Assembly: GCA_027365345.1 (NCBI GenBank)
Contig: DAHXNO010000191.1
Coordinates: 1 to 57,435, forward strand
Reading direction: 5' to 3'
From: Granulicella sp.
GTDB taxonomy: Bacteria; Acidobacteriota; Terriglobia; Terriglobales; Acidobacteriaceae
Length of the DNA: 57,435 nucleotides
The notes under the pieces: model-generated
What the model saw: the letters and a program-made list of their open reading frames with translations, nothing else
What the model was told of the DNA's origin: nothing
Databases searched by the model: none
Position numbers and translations under genes: made by a program
In this document: piece by piece, positions 1 to 57,435 of the stretch
Layout of the letters: the number at the start of each line of letters is the position of its first letter
How positions within the stretch are numbered: the stretch's first letter is position 1

Positions 1-5
1 CTCTC

Positions 6-203
6 CTAGGTCTCGGCAATGGCGCTCGCCAACTGGCCACAGCCGGAACAGACCAGTTGCTTGTTGCCACGCTTACGACGTGCCCACAGCTTCAGCCGCT
101 TCGCCGGCTCATTGATTTCGGCCCGGTACACCTTATATCCAAGCCACCCTAACACCCGTGTCCAGTCATTCTCCATCATGGAAACCAGTGTACCCGGGCT
201 CAC
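6..203 (-). pseudogene. ISL3-family transposase N-terminal remnant
   Basis: This 65-residue reading frame resembles the N-terminus of ISL3-type transposases. It has a WTRVLGWLGYKVYRAE segment, a basic stretch (KLWARRKRGNKQ) and the first half of a zinc-binding motif (CSGCG). The frame ends in TAG at 6-8, and the next bases read as Glu in the same frame, close to where family members carry an ER-x-D segment. A premature stop at the start of the catalytic part is therefore likely, although the rest lies outside the window. ATG at 203 or 176 could be the start. The family call rests on recognition of the N-terminal pattern only. Confidence 0.5.
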
Positions 204-481
204 AGAGCCTCAAAATCCCCACAATCAGACGCTTTTCCCAGATTCTCCCCCAGAGCCGATTTGTCTAGTACGGCTTTCGGGCAGGTCTCGGGGTCAAGCG
301 CTGCCCGCGTCTTCCAGGGAGCCATCAAGATCATCTTCTAGACGGCCCGCAAACCTTAACTTCCACCCATCGCGCCCACCCTCAAGAGGGGGGCGCAATG
401 TTGATGCACAACAGAGCGGCAGCCTGACATGGTCTTCACCGCTCTCGAATGGAGCGCTGCCTTTTCGCGTTGGTTCCCCAT

Positions 482-799
482 CTATCGGCCCTTTGCGGCA
501 GCAGGTTCGTGGTGGGGTTCCAAGCTGATGCAGAGCTGTGTGCGGGTTGCTCTCGCAAAGCGTTCCAGGGTGCGCGTTGACGGTAATACCTTTCCGCTCT
601 CAAGACGGGCGACAACGGCCTGCGTGGCGCCCATCGCCTCGGCCACCTCTTCCTGAGTCATATCCGCCTTGCTTCGGGCTTCGATCAGTGCAGACGCCAA
701 AGCGAATTCCTTCTCCAGCGCATCATACGCAGCGAGGTACTTTGGATCTTTCCGCCACTGCTGAAAGGACTCCGCAGCCGGTATAAACTTGCGCTTCAT
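482..799 (-). CDS. higA: HigA-type antitoxin, XRE helix-turn-helix protein
   Basis: This 105-residue protein has an XRE/Cro-type helix-turn-helix at about residues 44-85 (SKADMTQEEVAEAMGATQAV, then VARLESGK). The N-terminal part is helical and may contact the toxin. Family members neutralise a co-encoded RelE/HigB-like mRNA interferase and repress their own promoter. Its ATG overlaps the stop of the upstream toxin gene by 4 bp (796-799), so the two are translationally coupled. Toxin before antitoxin is the HigBA order, the reverse of most type II systems. Confidence 0.85.
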   Translation of the reverse strand: MKRKFIPAAESFQQWRKDPKYLAAYDALEKEFALASALIEARSKADMTQEEVAEAMGATQAVVARLESGKVLPSTRTLERFARATRTQLCISLEPHHEPAAAKGR

Positions 800-1125
800 T
801 CAACCTCCTTTGCCTTCTTCAACGCAAGTTCAATCTCGCGTCTCGGCGTTTTCTGAGTTCTCTTCGCAAAGACATGGAAAACGACGACTCCTTTCCTTAC
901 CGCCGTAATGTAGCAGGCCCTCGCAATACTGTTCTTGCCCCTCATTCGCATCTCCCGGAGCGGTCCTTCAAGATGCTTCACGTGCGGCTCCCGAACCCAC
1001 TCTAAACCGTGCGCTTGAATCAGCTCCGATATACGCTGAGAGCTTGCTCGAATGTCCAAAGGAAGTGCGTCCAGTGATGCCTTCACGCCTTCATTCAGAA
1101 ACTCAACCGCCCATGTCAAACGCAA
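796..1125 (-). CDS. higB: HigB/Gp49-like toxin of the RelE superfamily
   Basis: This 109-residue protein matches the phage-derived Gp49-like (HigB) toxin family. It shows the PHVKHLEGPLREMRMRGKNS strand region (about residues 47-66), then RACYITAVRKGVVVFHVFAK and the C-terminal TQKTPRREIELALKKAKE helix. Homologues are ribosome-dependent mRNA endonucleases. The start used is TTG at 1125. No clear Shine-Dalgarno precedes it, but the family usually begins just before the WAVEF segment. It overlaps the antitoxin by 4 bp. It may stabilise the locus or simply be a passenger beside the transposase remnant. Confidence 0.8.
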   Translation of the reverse strand: MRLTWAVEFLNEGVKASLDALPLDIRASSQRISELIQAHGLEWVREPHVKHLEGPLREMRMRGKNSIARACYITAVRKGVVVFHVFAKRTQKTPRREIELALKKAKEVE

Positions 1126-1512
1126 CTATGCCAATTTTGCAATACTCTGAAGGTTCTCAAGTTTGTGCCTCTACTTGAAGAGCGCCAGAATCCAGCCACA
1201 TTTGGATGGCGCGGATTGCGGCGGGTGGTCACAGTCGGGAATATCCCGGAGTTGCTTTGTTTCTGAAACCAGGTTGCGTCGCTCGAAGGACGGCCGCTGC
1301 CGCTGTGGCGCCCCGGCGTAAAGCCCGTGCATCGTGCCTGCTTCTCGCGCTCGCAAAAGCTGCATTGTCAACTGCTGGAACCAAACCATTAGCCCTCGCG
1401 CGGCAGGAGCCCTCATCAGGGGTCGCGCTCTGCCGTCTCCGTCCCTTCAAGAACCTCCGATTCCGCTATTTGGACCCGCGGAATCTTGTCCTGGATGCGA
1501 AAAAGGAAATAA
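1126..1512. other. Divergent intergenic region between TA pair and sugar operon
   Basis: This 387-bp gap separates the minus-strand toxin-antitoxin pair from the plus-strand sugar operon and must hold promoters for both. I see no convincing gene, RNA or strong operator in it. The only clear site is an AAAGG ribosome-binding sequence at 1502-1506, 6 nt before the kinase ATG. Confidence 0.5.
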
Positions 1513-2652
1513 ATGTATACTCTCGAAAATAAAGGGACCGCTTCCTCCATGACGTCTGTATCGGCCACCCCGGATCCCGCTTCCCCCGTGCAGAATCTCC
1601 CGCTCCCAGCGCACCTCTGGTTGCTGGCCGACGATCTCACCGGGGCATGCGACACTGCGGCGGCATTCCTCCGCGGCGGCAGGGAAGTTCGCGTGTGGCT
1701 GCACGATCGGGCGCTCTTCGCGTCTCCGGAGACCGTACAAGCGGTTGTTACCGCATCGCGTCAGCTTAGTCCCGATCAAGCCGCCAACGCCGTTCGCCAG
1801 GCCGCTGCCGCGTTCGCAAATCAAAGCGGAACCCTGCTCTTCAAGAAGATTGACTCCACTCTGCGCGGACCCGTAGCCGCGGAGTTGCTCGCTGCGCTGC
1901 AAGCCACCCGCCGCCGCGCCATCCTGCTCGCCCCGGCCTTTCCATCCACCGGACGCACCGTCTGCGGTGGCATCCTCCAGGTTCAGGATGCGAGTGGAGT
2001 CGCTCAGCGCCTATCCATTCGCGAATGCTTTCCGGATCATCTCCGCCAACAGATCACGCTGATTGCGCGCGCGGAGCAGATCGCTGCGGCGCTGCACTCC
2101 GGCAAGACGATTCTGATCTGCGACAGCGCCACGCAGCAAGACCTGGAGGCGCTGGCCCGCGCCGCCCTGCCCATGGAAGGATTGCTGTACGCTGGGTCGG
2201 CCGGGCTGGCTCAAGCCCTGGCCGCCCAGTCTCCGCAGCAAGCCGCTGCGCAAGAGCTTCCTGCCGCGGCGCGCACGCTGGTGATCTGCGGAACGGTGCA
2301 TCCGGTCACGGAGCTTCAGCTTCGCCAAGTCGACTTCGAGTCTCTCCCACATACCACGCTCGTCCGAATCCGTTGCGAGCCCGGAGATCAGGAGCGGATC
2401 CTCGCGGCATCCTCCAGCGTGGATCCTCAGGCGCTTGTGCTCACCGGCGGCGAAACCGCGTTGCTCGCCTTACGCGCTCTCGGCGTCGAGTCGTTGCTTC
2501 TGCGCGGCGAGTTTGCTCCCGGCATTCCCTGGGCGATAGCCCAGGGCGGCCCGGCGCCGGGCAAGATCGTTGTCACCAAGTCAGGCGGGCTCGGAGCCGC
2601 TTCGGCTCTGAACCAGTTACTCCATAGATTGTCGGGACGGGCAGAACCATGA
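1513..2652 (+). CDS. Four-carbon acid sugar kinase (OtnK/DUF1537 family)
   Basis: This 379-residue protein belongs to the OtnK/DtnK (formerly DUF1537) family of ATP-dependent kinases that phosphorylate threonate, erythronate or similar aldonic acids. The N-terminal substrate domain opens with LLADDLTGACDTAAAFLRGG (about residues 37-56). The C-terminal nucleotide-binding domain shows TGGETALLAL and the glycine-rich end TKSGGLGAASAL. The ATG at 1513 has AAAGG 6 nt upstream; a second ATG at 1549 would remove a non-conserved leader. The stop overlaps the next ATG by 4 bp. Kinase followed by PdxA2 is the known pairing for D-threonate or D-erythronate catabolism, but the exact substrate cannot be read from sequence. 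Confidence 0.85.
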   Translation: MYTLENKGTASSMTSVSATPDPASPVQNLPLPAHLWLLADDLTGACDTAAAFLRGGREVRVWLHDRALFASPETVQAVVTASRQLSPDQAANAVRQAAAAFANQSGTLLFKKIDSTLRGPVAAELLAALQATRRRAILLAPAFPSTGRTVCGGILQVQDASGVAQRLSIRECFPDHLRQQITLIARAEQIAAALHSGKTILICDSATQQDLEALARAALPMEGLLYAGSAGLAQALAAQSPQQAAAQELPAAARTLVICGTVHPVTELQLRQVDFESLPHTTLVRIRCEPGDQERILAASSSVDPQALVLTGGETALLALRALGVESLLLRGEFAPGIPWAIAQGGPAPGKIVVTKSGGLGAASALNQLLHRLSGRAEP

Positions 2653-3647
2653 TTCCTCGCATCGCCATCAGTATCGGAGACCCAGCCGGAGTCGGGGCTG
2701 AGATCGCGCTCAAAGCCCTCGCTGACCCGGAGCTGGCCCCCATCGCCCACTGGTATCTCATCGCTGACCGTTCCGCTCTCAGCGCTGCGGGCCGTATCGC
2801 TGGCATCGACCCTGCCGGGCTGCCCTGCACCATCGTGGAAGAGGACGGCCTCGCCAGGGATCATCCCATCGCCTTCGGTGAACTACGCGCCGAGTACGGT
2901 CTGGCCGCCATCGGCTACGTTCGCCGCGCCGTCACTCTGTGCCTGAGCGGCGAGGCGGACGCCATGGTCACAGCGCCACTCAACAAGGAGGCGGTGACGC
3001 TCTCCGGCCGCTCCTTCTCCGGCCACACCGAATACATTGCGGAGCTCACCGGCGCAGCCGAGTCGCGCATGCTGCTGGTCTCTGAAAAGCTCTCCACCGT
3101 TCATGTCAGCACCCACATTCCGCTGGAGCAGGCCTGCCGGCTGGAGCCTTCCAGCATCCTCCGCACCATCGAACTCGGCCATCAGGCGCTTACTCTCATG
3201 CTGCAAAGACCGCCGCGCATTGGCGTCTGTGGTCTCAACCCCCACGCCGGCGAACACGGCCTCTTCGGCGCGCAGGACCAGGAGATCATCGCTCCCGCCA
3301 TCGCTCAGGCTCGCTCCCTGGGCATGGAATGCTCCGGCCCGTGGCCTCCAGATACGATCTTCGTGCGCGGACTGCGCGGCGAATTCGATCTCATCGTAGC
3401 CATGTATCACGATCAGGGCCACATTCCCATGAAGCTCATCGACTTCGCAGGAACGGTGAATGTTTCCCTGGGTACGCCCATCCTGCGCACCTCCGTAGAT
3501 CACGGCACCGCATTTGATATTGCCGGCCGCAACCTGGCCGACGCCACCAATATGAAGGCGGCGATGCGTCTGGCGTCACGCATGGCCAGCGGCAAGCTCG
3601 CCCTGGCCGCCGCATCGCCCTCCTCTGCCGCGGGAGGCGCTCGCTGA
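2649..3647 (+). CDS. pdxA2: PdxA2-type 4-phospho-aldonate dehydrogenase
   Basis: This 332-residue member of the PdxA family has the N-terminal signature ISIGDPAGVGAEIALKAL, a metal-binding histidine in FSGHTEYIAELTG, and HDQGHIPMKL plus DHGTAFDIAG near the C-terminus. PdxA proper oxidises 4-phosphohydroxythreonine in vitamin B6 synthesis. PdxA2 paralogues next to OtnK/DtnK kinases oxidise and decarboxylate 4-phospho-threonate or -erythronate to dihydroxyacetone phosphate. The context (kinase, transporter, aldolase) favours the catabolic role; a B6 role is the alternative. The gene overlaps the kinase by 4 bp and is 1 bp from the symporter. Confidence 0.85.
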   Translation: MIPRIAISIGDPAGVGAEIALKALADPELAPIAHWYLIADRSALSAAGRIAGIDPAGLPCTIVEEDGLARDHPIAFGELRAEYGLAAIGYVRRAVTLCLSGEADAMVTAPLNKEAVTLSGRSFSGHTEYIAELTGAAESRMLLVSEKLSTVHVSTHIPLEQACRLEPSSILRTIELGHQALTLMLQRPPRIGVCGLNPHAGEHGLFGAQDQEIIAPAIAQARSLGMECSGPWPPDTIFVRGLRGEFDLIVAMYHDQGHIPMKLIDFAGTVNVSLGTPILRTSVDHGTAFDIAGRNLADATNMKAAMRLASRMASGKLALAAASPSSAAGGAR

Positions 3648-3648
3648 G

Positions 3649-5208
3649 ATGCATCCCGTCGATGTCATCCTGATCGCCGCCTATCTGGTCACGGTGGTCG
3701 GCATCGGTCTGCGTTTCTCGGGACGGCAAAGGACTACGGATGCCTACTTCATCGCCGGCCGTTCGGTGCCCGGATGGGCCGCGGGTCTCTCCCTGCTTGC
3801 CACCACCATCACCAGCGTCACCTTTATCGCCTATCCCGGAGCCGCTTACGCAGGGAACTGGACGCTGCTGGGTCCCGGCATCCTCTTCCTTGCCGTCATC
3901 CTCGCCATCGGCCCCGTGGTCGTTCCGTTTCTTCGTCACTCGGTTGTCATGTCGGTCTACGAGTACTTTGGCCAGCGCTTCGGCCGCGTCGTCCGCTTGT
4001 ACGCCGCCTTCACCTTCGCTTTGGGCAGCTTCGTCAAGATGGGGTTCGTCTTTTATCTGCTGGCTCTCTCCGCCGCCAGTTGTACCGGCTGGAGCATGGG
4101 TTGGCTCATCGCGGTGCTTGGGGTCATCACCGTCTTTTACACGCTGGTGGGCGGCTTCTCCGCGGTCATTTGGACGGACGTGGTCCAAGGGTTTCTCTTG
4201 TGGGCCGGCATGGCCGCCACGCTGGTCATCCTTCTTTTCTTCTCCGGGGCCAGGCTCCCGGCGATCTTTCATCTCCTCGCCTCCAGCCACAAGATGAGTC
4301 TCGGCTCCATGCACTTTGATCTCTCCCAGCCCACCTTCTGGACCCTGGCCATCTATGGCGTCTTCTTTTACCTGCAGCGCTACACTGCGGACCAGAGCGT
4401 GGTGCAGCGCTACCTGGCAGCCAAATCCGATCGCGGCGCCCTGCGCGGCATGGTGTTGGGAGCATCTCTCTGCCTTCCGGTTTGGACCGCCTTCATGCTT
4501 ATCGGCTCGCTGTTGTGGGCCATCTATCACCTAACAGGCCAGGCGCTTCCCGCCGGCGTCACGCGCGCCGATCAGATCTTTCCGCTGTACATGGTGGCGC
4601 ATATGCCTTCCTGGGTGAGTGGCGCGTTCCTGGCTGCGCTCTTTGGAGCCGCCATGTCCATGCTGGCGTCGGATCTCAACTGCGTGGGGCTCATCCTGAT
4701 GCAGGATGTTTACTCCCAGTTCTATCCGCGCCGCACCGATGCGCAGCGGCTTCGCTTTGGCAAGCTGGTGATCGTCCTCTGCGGTTTGCTGGCCATCGCG
4801 GTCGCGCTCGGCCTCACCCATACCCACGGCTCAGCTTTGGCCCTGTATTACGCCGCCACGGCCATTCTGGCCGGCGGGCTGGCGGGGCTATTTGTGCTTG
4901 CCTTTCTCTTCCGGCGCGCCAGCCGCGCTGCCGCTCTCATCGGCGTCGTCTCTAACCTGATCTTCACCACCTACGCCGTCCTGACCTTGCACGGTGGAAT
5001 GATCCTCAACCTCCACGGCCTCAACTACCCGTGGAGCGAATACACCATCGGCGCCTGCGGCAACGTCCTGTTTCTGGCCGCCGGCCTGCTCGGCACAGCG
5101 CTCTTTCCGGCCAAGGCCGACTCCACGCTCCGCTACACCCTCTGGGATTGGCTCGCCAATCGCAGGCAGAGACCCCTCTCACCCATGCAACCAGGAGAAC
5201 CCTCATGA
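3649..5208 (+). CDS. Sodium:solute symporter (SSS family)
   Basis: This 519-residue integral membrane protein has about 13 hydrophobic segments. The first begins HPVDVILIAAYLVTVVGIG and is followed by DAYFIAGRSVPGWAAGLSLL, the typical SSS region for substrate and Na+ binding. SSS transporters import sugars, organic acids or vitamins with Na+. Its place directly between the PdxA2-type dehydrogenase and the aldolase suggests that it imports the sugar acid or sugar degraded by this operon. The start is 1 bp after the pdxA2 stop, and its end overlaps the aldolase start by 4 bp. The substrate is not predictable. Confidence 0.88.
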   Translation: MHPVDVILIAAYLVTVVGIGLRFSGRQRTTDAYFIAGRSVPGWAAGLSLLATTITSVTFIAYPGAAYAGNWTLLGPGILFLAVILAIGPVVVPFLRHSVVMSVYEYFGQRFGRVVRLYAAFTFALGSFVKMGFVFYLLALSAASCTGWSMGWLIAVLGVITVFYTLVGGFSAVIWTDVVQGFLLWAGMAATLVILLFFSGARLPAIFHLLASSHKMSLGSMHFDLSQPTFWTLAIYGVFFYLQRYTADQSVVQRYLAAKSDRGALRGMVLGASLCLPVWTAFMLIGSLLWAIYHLTGQALPAGVTRADQIFPLYMVAHMPSWVSGAFLAALFGAAMSMLASDLNCVGLILMQDVYSQFYPRRTDAQRLRFGKLVIVLCGLLAIAVALGLTHTHGSALALYYAATAILAGGLAGLFVLAFLFRRASRAAALIGVVSNLIFTTYAVLTLHGGMILNLHGLNYPWSEYTIGACGNVLFLAAGLLGTALFPAKADSTLRYTLWDWLANRRQRPLSPMQPGEPS

Positions 5209-6017
5209 ATCGATTGCAGCAGGCTGTCCAAAACAATGGTGGAAGAACCCTCTTGGGCGCCGCCCTTTACTTTTACGATCCCATCTTTCTTGAAATCGCC
5301 GCTGAACTTGGCTACCAGGCCATCTGGATTGAGATGGAGCACGGTCACATTACCTTTGCAGAGGCAGCCGACCTCTGCCGCATGGCCGCCGGCACCGGTA
5401 TGTTGACGATGATCCGGATCCCGGATACCCAGCGGGCCAACGTGCTCAAGGCGGCAGAGTGCGGGCCAGACATTCTGGATGTGCCCATGATCGAACGGCC
5501 GGAGCAGATCCATGAACTCCAGAAGTTCGCCCGCTTCGCGCCCGAGGGCGCCCGCGGCGTCTTCTCCGTCTCGCGCGCCTACCACTACGGCGTGCCCAGC
5601 GACATGGTCGCCACGCAGCAAGCCATCAACGCGAACCTTTGCCTGATGGCGCAGATTGAAACCGGCAGCGGCCTGGAACGGGTGGAAGAGCTGGCGGCGA
5701 TCCCGGGAGTCGATCTGTTCATCGGGCCGGCCGATCTGGCCGCCAGCCTTGGCCACACCTCTCACACCAGTCATCCGGAGGTGAAGGCCGCGGCAGAGCG
5801 GATCGTGCGCGCCGCGCGAGCCCAATCCAAGAGCATCGCCACCGCCTGCGCCCCCACCGACTACGCCTTCTGGATCGAGTTGGGCATCGACCTGCTCTTC
5901 TGCTCCAATGACATCGCCTGTCTTCGGCAAGCCGGCGGCGACAATCTCAGCAAGGCCCGCGCCCTGCTTGCCCAAGCCACCGCTTCGGCTCATCGTCATG
6001 CGGAGGTCAAGCCGTGA
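5205..6017 (+). CDS. HpcH/HpaI family class II aldolase
   Basis: The 270-residue protein begins at ATG 5205, preceded by AGGAG and overlapping the symporter stop. It shows the family core: WIEMEHG (about residues 41-47), a metal-ligand Glu in AQIETGSG and a metal-ligand Asp in FIGPADLAASLG. HpcH/HpaI enzymes cleave 2-keto-3-deoxy sugar acids or related compounds into pyruvate and an aldehyde using a divalent metal. Here it would give pyruvate plus an aldehyde that the next gene, an alcohol dehydrogenase, could reduce. The kinase and PdxA2 route alone does not need an aldolase, so the operon may serve two branches or one unrecognised pathway. Confidence 0.87.
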   Translation: MNRLQQAVQNNGGRTLLGAALYFYDPIFLEIAAELGYQAIWIEMEHGHITFAEAADLCRMAAGTGMLTMIRIPDTQRANVLKAAECGPDILDVPMIERPEQIHELQKFARFAPEGARGVFSVSRAYHYGVPSDMVATQQAINANLCLMAQIETGSGLERVEELAAIPGVDLFIGPADLAASLGHTSHTSHPEVKAAAERIVRAARAQSKSIATACAPTDYAFWIELGIDLLFCSNDIACLRQAGGDNLSKARALLAQATASAHRHAEVKP

Positions 6018-7195
6018 GCTCGCACCTCCAACCGCGTTTGCCGTTGGCCTTGCAGCAGGTCCAGCGGCTGGTCTTCGGCGCCGGCTCGCTCGCCGCCGCC
6101 ACGGACCACCTGCGCGCCATTGGGGTAGCGCGTCCCTTTGTCGTGGCGACACGCAGCAGCCGCAATCACGCCGCCAGCCTCCATCCCGGCGCGTGCATTG
6201 ACTCCAGCATCAGCCGCGAGCCCACGCTTGAAGACTTCCATCGTCTCCTGCACCAGGTCCAGGGCTTCAGTCCGGATGCCATCGTCGGTATCGGCGGGGG
6301 CAGCGCCCTGGACGTAGCCAAGCTCCTCGCTGCGCTCGCCACCGGCCGCCAATCTCTTGCCGAGGTGTGGGGCATCGGCAATCTCGCCGCGCGCGAGCTG
6401 CCTCTCTTCTGCATCCCTACAACCAGCGGAACCGGCAGTGAAGTCTCTCCCAACTCGATTCTGCTCGACGAGTCGGCGCCTGCCAAACGAGCGGTGATCA
6501 GCCCCCATCTGGTTCCAGACGCCGCCTTCATCGATCCGGAGCTGACGGTCACCGTCCCTCCACACATCACCGCCGCCACCGGCATCGACGCTATGACGCA
6601 CTGCATCGAAGCGTATGCCAACAACTTCGCGCATCCGATGGTGGATACCTGGGCGCTGGACGGCATTCGCCACATTGCCGGCCATCTTGTCACCGCTGTG
6701 CGAGCGCCGGAGGACCTGGACGCCCGCACCCATCTCGCCCTTGGCAGCCTCTACGGCGGTCTCTGCCTGGGCCCGGTGAACACCGCGGCCGTACACGCGC
6801 TCAGCTATCCGCTGGGCAGCCGCCATCACCTTGCGCACGGCCACGCCAACGCTGTTCTGCTGCCGCACGTGCTACGTTTCAACCTCTCCGCGGCTCCGCA
6901 GCGCTATGCAGCCATCGCCTTGGCGCTGGGGGCCGCCGCCTGCGGCTCCGCTACCGATACTGCCCACGCCGGCATCTCTCAGCTTTGGCGAATGATGGAA
7001 GCGACCGGCCTTGAGATGCGGCTCTCCGCGCTGGGAGTTGCGGAGCGGGAGATTCCATCCCTGGCCGCGGAAGGGCTGGCGATCACGCGTCTGATGCGCA
7101 ACAACCCCCGCTCCATCACCCAGCAAGAAGCCGAATCCATCTATCGCGCTGCCTACCATGGCAGAGAAGAGGAACTGACCCAACATTGCGAGTAA
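6014..7195 (+). CDS. Iron-containing alcohol dehydrogenase
   Basis: The 393-residue protein starts at GTG 6014, overlapping the aldolase stop by 4 bp. It is a group III (Fe-type) alcohol dehydrogenase related to maleylacetate reductase and lactaldehyde reductase. It has the nucleotide-binding GIGGGSALDVAKLLAAL, PTTSGTGSEVSP, and metal-ligand residues in DAMTHCIEAY and in the His-rich HHLAHGHANAVLLPH. It probably reduces or oxidises the short aldehyde or alcohol linked to the aldolase reaction with NAD(P)H. The precise substrate is unknown. Confidence 0.87.
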   Translation: MSSHLQPRLPLALQQVQRLVFGAGSLAAATDHLRAIGVARPFVVATRSSRNHAASLHPGACIDSSISREPTLEDFHRLLHQVQGFSPDAIVGIGGGSALDVAKLLAALATGRQSLAEVWGIGNLAARELPLFCIPTTSGTGSEVSPNSILLDESAPAKRAVISPHLVPDAAFIDPELTVTVPPHITAATGIDAMTHCIEAYANNFAHPMVDTWALDGIRHIAGHLVTAVRAPEDLDARTHLALGSLYGGLCLGPVNTAAVHALSYPLGSRHHLAHGHANAVLLPHVLRFNLSAAPQRYAAIALALGAAACGSATDTAHAGISQLWRMMEATGLEMRLSALGVAEREIPSLAAEGLAITRLMRNNPRSITQQEAESIYRAAYHGREEELTQHCE

Positions 7196-7197
7196 CC

Positions 7198-8877
7198 ATG
7201 CAAATCAGCACCATTCTTCGTCGCCGTATGCCATGTCTTGCCGCCGTCTCTCTGCTCATCGCGGCCCTCGCCGCGCCTGCGAACCGGCTTCGTGCCCAGA
7301 CGCACAGCGCTGCCGGCATCTTCACCGTGCTGCAACCCAGCGACTATCGCCACTACGTCAACCAATTTGCGCTGGATGAGCGCGCCGCCACCGGCAAAAC
7401 GCCAGACGACGAATGGCCATGGATAGCCGCCAACATTCCTCTCTTTTCCAGCTCCAACAAGCAATTCGAGGAGATGTATTACTTCCGCTGGTACGCCTGG
7501 ACAAAGCACCTGGTGGACACTCCCAAGGGCTACATCATCACAGAGTGGTTGCCCGCCCCGGCCAAGCCCTTTTATGGCGCGCTGCCGGATGCCGCCCCGT
7601 TTCACCTGCGGGAGGCCCGCTGGCTGCGCAATCCCAGCATCGCCGCCGATGACGCTCGCCTTTGGGCCCAGCAGGACGCCGGTGCGCGCAAGTACAGCTT
7701 TCCCTGGGCAGACAGTGTGCGTCAGGTAACGCTCGCTACGGGCGATCCCCGGCTTGGAACCGATCTGCTCCCCGCGCTCATCGCAAACTACACCGCCTGG
7801 GCAGACCATTTTGATCCATCCGTCGGCCTTTATTGGCAGGTTGATACCCGCGACGCCATGGAGAAGTCGATCGGTGGCGATGGCTATCGCACCCCACTCA
7901 ACAGCTACATGTACGCCGATGGAGAGGCGATCGCAGCCTTCGCCCATCGCCTTGGCCAGAATGCGCTTGCGCAGCAGTATGCGGCCAAATCCGCAGCTCT
8001 CCGCCGACTCATCGAAACCCGGCTTTGGAACCCCAGGGATCAGTTCTATGAGGATCTCTCGCCCTCGTCCAACTCGGGTATCCGGACTCAGAAGAAGTTC
8101 AAAGACCCCGGCACGGTGCTCAAGTTTGCCGGCGTGCGCGAATTGATCGGGTACATTCCGTGGGAGTTCTATGCGCCCACGCCGAGCCATGATGTCGCCT
8201 GGAAGCAGCTCTTTGACCCACGTGGATTTGCAGGGAAATTCGGACCAACCACAGCCGAGCGGCGCAGCCCCCGCTTTCGTTTCGCCTCCAGCGACCAATG
8301 CACCTGGAACGGTCCCTCCTGGCCCTATGCCACCACCCAGACGCTCCTCGCGCTGGCTAACCAGCTCAACCAGCCGAAGGCCGGCAATCCATCCATCGGT
8401 AAGCAGGACTACTATCATCTCTTCTCCAACTATGTTCTCTCCCAGCACATCATGCTACCCAGCGGGCGCTCCATCGACTGGATCGATGAGGATCTGGACG
8501 CCGACACTGACGAGTGGCTCGCCAAGGACATCCTCATTCAAAAGCACTCCTGGCAGGTTGGCCGCGGCAATTACTACAACCACTCCGGCTTTGCCGATCC
8601 GCTCATCACGGGTCTGCTGGGTTTGCGCCCTCGCGCCGACAACAAGATCGTCGTCTCCCCTCTGCTTCCGCCGGGTGAGTGGAGCTATTTTGCCATCGAT
8701 GGCCTGCCCTATCACGGCCATCTGCTGACCATCCTCTATGACCAGACTGGCGCGGAATATCATCGTGGCCGCGGCCTCATGCTCTTTCTGGACGGCAAGC
8801 GCCTCGCCAGCCGTCCTAATCTTGGCCGGCTGGAGGCCACGCTTCCCGCACAACCTGTCTCCAAAGCCCGAGACTAA
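7198..8877 (+). CDS. Secreted MGH1-like (six-hairpin) glycoside hydrolase
   Basis: The 559-residue protein has a signal peptide (basic MQISTILRRR, hydrophobic core, cleavage near LRAQ at about residue 34). The mature part resembles the (alpha/alpha)6 glycosidase fold shared by MGH1-like and GH63-like enzymes, with DQCTWNGPSWPYATTQTLLA and a C-terminal YYNHSGFADPLITGLLGL. I chose ATG 7198, 2 bp after the previous stop; a TTG at 7186 is possible but would sit inside that gene. It likely trims oligosaccharides in the periplasm to feed the symporter and catabolic genes upstream. Substrate is not assigned. Confidence 0.75.
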   Translation: MQISTILRRRMPCLAAVSLLIAALAAPANRLRAQTHSAAGIFTVLQPSDYRHYVNQFALDERAATGKTPDDEWPWIAANIPLFSSSNKQFEEMYYFRWYAWTKHLVDTPKGYIITEWLPAPAKPFYGALPDAAPFHLREARWLRNPSIAADDARLWAQQDAGARKYSFPWADSVRQVTLATGDPRLGTDLLPALIANYTAWADHFDPSVGLYWQVDTRDAMEKSIGGDGYRTPLNSYMYADGEAIAAFAHRLGQNALAQQYAAKSAALRRLIETRLWNPRDQFYEDLSPSSNSGIRTQKKFKDPGTVLKFAGVRELIGYIPWEFYAPTPSHDVAWKQLFDPRGFAGKFGPTTAERRSPRFRFASSDQCTWNGPSWPYATTQTLLALANQLNQPKAGNPSIGKQDYYHLFSNYVLSQHIMLPSGRSIDWIDEDLDADTDEWLAKDILIQKHSWQVGRGNYYNHSGFADPLITGLLGLRPRADNKIVVSPLLPPGEWSYFAIDGLPYHGHLLTILYDQTGAEYHRGRGLMLFLDGKRLASRPNLGRLEATLPAQPVSKARD

Positions 8878-9060
8878 TTCCATCTCTTCCGTCGCTGGCG
8901 GTTTATCTGCGAGAGGGAACAGTCCTCCTCAAGTGGATGGCATTCGGAACCCTGGAGTCGAGCGCCATCGTTCCCAGCAAATGCCTCTCATTCCCGCTGC
9001 CGGATGTCCATCAACAGGCCAGAGCAGGGCTGGCAAACATTAATCTCCTGCGGAGGTAGA

Positions 9061-11343
9061 ATGAACGCGTTCAACATCTTCACGGCGTTGCCGCTGCTGG
9101 GCCTGTCGCTTGCCCTGCCTGCTCTTCTGGCGCAGACCGTCCCAACCATCCCGACCGTGCGGATTCCCGCAGGGTCTTTCCGCATGGGCGCTGACGCCCA
9201 GCTACTCAGCAGCGCCGTGGTGAATGGCTTTGGCGTCAACTCAGACCGTCCTGTCCATGGAGACTTCGATGAACTTCCGGCGCACCTGGTTACGCTCACC
9301 CATAGCTTCGCTATGGCCACGCATCTGGTCACCGTCAAGGAGTTCCAGCAGTTCGATCCCGCCTACAAAGGGGTAGCGGCGTTTCCGGGCTACGCAGCAG
9401 GCGTCAGCTACCGGCAGGCGCAGGCCTTCTGTGCGTGGCTATCGCAAAAGACCGGCAAACCCTGGCGGCTGCCCACCGAGGCGGAGTGGGAGTATGCTGC
9501 CCGGGCCGGCGCGCAGACTCCCTTCTTCACTGGCGACACCCCACCTGCTCCGGGGACGCCCAATCGCTGGGGCGTCGTCATCGGCGAGGGCACGCCGGAG
9601 TGGGTTGCCGACTGGTATGGACCCTACCCCGACACGCCGCAGGTCAATCCCACCGGCCCGCTCTCCGGCGATACACGCATCGTGCGTGGCGGCGGACTGG
9701 ACCTTCGGCGAACCAAGGCATCCAAACCCGGTGAGCTTTATCCGGCCATGGAGCCTTACTTCGCTCGCTCCGCCAATCGCGCCAGCATGGCGCCCAGCTA
9801 CGCTTCACCCCAGGGCAACATCGGCTTTCGCGTCGTCCTTGCTGCCATGCCCATGCCCAATCCCTCCGCGGCCTGGCAATACTTCTTCCGCACAGATGTG
9901 AAGCAGACTCCAGTGGACACTCGCCAGGGTCCCAGCGCTGCCAAGCCCTTCTACCGCGTGCATCCCCTCTTTCCCAACCTCAACGGCCGGTCGATGCCCA
10001 AGGTAGGCTGGGCGATCGGTCTTGCCGGCGGCCTTGGCATCGCCTATCACAACTCAGCGATTCAGCAGTTGCCCAACGGCGACATGGTGGCCGCCTACTA
10101 CAACACACCCAACAAAGAAGACGATCCTGACCAGACCGTGATGGTGATGCGCCGCCGCGCCGGCTCTGAGACATGGGATATGCCAGAACCCTGGCCCTAC
10201 TTCGCCGACGCCGCCTGCGCGGCTCCGGTCTTCTGGAACGATCACGGCCGGCTGTGGCTCTTCTTCGGTTTTCCCCGCCTCATCGGCGCACCGCCCTTCG
10301 CCTTCACAACCTCCACGGATAACGGCGCCAGTTGGTCGCCGATTCACTTCCCGCACCTTACTGGACCCGTTGGCAGCTACATCCCCCAGCCCATCAACTC
10401 TGTGGTTCGCGCCAAGGATGGGACCATCTACATCCCCACGGACGCACCAGGCTCGCATTCGGCTGTGTGGGCTACGCATAACAATGGCGCTACATGGTAT
10501 GACACTGGTCAACGCACCTTCGGCCGTCACACCACACTGGTCATCGCACGCAACGGAGACCTGCTGGGCTTCGGTGGAAAGAACTCCTCGTTTCAAGGGC
10601 ACATGCCTCTGGGCATCAGCTCCAACGGCGGAAGCACATGGACCGAGACCACAACGCCCTTCGATCCCCTGGCCAGCGGCGAGCGGCCCAGCGTCATCCG
10701 GCTTGCCGACGGCCGGCTCTTCTTCGCCGCTGACTTTAACCCAAATCATCAAAAGCACATCCACAAGGATGGCGCTTACGTCGCTCTCTCCAACGACGAT
10801 GGAAAGACCTGGCAAACGAAGCGCCTGCCCTCGGAGATCCTCACTGTGGGCTACACCACCGCGACCCAGGGTGCGGACGGCATCATCCACATCGTCACCT
10901 CCAAGAACACCGTGAACTATGAGGTTGAGCTGAACGAAGCGTGGATCCGCTCTGGCGGCGAAGCCGCCACGCCAGACCCCTCATCGATCTCGCACCTTGT
11001 GTCTCACCGCGAGCGCTGGCCAAACGGAAAGCTCCGCGCCGTCTGGTCCACCGGACGAGCCAACGATGGAGAGGTTCTGCTGGAAGGAACCCAGACCTTC
11101 TACTTCCAGAACGGTCAACCGCAATGGAGGGCTCACTTCCATCTTGGGAAAGAGACCGGCGACGAACGCTTCTACCGCGCCAACGGCAACTTGCAGTGGG
11201 AGAAGACCTATGCCACGGACGGAACCTGGACTTGGCGGATCTTCAACGCCGCAGGCTCGCTCACCGCTACCTCGCACTGGCGTGGCAAGACGTTGCTGAG
11301 TGATTCGTTGGGCGCAACCGCAATCGGGCAGGGAGCAAAATGA
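9061..11343 (+). CDS. Exported FGE/SUMF1-sialidase-MORN fusion protein
   Basis: The 760-residue protein begins at ATG 9061 behind a GGAGG site and carries a signal peptide ending near ALLAQ. Residues about 34-262 form a formylglycine-generating-enzyme-like domain (RIPAGSFRMG, WRLPTEAEWEYAARAG, NIGFRVVLA). Residues about 330-640 form a BNR/sialidase-type propeller with Asp-box-like turns such as SNGGSTW and SNDDGKTW. The last 100 residues contain YwqK/MORN-like repeats (WPNGKLRAVW, YFQNGQPQWRAHF, FYRANGNLQWEK). FGE-like domains often act as carbohydrate-binding or lectin folds rather than oxidases, so this may be a glycan-binding exo-glycosidase. Its stop overlaps the next gene by 4 bp. Confidence 0.8.
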   Translation: MNAFNIFTALPLLGLSLALPALLAQTVPTIPTVRIPAGSFRMGADAQLLSSAVVNGFGVNSDRPVHGDFDELPAHLVTLTHSFAMATHLVTVKEFQQFDPAYKGVAAFPGYAAGVSYRQAQAFCAWLSQKTGKPWRLPTEAEWEYAARAGAQTPFFTGDTPPAPGTPNRWGVVIGEGTPEWVADWYGPYPDTPQVNPTGPLSGDTRIVRGGGLDLRRTKASKPGELYPAMEPYFARSANRASMAPSYASPQGNIGFRVVLAAMPMPNPSAAWQYFFRTDVKQTPVDTRQGPSAAKPFYRVHPLFPNLNGRSMPKVGWAIGLAGGLGIAYHNSAIQQLPNGDMVAAYYNTPNKEDDPDQTVMVMRRRAGSETWDMPEPWPYFADAACAAPVFWNDHGRLWLFFGFPRLIGAPPFAFTTSTDNGASWSPIHFPHLTGPVGSYIPQPINSVVRAKDGTIYIPTDAPGSHSAVWATHNNGATWYDTGQRTFGRHTTLVIARNGDLLGFGGKNSSFQGHMPLGISSNGGSTWTETTTPFDPLASGERPSVIRLADGRLFFAADFNPNHQKHIHKDGAYVALSNDDGKTWQTKRLPSEILTVGYTTATQGADGIIHIVTSKNTVNYEVELNEAWIRSGGEAATPDPSSISHLVSHRERWPNGKLRAVWSTGRANDGEVLLEGTQTFYFQNGQPQWRAHFHLGKETGDERFYRANGNLQWEKTYATDGTWTWRIFNAAGSLTATSHWRGKTLLSDSLGATAIGQGAK

Positions 11344-12287
11344 AATTCACCCTCCGCACTCTCCTCATCACGCTCCTCGTCTTCACCGCGGGCCTTGCTT
11401 CCCCCAGAGCCGGCGCGCAGGCGCCTGCAAAGCCGCTGCGTCAGGGCGCCTGGCTCTTCGTCTACTTCCAGGAGCCGGGGAACCAGGGAATCTACTTTGC
11501 GCTCAGCCGCGACGGCCTCCATTACACCCCGCTCAACCATGGCCAGCCGTGGCTCACGCCCTCGCAACCAGGCGAGATCATGCGTGACCCGTTCCTCACC
11601 CGCGGGGCCAAAGGGGGCTTTCAGTTGGTGTGGACCTGGAACTGGCGAGGAAACTCCTTTGGCCATGCCTCCTCTTCAGATCTGCTTCACTGGTCCACGC
11701 AGCAGCAGATCCCCATCATGGCCGCCATTCCCGCCACCCACAACGTCTGGGCGCCGGTCACCTACTGGGACGCCCATCGCCGCCAGTGGATGGTCATCTG
11801 GTCCAGCGCGTTGGATAACTCCACCCAGGGAGACCGCATCTGGTCCGCCTTCACCCCGGACTTCAAAACCTTCTCCAAGCCGGCCATCTTCTTCGATCCC
11901 GGCTACGTCACCATTGATGCCTCAATCTTTCACGCCAAGACGGGTCCCTACCGTCTCATCTTCAAACAGCAGACCTACGATCCGCTCACCTTTCAGGAGC
12001 GCGTCGCCACGGGCCCCACACTGGAGGGCCCCTGGAGCCACATCTCCGGACCCATCAATGAGAGCTGGTCCGAGGGGCCAGAGGCCATTCAGATCGGGGA
12101 TCGTTTCATCGTCTTTTATGATCACTACCGCCCGCCCCGCGCCCGTTACGAGGCGGTAGCCACCACGGACTGGAAGCACTGGCAGGAGATCACCGCATCC
12201 ACCAGCCTGCCCGCGCACTGCAAGCACGGCAGCTTTCTGAAGATTACAGACGCTGAAGCAGCCAGTCTGCTGGCTCGTCACAACTGA
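11340..12287 (+). CDS. Secreted GH43-like five-bladed propeller glycosidase
   Basis: This 315-residue protein has a signal peptide (MKFTLRTLLITLLVFTAGLA, cleavage near AGAQA). The mature part reads as a GH43/GH117-like five-bladed beta-propeller: YFALSRDGLHYTPL, MRDPFLTRGAKGGFQLVWTW with a candidate catalytic Asp, NVWAPVTYWD, TIDASIF, and WSEGPEAIQIGDRFIVFYD with a candidate acid Glu. Such enzymes remove arabinose, xylose or similar units. It is the last gene of the plus-strand operon and overlaps its upstream neighbour by 4 bp. Confidence 0.78.
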   Translation: MKFTLRTLLITLLVFTAGLASPRAGAQAPAKPLRQGAWLFVYFQEPGNQGIYFALSRDGLHYTPLNHGQPWLTPSQPGEIMRDPFLTRGAKGGFQLVWTWNWRGNSFGHASSSDLLHWSTQQQIPIMAAIPATHNVWAPVTYWDAHRRQWMVIWSSALDNSTQGDRIWSAFTPDFKTFSKPAIFFDPGYVTIDASIFHAKTGPYRLIFKQQTYDPLTFQERVATGPTLEGPWSHISGPINESWSEGPEAIQIGDRFIVFYDHYRPPRARYEAVATTDWKHWQEITASTSLPAHCKHGSFLKITDAEAASLLARHN

Positions 12288-12365
12288 CTGCCGCATCCTG
12301 GCAGCACCAATCACGGGAGAGTTGCGCGGCACAGCCGTTGAACCTGAGCGCAGGCTGCCTCGCGG

Positions 12366-15029
12366 CTACTCAAACAGCCAATCCAGATTCGGCGTTCCAC
12401 TCTCACCGCCCCGGTCAAAGTTCACCTGTGCGGCCACCTGGTAATCTGAGGGAATAAATCCCAGCACCACATACTGTCCTTTGCCCAGGTCGAGCTCATT
12501 CTCACCCGTCGGCAGCGGCTTGGCCCACACCGCCATGGACTTGATCCTGGGCGACTGCACGGCGTGCAGCAGCACCAGGTTCCACTGCTCCGTATCCGGA
12601 TCGAGCACGGAGTTTTTGCGCGAAGCTCCGCGGGTGAATCCCACCAGAATCTGCGCACTCTGCGCCAGGTTGAAGCGCAGCGTCCCTCCCTGTGCCGGAG
12701 CGATGCGAATCCCCTTCATCCCGCTCAGCTCTGGAGCAAGCTGTGAGATCGTCTCTGCTGAACCGGCAAAGAGCCCTGCGCCTTTGGCGACGGTAAACTC
12801 TTCGCCGGCGCCCGGCAGCAAATGGAAGGCCACCTGCGGCAGCGTCTTGGCAGCGCTGGCCTCCGTGATGGGAGCGCCGGAACTCAGCGCCGCCACGCGG
12901 CTCTGGAAGGTAGCCAGCTCCTTCTGATACATCGGCAAGCACTGCTGCCAACTCGGGAAGTGCTTCATCCCGCCGGGGAAGGGAATCTGGCGTTGCGTCG
13001 TCTCCATGCTCGTCGCCGTCCGGTAGGCGGGGCCGGCCAGGCTGGTCAGTTCGCTGTAAAGCTGCACGCTCTCCGCCAGCAGCGGCTCGGCGCGGCGCAG
13101 GTGCTCCATGTTTCGGTCATATCCGTACAGCAGCACCTCTTGCGCGGCCCGGATGCGATCGTTGTAGAACTGCATCAGCAGGGAGATGCAGTGCATATCG
13201 TTCACAATCCGCTCATACTCCGCCCGGTTCTCCGTCACAAACGGCGCAGCGGCCTGCGCCGCCGCATAGGCCTGCTGTGAGGCTTTCACCGTCTCATCGC
13301 TCACCCCGATCGGCGTCTCACCGTGGTGCGGCTGCTGCTTCACCTCTTCCGCAACATACTCATCCAGCCGCTCGCCCGGCGGTCCGTCCCCCGTCCAAAG
13401 CGTCTGTGCCGGGTTGTAACGCGCCGGGTCGATCAGTTGGGGCATCGTCATCCCCAGCACAAGCGCCTCCCGATTCCCCTCGGTGATGCCGATACGAGGC
13501 AACAGGCTCGGCTGGCACGGCCCCGCAAGCGTATACGCCTCCAAAAGCTTTTCCCCGGCCTCAGCCGTGCCAAAGCGCTGGGCAAACTGTGCCGCCCAGT
13601 AAGCGTGCTCTTTCTGCGGATCGCGAAACGGATTCCACGCATACCGCCCCCACGCCGCAAACCAGATCCAGTCGCGATCCGTCTGCATCAGCGGCGGTTG
13701 GGTCGCATCGCCGGAGTACGGCCAGTCCCAATAGCGCAGCGGATACAGATGCAGGCCGCCAATGCCGATCCGGGGAAAATTCATCAGCGTCTGGCGGATA
13801 AAATCCGGATCACCCCAGCGGAACGGCTCCAGGTCAGACAACAGATGAACATTCGCGATGGTCACATTGGACTCTTCGGCCAGCATCCTGAACCTGTCCC
13901 GCACCGGCCCGCGCACGTTTGTCCAGGTAAGCGACTCGCCGTTCCATTTGAACATCGTGTCGATGTTCGGGTAGAGCGGCAGCGCCGCCTTCATCACCGC
14001 GGCAATATCGGTGGCATGGGCCCGCACTACAATCGGCGGCTCGGTTCGCTCTTCGCTCTCCTTCAGCCCATCCAGCACGCCGGGGATGATCGCCTCCGTC
14101 ATCCACTGCGCGCCGTCATGAGGATTCAGCGCCTCGCCCAGCGTCATCATCAGTCCGGCATGAGGATACTCGCGCACAAACTCTGAGATCACGTAACGCG
14201 TGTACGCCGCGGCCAGCGGCGTGGGCGTAGAGAGGTGATAGGGCAAGCCATGCGCACGCGCAAAGGCATGCGACAGGTGAATGTTATAGAACCCTTGCAG
14301 CACCCAGATCCCGCGCCGGTTAGCCTCCCTGGTCAGCCACTGGAACATGGCGATGTTCTGCTCCAACTGCGCGGTGGGCAGTTCCTGCGCCTCAGGGTAC
14401 CTGGGCAGCTTCAATAAGCTGGTGAACGGATGCCCGTTCCAAAGGTAGAGCGTGTTGTACCGCTCCTGGGCCAGCATATCCAGGTATTTGGTCCACTCCG
14501 CCTTGTCATAAAAGAAAGGGAAGTCCTTGGGCGTATACGGATAGTCGTACTCCGCTCCCTCGTAGGTAATCTCCGGCTTTTGCATGCCGATGCACACGCC
14601 GCGCAGCTTCAGCGCCGGGTGTTCCATCTCATCGATGCCAACCGGCAGTCCATGCGCCGCGCGCACCCGGTCGGCAAGCTCCAACTCGCCGTACATCACG
14701 CCGGAAGGGTCGCTTCCGGATACCACCCAGGTATTGCCCACCTGCCGTATCAGGAACGCCTCCTCAGCCTGCGGCCACCACGCCGGCAGATGGAATCGGC
14801 TCAGCTCGCCGGCCGAGCCCACCGCTGCCATCACCCGCGCTCCCCTGGGAGCATCCTTCACCTCAGCCAACGCAGCTCGCAGCTCCTGCGCGCCGTATAA
14901 CTCGCGCGGCGTAGCCTGTTTGGCCGTGATCACCTTGACCGGCGCCGCCAGTGCTCTGCCGCCCGCAAGCGGAGCCAGTATCATACCCGCCAGCAGCAGC
15001 CGGTGGGCCTTGCATAGGGAAAGATTCAT
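12366..15029 (-). CDS. Exported alpha-glucuronidase-like glycoside hydrolase (GH20b/GH67-type)
   Basis: This 887-residue protein has an N-terminal signal peptide (LLLAGMILAPLAGGRALA). Next comes a zincin-like N-domain of the GH20b/GH67-N type, with YGAQELRAALAEV at about residue 44 and VVSGSDPSGVMYGELELAD at about 102. A TIM-barrel region follows (LRGVCIGMQKPEI, YNTLYLWNGHPFTSL, LMMTLGEALNPHDG). The C-terminus looks like a beta-sandwich. Related proteins are annotated as alpha-glucuronidase-family enzymes acting on acidic polysaccharides; activity here is inference. It lies 9 bp behind the DUF5060/DUF5605 gene, so the two form a minus-strand operon convergent with the sugar operon. Confidence 0.65.
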   Translation of the reverse strand: MNLSLCKAHRLLLAGMILAPLAGGRALAAPVKVITAKQATPRELYGAQELRAALAEVKDAPRGARVMAAVGSAGELSRFHLPAWWPQAEEAFLIRQVGNTWVVSGSDPSGVMYGELELADRVRAAHGLPVGIDEMEHPALKLRGVCIGMQKPEITYEGAEYDYPYTPKDFPFFYDKAEWTKYLDMLAQERYNTLYLWNGHPFTSLLKLPRYPEAQELPTAQLEQNIAMFQWLTREANRRGIWVLQGFYNIHLSHAFARAHGLPYHLSTPTPLAAAYTRYVISEFVREYPHAGLMMTLGEALNPHDGAQWMTEAIIPGVLDGLKESEERTEPPIVVRAHATDIAAVMKAALPLYPNIDTMFKWNGESLTWTNVRGPVRDRFRMLAEESNVTIANVHLLSDLEPFRWGDPDFIRQTLMNFPRIGIGGLHLYPLRYWDWPYSGDATQPPLMQTDRDWIWFAAWGRYAWNPFRDPQKEHAYWAAQFAQRFGTAEAGEKLLEAYTLAGPCQPSLLPRIGITEGNREALVLGMTMPQLIDPARYNPAQTLWTGDGPPGERLDEYVAEEVKQQPHHGETPIGVSDETVKASQQAYAAAQAAAPFVTENRAEYERIVNDMHCISLLMQFYNDRIRAAQEVLLYGYDRNMEHLRRAEPLLAESVQLYSELTSLAGPAYRTATSMETTQRQIPFPGGMKHFPSWQQCLPMYQKELATFQSRVAALSSGAPITEASAAKTLPQVAFHLLPGAGEEFTVAKGAGLFAGSAETISQLAPELSGMKGIRIAPAQGGTLRFNLAQSAQILVGFTRGASRKNSVLDPDTEQWNLVLLHAVQSPRIKSMAVWAKPLPTGENELDLGKGQYVVLGFIPSDYQVAAQVNFDRGGESGTPNLDWLFE

Positions 15030-15038
15030 CCTTGGGTC

Positions 15039-16565
15039 CTATACCTTTTCAAATAAAACGGCCAGGTACGGCTTTCCCGGTAGCTTCATCTTGCTCTTGC
15101 CGCGGAAGACGCCGGGAATCGTCTGTTTCGTCATAGCCCACGGATCGATCAGCGTAGCCTTGAAGCTCACATTCGTCGGCAAGGGGAACTCATACTCGCC
15201 CACGCAGTGATAATCAAAGCTGTACAGCACTAGCTCCCCGGCGTTGCCGGCGTTGGGATAATAGGGAGCGGGAGCCGCCATCAGCCCCGTGGTCCCCGTG
15301 CTCTCCAGCAGCTTGCGCAGAAACGCGATCCTTGCCGGGCTCGTGCCATGCAACTCACCCGCATCGGACCACACCGGGCTTCCATCAGTGGTGATGTAGG
15401 TTTCACCATGCGTCGCGTACGCTCCGTTGATCACCGCTCGCCAGAACCGATGCGTCATCTCCTCCGGGGACAGATTTCCCCACCGCCGCGCGATGTTTCC
15501 CTCGTACTGAATCTCGTCGTAGATGATCGGCTTGTTCCACGCCGCCATACGTTCCGCCGTACGTTCAAAGTCATACTGCTGCAAGCTGGCATGGGTGCAC
15601 CACGGCTTTGAGTTGTCATACTCCACCCGGCTCTGATGAATGGAGCGCAGATGGGCGTAGGGATCGTTGGCTTGCACAATGCGGAAGAACCGATCCCAAT
15701 CCGTGGTGGACTTCGACTTGATCAGGTCGTACTCGTTCGCAATCGACCACCAGACATTCCGGTATGCGGAAAGCCGGGCGACGGCATAGCGCAGGTAACG
15801 GTCGTCTGCCTCCGGCCCCATGGATTTGAACCCCCACTTGTCATAGGGATGAAACAGGATCACATCGGCCTGGATGCCTGCGGCCATCAACTCCTGGATC
15901 CGTCGCTCCACCTCCTGAAAATAGGCAGGATTGGGCCGGGTCAGATCAAACTCGCCAGAGCCGTCGCCGCCTGCGGCGCTGTTGCGTTCAAAGGGCATGC
16001 CAATCGGCTGCAAGTCTCCCAAAGGCTTGGGTAGCAGGCACGCTCGGACCTTGTTAAATCCCGCCGCCTTCAGGTTTTTCACCGTCAGCGCATACCAGGG
16101 ATTGGGCACAAAGCAGTAGGCATAGCAGGTGGTCCCAAAGGGGAAGTAGGGTGTTCCATCGGCATATTGGAAGTGGAACTGGTGCGCCGTCGTCACCGGG
16201 CCCCGATTGCCCGCCTCGGGCGCGGTACAGGAGAAGCTCCCCCTATGCCCGGCCAGCGGCGCCACGTTGCTGGTGGTCTCAAAGCTCCAATCACCCACCG
16301 TATCGGGCGCAAAGCGTACACGGTACGTTCCATCGCCGTCATAGAAGCCATTCACATCCACACGGCGGTGCTGGTGGGTGAAGGTTGCTCCAAACGCGAT
16401 GTCCAAAAATGGATTGCCATCGGACGGCCCTGGAAATGAAGCTTCAAACACGTTCCATTGCTCCACCGGGCCGCTGGGGCGCGCCGCCTCTGCGGCTGGG
16501 GTTCCCAGGGTAACTCCAGCCGCCAATGCTCCCGTACCCAACTTAATCAGATCTCTTCGATTCAT
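15039..16565 (-). CDS. Tat-exported DUF5060-DUF4038-DUF5605 glycosidase
   Basis: I chose ATG 16565, giving 508 residues, because the protein then opens with a twin-arginine signal (MNRRDLIKLGTGALAAG). The domain order is a beta-sandwich (DUF5060; VEQWNVFEASFPGP and VRFAPDTVGDWSFETTSN), a TIM barrel of the apiosidase-like DUF4038 type (YFPFGTTCYAYC, with a candidate catalytic Glu in SIANEYDL and another in IIYDEIQYEG) and a C-terminal DUF5605 sandwich (FRGKSKMKLPGKPYLAVLFE). Relatives (GH140 and neighbours) attack plant cell-wall glycans. It is the first gene of the two-gene minus-strand operon. Confidence 0.8.
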   Translation of the reverse strand: MNRRDLIKLGTGALAAGVTLGTPAAEAARPSGPVEQWNVFEASFPGPSDGNPFLDIAFGATFTHQHRRVDVNGFYDGDGTYRVRFAPDTVGDWSFETTSNVAPLAGHRGSFSCTAPEAGNRGPVTTAHQFHFQYADGTPYFPFGTTCYAYCFVPNPWYALTVKNLKAAGFNKVRACLLPKPLGDLQPIGMPFERNSAAGGDGSGEFDLTRPNPAYFQEVERRIQELMAAGIQADVILFHPYDKWGFKSMGPEADDRYLRYAVARLSAYRNVWWSIANEYDLIKSKSTTDWDRFFRIVQANDPYAHLRSIHQSRVEYDNSKPWCTHASLQQYDFERTAERMAAWNKPIIYDEIQYEGNIARRWGNLSPEEMTHRFWRAVINGAYATHGETYITTDGSPVWSDAGELHGTSPARIAFLRKLLESTGTTGLMAAPAPYYPNAGNAGELVLYSFDYHCVGEYEFPLPTNVSFKATLIDPWAMTKQTIPGVFRGKSKMKLPGKPYLAVLFEKV

Positions 16566-16859
16566 GCTCTTCGCCAGTTGAATTGTCCCAGCCAGCGATC
16601 TCGAGCTCTCGCCGTGCAAAGATAAGCTCCTTCTACCTATGCACAAGCCGCCAAGTCAACCAGATTTCGTTTCGCTGCAAGTTCTTGCAGATGTGCTTTA
16701 CCATCGCAGAGCATGCGGAGAGCCGTCGATCGCCGGATAGGCGGATCTTCAGCCAAGCCCAGGAGGCTGCGCGCAACAGGCGCCGGCCCGGCAGGCACTG
16801 GCGCGCAGAAGCGTCGACGCCGGACCCAACAGCCGGTCCCAACATAGGACAATAGTGAA

Positions 16860-18107
16860 ATGGTCATCACGCTGCAGCATGCGGATCGGGAGTGGATTGA
16901 AGCGTGCGCCCGGGCCGTTGGCTTTGATCTGGTTGGAGTGGCCAGCGTGCCGCAGCCGGCAAGCTCCTGTGCCGAGCAGGAAGATCGCCGTTACGCCTCC
17001 TGGGTGGATGCCGGCTACGCCGGAGAAATGGGTTACCTCAAGCGCGTCAACGAATCCGGGGAGTACCTGCGCGGAGATTTGCAGCGCTCCATGCCTTGGG
17101 CGCGCTCGGTCATCGTCTGCGCGGCCAACTACAACGTGGATGCGCCTCGCTCGATGGATGCGCCAGATCAGGAGGCGCAAGACCAAGATGCGCCTGGCCG
17201 GCAGCCAGGTTTTCGCTCCGGATGGATCGCCCGTTATGCCTGGAGTGGCCGTTCCAGCGCCCGCGGCGACGATGTAGCCCGCGGCGAACCCGCAGCCGGC
17301 GGCGATCATCCGGCCAGCGACTATCACAACGTTCTTCTCGCGCGCCTGCATGCGCTGGAGGCTGAGCTGAAGCTTCGCTTCGCCGGGCAAGCCTCCGCCA
17401 CTGAGCTTCAGACCCGCTGCTACGTGGATACCGGCCCGCTGCCGGAGAGAAGCTATGCTGTCCGCGCCGGCATTGGCTGGATCGGAAAGAACACCTGCAT
17501 CATCCAGCAGCAGCAGGGCTCCTGGCTTTTGCTGGGCGTCATCGTCACCTCGCTGGAGTTCTCCTCCTGGAGCGTTGCCGCACCGGATCGCTGTGGAAGC
17601 TGTACCCGTTGCATCGACGCCTGCCCCACCGACGCCATTCTCACCCCGGAGCCTTCGCCCGATGCCTCTCGCTCCATCGACTCCTCGCGCTGTATCGCCT
17701 ATCTCACCATTGAGAAGAAGGGAAGTATCGCCGAGGAGTTGCGGCCATTACTGGGCCGCCAGGTCTTTGGCTGCGATATCTGCCAGGAGGTCTGCCCCTG
17801 GAACCGCAAAGCGCCCATCTCCTCCTCGGGTCTGCTGCCCCCGCGCCGGGAGTTGATCAACCCTGCCTTGGAGTGGCTGGCCGCCATGGATAGCCAGGCC
17901 TTCAACCGGACCTTTCGTGGCTCGCCCCTGGAGCGCACCCGCCGCAGCCGACTACTCCGCAACGTGGCCCTGGCGATGGGCAACAGCGGACAACTGGAGT
18001 TTCTCTCGCAGCTCGACCGCTGGGCCGCGGGCGAGGATCCGGTGCTGGCAGAGGCTGCCGCCTGGGCAGCCTCACGTCTGCGCGGTACAGTGCGCGCCAG
18101 CGAATAA
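16860..18107 (+). CDS. queG: Epoxyqueuosine reductase
   Basis: This 415-residue cobalamin- and iron-sulfur-dependent enzyme reduces epoxyqueuosine to queuosine in tRNA. It has the catalytic Asp in YVDTGPLPER, RAGIGWIGKNTCII, two ferredoxin-type 4Fe-4S motifs (CGSCTRCIDACP near residue 245 and CDICQEVCP near residue 305) and a HEAT-like C-terminus. It carries extra low-complexity segments between the AANYN and ARYAW motifs and between ARYAW and DYHNVL (about residues 95-160), longer than usual for the family. ATG at 16860 follows an AGGA sequence. Confidence 0.93.
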   Translation: MVITLQHADREWIEACARAVGFDLVGVASVPQPASSCAEQEDRRYASWVDAGYAGEMGYLKRVNESGEYLRGDLQRSMPWARSVIVCAANYNVDAPRSMDAPDQEAQDQDAPGRQPGFRSGWIARYAWSGRSSARGDDVARGEPAAGGDHPASDYHNVLLARLHALEAELKLRFAGQASATELQTRCYVDTGPLPERSYAVRAGIGWIGKNTCIIQQQQGSWLLLGVIVTSLEFSSWSVAAPDRCGSCTRCIDACPTDAILTPEPSPDASRSIDSSRCIAYLTIEKKGSIAEELRPLLGRQVFGCDICQEVCPWNRKAPISSSGLLPPRRELINPALEWLAAMDSQAFNRTFRGSPLERTRRSRLLRNVALAMGNSGQLEFLSQLDRWAAGEDPVLAEAAAWAASRLRGTVRASE

Positions 18108-18154
18108 AGGGCGGCGATTCGCAGCCGGGCCGGAGGCGCCGGTAGACTGGTCCT

Positions 18155-19282
18155 ATGGCCTTTGGCAGACTCAGCATCGTTCCACAGCGCCCCACGCAGA
18201 GCCCGAAGGAGACAGGCAGCGCAAAACATCCCGGCCAGAACCAGCAGACCAACGCCGGCAAGGATCAAAAGAGCGCTCCAGAAAAGGGCTTGGCGGAGAG
18301 CTCGGACCAGCCTACCCCCCCAGACCCGTCAGCCCAACGGAGCGCCCAGTCCGCGGATACACAGGCTGGCGAAGAGAGGCTAGAGCAGACGCTCCGGGCC
18401 GGTCCTGCGGTACCGGTGGCCAGGAGCGGGACCTTCCAACAGGTGGTAGCGTTGCTTCGCTACATGACCAGGACGGAGGTGCACACCTACGCCTTCAGCG
18501 TCGCCGCGCAGTCCATCCTCTCCCTGTTCCCCTTCATCGTGCTTCTGCTCACCCTGGCGCAAAGAGTCTTCCACTCCACGCGGATGGTGGATGTGGTTGT
18601 GCAGATGATGAGCAACTTCCTGCCCAGCAACCAGTACTTTGTGATGCGCAACATGCGCTTACTGGCCTTTGCGCACACCCAGACGCGGATCCTCTCCGTC
18701 GTGATGCTGCTGGTTACCTCCACCGGAGTCTTTCTCCCTCTGGAGGTCGCGCTGAACAGCGTGTGGGGTGTGCGCACCAACCGCAACTATCTGCACAACC
18801 AGATCGTCTCCCTGGCCTTGGCCTGCGGCGTTGGTCTGCTGGCGATGGCCTCGGTTGCGCTCAGTACGGCCCAGCAATCTGTTCTGACGTTCCTCTTCTT
18901 CGGCCACGTCAACAACTTCGTCTTCGCCTTTCTTGCGGACAGCTTTCTGCGCATCTGCGCTCTTCTGGCCAGCATTGGGCTGTTCTTTCTCATCTACTGG
19001 GTACTGCCCAATCGCAAGGTCCCGGCGCGCGCGGTGCTGCCCACCGCCGTAGTGATGGGCATTCTATGGGAGATTGCCAAGTACCTCTACGTTCTGGCGT
19101 TGCCGCGTCTGGATCTGCCCTCAGCCTACGGTCCGTTTTCCGTCTCGGTGGGTCTCATCCTTTGGGCCTTTCTCAGCGGCCTGTTGCTGCTAGCTGGGGC
19201 CTACGTCACGGCCACCCGCCAGGCCCTCCGCGAAGCTCGCCTGGCCGATCGCGAGCGCGAACTGGAAGAGGCTGAACTCTAG
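18155..19282 (+). CDS. YihY/BrkB family inner-membrane protein
   Basis: This 375-residue protein has a hydrophilic, Pro/Gln-rich N-terminal tail of about 90 residues and then about six membrane segments of the YihY/virulence factor BrkB family (YAFSVAAQSILSLFPFIVLL, TSTGVFLPLEVALNSVWGV, GLILWAFLSGLLLLAGAYV). The molecular role of the family is not settled. It follows queG by 47 bp and may be co-transcribed. The long tail raises the chance of a downstream start, but I see no better-placed one with a ribosome-binding site. Confidence 0.85.
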   Translation: MAFGRLSIVPQRPTQSPKETGSAKHPGQNQQTNAGKDQKSAPEKGLAESSDQPTPPDPSAQRSAQSADTQAGEERLEQTLRAGPAVPVARSGTFQQVVALLRYMTRTEVHTYAFSVAAQSILSLFPFIVLLLTLAQRVFHSTRMVDVVVQMMSNFLPSNQYFVMRNMRLLAFAHTQTRILSVVMLLVTSTGVFLPLEVALNSVWGVRTNRNYLHNQIVSLALACGVGLLAMASVALSTAQQSVLTFLFFGHVNNFVFAFLADSFLRICALLASIGLFFLIYWVLPNRKVPARAVLPTAVVMGILWEIAKYLYVLALPRLDLPSAYGPFSVSVGLILWAFLSGLLLLAGAYVTATRQALREARLADRERELEEAEL

Positions 19283-19358
19283 CGCATCCGCGCACCGGAG
19301 TCACAGCGCGGCCGTCCACCTTCGCAACTCCGCGTGCTCTGACTTCTCGCGCGCTGGC

Positions 19359-20642
19359 TTACAGCCGGGAGTGGAAGCTCTTCACAACAATGTCATTGGC
19401 ATGGCCGCCTGAAGGCAGCATGGTAAAGAGCGCGGGGCCGTTTATGCCTTGCAGGCGAATCACCGCAACGTCGGAAGAACCCGAATCGGCGATCAACAGT
19501 AGCTGCTGATCACTGGAGAAGGTCATCGTGTCCGGATGCTCTCCCGTGCGGACGCTCTGCTCCACTCGCCCGTCGTCGATGCTGTACATCGCAGCGGAGT
19601 CTGCTCCGAAGTTACTGACCCACAGGCTGGAGTTGTCGTCGCCGACGATGGCGGCGGCCGGCTTGGATCCAATCGGATAGGTGCCCAGCACCTCATTGGT
19701 CCAGGTGGAGATCTCTGAAATCGTGTCAGAGCCGAAGTTGGTGGTGAAGACCTCATCGCCATTCGGCATGGCCGCCACCTGGGTGGGCGTGTCGCCCACA
19801 TCCAGCAAGCAGAGCAGATGGTCATGCTGCAGAAATGGATCCTGCTTGCCTCGCCATGATCGGGATGAAGCCGAGAGCCACACCACCATCACCTGATGGG
19901 CTGCCGAGCAGGCAACAAAGGCCTTTGCGCCGCCGTCAGGCTCCACATTGGAGTCTGCAATCACCGCAATGTCCGTGGCGCCAGGGCAGCCTGAGAAAGA
20001 GTCGCGCAGCTCCAAAGGCCGCTCCCGCGAGTCCGTAATGGTATACACCGAGAGGCTGCCGGAGATGCGATTGCTCACCACCAGCGTGTGGTTGTCCGGA
20101 GAGATCCTGGCCACGCCCGGCCCCTCGCCTGTGGAGGCATAGCCAATCTGACGGTGCTTCTCCAGGTCCAGAACACTCACCGTGTTCGATCCTGAGTTGG
20201 GCACGTAACCCCGCGCGCCATCTGCGGACACAGCAAGAAAGTACGGTGTCCGCTGCACCCCGATCGTCGACACCACGCGATTCGTCGTGGTATCGATGAC
20301 AGAAACCGAGTTGCTTCCGCTGTTGACTGCGTACACCTCATTGCGGACCGGATTGACTGTGAGACCCGTCGGCTGCCGCCCCACCGGGATCACCCGGTCC
20401 TGGCGAAGGTAGACCAGATCCAGCGCGGTTACGGTGTTGCCGGCGCCGTTGGAGACATACGCAAACTCATGGTAGCTGGCTGGATAGGAGAGAAACGGCG
20501 ATCGCGAACAACTGCCAAGCGGCAACAGCAGAAGCGGCAGCAGAGCCTGCTCCCATCGCCTGTTCCACGGAGAGCGTTGCGTCGGCTCCCGTCGGCTCAA
20601 CCCTCGTTCCGCCTGGCTGAATGCCTTCTGCCCCCAACTCAT
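19359..20642 (-). CDS. YVTN-type beta-propeller lipoprotein, last gene of the ccm operon
   Basis: Starting at ATG 20642, which overlaps the ccmD stop by 4 bp, this gives 427 residues with a lipoprotein signal (LLPLLLLPLGSC, Cys near residue 30). The mature protein is a seven-bladed YVTN-like propeller with repeated blades such as VIPVGRQPTGLTVNP, AVNSGSNSVSVIDTTTNRVV and VPNSGSNTVSVLDLEKHRQI. Such propellers are usually secreted or surface scaffolds with unknown ligands. The end-to-end coupling with ccmD suggests a link to cytochrome maturation or to an exported redox protein. An in-frame start exists upstream but would run through ccmD and ccmC. Confidence 0.82.
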   Translation of the reverse strand: MSWGQKAFSQAERGLSRREPTQRSPWNRRWEQALLPLLLLPLGSCSRSPFLSYPASYHEFAYVSNGAGNTVTALDLVYLRQDRVIPVGRQPTGLTVNPVRNEVYAVNSGSNSVSVIDTTTNRVVSTIGVQRTPYFLAVSADGARGYVPNSGSNTVSVLDLEKHRQIGYASTGEGPGVARISPDNHTLVVSNRISGSLSVYTITDSRERPLELRDSFSGCPGATDIAVIADSNVEPDGGAKAFVACSAAHQVMVVWLSASSRSWRGKQDPFLQHDHLLCLLDVGDTPTQVAAMPNGDEVFTTNFGSDTISEISTWTNEVLGTYPIGSKPAAAIVGDDNSSLWVSNFGADSAAMYSIDDGRVEQSVRTGEHPDTMTFSSDQQLLLIADSGSSDVAVIRLQGINGPALFTMLPSGGHANDIVVKSFHSRL

Positions 20643-20758
20643 CGCTTGCTCTTGCGCCACTGCGCCGCCAGCCAACTCACATATCCCAACTGCAGCAGCC
20701 ATACAGCGCAGTAGGCGTAGACCAGGTGCCGCTCGGAGAGCGTGTGGAAGGGAATCAT
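20639..20758 (-). CDS. ccmD: Small haem exporter subunit CcmD
   Basis: This short gene encodes 39 residues with one membrane segment (HLVYAYCAVWLLQLGYVSWL) followed by a basic tail (AAQWRKSKR), the usual layout of CcmD. ATG at 20758 is preceded by AGGAGG and overlaps the ccmC stop by 4 bp; the TGA at 20639-20641 overlaps the next ATG. In other bacteria CcmD helps release haem-loaded CcmE from CcmABC. It is identified by position directly after ccmC, by size and by topology. Confidence 0.85.
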   Translation of the reverse strand: MIPFHTLSERHLVYAYCAVWLLQLGYVSWLAAQWRKSKR

Positions 20759-21528
20759 CGTGCCTCCTCGAAGCTGTGGGCCAGCGCCGCGTCGGCCGTT
20801 TCGTCCTGCAAAATGCCCAAAGCCTGCGCGTTGGAAGCTTGCTGGCGGCGCCGTTCAATGGCATAGCGCAGGCCCAGCACAAAAGCTCCCCACATCGCCC
20901 AGGCCACCATGTTCCAGATCACCGCGGGCGCCATGCTGGGGTCGATGCCGGAGTTGGCGCCACCCCCGAACACAGCCGCGGGATGTTGCGTGCGCCACCA
21001 GCGAATGGACATAAAGCAGATGGGAATATCGATAGCGGCAAAGATGGACAACACGGCTGAGATCATCGCCGTCTGGCCGGTTGCGGAGACGCTCCGCACC
21101 AGCAGATAGCAGACGTAGAGCAGCCATAGCAGGAGGTACGTGGTCAGGCGCGCATCCCAGGCCCACCAGATGCCCCAGGCTGCCCGTCCCCACAGCATGC
21201 CTGTCGCCAGCCCGATGGAGGCATACAGCACGGTCACCTCCGCCGCCGCCACGGCAAAGGCATCCGCCGCCGCGGCGCGCTCCACATTGCGCCTGCGCCA
21301 GAAGAGGTACAGAAAGGATGCCGCCAGATTCAAATAGGGAAAGACAAAGCTCAGAATGGCATGCGGCAAGTGGTAGAAGAAGACGCGGTAGAGGTTGCCC
21401 ATCGTCGCCTCTCGCGGCGCCGCCATGGCCTGGTAAAAGCCATAAACCAGCACCATCAAGGTCAGCGCAAGCCAAATTCGCGCCCACGTTGGCATGGTTC
21501 CGTTTGCCTGTTGAGTGTTCTTCATCAT
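20755..21528 (-). CDS. ccmC: Haem exporter protein CcmC
   Basis: This 257-residue membrane protein has six hydrophobic segments. It has the tryptophan-rich periplasmic motif of the haem-handling protein family (WGRAAWGIWWAWDARLTTYL, about residues 113-132) flanked by candidate haem-ligand histidines (FYHLPHAIL and RTQHPAA). It delivers haem to CcmE in system I cytochrome c maturation. It is separated from ccmB by 136 bp, which may hold its own weak promoter, and is coupled to ccmD by a 4-bp overlap. Confidence 0.93.
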   Translation of the reverse strand: MMKNTQQANGTMPTWARIWLALTLMVLVYGFYQAMAAPREATMGNLYRVFFYHLPHAILSFVFPYLNLAASFLYLFWRRRNVERAAAADAFAVAAAEVTVLYASIGLATGMLWGRAAWGIWWAWDARLTTYLLLWLLYVCYLLVRSVSATGQTAMISAVLSIFAAIDIPICFMSIRWWRTQHPAAVFGGGANSGIDPSMAPAVIWNMVAWAMWGAFVLGLRYAIERRRQQASNAQALGILQDETADAALAHSFEEAR

Positions 21529-21664
21529 GGATGATTTTAGCCCTTCGCTGCGCTCCCTTGAAGCATCGCGTGGCGGAGAACGCTACCCGCCAACCGCCTA
21601 GCGCCGATTTGGCGCCTACCTGGCTCTTCCGTGGCTTCTGGGCAAACCTTCGTCCTCGCTGCTT

Positions 21665-22345
21665 CTAATCCGCGCTTAGAACAGTTTGGAACAACATCAC
21701 GCAAGCGGTTGTGAAGATGATCACATAGGCCAGCAGCACCTTAATCCACAACGTCGGCTCAAATTGCCCGGTCAGCACCGCTGTGGTGGCCTGGATCATC
21801 GCCAGCAACGCCGGCATCGAGATGGGCAGTAAGATCAGCGGCAGCAGCGTGTCGCGGTTGCGCGTGCGCAGGCTCAGCGCTGCAAAAAAGGTGCCGTTCA
21901 CCACCAGCGCCCAGGTCCCCAGCGGAAGGATCACCAGCAGTTTCCACGTCTGGCCCAGCGGTTGCAGGTTGTAAAAGATGGTAAAGATCGGGGCCAGAAC
22001 CACTTCCACCGCGGTCACGAACAGAAAATTGGCCAGCGCCTTGCCGATAAACAGCGCCGAGGCCGGCGCCGGTGAGAGACGGTGTGCGTCCAGTACGCTG
22101 TTGTGGGTCTCCCGCGCCCAGGACTGGTTCAGCGCCGTCATCGCGGCAAACAGCATCGCGACCCACAGCAACCCCCCGCTGATCTGGCGGGTCATGCTGG
22201 GAAACGATGCCGGGTCAAAGGCCATGGCGAGCACCACAACCACCAGCAGGGTAAAAAACAGCATCCCGTTGATGGAGTCCTTGGTGCGCCACTCCAGGCG
22301 CAGATCCTTGCGTAGGTGGTTCAGGACGTGCCGGGCGTAGTTCAT
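21665..22345 (-). CDS. ccmB: Haem exporter ABC permease CcmB
   Basis: This 226-residue permease has six membrane helices. It matches CcmB in the N-terminal KDLRLEWRTKDSINGMLFFT and in LDAHRLSPAPASALFIGKAL. It forms the CcmAB transporter that drives release of haem-loaded CcmE. It overlaps the YbaK-like gene by 4 bp, an unusual neighbour between ccmA and ccmB. Confidence 0.93.
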   Translation of the reverse strand: MNYARHVLNHLRKDLRLEWRTKDSINGMLFFTLLVVVVLAMAFDPASFPSMTRQISGGLLWVAMLFAAMTALNQSWARETHNSVLDAHRLSPAPASALFIGKALANFLFVTAVEVVLAPIFTIFYNLQPLGQTWKLLVILPLGTWALVVNGTFFAALSLRTRNRDTLLPLILLPISMPALLAMIQATTAVLTGQFEPTLWIKVLLAYVIIFTTACVMLFQTVLSAD

Positions 22346-22893
22346 GCGCGTCCTTGCCTGGGGCCGGCAGGGTCGGCGCTGCCGGCGGGAACCTTTGCCT
22401 TGGTCAGGTCAGCCAGCGAGGCCGACGTGGCGCGCAGATACTCCTGCGGAGCCAAAATTAACTGCACGCCGCGCAGTCCGGCAGAGACGGAGATCACATC
22501 GAAGAGCTCGATCGTCTCATCGGCAAAGGCAGGGAAGGGCTTCCTGGCTGCAAGCACCGTCACCCCGCCGCGAATGTACCCAGTCAGCGGCTCCACATCC
22601 TTCAACGCGGCCATCTCCACCTTGCGCACACCCGCAGCCGCAGCCAGCTTCTTGAAGTCAAGCTCGGAGTCTGCCGGAACCACCGCAAACAGAGACTCGC
22701 CCTCCTGCGTGCGGGTCAGCAGCGTTTTGAAGACCTGCTCTGGGGGAAGACCGATCTTATGCGCTACCGAGATCGCCGACAGGTCCTCCGGATCTACCTC
22801 ATAGGCGCGCAACTCATAGTCAATCCCCAGCGAATCCAGGTAACGCGCCGCATTCGTCTTGCTGGGATGAGCCGTCTTCGCGGAGGGTTTCAT
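22342..22893 (-). CDS. ybaK: YbaK/EbsC-type Cys-tRNA(Pro) deacylase, within the ccm operon
   Basis: This 183-residue protein is a YbaK/ProX-type aminoacyl-tRNA editing domain: NAARYLDSLGIDYELRAYEV at the N-terminus, the catalytic-lysine region EQVFKTLLTR, and GYIRGGVTVLAARKPFP. These enzymes hydrolyse Cys-tRNA(Pro). The gene overlaps both ccmA (22890-22893) and ccmB (22342-22345) by 4 bp, so it must be translated with them. A Pro- and Gly-rich C-terminal tail of about 15 residues is extra. A role in haem or thiol handling is conceivable only from context. Confidence 0.88.
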   Translation of the reverse strand: MKPSAKTAHPSKTNAARYLDSLGIDYELRAYEVDPEDLSAISVAHKIGLPPEQVFKTLLTRTQEGESLFAVVPADSELDFKKLAAAAGVRKVEMAALKDVEPLTGYIRGGVTVLAARKPFPAFADETIELFDVISVSAGLRGVQLILAPQEYLRATSASLADLTKAKVPAGSADPAGPRQGRA

Positions 22894-23714
22894 CGATCGG
22901 TCCTCATCTCTTCCACCCCGCCGGCTTTTCGAACCATCCGCGAGGTCTCCACTATGGAGACCAGCCGGCCTTTGCTCAATGTCAGCGTGGTCTGCGCCAG
23001 CGGTCCCGCCAACTCCGCCTGGTGCGTGGTCAACAGCAGCGTGCGCGTCAACCCGTTCGGCGAAGGCTCAGCAACGTAACCCAGCAGGCGCGAAATCATA
23101 CTCTGCGCGGAGCCGGCGTCAAGGTTAGAGAAGGGTTCGTCCAGCAGCAGCAGATCCGGCTCAGAGAGCAGCACCCGCGCCAGCGAGGCGCGCTGCCGCA
23201 TGCCCTGCGAGTACTCCCCCACCCGGCGCGTATTTCCCGGGTCCAGGCCCACCTCGGTCAGCGCCTGAGCTGCCGTCTCGCTCCGCCAACTGCGCTTGGA
23301 AACCAAAGGCTTCCGGCCGTCCTCATACAAGCCGGCAAAGTAGCTCAGGTTCTCCATCCCCGTCAGTTCGTCGTAGAGCATGGTGGCGTGGCTCATGTAG
23401 GCCACCACGCCTCGCTGGTGGCGCGGCTCTTCTCCGAATACCTTCGTCTCACCGTAGCTGGGCGACTGCAAGCCCGCGATCACCTTCAGCAGCGTAGACT
23501 TTCCAGCGCCATTCTCGCCCAGCATCACCACGCTGGATCCGGCGGCCAGTTGGAGCGAGATCTCCCGCAGAGCCGCGAAGCTGCCGTAAAGCCGCGACAC
23601 GCGTTTCAACTCCACGGCCGGGAGCGCTGAGGCAGCCACCGGCGCTTCGGCAGGTGCAGGCAGCTTTTGATCGGGCTCTGCCGCGGCAGCCGGGGGATCG
23701 TTCCAACTTGTCAT
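22890..23714 (-). CDS. ccmA: Haem exporter ATP-binding protein CcmA
   Basis: This 274-residue ABC ATPase has Walker A GENGAGKST (near residue 60), the ABC signature YSQGMRQR, Walker B LLLLDEPF and a switch-region His in LLLTTHQAEL. Position at the head of the ccmB-ccmC-ccmD block identifies it as CcmA rather than a general ABC subunit. It has an N-terminal Pro/Ala-rich extension of about 30 residues and a loop insertion after the Q-loop. It is the first gene of the operon, so its promoter should lie in 23715-23900. Confidence 0.9.
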   Translation of the reverse strand: MTSWNDPPAAAAEPDQKLPAPAEAPVAASALPAVELKRVSRLYGSFAALREISLQLAAGSSVVMLGENGAGKSTLLKVIAGLQSPSYGETKVFGEEPRHQRGVVAYMSHATMLYDELTGMENLSYFAGLYEDGRKPLVSKRSWRSETAAQALTEVGLDPGNTRRVGEYSQGMRQRASLARVLLSEPDLLLLDEPFSNLDAGSAQSMISRLLGYVAEPSPNGLTRTLLLTTHQAELAGPLAQTTLTLSKGRLVSIVETSRMVRKAGGVEEMRTDR

Positions 23715-23905
23715 ATCCGCTCCTAAGTATAGAACTTCGCCTTGCGTTGCCGTGTGATCCGCCTCTGTCCGCTCGCGAGCCGCAGAACTGGAACTGCGGC
23801 CATGGGTGCCGGCGGAGCCATCGCATGGCAGAGGAAAGGCCGACGAAAAGTTGCGCCGGAAGGAGTTCGGTGATACACGTTAATCATTCCTCTCGCTACG
23901 GCGGG

Positions 23906-24067
23906 TCGAATTTCATGCAGAGTGGTTGAGGGACGAGCCCTACGACGCCACGACAACCGGACAGAACAAGGTACCGGTGTCAACTCTCTCCTGTTTAAGT
24001 TCGTTGAGCCAGCTCGACGAACGGAGCGCTGCCCAGCAGCGCTCGGCACAGGGCACATGAGATTCGG
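23906..24067 (+). promoter_or_regulatory. SAM riboswitch (SAM-I/SAM-IV clan) in the thrC-like leader
   Basis: The core follows the SAM-I pattern. An 11-bp P1 pairs 23906-23916 with 24057-24067, including two G-U pairs. P2 has outer GTGG/CCAC (23922-23925 with 23948-23951) and inner AGGG/CCCT (23929-23932 with 23938-23941), with the conserved GAGGGAC-GCCC and CAACC segments. P3 pairs ACCGG with CCGGT (23956-23960 with 23974-23978) and is followed by GTGTCAACTC. P4 is a 10-bp hairpin at 23999-24022. An extra perfect 8-bp hairpin at 24024-24044 stands before P1 closes, which classic SAM-I lacks. It is about 115 nt before the threonine-synthase-like start. Confidence 0.8.
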
Positions 24068-24160
24068 TGGAAGCAGACGCTTTTTCCCAAAGCGAGTCCG
24101 TTCCACTTACTCTCCTTAGCCCCATCCAGACAACAGAGAGCGGCATACCAGGGCAGCACC

Positions 24161-24175
24161 CTTCGGCCACCGGAG
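24161..24175 (+). promoter_or_regulatory. Possible Shine-Dalgarno-sequestering hairpin before thrC-like gene
   Basis: CTTCGG (24161-24166) can pair with CCGGAG (24170-24175) across a 3-nt loop with one G-U pair. The GGAG within the second arm is the only plausible ribosome-binding site for the ATG at 24183, 7 nt away. A further hairpin at 24068-24105 (TGGAA...TTCCA around CGCTTT/AAAGCG) lies between the riboswitch and this site. No poly-T terminator is evident, so translational control is more likely than attenuation. This is inference from base-pairing only. Confidence 0.4.
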
Positions 24176-24182
24176 TCGAACG

Positions 24183-25493
24183 ATGTCCTCTGTCAGTCCA
24201 TACCTATGTTCCACAACCCGATACGAACTTCGCTGCAACGAATGCGGCAAGAGCTACGGCAACCGTCCGCTCTCCGCCTGCCCAGACTGCCTTGCGCCCC
24301 TGGAGGTCCACTACGATCTGGAGCCCCTTCAGGGCCATCTTACGCGAGAGAAAGTCGGTCGCGGCCCGGCCAGCATCTGGCGCTATCGGGATCTGCTCCC
24401 CGTGATCCGGGCCTTTCAGCCCGATCTTCCGGTCGGCTTTACGCCCCTCGTCCGAGCCTCCAATCTTGGCAAGCGCCTTGGCTCGGACAGCCTCTACCTC
24501 AAGAACGATGCTGTCTGCTCTCCCACACTCAGCTTCAAGGACCGCGTGGTCGCCGTCGCCCTGGCCAACGCGCAGGCCTTCGGATTCACCACGGTAGGCT
24601 GCTCCTCCACCGGCAACCTGGCCAATGCAACGGCCGCCCAAGCCGCCCGCCTGGGGCTCAAGACCTGCATCCTCGTGCCCTCAGACCTGGAGGCCGCCAA
24701 GGTGCTCAATACGCAGGTCTACGGAGCGCGCCTGGTGCGCATCGCCGGCAGCTACGACCACGTCAACCGGCTCTGCACCCTCATCGCGGACGAGTACCAC
24801 TGGGGCCTGGTGAACGTGAACCTTCGCCCCTATTACGCTGAGGGCTCCAAGACCGTCGGCTATGAGATCGCGGAGCAACTTGGCTGGCGCTTGCCGGACA
24901 ACATCGTCTGCCCCATGGCCGGCGGCTCATTGATGCGCAAGATCCGCAAGGGCTTTCAGGAGTTCATCGCTCTTGGCCTGGTTGAGGCCAAACCGGTCCG
25001 CTTCTTCGGAGCGCAGGCCAGCGGCTGCTCGCCCATCGCCCATGCGGTCAAAAACGGTTGGGACTACATCGAGCCGCAGCGCCCACAGACCATCGCCCGC
25101 TCGCTGGCCATCGGCAACCCGGCTGACGGCCCGGCAGCGGCCAGGATGATTCAGGAGACAGGAGGATGGGCCGAGGATGTCTCGGACGTCGAGATGGTCG
25201 CTGGCATCCAGGAACTGGCTGAAGATGAAGGCGTCTTCACCGAGACGGCAGGGGGAGTCGCCACCGCAGTCACCGCTCGTCTGCTCGCTCAGGGCCGCAT
25301 CCGCCGCGACGAGCTCACCGTCGTCTGCATCACCGGCAATGGACTCAAGACTACCGACGCGCTGCAAGGACGTTTTGCCGAAGAAGCAGCCGTTCGCCCC
25401 AGGCTCTCGGATTTTGACGCCTACCTTCGTTCCGTCCAACCTGACCTCATCGGCAGCCAGGCAGAACCCACACTTGCAGGAGGTGTCTATTGA
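24183..25493 (+). CDS. thrC: Threonine-synthase-like PLP enzyme, candidate sulfur-transfer homocysteine synthase
   Basis: This 436-residue fold-type II PLP enzyme has an N-terminal zinc ribbon (Cys18, Cys21, Cys33, Cys36), the PLP lysine in SPTLSFKDR (Lys119), the substrate loop GCSSTGNLANATAAQAARLG, a glycine-rich PMAGGSLMRK and the C-terminal FTETAGGVATAVTARL. The closest named family is threonine synthase, which acts on O-phosphohomoserine. Two context signals argue for another product: a SAM riboswitch in its leader and a MoaD/ThiS-like carrier that overlaps its stop. Low SAM switching on a threonine enzyme would starve methionine synthesis, whereas a gamma-replacement making homocysteine would help it. 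The family is clear; the reaction is not. Confidence 0.85.
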   Translation: MSSVSPYLCSTTRYELRCNECGKSYGNRPLSACPDCLAPLEVHYDLEPLQGHLTREKVGRGPASIWRYRDLLPVIRAFQPDLPVGFTPLVRASNLGKRLGSDSLYLKNDAVCSPTLSFKDRVVAVALANAQAFGFTTVGCSSTGNLANATAAQAARLGLKTCILVPSDLEAAKVLNTQVYGARLVRIAGSYDHVNRLCTLIADEYHWGLVNVNLRPYYAEGSKTVGYEIAEQLGWRLPDNIVCPMAGGSLMRKIRKGFQEFIALGLVEAKPVRFFGAQASGCSPIAHAVKNGWDYIEPQRPQTIARSLAIGNPADGPAAARMIQETGGWAEDVSDVEMVAGIQELAEDEGVFTETAGGVATAVTARLLAQGRIRRDELTVVCITGNGLKTTDALQGRFAEEAAVRPRLSDFDAYLRSVQPDLIGSQAEPTLAGGVY

Positions 25494-25798
25494 GCATCAG
25501 GATCGTCCTTCCCACCGCCCTGGCCCGTCACACCGAAGGCCAAAAGTCCTTTGAGTCGCAGGCCGAGGACCTTCCCAGCCTGCTTGCCGAGTTCGACGCC
25601 AAGTATCCCGCGCTGGCGCAGAATGTGAAGGATCCCAATGGCAAGCTGCGCCGCTTCGTCAATGTCTATGTCAACGAGGAAGACATCCGCTTCCTGGGCG
25701 GCGAAGCGCACCGCTTCGCGGACGGCGATGAGGTCATGCTGATCCCGTCCATCGCCGGAGGATGCTGCCCCTGCGTAGAGTGGCGGGCGAAATTCTGA
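25490..25798 (+). CDS. MoaD/ThiS-like sulfur carrier with Cys-rich C-terminal tail
   Basis: This 102-residue beta-grasp protein starts at TTG 25490 behind AGGAGG, overlapping the thrC-like stop. It shows the carrier pattern: RRFVNVYVNEEDIRFLGGEA, DGDEVMLIPSIAGG. Carriers usually end at this Gly-Gly (residues 90-91), whose carboxylate becomes the thiocarboxylate. Here 11 more residues follow (CCPCVEWRAKF), so a protease would have to expose the glycine, or the Cys cluster itself holds sulfur. CysO of Mycobacterium and HcyS of Wolinella are the precedents for amino-acid synthesis. Confidence 0.85.
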   Translation: MSIRIVLPTALARHTEGQKSFESQAEDLPSLLAEFDAKYPALAQNVKDPNGKLRRFVNVYVNEEDIRFLGGEAHRFADGDEVMLIPSIAGGCCPCVEWRAKF

Positions 25799-25918
25799 CT
25801 GGAACTCTGACTGAAGCTTTGTGCGGCCGGTTCATTGCGCAGAGCGCCGGCGCAGCATCCCGTCTGCAACAAGTTTGCACGAGTCTGGCGGTCCGCTGCG
25901 ATGCTTGCTGCCGCAAGC

Positions 25919-27169
25919 TCAGGCGCGGTACCCTTCCAGCCTCCGGCAAGCTTCCGCCAACTCCGCGTCTTTCTTCGCGAAGCAGAAGCGGAGCAGATTC
26001 TCGCCCGGATTGACGCCCTTCGCGTCCTCGGCAAAGAACGCTGATCCAGCCACCGCGGCGACTCCGGTCTCGGCCAGCAGCCGGCGGGCCTTCTGCTTGG
26101 CGCCGGTCCCCGGAATCCGCTCCGCGTCGGCCAGAACGTAATAGGCGCCGGACGGGATCGAAGGCGTCATCCCGGCAGCGGAAAGTGAACGGCACAGCCG
26201 GTCGCGCTTCGCCTGATGCTCCGTGGCAATCTCGCGGTAAAAGCTCTCCGGCAGTTCCAGCAGTCCCGCCGCCACTCCGTGCTGCAGCGGAGTGGGAGCG
26301 CAGACGTAGATCAGATCATGGAAGTATCCAATCGCCTGCAGCCAGCGTTGGCTGGCCACCAGGTATCCCAGCCGCCATCCCGTCACGGAAAAGGTCTTCG
26401 AGAACCCTGAGATCAGAATGGTTCGTTCCGCCATCCCCGGCAGGGTCATCATGCTGATGTGGCGCGCTCCGTCGTAGACAAAGTGTTCGTAGATCTCATC
26501 GGTAAACACGAACAAGTCATGCTCAATGGCGAGCGCCGCAATCGCCTCCATCTCCGGCCGCGTCAAAACCTTACCGGAAGGGTTTGACGGGCTGTTCACC
26601 AGAATCGCCCGCGTACGCGGCGTGATCGCCCTGCGCAGCCTGTCTGTATCCAGGGCAAACGACGTCTTCTCCAGCGGCGCCACCACGGGCACAGCTCGCA
26701 TCGCGCGCAGGCTGTTCACGTGATACCCATAGAACGGCTCCAGCAGCACGCATTCGTCGCCTGGGTCAAGCAGCGCCAGCAGCGCGGCATGCATCGCTCC
26801 GGTAGCCCCGCTGGTCACCAGAACCTGCGACTGCGGATCGACGATCAGGCCGTACCAACAGGCAAGTTTGCGCGCGATGGCCTCGCGCAAAGGCGCAATG
26901 CCATCCAGCCGGGTGTAGATGTTCTGCCCGGAGTGGATGGCCTCCACCGCCGCGGCCACAACCGGGTGCGGCGGGTCAGTGTCGCAGACACCCTGCGCCA
27001 GGTTGATGCCGCCAGCCTCCGCGCAGACCATCGTCATCGCGCGAATCTCGGAATGGACAACGCCAGGCGCCAGCTCGCTCAGAGAAAGATTGCCCCGAGA
27101 TTCCTGCAGGCCGTCTTCGTCCTGCTCGCGTAGCTGGCGTATCTGAGGAGAGCTTGTCGTCCTGGGCAT
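25919..27169 (-). CDS. Class I/II PLP aminotransferase
   Basis: From ATG 27169 (AAGGA upstream) this gives 416 residues of the aspartate/kynurenine/methionine aminotransferase group: INLAQGVCDTDPP, the cofactor loop SGATGAMHAALLALLDPGDE, VNSPSNPSGKVL, FTDEIYEHFVYDG and the PLP lysine in SGFSKTFSVTGWRLGY. It would transfer amino groups between an amino acid and a 2-oxo acid. The exact substrate is not determined. The gene sits 19 bp behind lon on the same strand and converges with the sulfur-carrier gene; an upstream in-frame extension would overlap lon and is unlikely. Confidence 0.88.
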   Translation of the reverse strand: MPRTTSSPQIRQLREQDEDGLQESRGNLSLSELAPGVVHSEIRAMTMVCAEAGGINLAQGVCDTDPPHPVVAAAVEAIHSGQNIYTRLDGIAPLREAIARKLACWYGLIVDPQSQVLVTSGATGAMHAALLALLDPGDECVLLEPFYGYHVNSLRAMRAVPVVAPLEKTSFALDTDRLRRAITPRTRAILVNSPSNPSGKVLTRPEMEAIAALAIEHDLFVFTDEIYEHFVYDGARHISMMTLPGMAERTILISGFSKTFSVTGWRLGYLVASQRWLQAIGYFHDLIYVCAPTPLQHGVAAGLLELPESFYREIATEHQAKRDRLCRSLSAAGMTPSIPSGAYYVLADAERIPGTGAKQKARRLLAETGVAAVAGSAFFAEDAKGVNPGENLLRFCFAKKDAELAEACRRLEGYRA

Positions 27170-27188
27170 GCGGATCCTTCCACGGGCC

Positions 27189-29615
<2,427 letters not shown>

Positions 29616-29768
29616 AGGCCTCCAGATTAGACGCGCTTTGGGCGGAAACGATCGTTGCCAGGGTTCATCGGAATTGTACGCTCACAGCACAGGGAGACCA
29701 GTATAACGGGTTGGTGGGTACTCAAGCCGTCATATCGGAGGCGCCAAGGCCAGGCAAAGGGGCCACGC

Positions 29769-29795
29769 AAAAGCGGACAGCCATGGCTGTCCGCT
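29769..29795 (-). terminator. Intrinsic terminator downstream of clpX
   Basis: A perfect 24-bp inverted repeat (AGCGGACAGCCA and its complement, 29772-29795) is followed on the minus strand by TTTTGCG. It stands about 160 bp behind the clpX stop and upstream of lon, in an otherwise gene-free stretch (29616-29955), so it should end the clpX transcript. Confidence 0.75.
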
Positions 29796-29955
29796 CTCCA
29801 TTCCATTCTTGCGGGGTTCCATCCTGAGCGCCAGGCAAGCTGCTCTTGCCATTCGTCCACTACGCTCCGGACCCAGCGCCGTGTTGAGCAAGCTGCGGGT
29901 TGGAAGCAGTAGAAGTGGCCGGCGTTCGCTCTCCGCTCTCGTTCGGTCGTCTTGC

Positions 29956-31248
29956 TTACCCAGCCTTCTCCAACGCGACGGGAATCATGATCTCACGCGC
30001 TCGCACCATCTCGTCGGTGATCACCAACTCCTTCACCTTCTTATTGCTGGGAACGTGATACATCAGGTCCAGCATCAACTCTTCCAGAATCATGCGCAGG
30101 CTGCGGGCGCCCACCTTGCGGTGCAACGCCTCGCGCGCAATCTCACGCGCGGCCTCGTCGGTCCAGATCACCGTCACGCCCTCATAGTCAAACAACCTGG
30201 CGTACTGCTTCAGAATCGCATTGCGCGGGCGGGTCAGAATGTCGATCAGCGCGGCCTCATCCAGTTCATCCAGGATGCCCAGCACCGGCAAACGCCCCAC
30301 AAACTCTGGAATCAGGCCATACTTCAGCAAATCCTGCGGCTCAGCCTGGCGCAGCAGATCTGCGTCTCGTTGCGCGCGGATGGGCGTTACCACTTCAGTC
30401 TCTTCCATCGCCGCGGCCTCGCCGATGGCCTTGAATCCCAGCGCCTTCTTGCCTACCCGCCGTCCAATCACCTTCTCCAGCCCGACAAAGGCGCCGCCAC
30501 AGATAAACAGGATGTTGGTGGTGTCCACAATTGTGAACTCCTGATGCGGATGCTTCCGCCCACCCTGCGGGGGAACGTTCGCAATCGTGCCCTCCAGCAA
30601 CTTCAGCAGCGCCTGCTGCACGCCCTCACCGGAGACGTCGCGGGTGATCGATGGATTCTCGTCCTTGCGCCCGATCTTATCGATCTCATCGATATAAATG
30701 ATGCCCTGCTGCGCTCGCGACACATCCCCATCCGCGGCTTGCAGCAGCTTCAGAATGATGTTCTCAACATCTTCGCCAACGTAGCCTGCCTCGGTCAGCG
30801 TGGTCGCATCCACAATCGCAAACGGCACGTCCAGCATCTTGGCCAGCGTCTGCGCCAGCAGAGTCTTGCCGGAACCGGTCGGCCCCACCAGCAGGATGTT
30901 GGACTTCTGCATCTCCACATCGTTGCCGCGCGTTTTATTCATCTGGATGCGCTTGTAGTGGTTGTACACAGCCACGGCAAGCTTCTTCTTGGTCTGCTCC
31001 TGGCCAATCACGTATTCGTCCAGAAACGCCTTCACCTCGGCCGGCTTGGGCAGATGAACCGGAGCCGCTCCCGGCTGCGACTCACCCTTGTCGTCCTCCA
31101 GGATTGAATTGCACACCGCCACGCACTCATCGCAAATGTAAGCCCGCGGATAATCTGAAGGGGAGGAGATCAACTTTGCGACTGCGTCCTGCGACTTATG
31201 GCAAAACGAACAGCGTAGCGACTCTTCCGCGCCACGAGAAGTTTTCAT
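29956..31248 (-). CDS. clpX: Clp protease ATPase subunit ClpX
   Basis: This 430-residue AAA+ unfoldase has an N-terminal zinc-binding domain (Cys13, Cys16, Cys39, Cys42), Walker [16 protein letters not shown], Walker [11 protein letters not shown] and a ClpP-docking region. It unfolds tagged proteins and feeds them to ClpP, which is encoded just upstream. It is transcribed in the same direction as tig and clpP, but a strong terminator after clpP implies a separate clpX promoter within 31249-31460. Confidence 0.97.
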
Positions 31249-31627
31249 AGGTGGATGAACTCCTTCGCCCCCACGCTGCCTGGGTGCGCCAAAATCAAAA
31301 CTTAGTTTACACCGGCGAGGAACCCTTCAGCGAGTCTTGGGTCAAGTGCGGATGCGCAACTGGATTCCCCGTCTCAAATTGACCCATCCCTCCCGATGCC
31401 GGGCAGCCGGACTCCACGGCGTCAGGAGGTAGAAAAATGCTGCATCCCTGCAACCTTTTGCACAAAAATGCCACCCGTGCGGCTTGCAGCGGCACGGGTG
31501 GCATTTGCGATGCTTCAGCCCCGGCTTGGGGCAATCTCCCTGGCTGCGGAGTCTTGCATCCCGGGCACCCACGGCCGCCATCCCAGCAGCGTCCCGGCTA
31601 CCGATCGCCGCCCATGGCGGAAGGGAT
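31249..31627. other. clpP-clpX intergenic region
   Basis: This 379-bp gap contains the clpP terminator at 31464-31506. The rest should hold the clpX promoter. I see no gene and no CIRCE-type inverted repeat. Confidence 0.6.
31464..31506 (-). terminator. Intrinsic terminator downstream of clpP
   Basis: A perfect 15-bp stem (AAATGCCACCCGTGC at 31466-31480 with its complement at 31492-31506) encloses an 11-nt loop. On the minus strand it is followed by TTTTTGTG. It lies about 120 bp after the clpP stop. Confidence 0.85.
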
Positions 31628-32221
31628 TTATGCAGTCCGGGGACGATCGATGATGTCGTCGATGATACCGTACTCCTTGGCTTGCTGGGCGGTCATGATG
31701 AAGTCCCGCTCCACGTCCCGCTCGATCCGCTCCAGCGGCTGGCCGGTGTTCTGGCTCATCAGCTTGTTGGTCAACTCCCGGATGCGGAGAATCTCGCGTG
31801 CGTGGATGTCGATGTCGGTAGCCTGTCCGCCCAGCCCGCCCATGGACGGCTGGTGGATCAGAATCCGCGAGTTGGGTAAGGTGAATCTCTTGCCCTTCTT
31901 GCCCGCCATCAGCAAAAACGCCCCCATCGACGCCGCCTGGCCAATGCACAAGGTCATCACATCGTTCTTGATGTACTGCATCGTGTCGTAGATCGCCAGC
32001 CCGGCGGAGATCGATCCGCCTGGCGAGTTGATGTAAAGCTGAATGTCCTTCTCCGGATCCTCTCCGGAGAGAAACAGTAGCTGGGCGATGATCAGATTGG
32101 CGATGTTGTCGTCGATCGGCGTGCCCAGAAAGATGATGTTGTCGCGCAGCAGACGGCTGTAAATATCGTAGGAGCGCTCTCCCCGGCTCGTCTGCTCCAG
32201 CACCATCGGTATCAGTCCCAT
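31628..32221 (-). CDS. clpP: ATP-dependent Clp protease proteolytic subunit ClpP
   Basis: This 197-residue serine protease forms the 14-mer chamber used by ClpX and ClpC. It has the catalytic Ser in [14 protein letters not shown], the His in [11 protein letters not shown] and the catalytic Asp in the [10 protein letters not shown] segment. Length is typical. ATG 32221 is preceded by AGGAAAG. It lies 93 bp behind tig and probably shares its transcript, ending at the terminator near 31466. Confidence 0.97.
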
Positions 32222-32314
32222 AGCTCTCTTTCCTTTGCTTCTAGACCTGCGCTCTTGTTTGAGACCTGTGCCGCCAAAAAAGATTCATGCCGCAGGCCAG
32301 ACCTTCCGTCTTTT

Positions 32315-33850
32315 CTATCCCGCTAGTCTCTCAAACAGCGCCGTTCCCGTCTTTTCCCGCAGCACCTGTTCTCGAACTCGCCCCAAAGACCCCTCTGTGG
32401 AGAGCCGCTTGCGCAGCGTCTCCAGTGGCTCGCGAGAGCTCAAAGAGAGCATCAGCAGCTCGCGCTCCATCTCCTCTTCGCTCACTTCAATGTGCTCGCG
32501 CTGTGCGATGGTGTCCAGAATCAGCGACAACCTCACCTCCTGGATCGCCTGTTCCCGCTGTGCTGTACGCAGGCGATCAAAATCCAGTTGGCGCATCGCC
32601 TCGGGGCTCATGCCCTGTGCGGCCAGCGAGCGCAAACCGCGCTCCAGCCGGGCATCGATCTGCTGTTGGACAAGAGTCTCCGGAACCGGGAAGTTGAACT
32701 TTGCCGCCAGATCTTCCAGCATCTTGTCGCGGGCCTGCGACTCAAGCGCCCGCTTCTTGCGGTCCTCAAGACGCTCCCGCAGCTTGTTCTCAAACTCGGT
32801 CCAATCGGCATAGGGGCCCATCTGCCTGGCAAACTCCGCATCGCGCTCCGGAAAGGTCTTCTTCTTGATTGCCTTCACCGTCACGTCATAGCTCACCGTT
32901 CGTCCGGCCAGCCGGGCATCTCCAAACTCCGCCGGGTAGGTGGCCTCGATAGAGAGTTCCTGTCCCACCTGGGCCCCACGCAGCGCCTGGTTGAAGGCTT
33001 GCAGCGTGTTTTTGCCGCCAACCTCAATCAGCACGTCCTCCCCGCTGATGGGTTGGGCAGGCTCTTTGCCAGCCACACCCTCTTCGCCCACAACCTGCGC
33101 AAGATCCTGAACGCTCCCCTTGAAGCTGATCTCTGCCCAGTCGCCGTCGCCCAGCGGCCGCTCCTCTTCCACCGGCTCTACGGTGGCGTGGTGCTCCAGT
33201 ACGCTGTCCAACTCGGCCTCAAACTCACCCTCTTCCAGGGTCACCTGGGGCCGCTCCACCTTGATGGTGTCGTAACCCTCGAGCTGCATCTCCGGCAGCA
33301 CCTCAAAGGTCGCTTTGAACTTCAGCGGCGCACCTTCCGCCAGCATCAGCTCACTCACCTGCGGCTGCGATATGGGCTGCATCTTCTGCTCTTCCAGGGC
33401 CACCCGGAAGCGCTCGTTCACCAGCGTCTCCAGCACCTCCTGGCGAACCTCCCTGGCGAAGCGCGACTTGATCAACGAAGGTGGAACCTTGCCCACCCGG
33501 AAGCCGGGCAGCCGCACCCGCTTGGCATAGCGCCTGGTCACCTGTTGGAAGGCCTTGTTCACCTCTTCCACCGGTGCTTCCACCTCAACGGTCCGCATCA
33601 GCTCCGGATTCAGCGTCGGAGCCGGCGCGTGAGCATGATCGTGGCCATCATGATCGTGGCTAATCTGTTCCGGAGCCTCCAGCGAGCTTTGGGTTGCGCT
33701 CGCGGTAAGAGTCTCATCCTGCATATCCAGGGAACTGCCAGTGGGTGTTGCGGTCTCTGAGGGTGTCAAAAGAATGCCTTCCGAAGGTTTTAGCGGATGC
33801 CTGATTTTGGCGGGATCTGGATGGGTTGGAGCGCGAAACGCACTCTTCAT
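32315..33850 (-). CDS. tig: Trigger factor with His-rich N-terminal extension
   Basis: This ribosome-bound chaperone and prolyl isomerase is 511 residues when started at ATG 33850, which has GGAGA upstream; ATG 33724 is an alternative. The ribosome-docking motif GFRVGK lies at about residues 116-121, against about 45 in most trigger factors. The first 80 residues are extra and contain a His/Asp cluster (HDHDGHDHAH, residues 65-74). The peptidyl-prolyl isomerase domain (GDGDWAEISFKG) and the long helical C-terminal arms follow. tig-clpP-clpX is a common bacterial order. Confidence 0.93.
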   Translation of the reverse strand: MKSAFRAPTHPDPAKIRHPLKPSEGILLTPSETATPTGSSLDMQDETLTASATQSSLEAPEQISHDHDGHDHAHAPAPTLNPELMRTVEVEAPVEEVNKAFQQVTRRYAKRVRLPGFRVGKVPPSLIKSRFAREVRQEVLETLVNERFRVALEEQKMQPISQPQVSELMLAEGAPLKFKATFEVLPEMQLEGYDTIKVERPQVTLEEGEFEAELDSVLEHHATVEPVEEERPLGDGDWAEISFKGSVQDLAQVVGEEGVAGKEPAQPISGEDVLIEVGGKNTLQAFNQALRGAQVGQELSIEATYPAEFGDARLAGRTVSYDVTVKAIKKKTFPERDAEFARQMGPYADWTEFENKLRERLEDRKKRALESQARDKMLEDLAAKFNFPVPETLVQQQIDARLERGLRSLAAQGMSPEAMRQLDFDRLRTAQREQAIQEVRLSLILDTIAQREHIEVSEEEMERELLMLSLSSREPLETLRKRLSTEGSLGRVREQVLREKTGTALFERLAG

Positions 33851-33918
33851 TCTCTCCACGTTGTTCGCCAATCTTAAGAATACGGGCCCATGGCGCGAGG
33901 GGTCAAACTGAGGACACG

Positions 33919-35202
33919 CTACTCCGCATTCGCGTCCGGCGCGCTCAGCGAGGAGACTTCCACCCGAACCTTCCAGACCAATGTGGCTCCCGGAGCCAGC
34001 GTAATGATTCCGGCGTTCTCCGGATCGTTCCACTCCGGTCCAAACGGATCATCCAGATTGGTGTTGGGCTCGATGCAGATCCACGCCTTATCAGCCGGCG
34101 CAATCACGTGCATGCTGGTAATGTCGGGGGTCAGCGGAATCACGCTCACCTTCAGGTTATAGGCCGGATAGCTGATCTCAGCCACTGGTCCATCCTCCCC
34201 TTCCGGGATCAGATTGGTGTACGTTGTATCGATGGAGGTTGTGCCCAAGCTGGAGCCGCCGGCGCGCGAAAAGTCTTGCGCCGTCCCGCCAACATGGATC
34301 ATCCGTCCCGTCGGCACGTCCTTCTGGTGATTCATCTCCATCACCGTCTGGGAAGGGATTCTCAGCATCGCCTGCGCCCGGTTGCCACTCGGGATCGCAA
34401 AGTAGGGACGCCAGCCAACTCCAAACGGAGCCGACTGCTGACCAGTGTTCTTCGCTGTCACAGTCAGGTCCAGGTCATGCTCGGTCAACTCGGCATTCAC
34501 CGAAACATCGATGTTGGATGGCCAATTGCCTGAAAAATCACCGGCGTGAAAGATGGCGGCCGCTGACTGACCATCCGGCAGAACGTCGCTCCGAACGCTG
34601 TCCGCCCCGCGATTCAGCAGCAATCCCTCCACAGACAAGTTGCTGCCCGCATCCTTTGCTGGAAAGCTCAGCCGTTTTCCTTCCCAATCCGTCGACAGCA
34701 TTCCCGCAGCGGCCTTCGCGCTCCCAGAGAGTCTCCCGGCCCACGGAACCAGAATCGCGCCCCCCAGGGATGTACTCGCCGAGCCGTTCGCGTCGCTTCC
34801 CTGGCTGTTCAGAATATCGGTCGCGGCGGCCAGCGGCGGCGACAGCAGCAGCGGAACCTCACCATGCCCCGGAACCAGCGCCGTAATCTGAAAGACGTTC
34901 ATGCCCCGTCCCGGCAAGAACGCCGCAGAGACCATCTCCACGTCGCGTCCAATGGCAGCCGCGCTGCGGCTCAGGTGAACCGCATCCTGCCCACCCGGAC
35001 CGCTGGGCAGCACCTCCGGAGCTGGCTGCGGATCTACCCTGCTCTTTATCTTGTGCAGATTTCCGCGCCCACGTTCATACGCGGCCACTACCAGCACCAG
35101 GCAGAGTATCCCCACGATGCCCGGCGTCACCCAGCCCCGAGTCGAGTAGTGCCGGCCACCAGCAAAAGGGCCGGATTCACCTGTTCTTCGTCCTGCGCTC
35201 AA
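33919..35202 (-). CDS. Membrane-anchored aldose 1-epimerase-like protein
   Basis: This 427-residue protein has one N-terminal membrane segment (GIVGILCLVLVVAAYERG) and an exported galactose-mutarotase-like beta-sandwich: DLDLTVTAKNTGQQSAPFGV, GWRPYFAIPSG and WICIEPNTNLDDPFG, where the Glu matches the catalytic base position. The start is TTG 35202, supported by GAGGAAG 8 nt upstream. It may interconvert anomers of sugars in the periplasm, or only bind them; a catalytic His is not obvious. It is 68 bp behind the tig start. Confidence 0.75.
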   Translation of the reverse strand: MSAGRRTGESGPFAGGRHYSTRGWVTPGIVGILCLVLVVAAYERGRGNLHKIKSRVDPQPAPEVLPSGPGGQDAVHLSRSAAAIGRDVEMVSAAFLPGRGMNVFQITALVPGHGEVPLLLSPPLAAATDILNSQGSDANGSASTSLGGAILVPWAGRLSGSAKAAAGMLSTDWEGKRLSFPAKDAGSNLSVEGLLLNRGADSVRSDVLPDGQSAAAIFHAGDFSGNWPSNIDVSVNAELTEHDLDLTVTAKNTGQQSAPFGVGWRPYFAIPSGNRAQAMLRIPSQTVMEMNHQKDVPTGRMIHVGGTAQDFSRAGGSSLGTTSIDTTYTNLIPEGEDGPVAEISYPAYNLKVSVIPLTPDITSMHVIAPADKAWICIEPNTNLDDPFGPEWNDPENAGIITLAPGATLVWKVRVEVSSLSAPDANAE

Positions 35203-35371
35203 CGCTTATACTTCCTCTTTAGTACCAACGTTATCACTGACCGTTTCTACGCAGAGAGTTATCCACAGGCCTTCCGGCGCCAGTCTCCTCAGACTGCCGG
35301 TCGGCGGTATCCCGCGCGGCTGCAACTCCAGCCTGCCCGCAACCTCCGCTCCAACAAGGGAACCTAGCCAC

Positions 35372-36127
35372 ATGCCTCCTCAACGCCCCTTGCGCCGTCC
35401 ATCCCTCGCTGTCCTCAATCAGGTCGGGGAGAACATTGTCTCCTGTACCCGTTGCCCCCGCCTTATCGACTACTGCCGCGGCATCGGCGAGAACCGGCGA
35501 AGATCCTATCGCGGCCAGGCATACTGGGCCAAACCTGTACCCGGCTTCGGAGACCCGAATGCGCGCATCCTCATCCTGGGCCTCGCGCCCGGAGCCCACG
35601 GGGCCAACCGCACTGGCCGCCCCTTCACGGGCGACGGCTCCGGCGACTTCATGTATCCCGTGCTGTTCGAACTGGGTCTGGCCAGCAAACCACTCGCCGT
35701 AAGCCGTTCGGACGGACTCCAACTCCGCAAGCTATGGATCAGCTCTGTGGTTCGCTGCGCGCCTCCTGGCGATAAGCCCACCCCGCAGGAGATTCGCAAC
35801 TGCTCCTCCCACCTGGCCGCGGAACTGGCTGCCCTGGCCAAGGTTCAGGTGGTCGTCTGCCTGGGCAAGATCGCCTGGGATGGCTACCTCGCCCACTTGC
35901 TTGGCCAGGGAATCATCCAGCGCCGCTCGGAGTATCCCTTCCGCCACGGAGCGGAGTACAGCCTTCCCCATGGCGTCAGGCTGCTCGGCAGCTACCATCC
36001 TTCCCTGCGGAACACCAACACTGGCCGCCTGGACCGGCCCATGTTCGCTCGAATCTTTGCACGCGCTCTCCAATGTCTGGAGGAACCAGCCGCCAGGATC
36101 CGGCCCGGAAAGTCAGGCTTGGCGTAA
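35372..36127 (+). CDS. Family 5 uracil-DNA glycosylase (UdgB)
   Basis: This 251-residue protein carries the family 5 uracil-DNA glycosylase motif GLAPGAHGANRTGRPFTGDG, four Cys positioned for a 4Fe-4S cluster (CTRCP near residue 25, VVRCAPP and IRNCSSH) and the C-terminal GSYHPSLRNTNTG active-site segment. It removes uracil and other deaminated bases from DNA. It is transcribed divergently from the epimerase-like gene and appears to stand alone. Confidence 0.9.
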   Translation: MPPQRPLRRPSLAVLNQVGENIVSCTRCPRLIDYCRGIGENRRRSYRGQAYWAKPVPGFGDPNARILILGLAPGAHGANRTGRPFTGDGSGDFMYPVLFELGLASKPLAVSRSDGLQLRKLWISSVVRCAPPGDKPTPQEIRNCSSHLAAELAALAKVQVVVCLGKIAWDGYLAHLLGQGIIQRRSEYPFRHGAEYSLPHGVRLLGSYHPSLRNTNTGRLDRPMFARIFARALQCLEEPAARIRPGKSGLA

Positions 36128-36325
36128 TCTCCACTTGCTTTATGTTTGCAACTTCAGCCGCGCAGAGTGGATCTTACGTAATAAAGGATTTGGAGGAACC
36201 ATCCTTTCGGTGGGACGCGGGGCTTTGGCTTCCATGGGAGCCTTTCCAATCAAAAAGAATCATGCCATGGCTTCGCGCCCGCTCCGGGCTACCCGGAACA
36301 ACCACACTTTTCACACGGAGGATCT

Positions 36326-36643
36326 ATGCGGAATAAGGATTTTTGGATTGCTTTGGGGATCGGCGCAGCCATCGGCGGCGCTGTCGCGCTGCTCTATGCG
36401 CCGCAATCCGGCGCCGTCACTCGCAAGCGGCTGAAACGGCGTCTGGACGACCTCAGCGACAACATCGAAGACGCCGGAGACTATCTGAAAGAACAGGCGG
36501 ACCGTCTCGGCCTGGAGGCGCAAAAACTTATCGACGCAAGCAAAGACCGCTTCGAAGAGGCCATCGACGTCGCCACAGGCGTAGTCAAATCCGCGAACAA
36601 GGCGGCGCGCACGGTCACCGAATCCGTCAGCAAACTGGTCTAA
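36326..36643 (+). CDS. YtxH domain stress protein
   Basis: This 105-residue protein has one N-terminal membrane segment (FWIALGIGAAIGGAVALLYA) ending in the YtxH hallmark APQSG, followed by a charged helical tail that may form coiled coils. YtxH proteins are general-stress or envelope proteins of unknown mechanism. It begins at ATG 36326 after an ACGGAGG ribosome-binding site. Confidence 0.85.
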   Translation: MRNKDFWIALGIGAAIGGAVALLYAPQSGAVTRKRLKRRLDDLSDNIEDAGDYLKEQADRLGLEAQKLIDASKDRFEEAIDVATGVVKSANKAARTVTESVSKLV

Positions 36644-37169
36644 CCCAGCAGGGAACTCCCCGGCCTGGCCGGGTAGGCAGTCAAACCTTCGGGGCGCCGG
36701 GAGCATGCTACGCGCCGTTGTTCGTTTGCTGTTCCTGAAGGGTTGTTGCGTAACGAGTCGCCCGGGCTGTTGCCTTGGCTTTCAGCCGGTGGCGATCAGC
36801 ACTCTCTGCATGGCCAACCACCTCGCAGCCCTCGGTCCTGCCGAGGGCTGCCTGCTCCAAACGGAGCGGGGAATACCTGTCAGCGTGATCTTGCGATGCC
36901 GCTCAGCACCGCTTGTCAGACAATCCCGGGGCCGGTTCCATGGCGCCATAGCGGAAACGGAGTGCGTGTACTCATCAGCAAGCCCTCTGAACGGCCTTTT
37001 CCTCAAGCAAAGGCTCTTCGCAGACCCGTCGCTCCGGGCGCCAGAACTCTGCGTCTGCTCTGGAAAAACCATCCCAGCAGGATGGCGGCAGAACCGGAAT
37101 CTCGCCTGTGTATCGCTCCAGCGGCACAGTTTGCAGAGTCGCCCGGCACAGTCCTTTCGGTTCCCGGCT
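36644..37169. other. Gene-free region with a perfect hairpin
   Basis: This 526-bp stretch lies between the convergent ytxH-like and glycosidase genes. I find no credible gene. A perfect 11-bp hairpin, GCAGCCCTCGG with its complement (36825-36851, 5-nt loop), is present without a T-run on either strand, so its role as a terminator is unproven. Confidence 0.5.
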
Positions 37170-39125
37170 TCAGGCTCTCGATCGCACGGAATGTACCCTC
37201 AGCGGCTCCATCGAGGCACTCAGACTCTCTGCCGGCCGGTATCCGTCGTGCCATGGCATCTCCGCCTGACGCAACAAAACCGCCAGCAACGCGTAATAGT
37301 TGTCCGTCAGATACCCCTCGTAGCCCATGGGAGTCCCATCCCAGCGCCTCCAGTCATTCGACATTCCGTGAGCGCCACGGCCGGAAAAGCCGCACCGACC
37401 ATACTCGTCCAGCATGGCAAACAGAATCTCGTCGGCCTCGTCTTTGCGACCCAAATCGTACAGCGCGGCCAGCGTGAAGAAGGTGAAGCTGCCGGTGGCG
37501 CCGCCATTTTCATAATTTTGAAAGCCGTCCGCGTTATCTGGCCGCGCGCCGCAGCCAAAGCGTCCATTCCCCCTCCGGTCAACACAGTCCTCGCGAGCCA
37601 CAGACACCAAATTGCCAGGTAGCCCCATGTGGAACTGATCGTATCCAACCTCCTTCATTTTGGCCGTCAGCTTGTCCATGATGGCGTTGGCCTGGGGCCT
37701 GGGCACCAAGCCGTAATGGATAGCGATTCCATTCACCCAGAGAAAATAGTAGTCGTGTAATTTGCCATCCGCGCTGCGCCAGCCGGCCAGAACGCCAGTC
37801 GCTGGATTGTAGAAAGCGTTGTAATACGCGGTGCGCAACTTGGCCGCGGCGGCAAGATAGCCCATGGCTTCGCCATCGCTCTTCACCACGGAGGCCATCA
37901 TCGCCATGTCCTTCAGCGCGCGGTACGCCAGCGCGTTCGCATAGGCATCCTCGTAGCCAAAGCCGATGGTATCCCACCAGTTCGATGGCCGAAACTTTGG
38001 ATCTCCGTCGGACCAGATTCCGGAGTTCCCGCTCACGGCATATTTGATCAGCCCATTGCCATTGGTATCCGTGGCCAGCATGGCGTCCGCCCAGCCCCGG
38101 ATGCCCTTGTAGTTCGCTGACAGCCAGGCATCGCTGTCGCCGCCGCGTACGCAGTCGGCGGCCGCGATCAACAGAGAGGGATAGGTGTCCGATGCAATCG
38201 CCGGATGGTCCGGAATCGCGGACATGCCATAGGCAAAGCCGCCGTTCAGGATTCGATCCAATGTTTGCCGGACGATCGCAAGCGCCGTAAGCCCCTGCGC
38301 CAATGGTGGCGTGTGCAGGGCAAGGTCGGCATATTCGTAGTAGCAGAATGCGCAGGAATCGCTGGCCGTATTGTTCGCGAGCGCATGCAGAGAAGGATTG
38401 AGCTGCAGCACATCAAGCCAGTTTCGGCGGAACGCATCCAAGCGCGGGTCATTCGAGATTCCCGAGACCTGCGGATAAATCGCCATCACATCGAGCACAT
38501 AGACCACATGACGGAACGCCTCTGTGGCCCCTGGCAGCGACAGGCTGGCGGTCTGCGCGGAACGGCTGGACACGTACGTCAACTCCAGATCCGGCGCATT
38601 CGTGGTGATACGCACAGATCCCTGGCCGGGAACATGCATCAGTACGGGAGCTTTCAGCAGGCCTTCCTTACCAAAAACTCCCAGCACCGTGCTGTGGGCT
38701 TGGTCGAGAGAGAAATCGAAGACCATGGCCGGCGGTTGAAATTCTGCCGACCAATCCGAGGTGAGAGTGATCTGATCCTGGGAGAGTTCAAACGTCCAGC
38801 AGGGCGGTGTGTTTGCGTTGGCTGCGGACAAACGGTATTCCATCCGCAATCCCGTATGGGAAGCGGAAGCCGACGCACGATAGCCTCCCTCAGCCGGGCC
38901 CGGAGCCAGGATGTTGGCGCCATGCCGGCCCATGCCCAGGCCATCCAGACTGAAGCTGAGAACCTCCGGCGCGGTGGTCGAAAGCAGCATCTTGATGCTT
39001 CGCGAGGTAAATGGCGCCGTGTCCTTGGGACTCACCGAATCTTCAGCAAAGATCAGCCTTTGCGGGATGAGCGAACCCGCCGTGAACAGTCCGGCGGCTT
39101 TGAGAAAATCCCTGCGTTCAAGCAT
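37170..39125 (-). CDS. Tat-exported six-hairpin glycosidase-like protein
   Basis: From ATG 39125 this gives 651 residues with a twin-arginine signal (MLERRDFLKAAGLFTAGSLI). The mature part has an N-terminal beta-sandwich and an (alpha/alpha)6 barrel (SNWWDTIGFGYEDAYANALA, WGFCG-like NGRFGCGARPDNADGFQNYE, GGATGSFTFFTLAALYDLGR). It belongs to the six-hairpin glycosidase superfamily; the specific GH family is not clear. It stands alone, in contrast to the clustered glycosidases at 7198-16565. Confidence 0.72.
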   Translation of the reverse strand: MLERRDFLKAAGLFTAGSLIPQRLIFAEDSVSPKDTAPFTSRSIKMLLSTTAPEVLSFSLDGLGMGRHGANILAPGPAEGGYRASASASHTGLRMEYRLSAANANTPPCWTFELSQDQITLTSDWSAEFQPPAMVFDFSLDQAHSTVLGVFGKEGLLKAPVLMHVPGQGSVRITTNAPDLELTYVSSRSAQTASLSLPGATEAFRHVVYVLDVMAIYPQVSGISNDPRLDAFRRNWLDVLQLNPSLHALANNTASDSCAFCYYEYADLALHTPPLAQGLTALAIVRQTLDRILNGGFAYGMSAIPDHPAIASDTYPSLLIAAADCVRGGDSDAWLSANYKGIRGWADAMLATDTNGNGLIKYAVSGNSGIWSDGDPKFRPSNWWDTIGFGYEDAYANALAYRALKDMAMMASVVKSDGEAMGYLAAAAKLRTAYYNAFYNPATGVLAGWRSADGKLHDYYFLWVNGIAIHYGLVPRPQANAIMDKLTAKMKEVGYDQFHMGLPGNLVSVAREDCVDRRGNGRFGCGARPDNADGFQNYENGGATGSFTFFTLAALYDLGRKDEADEILFAMLDEYGRCGFSGRGAHGMSNDWRRWDGTPMGYEGYLTDNYYALLAVLLRQAEMPWHDGYRPAESLSASMEPLRVHSVRSRA

Positions 39126-39844
39126 GTTTTTAACCCTCTTCCGTGAAGTGTCAGTGGAATGCGATCCCGCCAATCGGCCTGCCCTTGCTTTGTGTCGGCG
39201 CGCACGTGGGTGGAGCACAAATGGTGTTGAGTCTGTCCCGCCATCGCCAAATGCGCTGCCGCTCTGCTTCGGCAATGCGGGAAGCAATCTGCTGTTTGTT
39301 CATGCAAAGGCGGCAAGCTCCATCCATCTGAGCTTCGCAACCGAGTCGCAGGTAGGGAAGGAGCCACCTCGCGATGGCCGTGCGTCCTCACGCGCAGGGA
39401 CTCAGTTTGCCATGGCGGTGGCGCCACGGACCGCCTCCCATCGTATCGTCGCCCGGCTGTCCCTCTTGTTGCGCTAAGCCACAGTCGCAGCGTAGCTTCC
39501 GCATCACCGGGATCTCGCAGAGGGCGCCATTGCCATGCGCGGCATCGCTCGCAATCAAGTTCCAGCACCACCTCTCCGTCTCAGCCCGGTCCAACCCCAT
39601 CCCTCACTCTTACAGGCAGACCGCTGCGATCTCTGCTCCTCGCGAGCTTACCCAGCCGTCTGCAACCATTCGGTAAGATCGGGCAACCGGGTTGTGCGGG
39701 CCCTTGCCGGCGAAGCACGAAGCGACCGGCCATAGCAATGCGCACAATACCTGTGAGGTCCCGTGAGCCTCCAACCTTGAACCGCTTCAGGGCGGTGCGC
39801 ATGGTCTCTCTTCGTCACCAGGTTGCACAACCTGCGCTCCGCTC
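39126..39844. other. Long gene-free region upstream of clpC end
   Basis: This 719-bp stretch separates two minus-strand genes. It contains only short overlapping frames with no recognisable domain. The promoter of the glycosidase at 37170-39125 must lie at the left side. A decayed gene cannot be excluded, but I could not identify one. Confidence 0.45.
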
Positions 39845-42322
39845 CTAGGCTGAGGTCAAAGCCAGTCCAGCGGACTTCTCTTCGCCTTCCTCTGCAACCG
39901 GCCGGTAGTGTAGCTGGTTGCTCTCCAGATACACCTCAAGGAACGCAGGCCGATCCGGAATCTGCCCGGCGATCAGCGCCTCGGAGAGTGGATCCTCAAT
40001 GAACCGCTGCAATGCGCGCCGTAAGGGCCGCGCACCGTAACTCCGATCCACCAGTGTCTTGTCCAGAATCCAGCGTTGGGCATCTTCGCGCACGGTCAGC
40101 GTGATCGCCTTGTGAACCAGATTCTTGTTCAAGTTCTGCACCAGCAGATCCATAATCTGCATCAGGTCCGCATCGGAGAGCGCGGTGAAGACGATCACCT
40201 CGTCCAGACGGTTGAGGAACTCGGGGTTGAAGGTTCTCTTCACCTCGCTCATCACCATCTCTTGCATCTTTTCCATCACGATCTCATCCTTGCTGGACTG
40301 AAAGCCCAACCCCTCGCGCTTCATCAGATGTTTGGCTCCGATGTTTGAGGTCATGATGATGATCGTGTTCTTGAAGTCCACCGTATTGCCCAAACCGTCC
40401 GTCAACTGTCCGTCCTCAAACACCTGCAACAGTAGATTGAAGACGTCCGGATGGGCCTTCTCCACCTCGTCAAGCAAAACCACAGAGTACGGCGAGCGCT
40501 TCACTCGCTCGGTGAGTTGGCCGCCCTCCTCGTAGCCCACATAACCCGGAGGCGAGCCGATCAGCTTGCTCACCGAGTGCTTCTCCATGAACTCCGACAT
40601 GTCAAACCGGATCAGCGACTTCTCGCTTCCAAACAGAAACTGCGCCAGGGTGCGCGCCATCTCCGTCTTGCCCACTCCGGTCGGTCCAAGGAACAGGAAG
40701 CTGCCAATCGGCCGCAACGGGTTCTTCAGCCCGGCTCTGGAGCGGCGTATCGCCCGAGCCAGCGCTGAGATCGCCTTGCCCTGCGCGATCACCCGCTTGT
40801 GCAACTCCTCTTCCACCCGCAGCAGCTTCTGCTTCTCCTCCTCCTTGATCGATACAATCGGCACGCCAGTCCAGCGCGAAACCACGTCTTCAATGTCGTC
40901 GCGGGTTACAATGCCGGAGCTCGACTCGTCCAGGTGATACTTGTCGCGCAGCACGCGCAGGTTCTCCCGTTCCTTGCGCTCCTCATCAGAGTAGAAACGC
41001 GCCTTCTCGAACTCGTGATTCGCAATCGCATTTTCCATGCGATGCACGATGAACTTGATCCGCTTCTGTACCTCCGTCAACTCCTCAGGCAGCGTAGTCT
41101 GCCGCAGCTTCACCCGCGCCCCCGCCTCATCGATCAGATCGATAGCCTTGTCCGGCAAAAACCGGTCTGGAATGTACCGGCTGGAGTGCGAGACCGAAAA
41201 GCTGATGGCGTCGTCCGTATAGCTCACTGCATGAAACTTCTCATACTTCTCACGGATGCCCATCAGGATCCGGGTAGCGTCCTCTTCGCTGGGCGGCGGA
41301 ACCTTTACCGCCTGGAACCTTCGCTCCAGCGAACGGTCCTTCTCAATCGATTTGCGGTACTCGGCCGGCGTGGTCGCTCCAATGCACTGGATCTCCCCTC
41401 GGCTCAGAGCCGGTTTCAGAATGTTCGCCGCATCCAGCGAACCCTCCGCCGAACCGGCGCCCACCAGCGTATGCAACTCATCGATAAAGACGATGCAATT
41501 CTGGTTCTCAATGAGTTCCTTCATGATCGTCTTCAGCCGCTCTTCGAACTGCCCGCGATACTTTGTTCCGGCCACGATCAGGCTCAGGTCCAGGCTCAGC
41601 ACCCGCTTCTCGGCCAGGAAGCTCGGCACCTCGCCGTCGGCGATTTTCTGCGCCAGCCCCTCCACAATCGCCGTCTTGCCCACTCCCGGCTCGCCGATCA
41701 GCACCGGATTGTTCTTCGTCCTCCGGCACAGAATCTGCACCACGCGCTCCACCTCGAAGTCGCGTCCTACCAGCGGATCCAACTGCTGATCGGCCGCCGC
41801 CTGGGTCAGGTCGCGCGAGAACTCGGCCAGCATGGACTGTTCCTGCTGCGCCGCCGCGCGCTGTTTGGCGCCGGCTGGAGCCGCCGGCTTCTCCTGGGTT
41901 GTGCGTTGCAGTTCTTCGCGGATGGCCGCCAGCCGCAGCCCCCGCTCGGTCAGAATCTCAGCGGCGAAGCACTTCTCCTCGCGCAGCAGACCCAGCAACA
42001 GGTGCTCCGTCCCTATGTGTTTGTGGCTCAACCGCTCTGCCTCTTCCGCGGCATAGGCCAGCACGCGCTTGCACTCATTGGAGAGCGGCAGATCCACGGA
42101 CGTGGACACCTTCTCGCGCACAATCGTGCGTTGTTCCACCTGCTTGCGAATCGATTCTACTGAGGCGTGGGAGCGCAGATAGCGGTTGGTAACCGCCTTG
42201 TCCTCCCGTAGCAGGCCCAGTAGGAGATGTTCGGTTTCAATGTACGGCGATCCAAACTGGCTCGCCTCGTAGCGCGCAAAGAAGATCACGCGCCGCGCCT
42301 TTTCCGTATAACGTTCGAACAT
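39845..42322 (-). CDS. clpC: ClpC-type AAA+ unfoldase
   Basis: This 825-residue protein has two Clp N-repeats ([40 protein letters not shown]), a first AAA+ module (Walker [16 protein letters not shown]), a UVR/M-domain region ([20 protein letters not shown]), and a second AAA+ module ([15 protein letters not shown]). The ClpP-docking loop is GLGFQ. With clpP in this window it can form ClpCP. No McsA or McsB adaptor gene is next to it. Confidence 0.95.
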
Positions 42323-42679
42323 ACTCCCCCTTCGAACCGTCGCTCCGCGCTATACAACCAACAACCAGAGAAATACAACGAGGAGCGCGGTCTGCAAATG
42401 ACGATTGCGTAGCCACCGTCGCGTTCGACTGCGACGGAGAGGACGGGCAGCCCAACGGGCTGCCAACTCAGTTGCCACTAGTGTATCCGTCCCGAGTCAC
42501 GAAGGAAAACCTTCGCCGGAATTTCTACATCCAATGATAGGACGCAACTGTGGGAAATCGGTCGCAAATACATGCAACCGGCCAACAGGGAAGGGCGCCT
42601 CAGGCAGGAACGCGCCCCAGGCAGGATTGTTAGCTGACTCAGCCTTCCCCCTTGGCTGCTCACCCCTCTGCCCGCTTGC
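42323..42679. other. clpC upstream region
   Basis: This 357-bp gap holds the clpC promoter and the end of the lolD-like transcript. A GGCAGCCC/GGGCTGCC hairpin (42446-42464, 3-nt loop) is visible but has no T-run. No CtsR or CIRCE-like repeat is recognisable. Confidence 0.45.
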
Positions 42680-43486
42680 TCACGGCGTCCACTCTTCCAG
42701 CCGTCCCTCGCGCAGCCGCAACACCCGGTCGCACCGCGCAGCGAACTCCAGATTGTGCGTCACCAGCACGCTGGCCAGGGCATCTCCTGCCTGCGGCTGC
42801 CGGCACAACTGCTGCAGCAGCGTGAAGACCCCTTCGGCTGTAGCGCCGTCCAGATCGCCGGTGGGCTCGTCGGCCAGCAGCAGCTTGGGCCGGGTAATCA
42901 GAGCGCGCGCCATGGAGAGCCGCTGCTGCTCGCCGCCAGACAACTCACCCGAGCGATGATCGGCGCGATCTTCCAACCCCACCTTCTTCAGCCATCGCTC
43001 AGCCTCGCGCAGCGCGGAGCCGCGAGCCTCTCCCCGCGCCAGCAGCGGCAGCGCCACATTCTCCACTGCCGTAAACTCCGGCAGAAGATAGTGAAACTGC
43101 CATACATAGCCGATCTCGCGGTTGCGGTAAAGCCCAGCCTCGCGCGCGCTCAACCGCGTCACCTGGGTCTCTCCGCACCACACCTCCCCGGCCGTGGGTG
43201 AATCCAACGCGGCCAGCAGATGCAGCAGCGAACTCTTGCCCGCCCCGCTCTCTCCTACCACCGCCACCATCTCGCCGCGGAAGACTTCCAACGACAACCC
43301 CCGGAACAGACGCAGCCCTTCGCCGCCCGGCCGCAGGGGCGGATAGGTCTTCTCTAACTCCAGCGCTCGCAACACAATACCCGCCCGCACTTCGTCCCCG
43401 GTCTGGCTCGCACCCGTAGCCGTTCCCTGGTGTGGCGTCGAAGGCTGGGAACCGGACAAGGCCGCCGCAGGCAGGGAACGGCTCAT
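42680..43486 (-). CDS. LolD-like lipoprotein-release ABC ATPase
   Basis: This 268-residue ABC ATPase has Walker A GESGAGKSSLLHLLA, a Q-loop with YVWQFHYLLPEFTAVENV as in LolD, signature LSGGEQQR and Walker B LLLADEPTGDLD. It resembles LolD, which with LolC/E extracts lipoproteins from the inner membrane. The matching permease (50652-51914) lies 7 kb away on the same strand, not adjacent. An N-terminal tail of about 40 residues is unconserved. It overlaps the AhpD-like gene by 4 bp. Confidence 0.85.
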   Translation of the reverse strand: MSRSLPAAALSGSQPSTPHQGTATGASQTGDEVRAGIVLRALELEKTYPPLRPGGEGLRLFRGLSLEVFRGEMVAVVGESGAGKSSLLHLLAALDSPTAGEVWCGETQVTRLSAREAGLYRNREIGYVWQFHYLLPEFTAVENVALPLLARGEARGSALREAERWLKKVGLEDRADHRSGELSGGEQQRLSMARALITRPKLLLADEPTGDLDGATAEGVFTLLQQLCRQPQAGDALASVLVTHNLEFAARCDRVLRLREGRLEEWTP

Positions 43487-44016
43487 TCCGCCTCCGGCTC
43501 CTCATCCATCTCCGTCTCAGCCTCCGTCTCGTCGGCGCCGGCCACGGACGCCGCCATCGCTCCGCTGTAGCGTTGCGCCTTTTCCGGCCACTCCGCTCGA
43601 AACGCCACGCCCATCCGGTTCCAGGCATTGATGGCCGCAATCGCCAACGTCAGATCCACCAGATCCTTATCCTGGAAGAACTCCTTCACCGCGGCGTAGT
43701 CGTCATCGGAGACATGCGAAGCGTTCACATCCGTCACCGCCTCCGCCCAGGAGAGCGCCGCCCGCTCCCGGGGCGTAAACTCGTCCGCCCCTCGCCAGTC
43801 GGTCACCGCGTCGATCCGGGTTTCCGTTTCGCCCAGCTTCAGCAGCCCCTCCGTATGCATTCCGATGCAATACTGGCATCCATTGAGCTGCGAGGCGCGC
43901 AGATACACCATCTCGAGCAATCTCGGCTCAAGCGCCGTGTCGTGGGAGAGATACCTTCCAAGGCTCGCCAAGGCCTGATACCCGTCTGGCGCTAGTTTGG
44001 GATAACGCAGTCTCAT
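43483..44016 (-). CDS. AhpD/carboxymuconolactone decarboxylase family protein
   Basis: This 177-residue all-helical protein has the AhpD-type redox-active cysteines in QLNGCQYCIGMH (about residues 44-55) and the downstream AVTDWRGADEFTPRERAALS. Such proteins reduce peroxides or serve as thiol oxidoreductases. The C-terminus ends in a Glu-rich tail. It is co-translated with the LolD-like ATPase through a 4-bp overlap; a functional link between them is not obvious. Confidence 0.88.
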   Translation of the reverse strand: MRLRYPKLAPDGYQALASLGRYLSHDTALEPRLLEMVYLRASQLNGCQYCIGMHTEGLLKLGETETRIDAVTDWRGADEFTPRERAALSWAEAVTDVNASHVSDDDYAAVKEFFQDKDLVDLTLAIAAINAWNRMGVAFRAEWPEKAQRYSGAMAASVAGADETEAETEMDEEPEAE

Positions 44017-44568
44017 TCTGGTCTTCTTCCTCCAACAAAATCTCGATATCTCCGGATTTGCCCGTTAACAGGAATTCCTTACCTGCCTGGAGGTAGCTCC
44101 GAATGTTGCTATATTATCCCCTCTCTCTCCATCCATCCGCTGCGCGAAGCTTCAAGGCAGCCTCCGGTCCCTCCTTCTTCCGTCTCTTGCCAGACCTCTC
44201 CGCTGCCTGGATCCCCGCCAGAGAAGCGTCCAAACAGTCAAAACACTTCCCACGGTTGTCGGCCCTCCTCAACCCATTGCTCTCCAACATCTTCAAAGAC
44301 CTGGCAATCGCCGGCATCGAAACTTCAACCGAAATTCTTCGGTTCATCCGCCGCCATGCGGCTTCGATTCGCCCTTCCCGCATCGTTAGAAAGAAAAAGC
44401 GCCCGCTGGCTGCGGGCGCGTAAGTCGATCATGGTCAAAGCAGGGGTTCTGCAAAATGGTTGCAACAGGCGGTCCATGCGGCATCAAGGCATCCGGGCAA
44501 CCATGATGGATGAAGCCAGTCTCAGACCGGCTGAAGGTCGCTGTCGTACTTGGCTTCCAATCCTCCGG
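44017..44568. other. Gene-free region containing the cytochrome operon terminator
   Basis: This 552-bp stretch follows the cytochrome b stop and precedes the AhpD-like gene on the same strand. Apart from the terminator at 44394-44419 and the presumed promoter of the AhpD-like gene, I see no feature I can defend. Confidence 0.5.
44394..44419 (-). terminator. Intrinsic terminator of the cytochrome bc operon
   Basis: A perfect 8-bp hairpin (GCGCCCGC, 5-nt loop, GCGGGCGC) at 44399-44419 is followed on the minus strand by TTTTTCTTTC. It lies 150 bp after the cytochrome b fusion gene and is the clearest terminator of this strand here. Confidence 0.9.
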
Positions 44569-47301
44569 TCATCGTGTCTCCGGCGTCGAAGGCATGGATC
44601 GGATATAGGTCACCAGAGCCTTCATGTCTGGCGGGTTCAGATTGGTGAGCGGCATACCGCCTTGTTGCATCCGCGTCGAGTGGTGCCGCAACAGATTCTC
44701 CAGCACGCTGGCGGGTAGAAGCGAGGCGGTTCCCGCCAAAGGTGGAGCAGCGACGGTTCCAGTCAATCCGCCAACCCCGTGGCAAGTTTCGCAGTTGAGA
44801 CGCTGGAATATCTTTTCTCCCTGTTTTGCTAACGGGCTCAGCGGTGGGGGCGGGGGAGCAGAAGCGGCTTCTGCCCGCGCAGCGCCAGCGGCTCCCGAAG
44901 CCGTTGCTTGTTGGGAGACAGGAGGCACGCCCGCCGCCGTGCGCGGCGCCGTAGCTGCCGAAGGAGCCGTAGCTGCCGTCGGCTTCAGGCTGGACAGATA
45001 GCTCACAAGCTGTTGCATCTGTGTGTCTGTCAGGTCGAACGTCGGCATACCCCCGGCGCGCATCTGTGCATTCGGGTGGCGCAGGAGTGCAGGTATCTGG
45101 GTCCGCGGAATCTTTTTCGTAATTCCCACCAGCGATGGAGCAAACGCAGTTCCTTGCGCCAGAGGTCCATGGCACGCCGAGCATCCCTCAGACAGAAACA
45201 GAGAGCGCCCAGGACTTGGCAGCGCTGCCGGGGCTGAAACAGTAGCGACCGGCGAACTGGCCGCTGCCGGGGCCGCGACCGAGGTAGACGCTTGGGCGGT
45301 AGCCGGCGCTGCTTTCGCCGCCGTCACCTCCGGGGGACCCATCTCCGGATACGGAATTCCGCCCCCCTGGGCTGCGGTTTGGGCAACGCCGGGCGGCTGG
45401 GCAACGCTGGGCGGCTGCGCTGGCGCCGGCGAATGCAGCGTGCGCAAATAAGCCAGCAGCATGCTGAGCTGCTGCGCTGTGCCAGTAAACGGGGGCATCC
45501 CTCCCGCTCTCATGGTGCTATTCGGGTTTTGCAGCAGTTGCGCCAGTTGCGCATCGGAAAGATGCGCAATCAGAGGAGCCAGCGCGGGCGCTCGTCCGCC
45601 TTGTCCGGCGGGTCCGTGACAGGCAAAACAGGCGTGCTGCTGGAACAGTTGTTGGCCCGCAATCGCGGCGGCGGTTCGCTGGGACGGCGCCGGAGCCGGC
45701 CCCGGCGCAGCTTCGGACGGAGCGCCTGCTACAGCAGCCGGCGCGCTTGCCGTACTCACGCTTGCGACGGTCGGCTGCAGCGAGGCGCCGGAAGAGGCCT
45801 GCACATTCGCCTCACTGGTCCCAATCACTCCCAGGTACGCCAGCAGAGCTGTCATGTCGGTTGAGGAGAGATCAAAAGCAGGCATGTGGCCGGCCCGCAT
45901 CGCGGCATTCGGGTTGTGCACCAGAGCAGTTAACTGCTCCGGAGTGAACTTGGTCGTAATCCCCTTCAGGCTTGGCGCAACAGTGGTGCCCAGGCCAACA
46001 TCGCCGTGGCAACCCGAGCATCCTTGCGCCTGAAAGACACCTTTGCCTTGCGACACCAGCGGATTCACCGGGCCAATCGGAAGGGCAAGCGGACCGGTGC
46101 TCCCGGGCGACTCGATGTACGGACGGAAGGGCGCGGCTGTATATTCTTTTTCCTCCTGCGCCTGCAAAGCCAGTTGGGTGGCGACCGTTGGATCTTTACG
46201 GTCATCTACGGTGCTCTTTACTCCCAAAAAGACAGTTCCCAGAAGGACAATGGCCACGGCCAGCACCGGAATGGGCCGGCGCCATGGTCTCCGCTCCAGA
46301 CTGCGATCGAGAAACGGCAACAGGAAGAACAACGCCGCAAGCACAGCCGGAGTAATCACCACCGCAAATACTACCTTCGGCCCTTCCCAGAACTTGAGCC
46401 ACTCGAACATGGGAAGGTAATACCACTCCGGCCGGGGCAGAAAATGGGTGTCGGCCGGATTCGCAATGGGGCCCAGAGGAACCGGATGGCCATAAGCCAG
46501 AAATCCAAGGCCCACCATGATCAGCAAGGCGAAAGCCATGTCCATCAGGACCTGGCGTGGATAGAAGCTTTCGGGAGGCAACTCGGGACCGAGGGGCTGC
46601 TGTTCGATGGGGCCGGCTGCGCCAGCCTTGCGGAAGAGAAAGATGTGAATGCTGATGAACGCAAAAATCGTCGCCGGGATGAGAAAGACATGCGCCACAT
46701 AAAAGCGCGACAAGGTAAGCGTGCCGATGGTATCGCCGCCGCGCATCAGCCTTGTAAGCCATGCGCCGATCCACGGAATCTCTCCAACAATATTTGTTCC
46801 CACCGCGGTGGCGAAATAGGCTCTCTGGTCCCATGGAAGCAGATAACCCGTAAAGCCCATACCCAGCACTAAGAGAGAAAGCGTCGCCCCGGAGATCCAG
46901 AGCAATTCGCGGCGGCCCTTGAATGATCCGTAAAGGAATGTTTGCAGAAAGTGCAGCGCCAGGACGATAATCATCGCGCTGGCGCCGTAGTAATGCAGGC
47001 TGCGCAAGAAAGAACCCGCCGCAACCTGCTTGGTAATGTAAGCGACGCTGGTATGGGCTGTCTCCGCCGAAGGCACATAGTAAAGCGCCAGGCAGATGCC
47101 GGTAATGATCTGCGAAATAAAGATAAACAGCAGCCCCGAGCCGAAGACGTAGGCAAACCTTGCGCCGCCCGGAATCGGCTCGTCGAGCGAAACCTTCATC
47201 AGTTGGTCTACGCCCGCGCGCCGGTCGAGCCAGTGAAATATGCGCCGGGGAAGACTCCCGCTCGCCGATGAACCCGTCTCTGCTTTCTCTCTATGGTCCA
47301 C
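44569..47301 (-). CDS. Cytochrome b fused to four c-type haem domains
   Basis: This 910-residue protein begins at GTG 47301. Residues 1-365 are a complete cytochrome b: haem-ligand pairs His103/His117 and His204/His219 (13 and 14 residues between, the b6-type spacing), the quinol-site PEWY at 291-294 and about eight membrane helices. Four soluble c-type modules follow, with CXXCH at about 428 (CSGCH), 558 (CFACH), 707 (CSACH) and 837 (CETCH), each with a later GGMP- or GHMP-type axial Met, joined by Ala/Pro-rich linkers. Together with the Rieske protein 19 bp upstream it should oxidise quinol and pass electrons through the tethered haems, replacing cytochrome c1. Confidence 0.93.
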   Translation of the reverse strand: MDHREKAETGSSASGSLPRRIFHWLDRRAGVDQLMKVSLDEPIPGGARFAYVFGSGLLFIFISQIITGICLALYYVPSAETAHTSVAYITKQVAAGSFLRSLHYYGASAMIIVLALHFLQTFLYGSFKGRRELLWISGATLSLLVLGMGFTGYLLPWDQRAYFATAVGTNIVGEIPWIGAWLTRLMRGGDTIGTLTLSRFYVAHVFLIPATIFAFISIHIFLFRKAGAAGPIEQQPLGPELPPESFYPRQVLMDMAFALLIMVGLGFLAYGHPVPLGPIANPADTHFLPRPEWYYLPMFEWLKFWEGPKVVFAVVITPAVLAALFFLLPFLDRSLERRPWRRPIPVLAVAIVLLGTVFLGVKSTVDDRKDPTVATQLALQAQEEKEYTAAPFRPYIESPGSTGPLALPIGPVNPLVSQGKGVFQAQGCSGCHGDVGLGTTVAPSLKGITTKFTPEQLTALVHNPNAAMRAGHMPAFDLSSTDMTALLAYLGVIGTSEANVQASSGASLQPTVASVSTASAPAAVAGAPSEAAPGPAPAPSQRTAAAIAGQQLFQQHACFACHGPAGQGGRAPALAPLIAHLSDAQLAQLLQNPNSTMRAGGMPPFTGTAQQLSMLLAYLRTLHSPAPAQPPSVAQPPGVAQTAAQGGGIPYPEMGPPEVTAAKAAPATAQASTSVAAPAAASSPVATVSAPAALPSPGRSLFLSEGCSACHGPLAQGTAFAPSLVGITKKIPRTQIPALLRHPNAQMRAGGMPTFDLTDTQMQQLVSYLSSLKPTAATAPSAATAPRTAAGVPPVSQQATASGAAGAARAEAASAPPPPPLSPLAKQGEKIFQRLNCETCHGVGGLTGTVAAPPLAGTASLLPASVLENLLRHHSTRMQQGGMPLTNLNPPDMKALVTYIRSMPSTPETR

Positions 47302-47320
47302 TCTTATACCCTCATCGCAG

Positions 47321-47878
47321 CTAGCTTAACTTTTCTTGATTCGGAACGTTTGACCGGAAATACTCAAAGCGAACCTGTAGTTTGCCGTTCTTTGTCCGGA
47401 TCGGCAGTGGATCCATGCCGCGCGGGGCCGGCCCGGAAACATATTTTCCGTCAGGCTCGAATACGCTTCCGTGACACGGACACAAAAAGTCGTTCTGCGC
47501 CTTCTGCCAGGAGACGCTACAGCCCAGGTGGGGACAAATGGAGGACAGCACCTCCAACTGGCCCGCGGCGTTCCGTGTCACATAGACCGACTGAGCGGAT
47601 ACCACCTCCCGCCAGCCATCGCGCTGGGCAAAAGTGATGGTCTTGCGTACTGGAGCTTTGTCTGCGGTGAACTCGGACATGTCGCCCACATCCGACCACT
47701 CCGTGCCCGCCGCTTTGGCGTAAAGCGGGTAAAGAACATAGCGCAAGACAGGTATCGCGAGAAATGCCCCCATACCTGCCGAACCGATGGCTACCAGCGT
47801 GCCAAAAAAGGAACGCCGGTTGATGACGATCACATCTCTGTTGCCAGCGACGATCTCCGTATGTCTTTCCTGTTCCAC
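47321..47878 (-). CDS. Rieske iron-sulfur protein of the cytochrome bc complex
   Basis: I favour GTG 47878 (185 residues) because TAGGAG lies 5 nt upstream; ATG 47902 and TTG 47920 are alternatives. The protein has a Tat-like N-terminal anchor (VINRRSFFGTLVAIGSAGMG) and the Rieske cluster motifs CPHLGC and CPCHGS, ending with SGPAPRGMDPLP. It carries the 2Fe-2S centre that takes the first electron from quinol. It is 19 bp upstream of the cytochrome b fusion gene. Confidence 0.93.
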   Translation of the reverse strand: MEQERHTEIVAGNRDVIVINRRSFFGTLVAIGSAGMGAFLAIPVLRYVLYPLYAKAAGTEWSDVGDMSEFTADKAPVRKTITFAQRDGWREVVSAQSVYVTRNAAGQLEVLSSICPHLGCSVSWQKAQNDFLCPCHGSVFEPDGKYVSGPAPRGMDPLPIRTKNGKLQVRFEYFRSNVPNQEKLS

Positions 47879-48273
47879 GTCGTCTCCTAGAACTGGTTGC
47901 ATCAATAGGTACGGCCTCAAGCGAAGGACTTACGGGTGAGGCAGATAGTAGGTTTCAGCTTCTTCCATGGTGCGGAGGAAGCGCCCGGTGTTGTTGAGCG
48001 AAGCGGAGTGTCAGGTATCCTGCCGGACTCGCGCCAGCCGGATTCGCGCCCGATGGACACGATCGAGCATGGAGTGGATCGTTCCCGACCGTCGCCTCCA
48101 GCAGCAACGCAAGCTGCCGGCTCATCGCAAATGCGAAAAATCGAGCCTCCCAATAAATCGCCGCAAAACCTCCGCTGAATTCAGATGCTCTGCGACCCCG
48201 TCCTCATCGTATTCCGAAACACTTCCATTTTATCTGTCTCTCGTCACTTCGGAGTTTTGAATGTAGATCTCTT
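47879..48273. other. Intergenic region between porin-cytochrome and Rieske genes
   Basis: This 395-bp gap probably contains the promoter of the Rieske-cytochrome b operon. A short minus-strand frame ends MEEAETYYLPHP-stop near 47930, just before the Rieske gene; it has a stop 23 codons earlier and no clear ribosome-binding site, so I do not call it a gene. Confidence 0.45.
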
Positions 48274-49593
48274 TTAGAAGTTCAACCACATGCCCAGATA
48301 TAAACTGTTATTGTCAGAGGCATTTCGGTGTGCACCGTCATAATTACTGCTGGCGCCGTTGAATTTTGTATATCCCGTATATTCTGCCGTAAGTTCAATA
48401 TTCTGAACTGGCCAATAGCCGAATTGGGCCACATATCCATATGTGTCCGGGTTTCCATTATTGCTTCCCGTCACCGGCGCCGGAGCATACAGCAGCGGGT
48501 CCGTATTTCCCGTCGTGGAGAAAATGGATCCGGTAGCGGTGTACTTATATCTCCAGTGATACGTGCTGTCCAGTTCCCATGCGTTCAAGTAGTTGGATTT
48601 CTGGCTTGCTGCGCCTGTCGCAAAGGACGCTGCGAGATTGGATGATTCGTGCGTATATCTTCCGTGCGCATCCAGCAGATTCGCACCAAATGGATGCTCT
48701 AATTGGAAATCGATAGAAGGATCTACGTACCGGTTTTCCGGTCCGCTGATCGCATTGGGAAAGGCATCCACGACGATTCCATAGGTGCCAACCTCCAGAT
48801 AGGTGTCGCCAAAAGTCTGCTGCCACGCAGCTCGCCAGTAAGGCGCCACGCCGCTGATGTTGTTCGCGAATGTCTTTCCAGTGATCGGCACGGGGCCGCC
48901 GGCATGTTCTGACCGATAAAGGGTCACTGCGGTGTAAAGGTGGTTGTCCCACATGCTGTAACCGCCAAGCCCCGCAACATCCTGGGCCAGAGCGCCGTTG
49001 ATTATCGGCGCTGCGAGCGGCGAGAGTGCGGAGGTGCTGTTGATATAGGGATATCCCCAGACAGGCGTGCTATTCCAGACATCTTCCACGGTGGGGCTGT
49101 TGTTCAGCGTAATTCCATACCACCAGTCCTTGCCGTCCAGCTTACCTTGGTTCGCGTAGCGCAGGTCGGAATTGGTGATGTAGACATGGTTGTTCTGATG
49201 CGAATAGGAGAGCGATATAAGCGATCCGAAGTTCCGAGCATAACCTCCCGCAAGAAATAGGCTTATCTGCTGAGGAAACTCCACAGTGCCATTCTGAGTC
49301 CCCGGCTGGGCTACCTGATCGGCCGTGTCAGAAAGGATCACCATTGCGGCAAGCGGAATGAACTTCGACAACAGCAGATCCTGAGAGTTACCCACCTTGT
49401 CCTTTGCGGACATGTCGGTCAGCACATAACCCTTCAGCTTGAAGTTCCGACCAAAGGCCGTCAGCTCCGGTGGTTGGGTGTGGCATACATTGCAGGAAAG
49501 GCCTGTCTGCCGCGCGAAACTCGGGACTGCGTGGGCATAGGGAATGCCAAACAGGAAGCACGCAATGGCAAAAAGACTGAGAACTTTCCGCAT
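48274..49593 (-). CDS. Outer-membrane beta-barrel with N-terminal haem-c motif
   Basis: This 439-residue protein (start ATG 49593 with GGAGAGG 6 nt upstream) has a signal peptide (MRKVLSLFAIACFLFGIPYA), then a single CNVCH haem-c motif at about residues 34-38 (LSCNVCHTQPPELTAFG). The remaining 390 residues alternate hydrophobic and aromatic residues as in a beta-barrel and end in a C-terminal Phe (LGMWLNF). It may be an outer-membrane electron conduit or porin served by Ccm. It sits upstream of, and in line with, the Rieske-cytochrome b genes. Confidence 0.7.
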   Translation of the reverse strand: MRKVLSLFAIACFLFGIPYAHAVPSFARQTGLSCNVCHTQPPELTAFGRNFKLKGYVLTDMSAKDKVGNSQDLLLSKFIPLAAMVILSDTADQVAQPGTQNGTVEFPQQISLFLAGGYARNFGSLISLSYSHQNNHVYITNSDLRYANQGKLDGKDWWYGITLNNSPTVEDVWNSTPVWGYPYINSTSALSPLAAPIINGALAQDVAGLGGYSMWDNHLYTAVTLYRSEHAGGPVPITGKTFANNISGVAPYWRAAWQQTFGDTYLEVGTYGIVVDAFPNAISGPENRYVDPSIDFQLEHPFGANLLDAHGRYTHESSNLAASFATGAASQKSNYLNAWELDSTYHWRYKYTATGSIFSTTGNTDPLLYAPAPVTGSNNGNPDTYGYVAQFGYWPVQNIELTAEYTGYTKFNGASSNYDGAHRNASDNNSLYLGMWLNF

Positions 49594-50173
49594 ATTCATC
49601 CTCTCCAATCGAGTAAAGTCTTCACGAAAGCCAACGCCGGAAGATACTGCCGGCGATGCTTAGGAACTGTCCCGGGAGCTTGATTGAGCGCCGGAACGTT
49701 GCAGCGAAGGGCGCAGGGAATCCCAACGGCGGGATTGTGACGGCATTCGCCACGTTGCATCATGCCGCCACCGTGCGCGGCCCAGGTTGTTTGTGATTGC
49801 CCTCGATCAGGTCCGAGTCCTCATGGTACCCTCCTCGGGCCTGTACCTCGCTGGAAAAACTCGCCCAGACTGCGGCGCGGATGGCAGCATTCATTCCCGT
49901 CAATCTTCTCCACTGGTCAGGACTGCCAGGTTTCTTACTCGTACAACCCACAGCCACCGGTTAATTTCGACGTCTCCTATCGGAGCCACACTTTATTCTG
50001 CACCTGGCGCTCAAGGATACCCGTAAGATCAGCTCCTCCCGTACCCGGAATCTTCGGCGTCCGCAGGGGATGCTTGGGTAGAGTGGAAATGAGTGCAGCC
50101 AAGATCTTGATCTCAGGGACAGGCATCGCCCACTCACTTGTTGTGATCATAGCCCAAGGCTGAAAACCTAAGA

Positions 50174-50189
50174 TGTGACGCCCGTCACA
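50174..50189. promoter_or_regulatory. CRP/FNR-family-like operator palindrome
   Basis: TGTGA-N6-TCACA (TGTGACGCCCGTCACA) matches the ideal CRP half-site arrangement. It lies 580 bp upstream of the haem-barrel gene start. One perfect match in a long gene-free region is suggestive, but I cannot show that a regulator binds it. Confidence 0.4.
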
Positions 50190-50311
50190 AATCCACGAGA
50201 GCGCACGGCATGGACTTGCTCGTAGTTCCGGGGATCTCCTGTTAACGAGAACCTCATTTGAGAATCACGATTCCGTAGAAAGTTTAGTCCTACGCAGACA
50301 GAATGGGAAGG

Positions 50312-50333
50312 CCAAGATATCTTGGCGCCAAGA
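50312..50333. repeat. Overlapping perfect palindromes
   Basis: Two 14-bp perfect palindromes share the central TCTTGG: CCAAGATATCTTGG (50312-50325) and TCTTGGCGCCAAGA (50320-50333). CCAAGA/TCTTGG occurs three times in 22 bp, a layout typical of a multi-site operator or a hairpin. No protein is assigned. Confidence 0.5.
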
Positions 50334-50651
50334 GAAAAAGGGAGCCTGCGACGGGGAAGCAGAGCCACGGATGCGACAGATGAGCAAGGAAAATTGGGCA
50401 TTCTTACCGTGGCGCTCAACCTTCAGTTTGTCATCGATGGGCTGGTTGAACCCGAACTGCCCATCCAACTCCCAACTCACCAGCAGCCCGGCGCCGGAAG
50501 GAATTCCTCATCCCTGCCGACCAACCTTACGCGGCCAGTTGCAAGAGAAGTGGCAATCCGGGATGAAGCTCTCTGTCAGAGACAAACTCTTCCTTTCATC
50601 CTGAAGTTGCTCTGCTTGTCGCTCTAGTGTGGTTCGTCACCCGGCGTAATT

Positions 50652-51914
50652 CTACTCGTAGCGCAGCGCCTCAGCCGGCAGAACGCCGGCTGCCGAACTC
50701 GAGGGGTACAGCGTCGCGAGCAGGCTCATGCTCAAACTCACCGCCGCAACCACCACAGCGTCCACCAGTCGCGGGGCAAAAGGAAGATAGTCGATCGAGT
50801 AGACGCTGGCATCCAGGTGGATAAATCGGTAGTGCGACCCCAACACACTGATTCCATAGCCCATCCCCAGCCCCAGCAGGGTGCCCATCGCAGAGATCAG
50901 CAGGCCCTGCAGCAGAAAGATCTTCCGCACCTGCTCGGTGGTCACGCCAAAGCTCATCATCACGGCGATGTCCCGCGTCTTCTCCATCACCATCATCGTC
51001 AGCGCAATCAGAATATTCAGCGCCGCCACCACCACGATCAGCGCCAGCACAATGAACGTCACATCCTGCTCCAGCTTCATGTCCCGGAACAGTTCGCGGT
51101 TCTGCTCAATCCAGTTCGTGGTCTGAAAACCCGGACCCCGGTCCTTCTCTGCCGCCTTTTCAATCGCATCCCCCACCTGGACCGCTCGGTACAGATCGTC
51201 GATCTTGAAGCTCAAAACGCTGATCAGATCCGGCTCGGAGAACAGCCGCTGCGCATCGGAGAGGCGCATAAAGGCGTAGCCGGAGTCGTACTGGTAAAAG
51301 CCCGAGGAGAAGATCCCCACCACCCGGAACCGCTGGTAGCGCGGCGCCAGCCCCAGCGGCGTCAGTTCGCCCTGCGGCGAGGTCACCAGAACCGTATCGT
51401 CCACGCTAGCGCCCAGCGTCTCCGCCAGCTCATCGCCAATCACGATGGGCGCAGCCAACTCGTTCTCCGCCGCCCCGGCGTCAGCCACCGGAGCCAGATC
51501 CGCCGCTGAACCATCATGAATGGTCTGCAGCAGGTTTCCCACTCGGCTCTCATCGCTCGGAAGGATTCCCTTGATCAGCGCTCCACCACTGCGCGGCCCG
51601 CGTGAGATCAGTACCTGCCCATACAATCCAGGGGCAACCGCCACCACGTGGGGAACCCTGGCCAGACTGGCCATCAACGGCCTCCAGTCGCGTATCCCAT
51701 CGCCGGCCGTTCGCATCAACTGCACATGCGCTGTGGAACCCACCAGCCGCTGTTGCAGATCCCTCCGCATCCCATTGGTAATCGCCAGCGCGATGATCAG
51801 GGAGGCTACCCCGGCCGCCACCCCCGCAACTGAGATCACCGTGACCAAACCCACCACAGCCTGCCGCCGGCGGGCGCGGAGATAACGTGCTGCGACAAAC
51901 AATTCAAAGCGCAT
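50652..51914 (-). CDS. LolC/LolE-type lipoprotein-release permease
   Basis: This 420-residue protein has the LolC/E/FtsX layout: an N-terminal membrane segment (GLVTVISVAGVAAGVASLII), a large periplasmic domain, and three C-terminal helices (VTFIVLALIVVVAALNILIA, IFLLQGLLISAMGTLLGLGM, LVDAVVVAAVSLSMSLLATL). It moves outer-membrane lipoproteins off the inner membrane with a LolD ATPase, here encoded at 42680-43486. One gene may act as a homodimeric LolF-like permease. It is 42 bp after the alcohol dehydrogenase gene. Confidence 0.87.
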   Translation of the reverse strand: MRFELFVAARYLRARRRQAVVGLVTVISVAGVAAGVASLIIALAITNGMRRDLQQRLVGSTAHVQLMRTAGDGIRDWRPLMASLARVPHVVAVAPGLYGQVLISRGPRSGGALIKGILPSDESRVGNLLQTIHDGSAADLAPVADAGAAENELAAPIVIGDELAETLGASVDDTVLVTSPQGELTPLGLAPRYQRFRVVGIFSSGFYQYDSGYAFMRLSDAQRLFSEPDLISVLSFKIDDLYRAVQVGDAIEKAAEKDRGPGFQTTNWIEQNRELFRDMKLEQDVTFIVLALIVVVAALNILIALTMMVMEKTRDIAVMMSFGVTTEQVRKIFLLQGLLISAMGTLLGLGMGYGISVLGSHYRFIHLDASVYSIDYLPFAPRLVDAVVVAAVSLSMSLLATLYPSSSAAGVLPAEALRYE

Positions 51915-51956
51915 CGAAGGTGGAATCTCATCCGTTCCGCTTGGGATCGTATCTGC

Positions 51957-52964
51957 TTAGTTGGTGAGTACTGCCCGATAGCGAACCTGGTTCTTCTTCA
52001 CCTTCTCCACCGCTTTGTTGGCATCCTTCATCGCAAACCGCTCGGTGATGGCCTGCACCTTGTGCCGCGCTGCGACGTCCAGCATCTCGTACAGGTCCCG
52101 CGGACTGCCGGACGGGCTTCCCGCAACCGCCTTTTGCCCCAGAATCAGGCTGAACGGCGGAATCTGCATCGGCGAAGGCGATGCTCCCAATACCATCAAA
52201 GTTCCTTTGGGCCGAAGCAGAGCCATGAAGCCCTGAAAGTCCTGATCTGCTGAGACCGTGGAGAGGAGCAGATCCAGGCTCCCCGCCACACTCTTCATCT
52301 CGCCATTCTCACGAGTATTCACAAAGTGGTTGGCGCCCAGCTTGCGAGCCTCCGCCTCCTTGTCTTTGGAGGTTGAAAACGCGGTGACATCGCAGCCAAA
52401 GGCCCGCGCAAACTGCAAAGCCAGATGCCCCAGGCCGCCAATGCCCACCACGCCCACCCGCGAAGACGGTCTGGCCAGCAGGTTGCGCAGCGGACTGTAA
52501 ACGGTGATCCCTGCACACAGCAACGGGGCCACGTTCTCGCTCTCCAACCCCTCTGGAACCGGAATCGCAAACCGCGCGTTCACCCGGATTGCATCTGCAT
52601 ACCCTCCATTGCGGCCCACGCAGGTCGGTTGCGCCTTGGCGCATAGATGCTCGTCGCCCTGCCGGCACCACTCGCACACCCCGCAAGAGTCCGCCTGCCA
52701 GCCAACACCCACCCTGGCGCCCACCTTATGGCTGGCAACTTCGGAGCCCACTGCCGTCACCGTGCCAACAATCTCGTGTCCGGGAATAAAGGGATATTTG
52801 CTCAGCCCCCAGTCGTTATCAATCAGATGCAGATCGGAGTGGCATATGCCGCAGTGAGAGATCCGTATCTCTACCTCCTGCGATCCAAGCTCGCCGACCG
52901 TGTACTTATAAGGCAGAAGCTGGGCTCCTGCCGCATGGGTAGCTAATCCTCGAATCTCTGCCAT
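51957..52964 (-). CDS. Zinc-dependent alcohol dehydrogenase (CAD/YahK-like)
   Basis: From ATG 52964 with GAGGAG upstream this gives 335 residues. It has the catalytic-zinc segment CGICHSDLH and GHEIVGTVTAVGSEV, structural-zinc cysteines in DSCGVCEWCRQGDEHLC, and the NADP-binding VVGIGGLGHLALQFA. It belongs to the cinnamyl-alcohol-dehydrogenase-like group of broad aldehyde reductases. It precedes lolC/E by 42 bp on the same strand. Confidence 0.92.
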   Translation of the reverse strand: MAEIRGLATHAAGAQLLPYKYTVGELGSQEVEIRISHCGICHSDLHLIDNDWGLSKYPFIPGHEIVGTVTAVGSEVASHKVGARVGVGWQADSCGVCEWCRQGDEHLCAKAQPTCVGRNGGYADAIRVNARFAIPVPEGLESENVAPLLCAGITVYSPLRNLLARPSSRVGVVGIGGLGHLALQFARAFGCDVTAFSTSKDKEAEARKLGANHFVNTRENGEMKSVAGSLDLLLSTVSADQDFQGFMALLRPKGTLMVLGASPSPMQIPPFSLILGQKAVAGSPSGSPRDLYEMLDVAARHKVQAITERFAMKDANKAVEKVKKNQVRYRAVLTN

Positions 52965-53144
52965 GGGAGCACTCCTCGGCCCTGCTGCGGTCCAAGCAAC
53001 GAATTCTGTCTGCGCTGCCGACAAACGTCAGATGCGCCCGAAGGCCTTTCGGTCTTCCCATCGATGCTTTTCTTCATTCTAGTACCGAACGCGCGCGTAA
53101 AATTTGTGTCTCCACGGCCCACCATTTTGTGTCATAATCACTTA

Positions 53145-53248
53145 GCGCCTCTGGTCGGGACGACCCCCCACCGGTTGCATCCCTTGATAGGAGGCGCGAT
53201 TTGAAAGCAAAGGGCCTGCTGGCACCCCCCGGCGGCCCTTTGTGTTTT
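53145..53248 (+). ncRNA. Candidate small structured RNA with terminator
   Basis: GCGCCTC (53145-53151) pairs with GAGGCGC (53191-53197), enclosing a GGTCG-GGA-CGACC hairpin (53153-53165). A second long hairpin, CAAAGGGCC...GGCCCTTTG (53208-53242) with an inner GCTGG/CCGGC stem, is followed by TGTTTTAA. TTGTGTCATAAT-like sequence precedes it. An AGGAGG at 53189-53194 lies inside the first stem, ahead of a 22-codon TTG frame (53201-53269), so an attenuator or leader peptide is also possible. I do not recognise the family. Confidence 0.4.
53208..53248 (+). terminator. Intrinsic terminator on the plus strand
   Basis: A perfect 9-bp outer stem (CAAAGGGCC with GGCCCTTTG, 53208-53216 and 53234-53242) is extended by an inner 5-bp stem and followed by TGTTTTAA. 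No plus-strand gene lies upstream, so it must end a non-coding or leader transcript. Confidence 0.6.
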
Positions 53249-53475
53249 AAGCTAACTTTTGTGTTCTAATCCGGCCTGGGTTGGGATCTAGCCATGGTGT
53301 CGCCAGCCCGTCTCATCCTCCGCCGCTTCAACCTCCAGCACGCCATCCGCACGCTCGTCCAGCCCGCAGATGGAACCACGAAAACCCGGCGGAAATTCAG
53401 CTTCAGAAGAACATTCAGCAGGCTCGCGGCGGAAGGAAGGGTGCGCTGTCTCTCTCCCGCGCAACCATCGTCCAC

Positions 53476-53976
53476 TCAGGCAAAGCGCTCATAATCATTG
53501 CGCCCATGGACGCTGGCCAGCCCCAGCAGGACCAGTCCTTCTAACAACACGGCACTCTCCACACGCACCGAAAGCTTATGAAGGTGTTCAAAATTTACCC
53601 TTGCCGGGGCATCCTGCGGGGCCATGGTGATGTCGCCTCCCACGGAGATTCGGTAGGCTTCCATCTGCGGAATGATGGAATACTGCGAGTAGGCCGTCAG
53701 CACCAGCATCACCGCTGCCAGCAACAGTTCCACCACCCGCAGCGGATGCGTGTCCTTGTGGGTGGCTAGCAGCAGCACGGTGAACACCAGATAGACCAGC
53801 CCGCATACCAGTCCAAGGTGGTGCAATGAGATCAGGGATCCTCGCACCATCAGCCCCGCCAACTCCACGGTCGGCAACGTCTTGAACGCCACCATGGCCA
53901 CCAGGATGAAGAAGGCCAATCCGCCTACCCAGACGGAGAGCGCGATCAGTCGAATCGTACGAAAGACAAGAGTCAT
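53476..53976 (-). CDS. DUF4149 membrane protein
   Basis: This 166-residue protein has four membrane segments (RLIALSVWVGGLAFFILVAM, LGLVCGLVYLVFTVLLLATH, VVELLLAAVMLVLTAYSQYS, SAVLLEGLVLLGLA) in the DUF4149 pattern. Function is unknown; members are found in many acidobacteria. It is transcribed towards the structured RNA candidate. Confidence 0.75.
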   Translation of the reverse strand: MTLVFRTIRLIALSVWVGGLAFFILVAMVAFKTLPTVELAGLMVRGSLISLHHLGLVCGLVYLVFTVLLLATHKDTHPLRVVELLLAAVMLVLTAYSQYSIIPQMEAYRISVGGDITMAPQDAPARVNFEHLHKLSVRVESAVLLEGLVLLGLASVHGRNDYERFA

Positions 53977-54363
53977 GCTACTCCCGGTACTTCAAAATGG
54001 TGGAACGGCGACTGGGTCGTGCGCGGGCTCCCTGAAGGCGGTCCGCAAGATGCAATCGGCAACAGCGCCAAAGTTTCCAGAGCCTTTCCCCCTCAGCAAA
54101 AACAAAGAGCGCGCAATCGCCCTGTCTCAGACTCTATGCAACGGAGCGGATCTGAGCAACTGGCTGACCCAATCGGCGACAACCCGGCACGCAGCATCCA
54201 GCCCTGCGGAGTGAACCATCCATCCATCCATCCATTCATCCATTCATCCGCCAGCCCATCCATCGCCGCGCAGACACCTACGCCGAGCCGAAACCCCAAG
54301 AAAACTCCAGCCCACGCCTCCCGCACGCGAGGCGCTCTACCCAGGCTCCTCTCGGAGGCATCT
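53977..54363. other. Gene-free region upstream of DUF4149 gene
   Basis: This 387-bp stretch includes the short tandem repeat at 54216-54249 and no recognisable gene. Confidence 0.5.
54216..54249. repeat. Tetranucleotide microsatellite (CATC)n
   Basis: About eight tandem copies of CATC, two of them read as CATT, run from 54216 to 54249. Such slippage-prone tracts can vary in length between strains. It lies outside any gene, 240 bp upstream of the DUF4149 start. Confidence 0.85.
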
Positions 54364-55773
54364 TCAGGCGGAGGTGCTGGCCGCCGAAGCCCCTCCAGCA
54401 GCGCTGTCACGCTGCAGCGCACGGCGCAATACCAGCTCAAGGGCCGCCTTGGCCTGCAGATAGTTCGCCTCATCAATGCGTTCCTGCAACCGATCCGTCT
54501 CCAGGGTGAAAAGCTCCTCCTTCAGCGCCGCCAGAATCTGCGCCCTTCCGCCTGGGGACGCTCCTGCCGCCGGCAGGGAAGTAGCTACTTCGGCCCGCGC
54601 CCAGCCCTTGGGAGCACCCACTGGCAGTGAACCCACCTCCGCAGCAGCCACTGGCGTCATTGGAGCCACCGCTGGCTTGCGCAGCAGAACTCCGGCTGCG
54701 GCTACCAGCAGCAGCCCCACCGTGCCAAGAATCCACCACTTATACTTGGTGGAAAGTGGCTCATGGGTGCCATTCGGGTCCAGAGGAACGCCTAACCCGC
54801 GGCCGGGAGCATCGTCGGCGGCCTGTCCTCCAGCGGCTGCCTGCTCCTGCCCGGACTGGCCGCTCGCATCGCTGCCCTGGCTCGGGGGGAACTGGCCCGA
54901 GCCATTGAATGCAACCTCTACCACCTGCCCCGGCTGCAAATCATTCATCAGGTAGGTCGAAGCGTTGGCCTCTCCATTGGTCGGGGTAAACTTCCCGCTT
55001 CCCGTAAACGTCATCTCCTTGGGTACGCTCACCGCAAACATGCCTGCGGAGCCTGCCATCTTGATGGCCAGCTTCTTGCTCCCAGAATAGGGAAAGTGGT
55101 ACGCGATTTCGATCTGCGTCTCGCCCGGCTTGATTGGGAACATCACGCTGTACAGTCCCTTTTCAGACTGCGGCTGCAGATCCTCGGCGGTTGGCATGCC
55201 ATTGGGCCCTTTGGCCGCTGTTCCGTCCACCACCGCGCCATCCGGCAGATACACATCGAATGGAGCCTTGGAATACTGCGTCATCGGAGGCTTTGAGGCG
55301 TTGTTCACCACCAGATCCTCGGTGATGTTCAGCGTCGAGCCGCCAGGGTCCGTCTGGGCGCGGAGCACCACCAACTCCGTGCTTACGCCCGCCACATGCG
55401 CTGCGGCGTTGTAGACGTCGATCGTCACCGGATGCGAGCCATCCGGAGCCGCCTGGTAGTAGTTGGCCATGTCGTGGACCACCCGCAGCAGATACTGCCC
55501 GCCCTCAGGAGCGTTCAACGAAAACTCCCCTTGGGCATTGGTGGTGGTCTCCGTCACCTCCTGCATGCCCTGTGCCGGGCTCACCAGCGCCACCGGATCC
55601 CCGGCGGCGGGCTGATTGGTGCTGCGGTTCATCACCGTTCCGGTGATGGTTGCTGCCATGGCGGCGGGAAGAAGAGCCGCTACCGGCAGAACCTTCACCA
55701 CTGCGTGGAGGCTACGGGAGATACGTCGAGAGAAGTACACAGCAAAAGGATATCGCACCAGTTTTGGCTCCAA
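54364..55773 (-). CDS. CarboxypepD_reg-like membrane protein
   Basis: This 469-residue protein has an N-terminal signal (VVKVLPVAALLPAAMA), a carboxypeptidase-regulatory-like Ig-type domain (ATITGTVMNRSTNQPAAGDP, NAQGEFSLNAPEGGQYLLRV; about residues 40-140), a second beta-rich region, a C-terminal membrane helix (WWILGTVGLLLVAAAGVLL) and a cytoplasmic helical tail (DRLQERIDEANYLQAKAALE). It starts at TTG 55773 with GGAG 8 nt upstream; GTG 55758 is an alternative. Function is unknown. It sits behind the CcmI-like gene. Confidence 0.75.
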   Translation of the reverse strand: MEPKLVRYPFAVYFSRRISRSLHAVVKVLPVAALLPAAMAATITGTVMNRSTNQPAAGDPVALVSPAQGMQEVTETTTNAQGEFSLNAPEGGQYLLRVVHDMANYYQAAPDGSHPVTIDVYNAAAHVAGVSTELVVLRAQTDPGGSTLNITEDLVVNNASKPPMTQYSKAPFDVYLPDGAVVDGTAAKGPNGMPTAEDLQPQSEKGLYSVMFPIKPGETQIEIAYHFPYSGSKKLAIKMAGSAGMFAVSVPKEMTFTGSGKFTPTNGEANASTYLMNDLQPGQVVEVAFNGSGQFPPSQGSDASGQSGQEQAAAGGQAADDAPGRGLGVPLDPNGTHEPLSTKYKWWILGTVGLLLVAAAGVLLRKPAVAPMTPVAAAEVGSLPVGAPKGWARAEVATSLPAAGASPGGRAQILAALKEELFTLETDRLQERIDEANYLQAKAALELVLRRALQRDSAAGGASAASTSA

Positions 55774-56033
55774 TGTTTTTACTCCAAATGTCTTGCCCCT
55801 AGTGGGCGGCTGCTGTCCTGCTTGCGCTTCGGCAAGCGGCCTGGGGAAGAGAAGAATGGCTGGCCGTAAACATCTCGGCTGTTTCCAGGTAGACTCAGAT
55901 TCCCTTCAGCAGCTTCTCTTCTGCGGCGGCCTCCGGCTCAGAAGTCACCCAACAACTTTGCGAAGTGGCGGCTTACCGCCGGGCCAGTTCCATCCTGCTA
56001 CGGGCGGCGCTCCATCGACCTCCAGCCACTCGT

Positions 56034-56306
56034 TCAGTCTCCCAGCAACTCCATCTCGCTCACCACACGCGCGGCTTCCTCTTCCAGGTCTCCGCGCTGC
56101 CGTTCGTAATCCTCTTCGGGAAACTTCCCGGCCCGAAACTCAAAGTTCAGGTCGCGCAGATTGTCATAGATCACGGTCTTGCGCTCCCGCAGGTAATCCA
56201 GCCGGGTCTTCTCCACCGGCGCAAGCACCCGCTCCTGCGGCCAGAAGATATAGGCCAGGCATCCAATCGTCAGCGCTACCAGCGGCAGCACGGTTTGCAG
56301 ATCCAT
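56034..56306 (-). CDS. CcmI N-domain-like membrane protein
   Basis: This 90-residue protein has one N-terminal membrane segment (TVLPLVALTIGCLAYIFWPQ) and a heptad-rich tail (NLRDLNFEFRAGKFPEEDYE) like the N-terminal part of CcmI/CycH, the apocytochrome chaperone subunit of system I. It lacks the C-terminal TPR domain. GGAGG precedes ATG 56306. It is far from the ccm operon, so a CcmI role is tentative. Confidence 0.6.
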   Translation of the reverse strand: MDLQTVLPLVALTIGCLAYIFWPQERVLAPVEKTRLDYLRERKTVIYDNLRDLNFEFRAGKFPEEDYERQRGDLEEEAARVVSEMELLGD

Positions 56307-56551
56307 CTCACCTCCAGAACTCCCAAATCCATCTCTTAGAAGAAATCCTACTCCCTAGCCCATGGAGCGTCTGTGATCCCCGCCACGTCGGCATCTCCCG
56401 CAAACGGAGCCCAGCAGAACGGGCTGATCCGGGCTCCATCGGGCATCCGGCTGCCTCGCACCGTCTGCTTCCTCGCTCCTCGTCCGCGCGGCAGCAGGGT
56501 ATAGTCTATCTGCGTCGGCCTGTCAGCCGTCGCCTGGGAGGAATCATCTCT

Positions 56552-57435
56552 TTGTCGCTGAACTTCAGGAATCCGCGTGCCCGCAGCATGCCGTTTCCAA
56601 CTCTTCTGCTGCTCCTGTTGCTCTCTTCTCTCTCTGCCTGGGCTATCCAGCCGGTTCTCCACACCGATCCCATTGACCTCACGCCACCGGTCCGGGAGTC
56701 TCTGCAACTCTTCTATAACCTGAACTTCGACGCCGCGTTGAAGATCCAGCAGCAGGTCGCTCTTGAACATCCCAACGACCCAATGGCCTGGAACTTCATC
56801 CTCACCACGGTCATCTTCCGGGAGCTCTACAACCAGGATCTGCTGGACACCACCTACTACGCCCATAACAGCTTCCTTACGGTCAAGCGTGAGGTCGATG
56901 TTCCTCAGGCGACCCGCGATCACGTCGAGTACCTCACGGCCAAGGTGCTTCAGCTTACCAACGCTGAGATCTCAGCCAACTCCAGCGACGCCAACGCCTA
57001 CTTTGCCCGTGGCTATGCCAAAGGCATGCATGCCGTCTTCATCACCCTGGTGGACCACGCCTACGCTGCGGCCGCCCGCCAGGGCTACTCCTCGCGCAAC
57101 GACTCGGAGGCCTGCCTCAAGATCGATCCTGAATACGCTGACGCCTGGATGGCCATCGGCATCCAGCGGTTTGCGGTCGCCAGCCTTCCCGGCTGGCTGC
57201 GCGTCATCGTCGGCCTTATGGGCGTGGGAGGCAACCGGCAGCAGGGCCTCAATGACCTTTGGAAGTCGGCCAACCAGGGCATCGTAACCCCCATCGAATC
57301 CCGCACCATCCTCTCCCTCTTCCTGCGCCACGATCGCCGTTACCCAGACGCTCTCCAGGTCGAGCGCGGCCTCGCCAAAGAGTATCCGCACAACTATCTT
57401 TTCTGCCTGGAAGTCGCAAACCTACTCAAAGACCA
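56552..57435 (+). CDS. Exported TPR-like protein, truncated by window edge
   Basis: A reading frame open to the end of the window gives at least 294 residues. I prefer TTG 56552 because GGGAGG lies 10 nt upstream and the resulting signal peptide has a basic start (MSLNFRNPRARSMPFPTLLL); ATG 56588 is the alternative. The mature part is helical with TPR-like units (LFYNLNFDAALKIQQQVALE, ANAYFARGYAKGMHAVFITL, YADAWMAIGIQRFAV, DALQVERGLAKEYP). The role and true end are unknown. Confidence 0.75.
   Translation, partial: MSLNFRNPRARSMPFPTLLLLLLLSSLSAWAIQPVLHTDPIDLTPPVRESLQLFYNLNFDAALKIQQQVALEHPNDPMAWNFILTTVIFRELYNQDLLDTTYYAHNSFLTVKREVDVPQATRDHVEYLTAKVLQLTNAEISANSSDANAYFARGYAKGMHAVFITLVDHAYAAAARQGYSSRNDSEACLKIDPEYADAWMAIGIQRFAVASLPGWLRVIVGLMGVGGNRQQGLNDLWKSANQGIVTPIESRTILSLFLRHDRRYPDALQVERGLAKEYPHNYLFCLEVANLLKD

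Follow-up and report, generated by a model that had tools for sequence, protein, structure and literature searches.

The CysM/CysO/Mec system of Mycobacterium tuberculosis combines a fold-type II PLP enzyme, a sulfur carrier and a JAMM peptidase, and it makes cysteine. In Wolinella succinogenes, HcyS/HcyD/HcyF work together with MetY, as reportedly described by Krishnamoorthy and Begley in 2011; the HcyS carrier is made in precursor form and cut back by a metalloprotease, and the partner enzyme is of the MetY type and acts on O-acetylhomoserine. A protein thiocarboxylate is there the source of homocysteine sulfur, according to the account in PMC5764234. In the DRJAMM/MoaD-MoaE system of Deinococcus radiodurans, a JAMM protease cuts away what follows the terminal glycine of the carrier, although this is a molybdopterin system and not a methionine one, as presented in PMC8832034. 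The closest described system is MetM/MetO of Streptomyces (Hasebe et al. 2024, doi 10.1128/aem.01247-24, as cited in PMC12172450), in which, following the summary in PMC12172450, a threonine-synthase-like enzyme is accompanied by a sulfur carrier gene and a SAM riboswitch lies upstream of metM. The homocysteine route itself is thus already known, having been published for Streptomyces in 2024.

The locus considered here lies in a stretch of 57,435 nucleotides from a Granulicella sp. of the Acidobacteriaceae (the window), and has the same three elements. The gene metM (24183–25493, + strand) encodes a threonine-synthase-like, fold-type II PLP enzyme of 436 residues, which profiles, structure, tree and alignment lead us to predict to be an O-phosphohomoserine-dependent homocysteine synthase. 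It is followed by metO (25490–25798, + strand), which starts with TTG and codes for a ThiS/MoaD-fold sulfur carrier of 102 residues, as recognized by profile and structure-sequence matches. In our assessment, it is very likely that this operon is a MetM/MetO system making homocysteine from O-phosphohomoserine and the thiocarboxylate of MetO, with a SAM riboswitch in its leader. The initial annotation had described a SAM-clan aptamer ahead of a threonine-synthase-like PLP gene overlapping a MoaD/ThiS-like gene, and all of this was borne out: the aptamer scores above the gathering threshold of RF00162 and closes with a complete P1 helix, both reading frames are present, and metO overlaps the stop of metM by 4 nt (TTGA). 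It had also proposed homocysteine formation from O-phosphohomoserine and a carrier thiocarboxylate as a possibly new route. The chemistry stands as the best-supported reading, while the novelty does not, MetM/MetO having been described in Streptomyces, as PMC12172450 relates.

Concerning the leader, the SAM-I (S-box) covariance model RF00162 matched positions 23910–24023 (+ strand) with 45.2 bits (E 3.8e-7), the gathering score being 44.4; no other match at E up to 1 was obtained in the genome among the 150 of 361 first-look candidates that were scored. Extension of the match through alignment with 25 relatives, and folding, gave a full aptamer at 23907–24066 (+ strand). Its P1 helix is formed by a 5′ strand, CGAATTTCATG (23907–23917, + strand), and a 3′ strand, CATGAGATTCG (24056–24066, + strand), with 11 of 11 positions paired, one of them as T-G. 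The 3′ strand falls outside the Rfam match, but the same strand, with few changes, closes the aptamer in the relatives, and the unconstrained minimum-energy fold of 23907–24070 contains this same P1. The Rfam match stops short on the 3′ side because P4 holds an insertion of about 50 nt, which alignment and fold show as two hairpins without interruptions, one of 10 pairs (23999–24022) and one of 9 (24024–24044), at the top of P4 (23999–24044, + strand). The two-hairpin insertion is absent from the 25 aligned relatives, a few of which have a shorter one; the relatives, all lacking it, score 64.1–82.7 bits. Decay of the riboswitch, with the low score as a hint of a degenerate P1, was accordingly rejected, the true 3′ strand of P1 starting 33 nt beyond the end of the Rfam match, past the P4 insertion. 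An aptamer of this kind was found upstream at all 14 Acidobacteriaceae loci L006–L019; it was also present at 13 of 18 named loci and, among nine further loci, at four, including that of Nonomuraea.

A candidate Shine-Dalgarno sequence, GGAG (24172–24175, + strand), lies 7 nt upstream of the ATG of metM and is partly paired in the local fold, and a search of the + strand between 23600 and 26200 gave no terminator-like site. When 14 leaders were folded with P1 either forced or blocked, accessibility of the Shine-Dalgarno sequence in the presence of P1 was lower in eight, higher in five (including the window) and equal in one; a consistent OFF direction across these 14 leaders was not found. In local folds, run without shuffle control, the Shine-Dalgarno region was paired in some leaders, partly paired in the window and in its sister locus L061, and mostly looped in L009. 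The riboswitch is expected to reduce metM-metO expression when SAM is plentiful. As to other phyla, PMC12452182 lists, for the Bacillota, thrC under T-boxes and hom1 under both T-boxes and tandem SAM riboswitches.

The similarity of MetM to threonine synthases is strong. The protein carries a PALP domain (221 bits), passes the thrC model TIGR00260 (270 bits, cut-off 167.1), is labelled thrC by curated HMMs, and its structural matches are headed by threonine synthases (Z 33–40). These model and structure matches could mean that the genome has in MetM another threonine synthase, which might also act as a threonine deaminase, and that the carrier serves another purpose. A Microcystis member of the same clade lends some weight to this idea: in PMC12172450 it is reported to show threonine synthase and threonine deaminase activities in vitro, and not to raise methionine despite high expression. 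Nevertheless, the genome encodes a separate ThrC with canonical motifs (L056), so that the window enzyme cannot be taken for its sole thrC product; a ThrC also appears in a Granulicella proteome, according to PMC7315648. Against three solved ThrCs, the genome's own ThrC scored 270, 261 and 254 bits, versus 169, 166 and 160 for MetM. In the tree, the window MetM falls in a clade of 32 rows (support 100/99), with cyanobacterial and Nonomuraea homologues, while the genome's own ThrC stays outside; membership was judged by these homologues. Identity of the window MetM is 55.5% with the Microcystis homologue and 55.2% with that of Nonomuraea, but 37.1% with the ThrC of its own genome. A MetM is also encoded by the cultivated Edaphobacter lichenicola. 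The clade motifs are kept, as is the predicted PLP lysine, Lys119 (LSFKDR; codon 24537–24539, + strand), which is invariant in two alignments (A1, 20 rows, and A3, 27 rows) and aligns with the SFKDR of the solved ThrCs.

A further difference concerns residues S155, R160 and N188 of Thermus thermophilus ThrC, which we take to be phosphate ligands. They align with N213, Y218 and G247 in MetM, whereas the own ThrC has S, R and N at the matching positions. These changes, together with the SAM riboswitch upstream, the overlap with the carrier gene and the inverse distribution of MetM and MetX given below, argue against a second threonine synthase, which we consider very unlikely.

Turning to the carrier, MetO matched the ThiS family profile with 46.6 bits, and its top PDB match was M. 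tuberculosis CysO (3dwg, 83.6 bits), its nearest solved relative. A carrier gene adjoins metM in 14 of 15 Acidobacteriaceae loci (L001 and L006–L019, the exception being L018), while none was seen within the 1.5 kb examined at 6 of 15 loci from other families (L027 and L030–L034; 49–57% identical). The window MetO does not end in Gly-Gly: Gly90-Gly91 is followed by an 11-residue tail, CCPCVEWRAKF (codons 25763–25795, + strand), as seen in the translation and by comparison with relatives. Every one of the 14 MetO carriers read from Acidobacteriaceae is masked by a tail in this way, and the four ThiS-fold carriers found in the window genome are all masked. Among 31 acidobacterial MetO carriers (those of the 14 family loci plus named loci L061–L077), the tail has two residues in 21, with varying sequence, and two lack it. 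Outside the phylum, tailed MetO carriers occur in Nitrospinota and Planctomycetota. That the tail is commonly of two residues but differs in sequence suggests that the possession of a tail, as judged from these sequences, is under selection. The carrier of Nonomuraea, whose MetM shares the clade, riboswitch and carrier arrangement of the window, ends in contrast in Gly-Gly; the comparison is with this actinobacterial carrier. Masking of the carrier under a tail is possibly a new element with respect to the known MetM/MetO route, and no account of a masked MetO was found in the literature searched on MetM/MetO, SAM riboswitches beside thrC or MoaD genes, thiocarboxylates, carriers and JAMM.

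The window genome also differs from the Streptomyces system in retaining metX and metY, which form a pair (L054) on a contig other than that of metM. MetM/MetO can therefore not be the only homocysteine route here. The initial annotation had counted against its proposal the case of this gene being the only thrC in a genome with a complete metX/metY pathway: metX/metY is indeed there, but so is the second canonical thrC that it had looked for. In general, MetM and MetX tend not to occur together, when MetX is counted above the curated NF001209 cut-off. Within the Acidobacteriaceae, MetX was found in 1 of 16 genomes with MetM and in 4 of 4 without it (p 0.001); in the phylum (199 genomes), in 2 of 45 versus 39 of 154 (p 0.0014); and counted per genus, in 2 of 31 versus 21 of 88 (p 0.037). 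Four family genomes with MetM gave weak MetX matches of 108–140 bits, the cut-off being 331, and MetA was found in none of the 20 Acidobacteriaceae genomes searched. Lack of MetX proves little by itself, because both MetM and MetX are missing from 115 of the 199 phylum genomes.

Of the 20 family genomes searched, only that of the window has MetX above the cut-off alongside MetM, which raises the question of whether metY-metX has taken over and metM-metO is a duplicate losing function. The window MetM has 44 unique changes versus 12 in that of its sister L061 (p 2e-5), its end branch is 0.21 versus 0.05–0.11 in close relatives, and the tail of MetO exceeds the usual two residues. This faster change and the activities reported for the Microcystis homologue are the chief doubts about our interpretation. 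On the other hand, neighbouring genes are also more changed in the window lineage (aminotransferase, 40 versus 22; lon, 13 versus 5 or 11 versus 7), and relative to them the excess in metM does not reach significance (p 0.11–0.75). Furthermore, the riboswitch core and P1 are intact, allowing for the P4 insertion, both frames are open, and Lys119 and the clade motifs are retained. The counts speak neither for nor against relaxed constraint on metM in this genome, and we hold a decaying duplicate to be very unlikely.

The other components of a carrier system were found on contig C113, where JAMM, carrier and E1 genes stand in a row; the MoeB-like activator and the JAMM protease that had been looked for are therefore both present, beside a second carrier. 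The E1 is of the MoeB/MoeZ type, and the protease has the motif HSH-x7-S-x2-D. The C113 E1 is not the sole candidate, since a second ThiF-family gene lies on contig C196. These consecutive genes, and CysO as the best solved match of MetO, would fit a CysM/CysO-like system, in which carrier sulfur went to cysteine, from O-phosphoserine or O-acetylserine, and not to homocysteine. However, the carrier beside the JAMM gene differs from MetO, and CysO ends in Gly-Gly in the alignment. MetM belongs to another PLP subfamily, that of threonine synthase, with thrC-type models leading and the best cysteine synthase model among those listed reaching only E 3.9e-9; no CysM-type enzyme stands beside the window carrier. 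Neither cysteine synthase nor cystathionine beta-synthase was among the best 50 VIA-align structural matches listed, which by itself excludes nothing. The regulatory ligand, expected to be SAM, and the inverse relation with MetX also speak for homocysteine, and we regard a cysteine-forming system as very improbable.

The Wolinella system offers a parallel to the preferred MetM/MetO reading, in that the window carrier likewise has residues past Gly-Gly and the genome encodes a JAMM protease; it differs in that the window carrier is partnered with MetM, the MetY of the genome being beside MetX on another contig. A JAMM protease was found in all 20 Acidobacteriaceae genomes searched, four of which have no MetM. 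Of nine genomes whose MetO ends in Gly-Gly, five have one (only weakly matched in G026), while it is absent from G128, G019, G153 and G169, all of one family. JAMM as a partner specific to MetO was rejected on these grounds. Of the JAMM-linked carriers found at the 20 family JAMM loci, all 17 are masked (16 by a tail and one by fusion to E1). Removal of the MetO tail by JAMM is likely, judging from gene content and carrier termini. A plausible but still tentative extension is that the ThiS-fold carriers of the Acidobacteriaceae are made masked, by a tail or a fused partner, and that one JAMM protease must unmask them. Homocysteine formation by MetM/MetO would then have two gates, with SAM acting on the mRNA and proteolysis on the carrier.

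It seems reasonable to envisage the pathway as follows. MetM would draw O-phosphohomoserine off the threonine branch and eliminate its phosphate on PLP, and the C-terminal thiocarboxylate of MetO would add to the gamma carbon; the homocysteine so formed would feed methionine and SAM synthesis. MetO would be made as a precursor and lose the residues past Gly-Gly, most probably through the C113 JAMM; once trimmed, it would be adenylated and sulfurated by the MoeB/MoeZ-type E1 of the same contig. The C113 JAMM may additionally free homocysteine from the carrier adduct.

If true, this would explain methionine synthesis in the Acidobacteriaceae, which are mostly without MetX and, in the 20 genomes searched, without MetA. 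It also suggests that genes of the phylum labelled as threonine synthase deserve re-examination where they are accompanied by a SAM riboswitch and a carrier gene.

In the initial annotation, a SAM riboswitch had been placed before a threonine-synthase-like gene overlapping a sulfur carrier gene, and this arrangement was borne out by a covariance-model match, an 11-pair P1 and a 4-nt overlap between metM (24183-25493) and metO (25490-25798). The match to RF00162 (23910-24023) was barely above the gathering score, and no second one was found in the genome among the 150 of 361 first-look candidates that were scored. An alignment with 25 relatives showed the aptamer core and the 5′ strand of P1 to be shared and, together with the fold, located the P1 3′ strand, CATGAGATTCG, at 24056-24066. 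This is past the end of the Rfam match because P4 carries an insertion of about 50 nt, within which two hairpins (23999-24044) have 10 and 9 uninterrupted pairs. Since this strand was located and every P1 pair was present in the unconstrained fold, it can be said that the aptamer is intact, with an unusual P4. The P4 hairpins make the Rfam match stop 43 nt early, and comparable insertions may hide other S-boxes near the cut-off.

On either side, the genes are encoded on the opposite strand: upstream, CcmA/B/C-like genes, which stay under the respective model cut-offs, and a YbaK-type Cys-tRNA deacylase; downstream, a PLP aminotransferase, for which all matches shown, including methionine aminotransferase models, were under cut-off, and Lon. 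Thus, metM and metO form an operon of two genes with a leader to itself. Elsewhere in the window, a cluster at 1513-8877 encodes SBD_N/NBD_C kinase, PdxA, sodium:solute symporter, Fe-ADH and MGH1-like hydrolase domains and perhaps serves sugar acid use, and two long open frames, at 12369-15029 (887 aa) and on the minus strand at 37173-39287 (705 aa), gave no Pfam match at E 1e-10.

A riboswitch lies upstream of the metM homologue in 14/14 loci of the family (group f1; L006-L019) and was found in none of six loci of other acidobacterial families (L020-L025, 1.5 kb flank). It was present at 13 of 18 named loci, and not found at L066, L067, L071, L074 and L076, the last of which starts inside the gene. 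Nine further loci gave four riboswitches (Nonomuraea L141, deltaproteobacterium L122, planctomycete L136 and kiritimatiellean L135) and none at Microcystis L115, L112, L121, L123 and L090. The riboswitch of L122 scored 96 bits, and MetO of this locus (5257-5772) carries a fused NIL domain at its C-terminus (PF09383, 51.5 bits).

By profile, the metM product is a PALP enzyme. Its AlphaFold model (mean pLDDT 83.2, pTM 0.85) most resembles threonine synthases of plants and bacteria, with structural Z values of 40.1 for Arabidopsis 2c2b, 33–36 for bacterial threonine synthases of its class, 35.5 for CapA2 of Alistipes and 27.9 for E. coli ThrC; among solved structures, the one nearest to MetO was M. 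tuberculosis CysO. In a phylum sample of 199 genomes, 20 of them from the family, MetM matches taken at E up to 1e-60 split in two, with at least 46% identity in 45 genomes (G112 being counted by a 185-residue fragment) and at most 38% in the rest. A tree of 46 chosen rows joined the former kind with cyanobacterial, Nonomuraea and other homologues in a 32-row clade (100/99). Outside it fell the genome's own ThrC (L056, contig C128) and another paralogue, L003, the third in this genome, along with 11 paralogues of at most 38%, L056 and L003 being long branches of unsure exact place. The motif N[VI]N[LI]R-x-[YF]Y-x-[ED]-G occurs in 32/32 clade rows, where ThrC has SVNPYRLEG, and GNPADG in 31 (GTPADG in one), where ThrC has GNPASW. 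Residues S155, R160 and N188 of T. thermophilus ThrC, which we take to be phosphate ligands, are kept by L056 and align with N213, Y218 and G247 of MetM. In threonine synthesis, the phosphate helps to activate water; the altered phosphate site of MetM, as read from the alignment, would fit hydration being given up for thiol addition. The third paralogue (L003:1465-2673, on contig C138; open frame of 402 aa) has TTEAR in place of SFKDR, without the PLP lysine, and looks like a pseudoenzyme.

The 4.195-Mb assembly (208 contigs, the window being C55) keeps both the MetM and the MetX routes. On C192, metY, above the TIGR01326 cut-off, is directly followed by metX, above that of NF001209 and below that of TIGR01392; cystathionine synthase/lyase-type genes occur in tandem on C198 and singly on C54. 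Within the family, MetX exceeded the cut-off in 1/16 MetM genomes, the present one, versus 4/4 without MetM (p 0.001), with weak matches (108–140 bits; cut-off 331) in four other MetM genomes. In the phylum sample it occurred in 2/45 MetM genomes versus 39/154 others (p 0.0014), or 3/45 versus 43/154 with weaker matches up to E 1e-60 (p 0.0023), and per genus, the only count allowing somewhat for kinship, in 2/31 versus 21/88 (p 0.037). Neither enzyme was found in 115/199 genomes. MetA was not found in any of the 20 family genomes; among 35 genomes, only G175, which carries MetM and comes from another family, had it. MetX and MetY of the Granulicella genome were 64% and 80% identical to those of G007, a family member without MetM and the best of five compared, which makes them look native to the family.

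One might then suppose that metY-metX took over and that the metM-metO operon is losing function. The nearest named relatives by metM locus were an unclassified acidobacterium (L061, MetM 82% identical) and Edaphobacter lichenicola (L062, 76%), which puts the source among the acidobacteria and very probably in the Acidobacteriaceae; with L009 as outgroup, the window MetM had 44 unique changes and that of the sister L061 had 12 (p 2e-5). This faster change makes such decay slightly likelier, and a working operon slightly less sure. However, the genes adjoining metM show the same tendency, and metM does not exceed them significantly. Such decay is quite improbable, and the predicted function of a MetM/MetO homocysteine operon remains likely.

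Concerning the carriers, residues follow Gly-Gly in 14/14 family carriers read beside MetM. The tail is two residues long in 11 of them; the other three have 11 (window), 20 and 28 residues. Many tails contain Cys (window: CCPC). The 9 carriers read in the sample's other acidobacterial families all have a terminal GG; no carrier was found at 7 of 30 acidobacterial sample loci. At 80 named loci, 51 carriers stop at GG and 25 carry a tail, L139 being the only cyanobacterial one among the latter, and four loci gave no carrier. JAMM was present in 14/14 genomes with a MetO tail versus 5/9 with a GG end, the four without it belonging to one family. All four PF02597 proteins found in the Granulicella genome are masked: the tail is 11 residues long in MetO and 18 in the C113 carrier, nine residues follow GGG in ThiS (C156, L035; GGG-TSTLSSNPM), and MoaD (C66, L036) is fused to MoaE. 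On C113, a JAMM, this carrier and an E1 of MoeB/MoeZ type, which ends in a rhodanese-like part, are consecutive; a second ThiF-family gene is on C196. A second carrier was found at 17/20 family JAMM loci and was masked in 17/17. Scanning 30 JAMM loci with carrier queries gave none in 8, and at six (L142, L143, L150, L152, L157 and L163) the carrier and a MoeB/MoeZ-type E1 form a fusion within a single open frame, with Gly-Gly internal to the longer protein and, in L142, a rhodanese-like stretch between. The C113 JAMM has a complete HSH-x7-S-x2-D stretch, given as the JAMM motif in PMC8832034, where the D. radiodurans JAMM is described to cleave a MoaD-MoaE fusion, leaving a C-terminal Gly. By analogy with that cleavage, a single unmasking protease is plausible in this genome.

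The homocysteine route proposed as possibly new in the initial annotation was right in substance. Thiocarboxylated MetO is reportedly the sulfur donor in Streptomyces, and the route is said to be spread among other bacteria and archaea. According to PMC12172450, MetM is a homocysteine synthase in Streptomyces with a SAM riboswitch upstream (citing Hasebe et al. 2024), metO of S. albulus is mentioned, and homologues are noted in cyanobacteria. The same paper attributes threonine synthase and threonine deaminase activity to a homologue from Microcystis that has 51.6% identity with MetM of S. albulus and no riboswitch; on exposure to O-phosphohomoserine, this enzyme gave an unidentified peak close to methionine. 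The route is thus already published, and the operon, which shares with Streptomyces the SAM riboswitch upstream of metM, is a further case of it, with the masked carrier as a variant feature.
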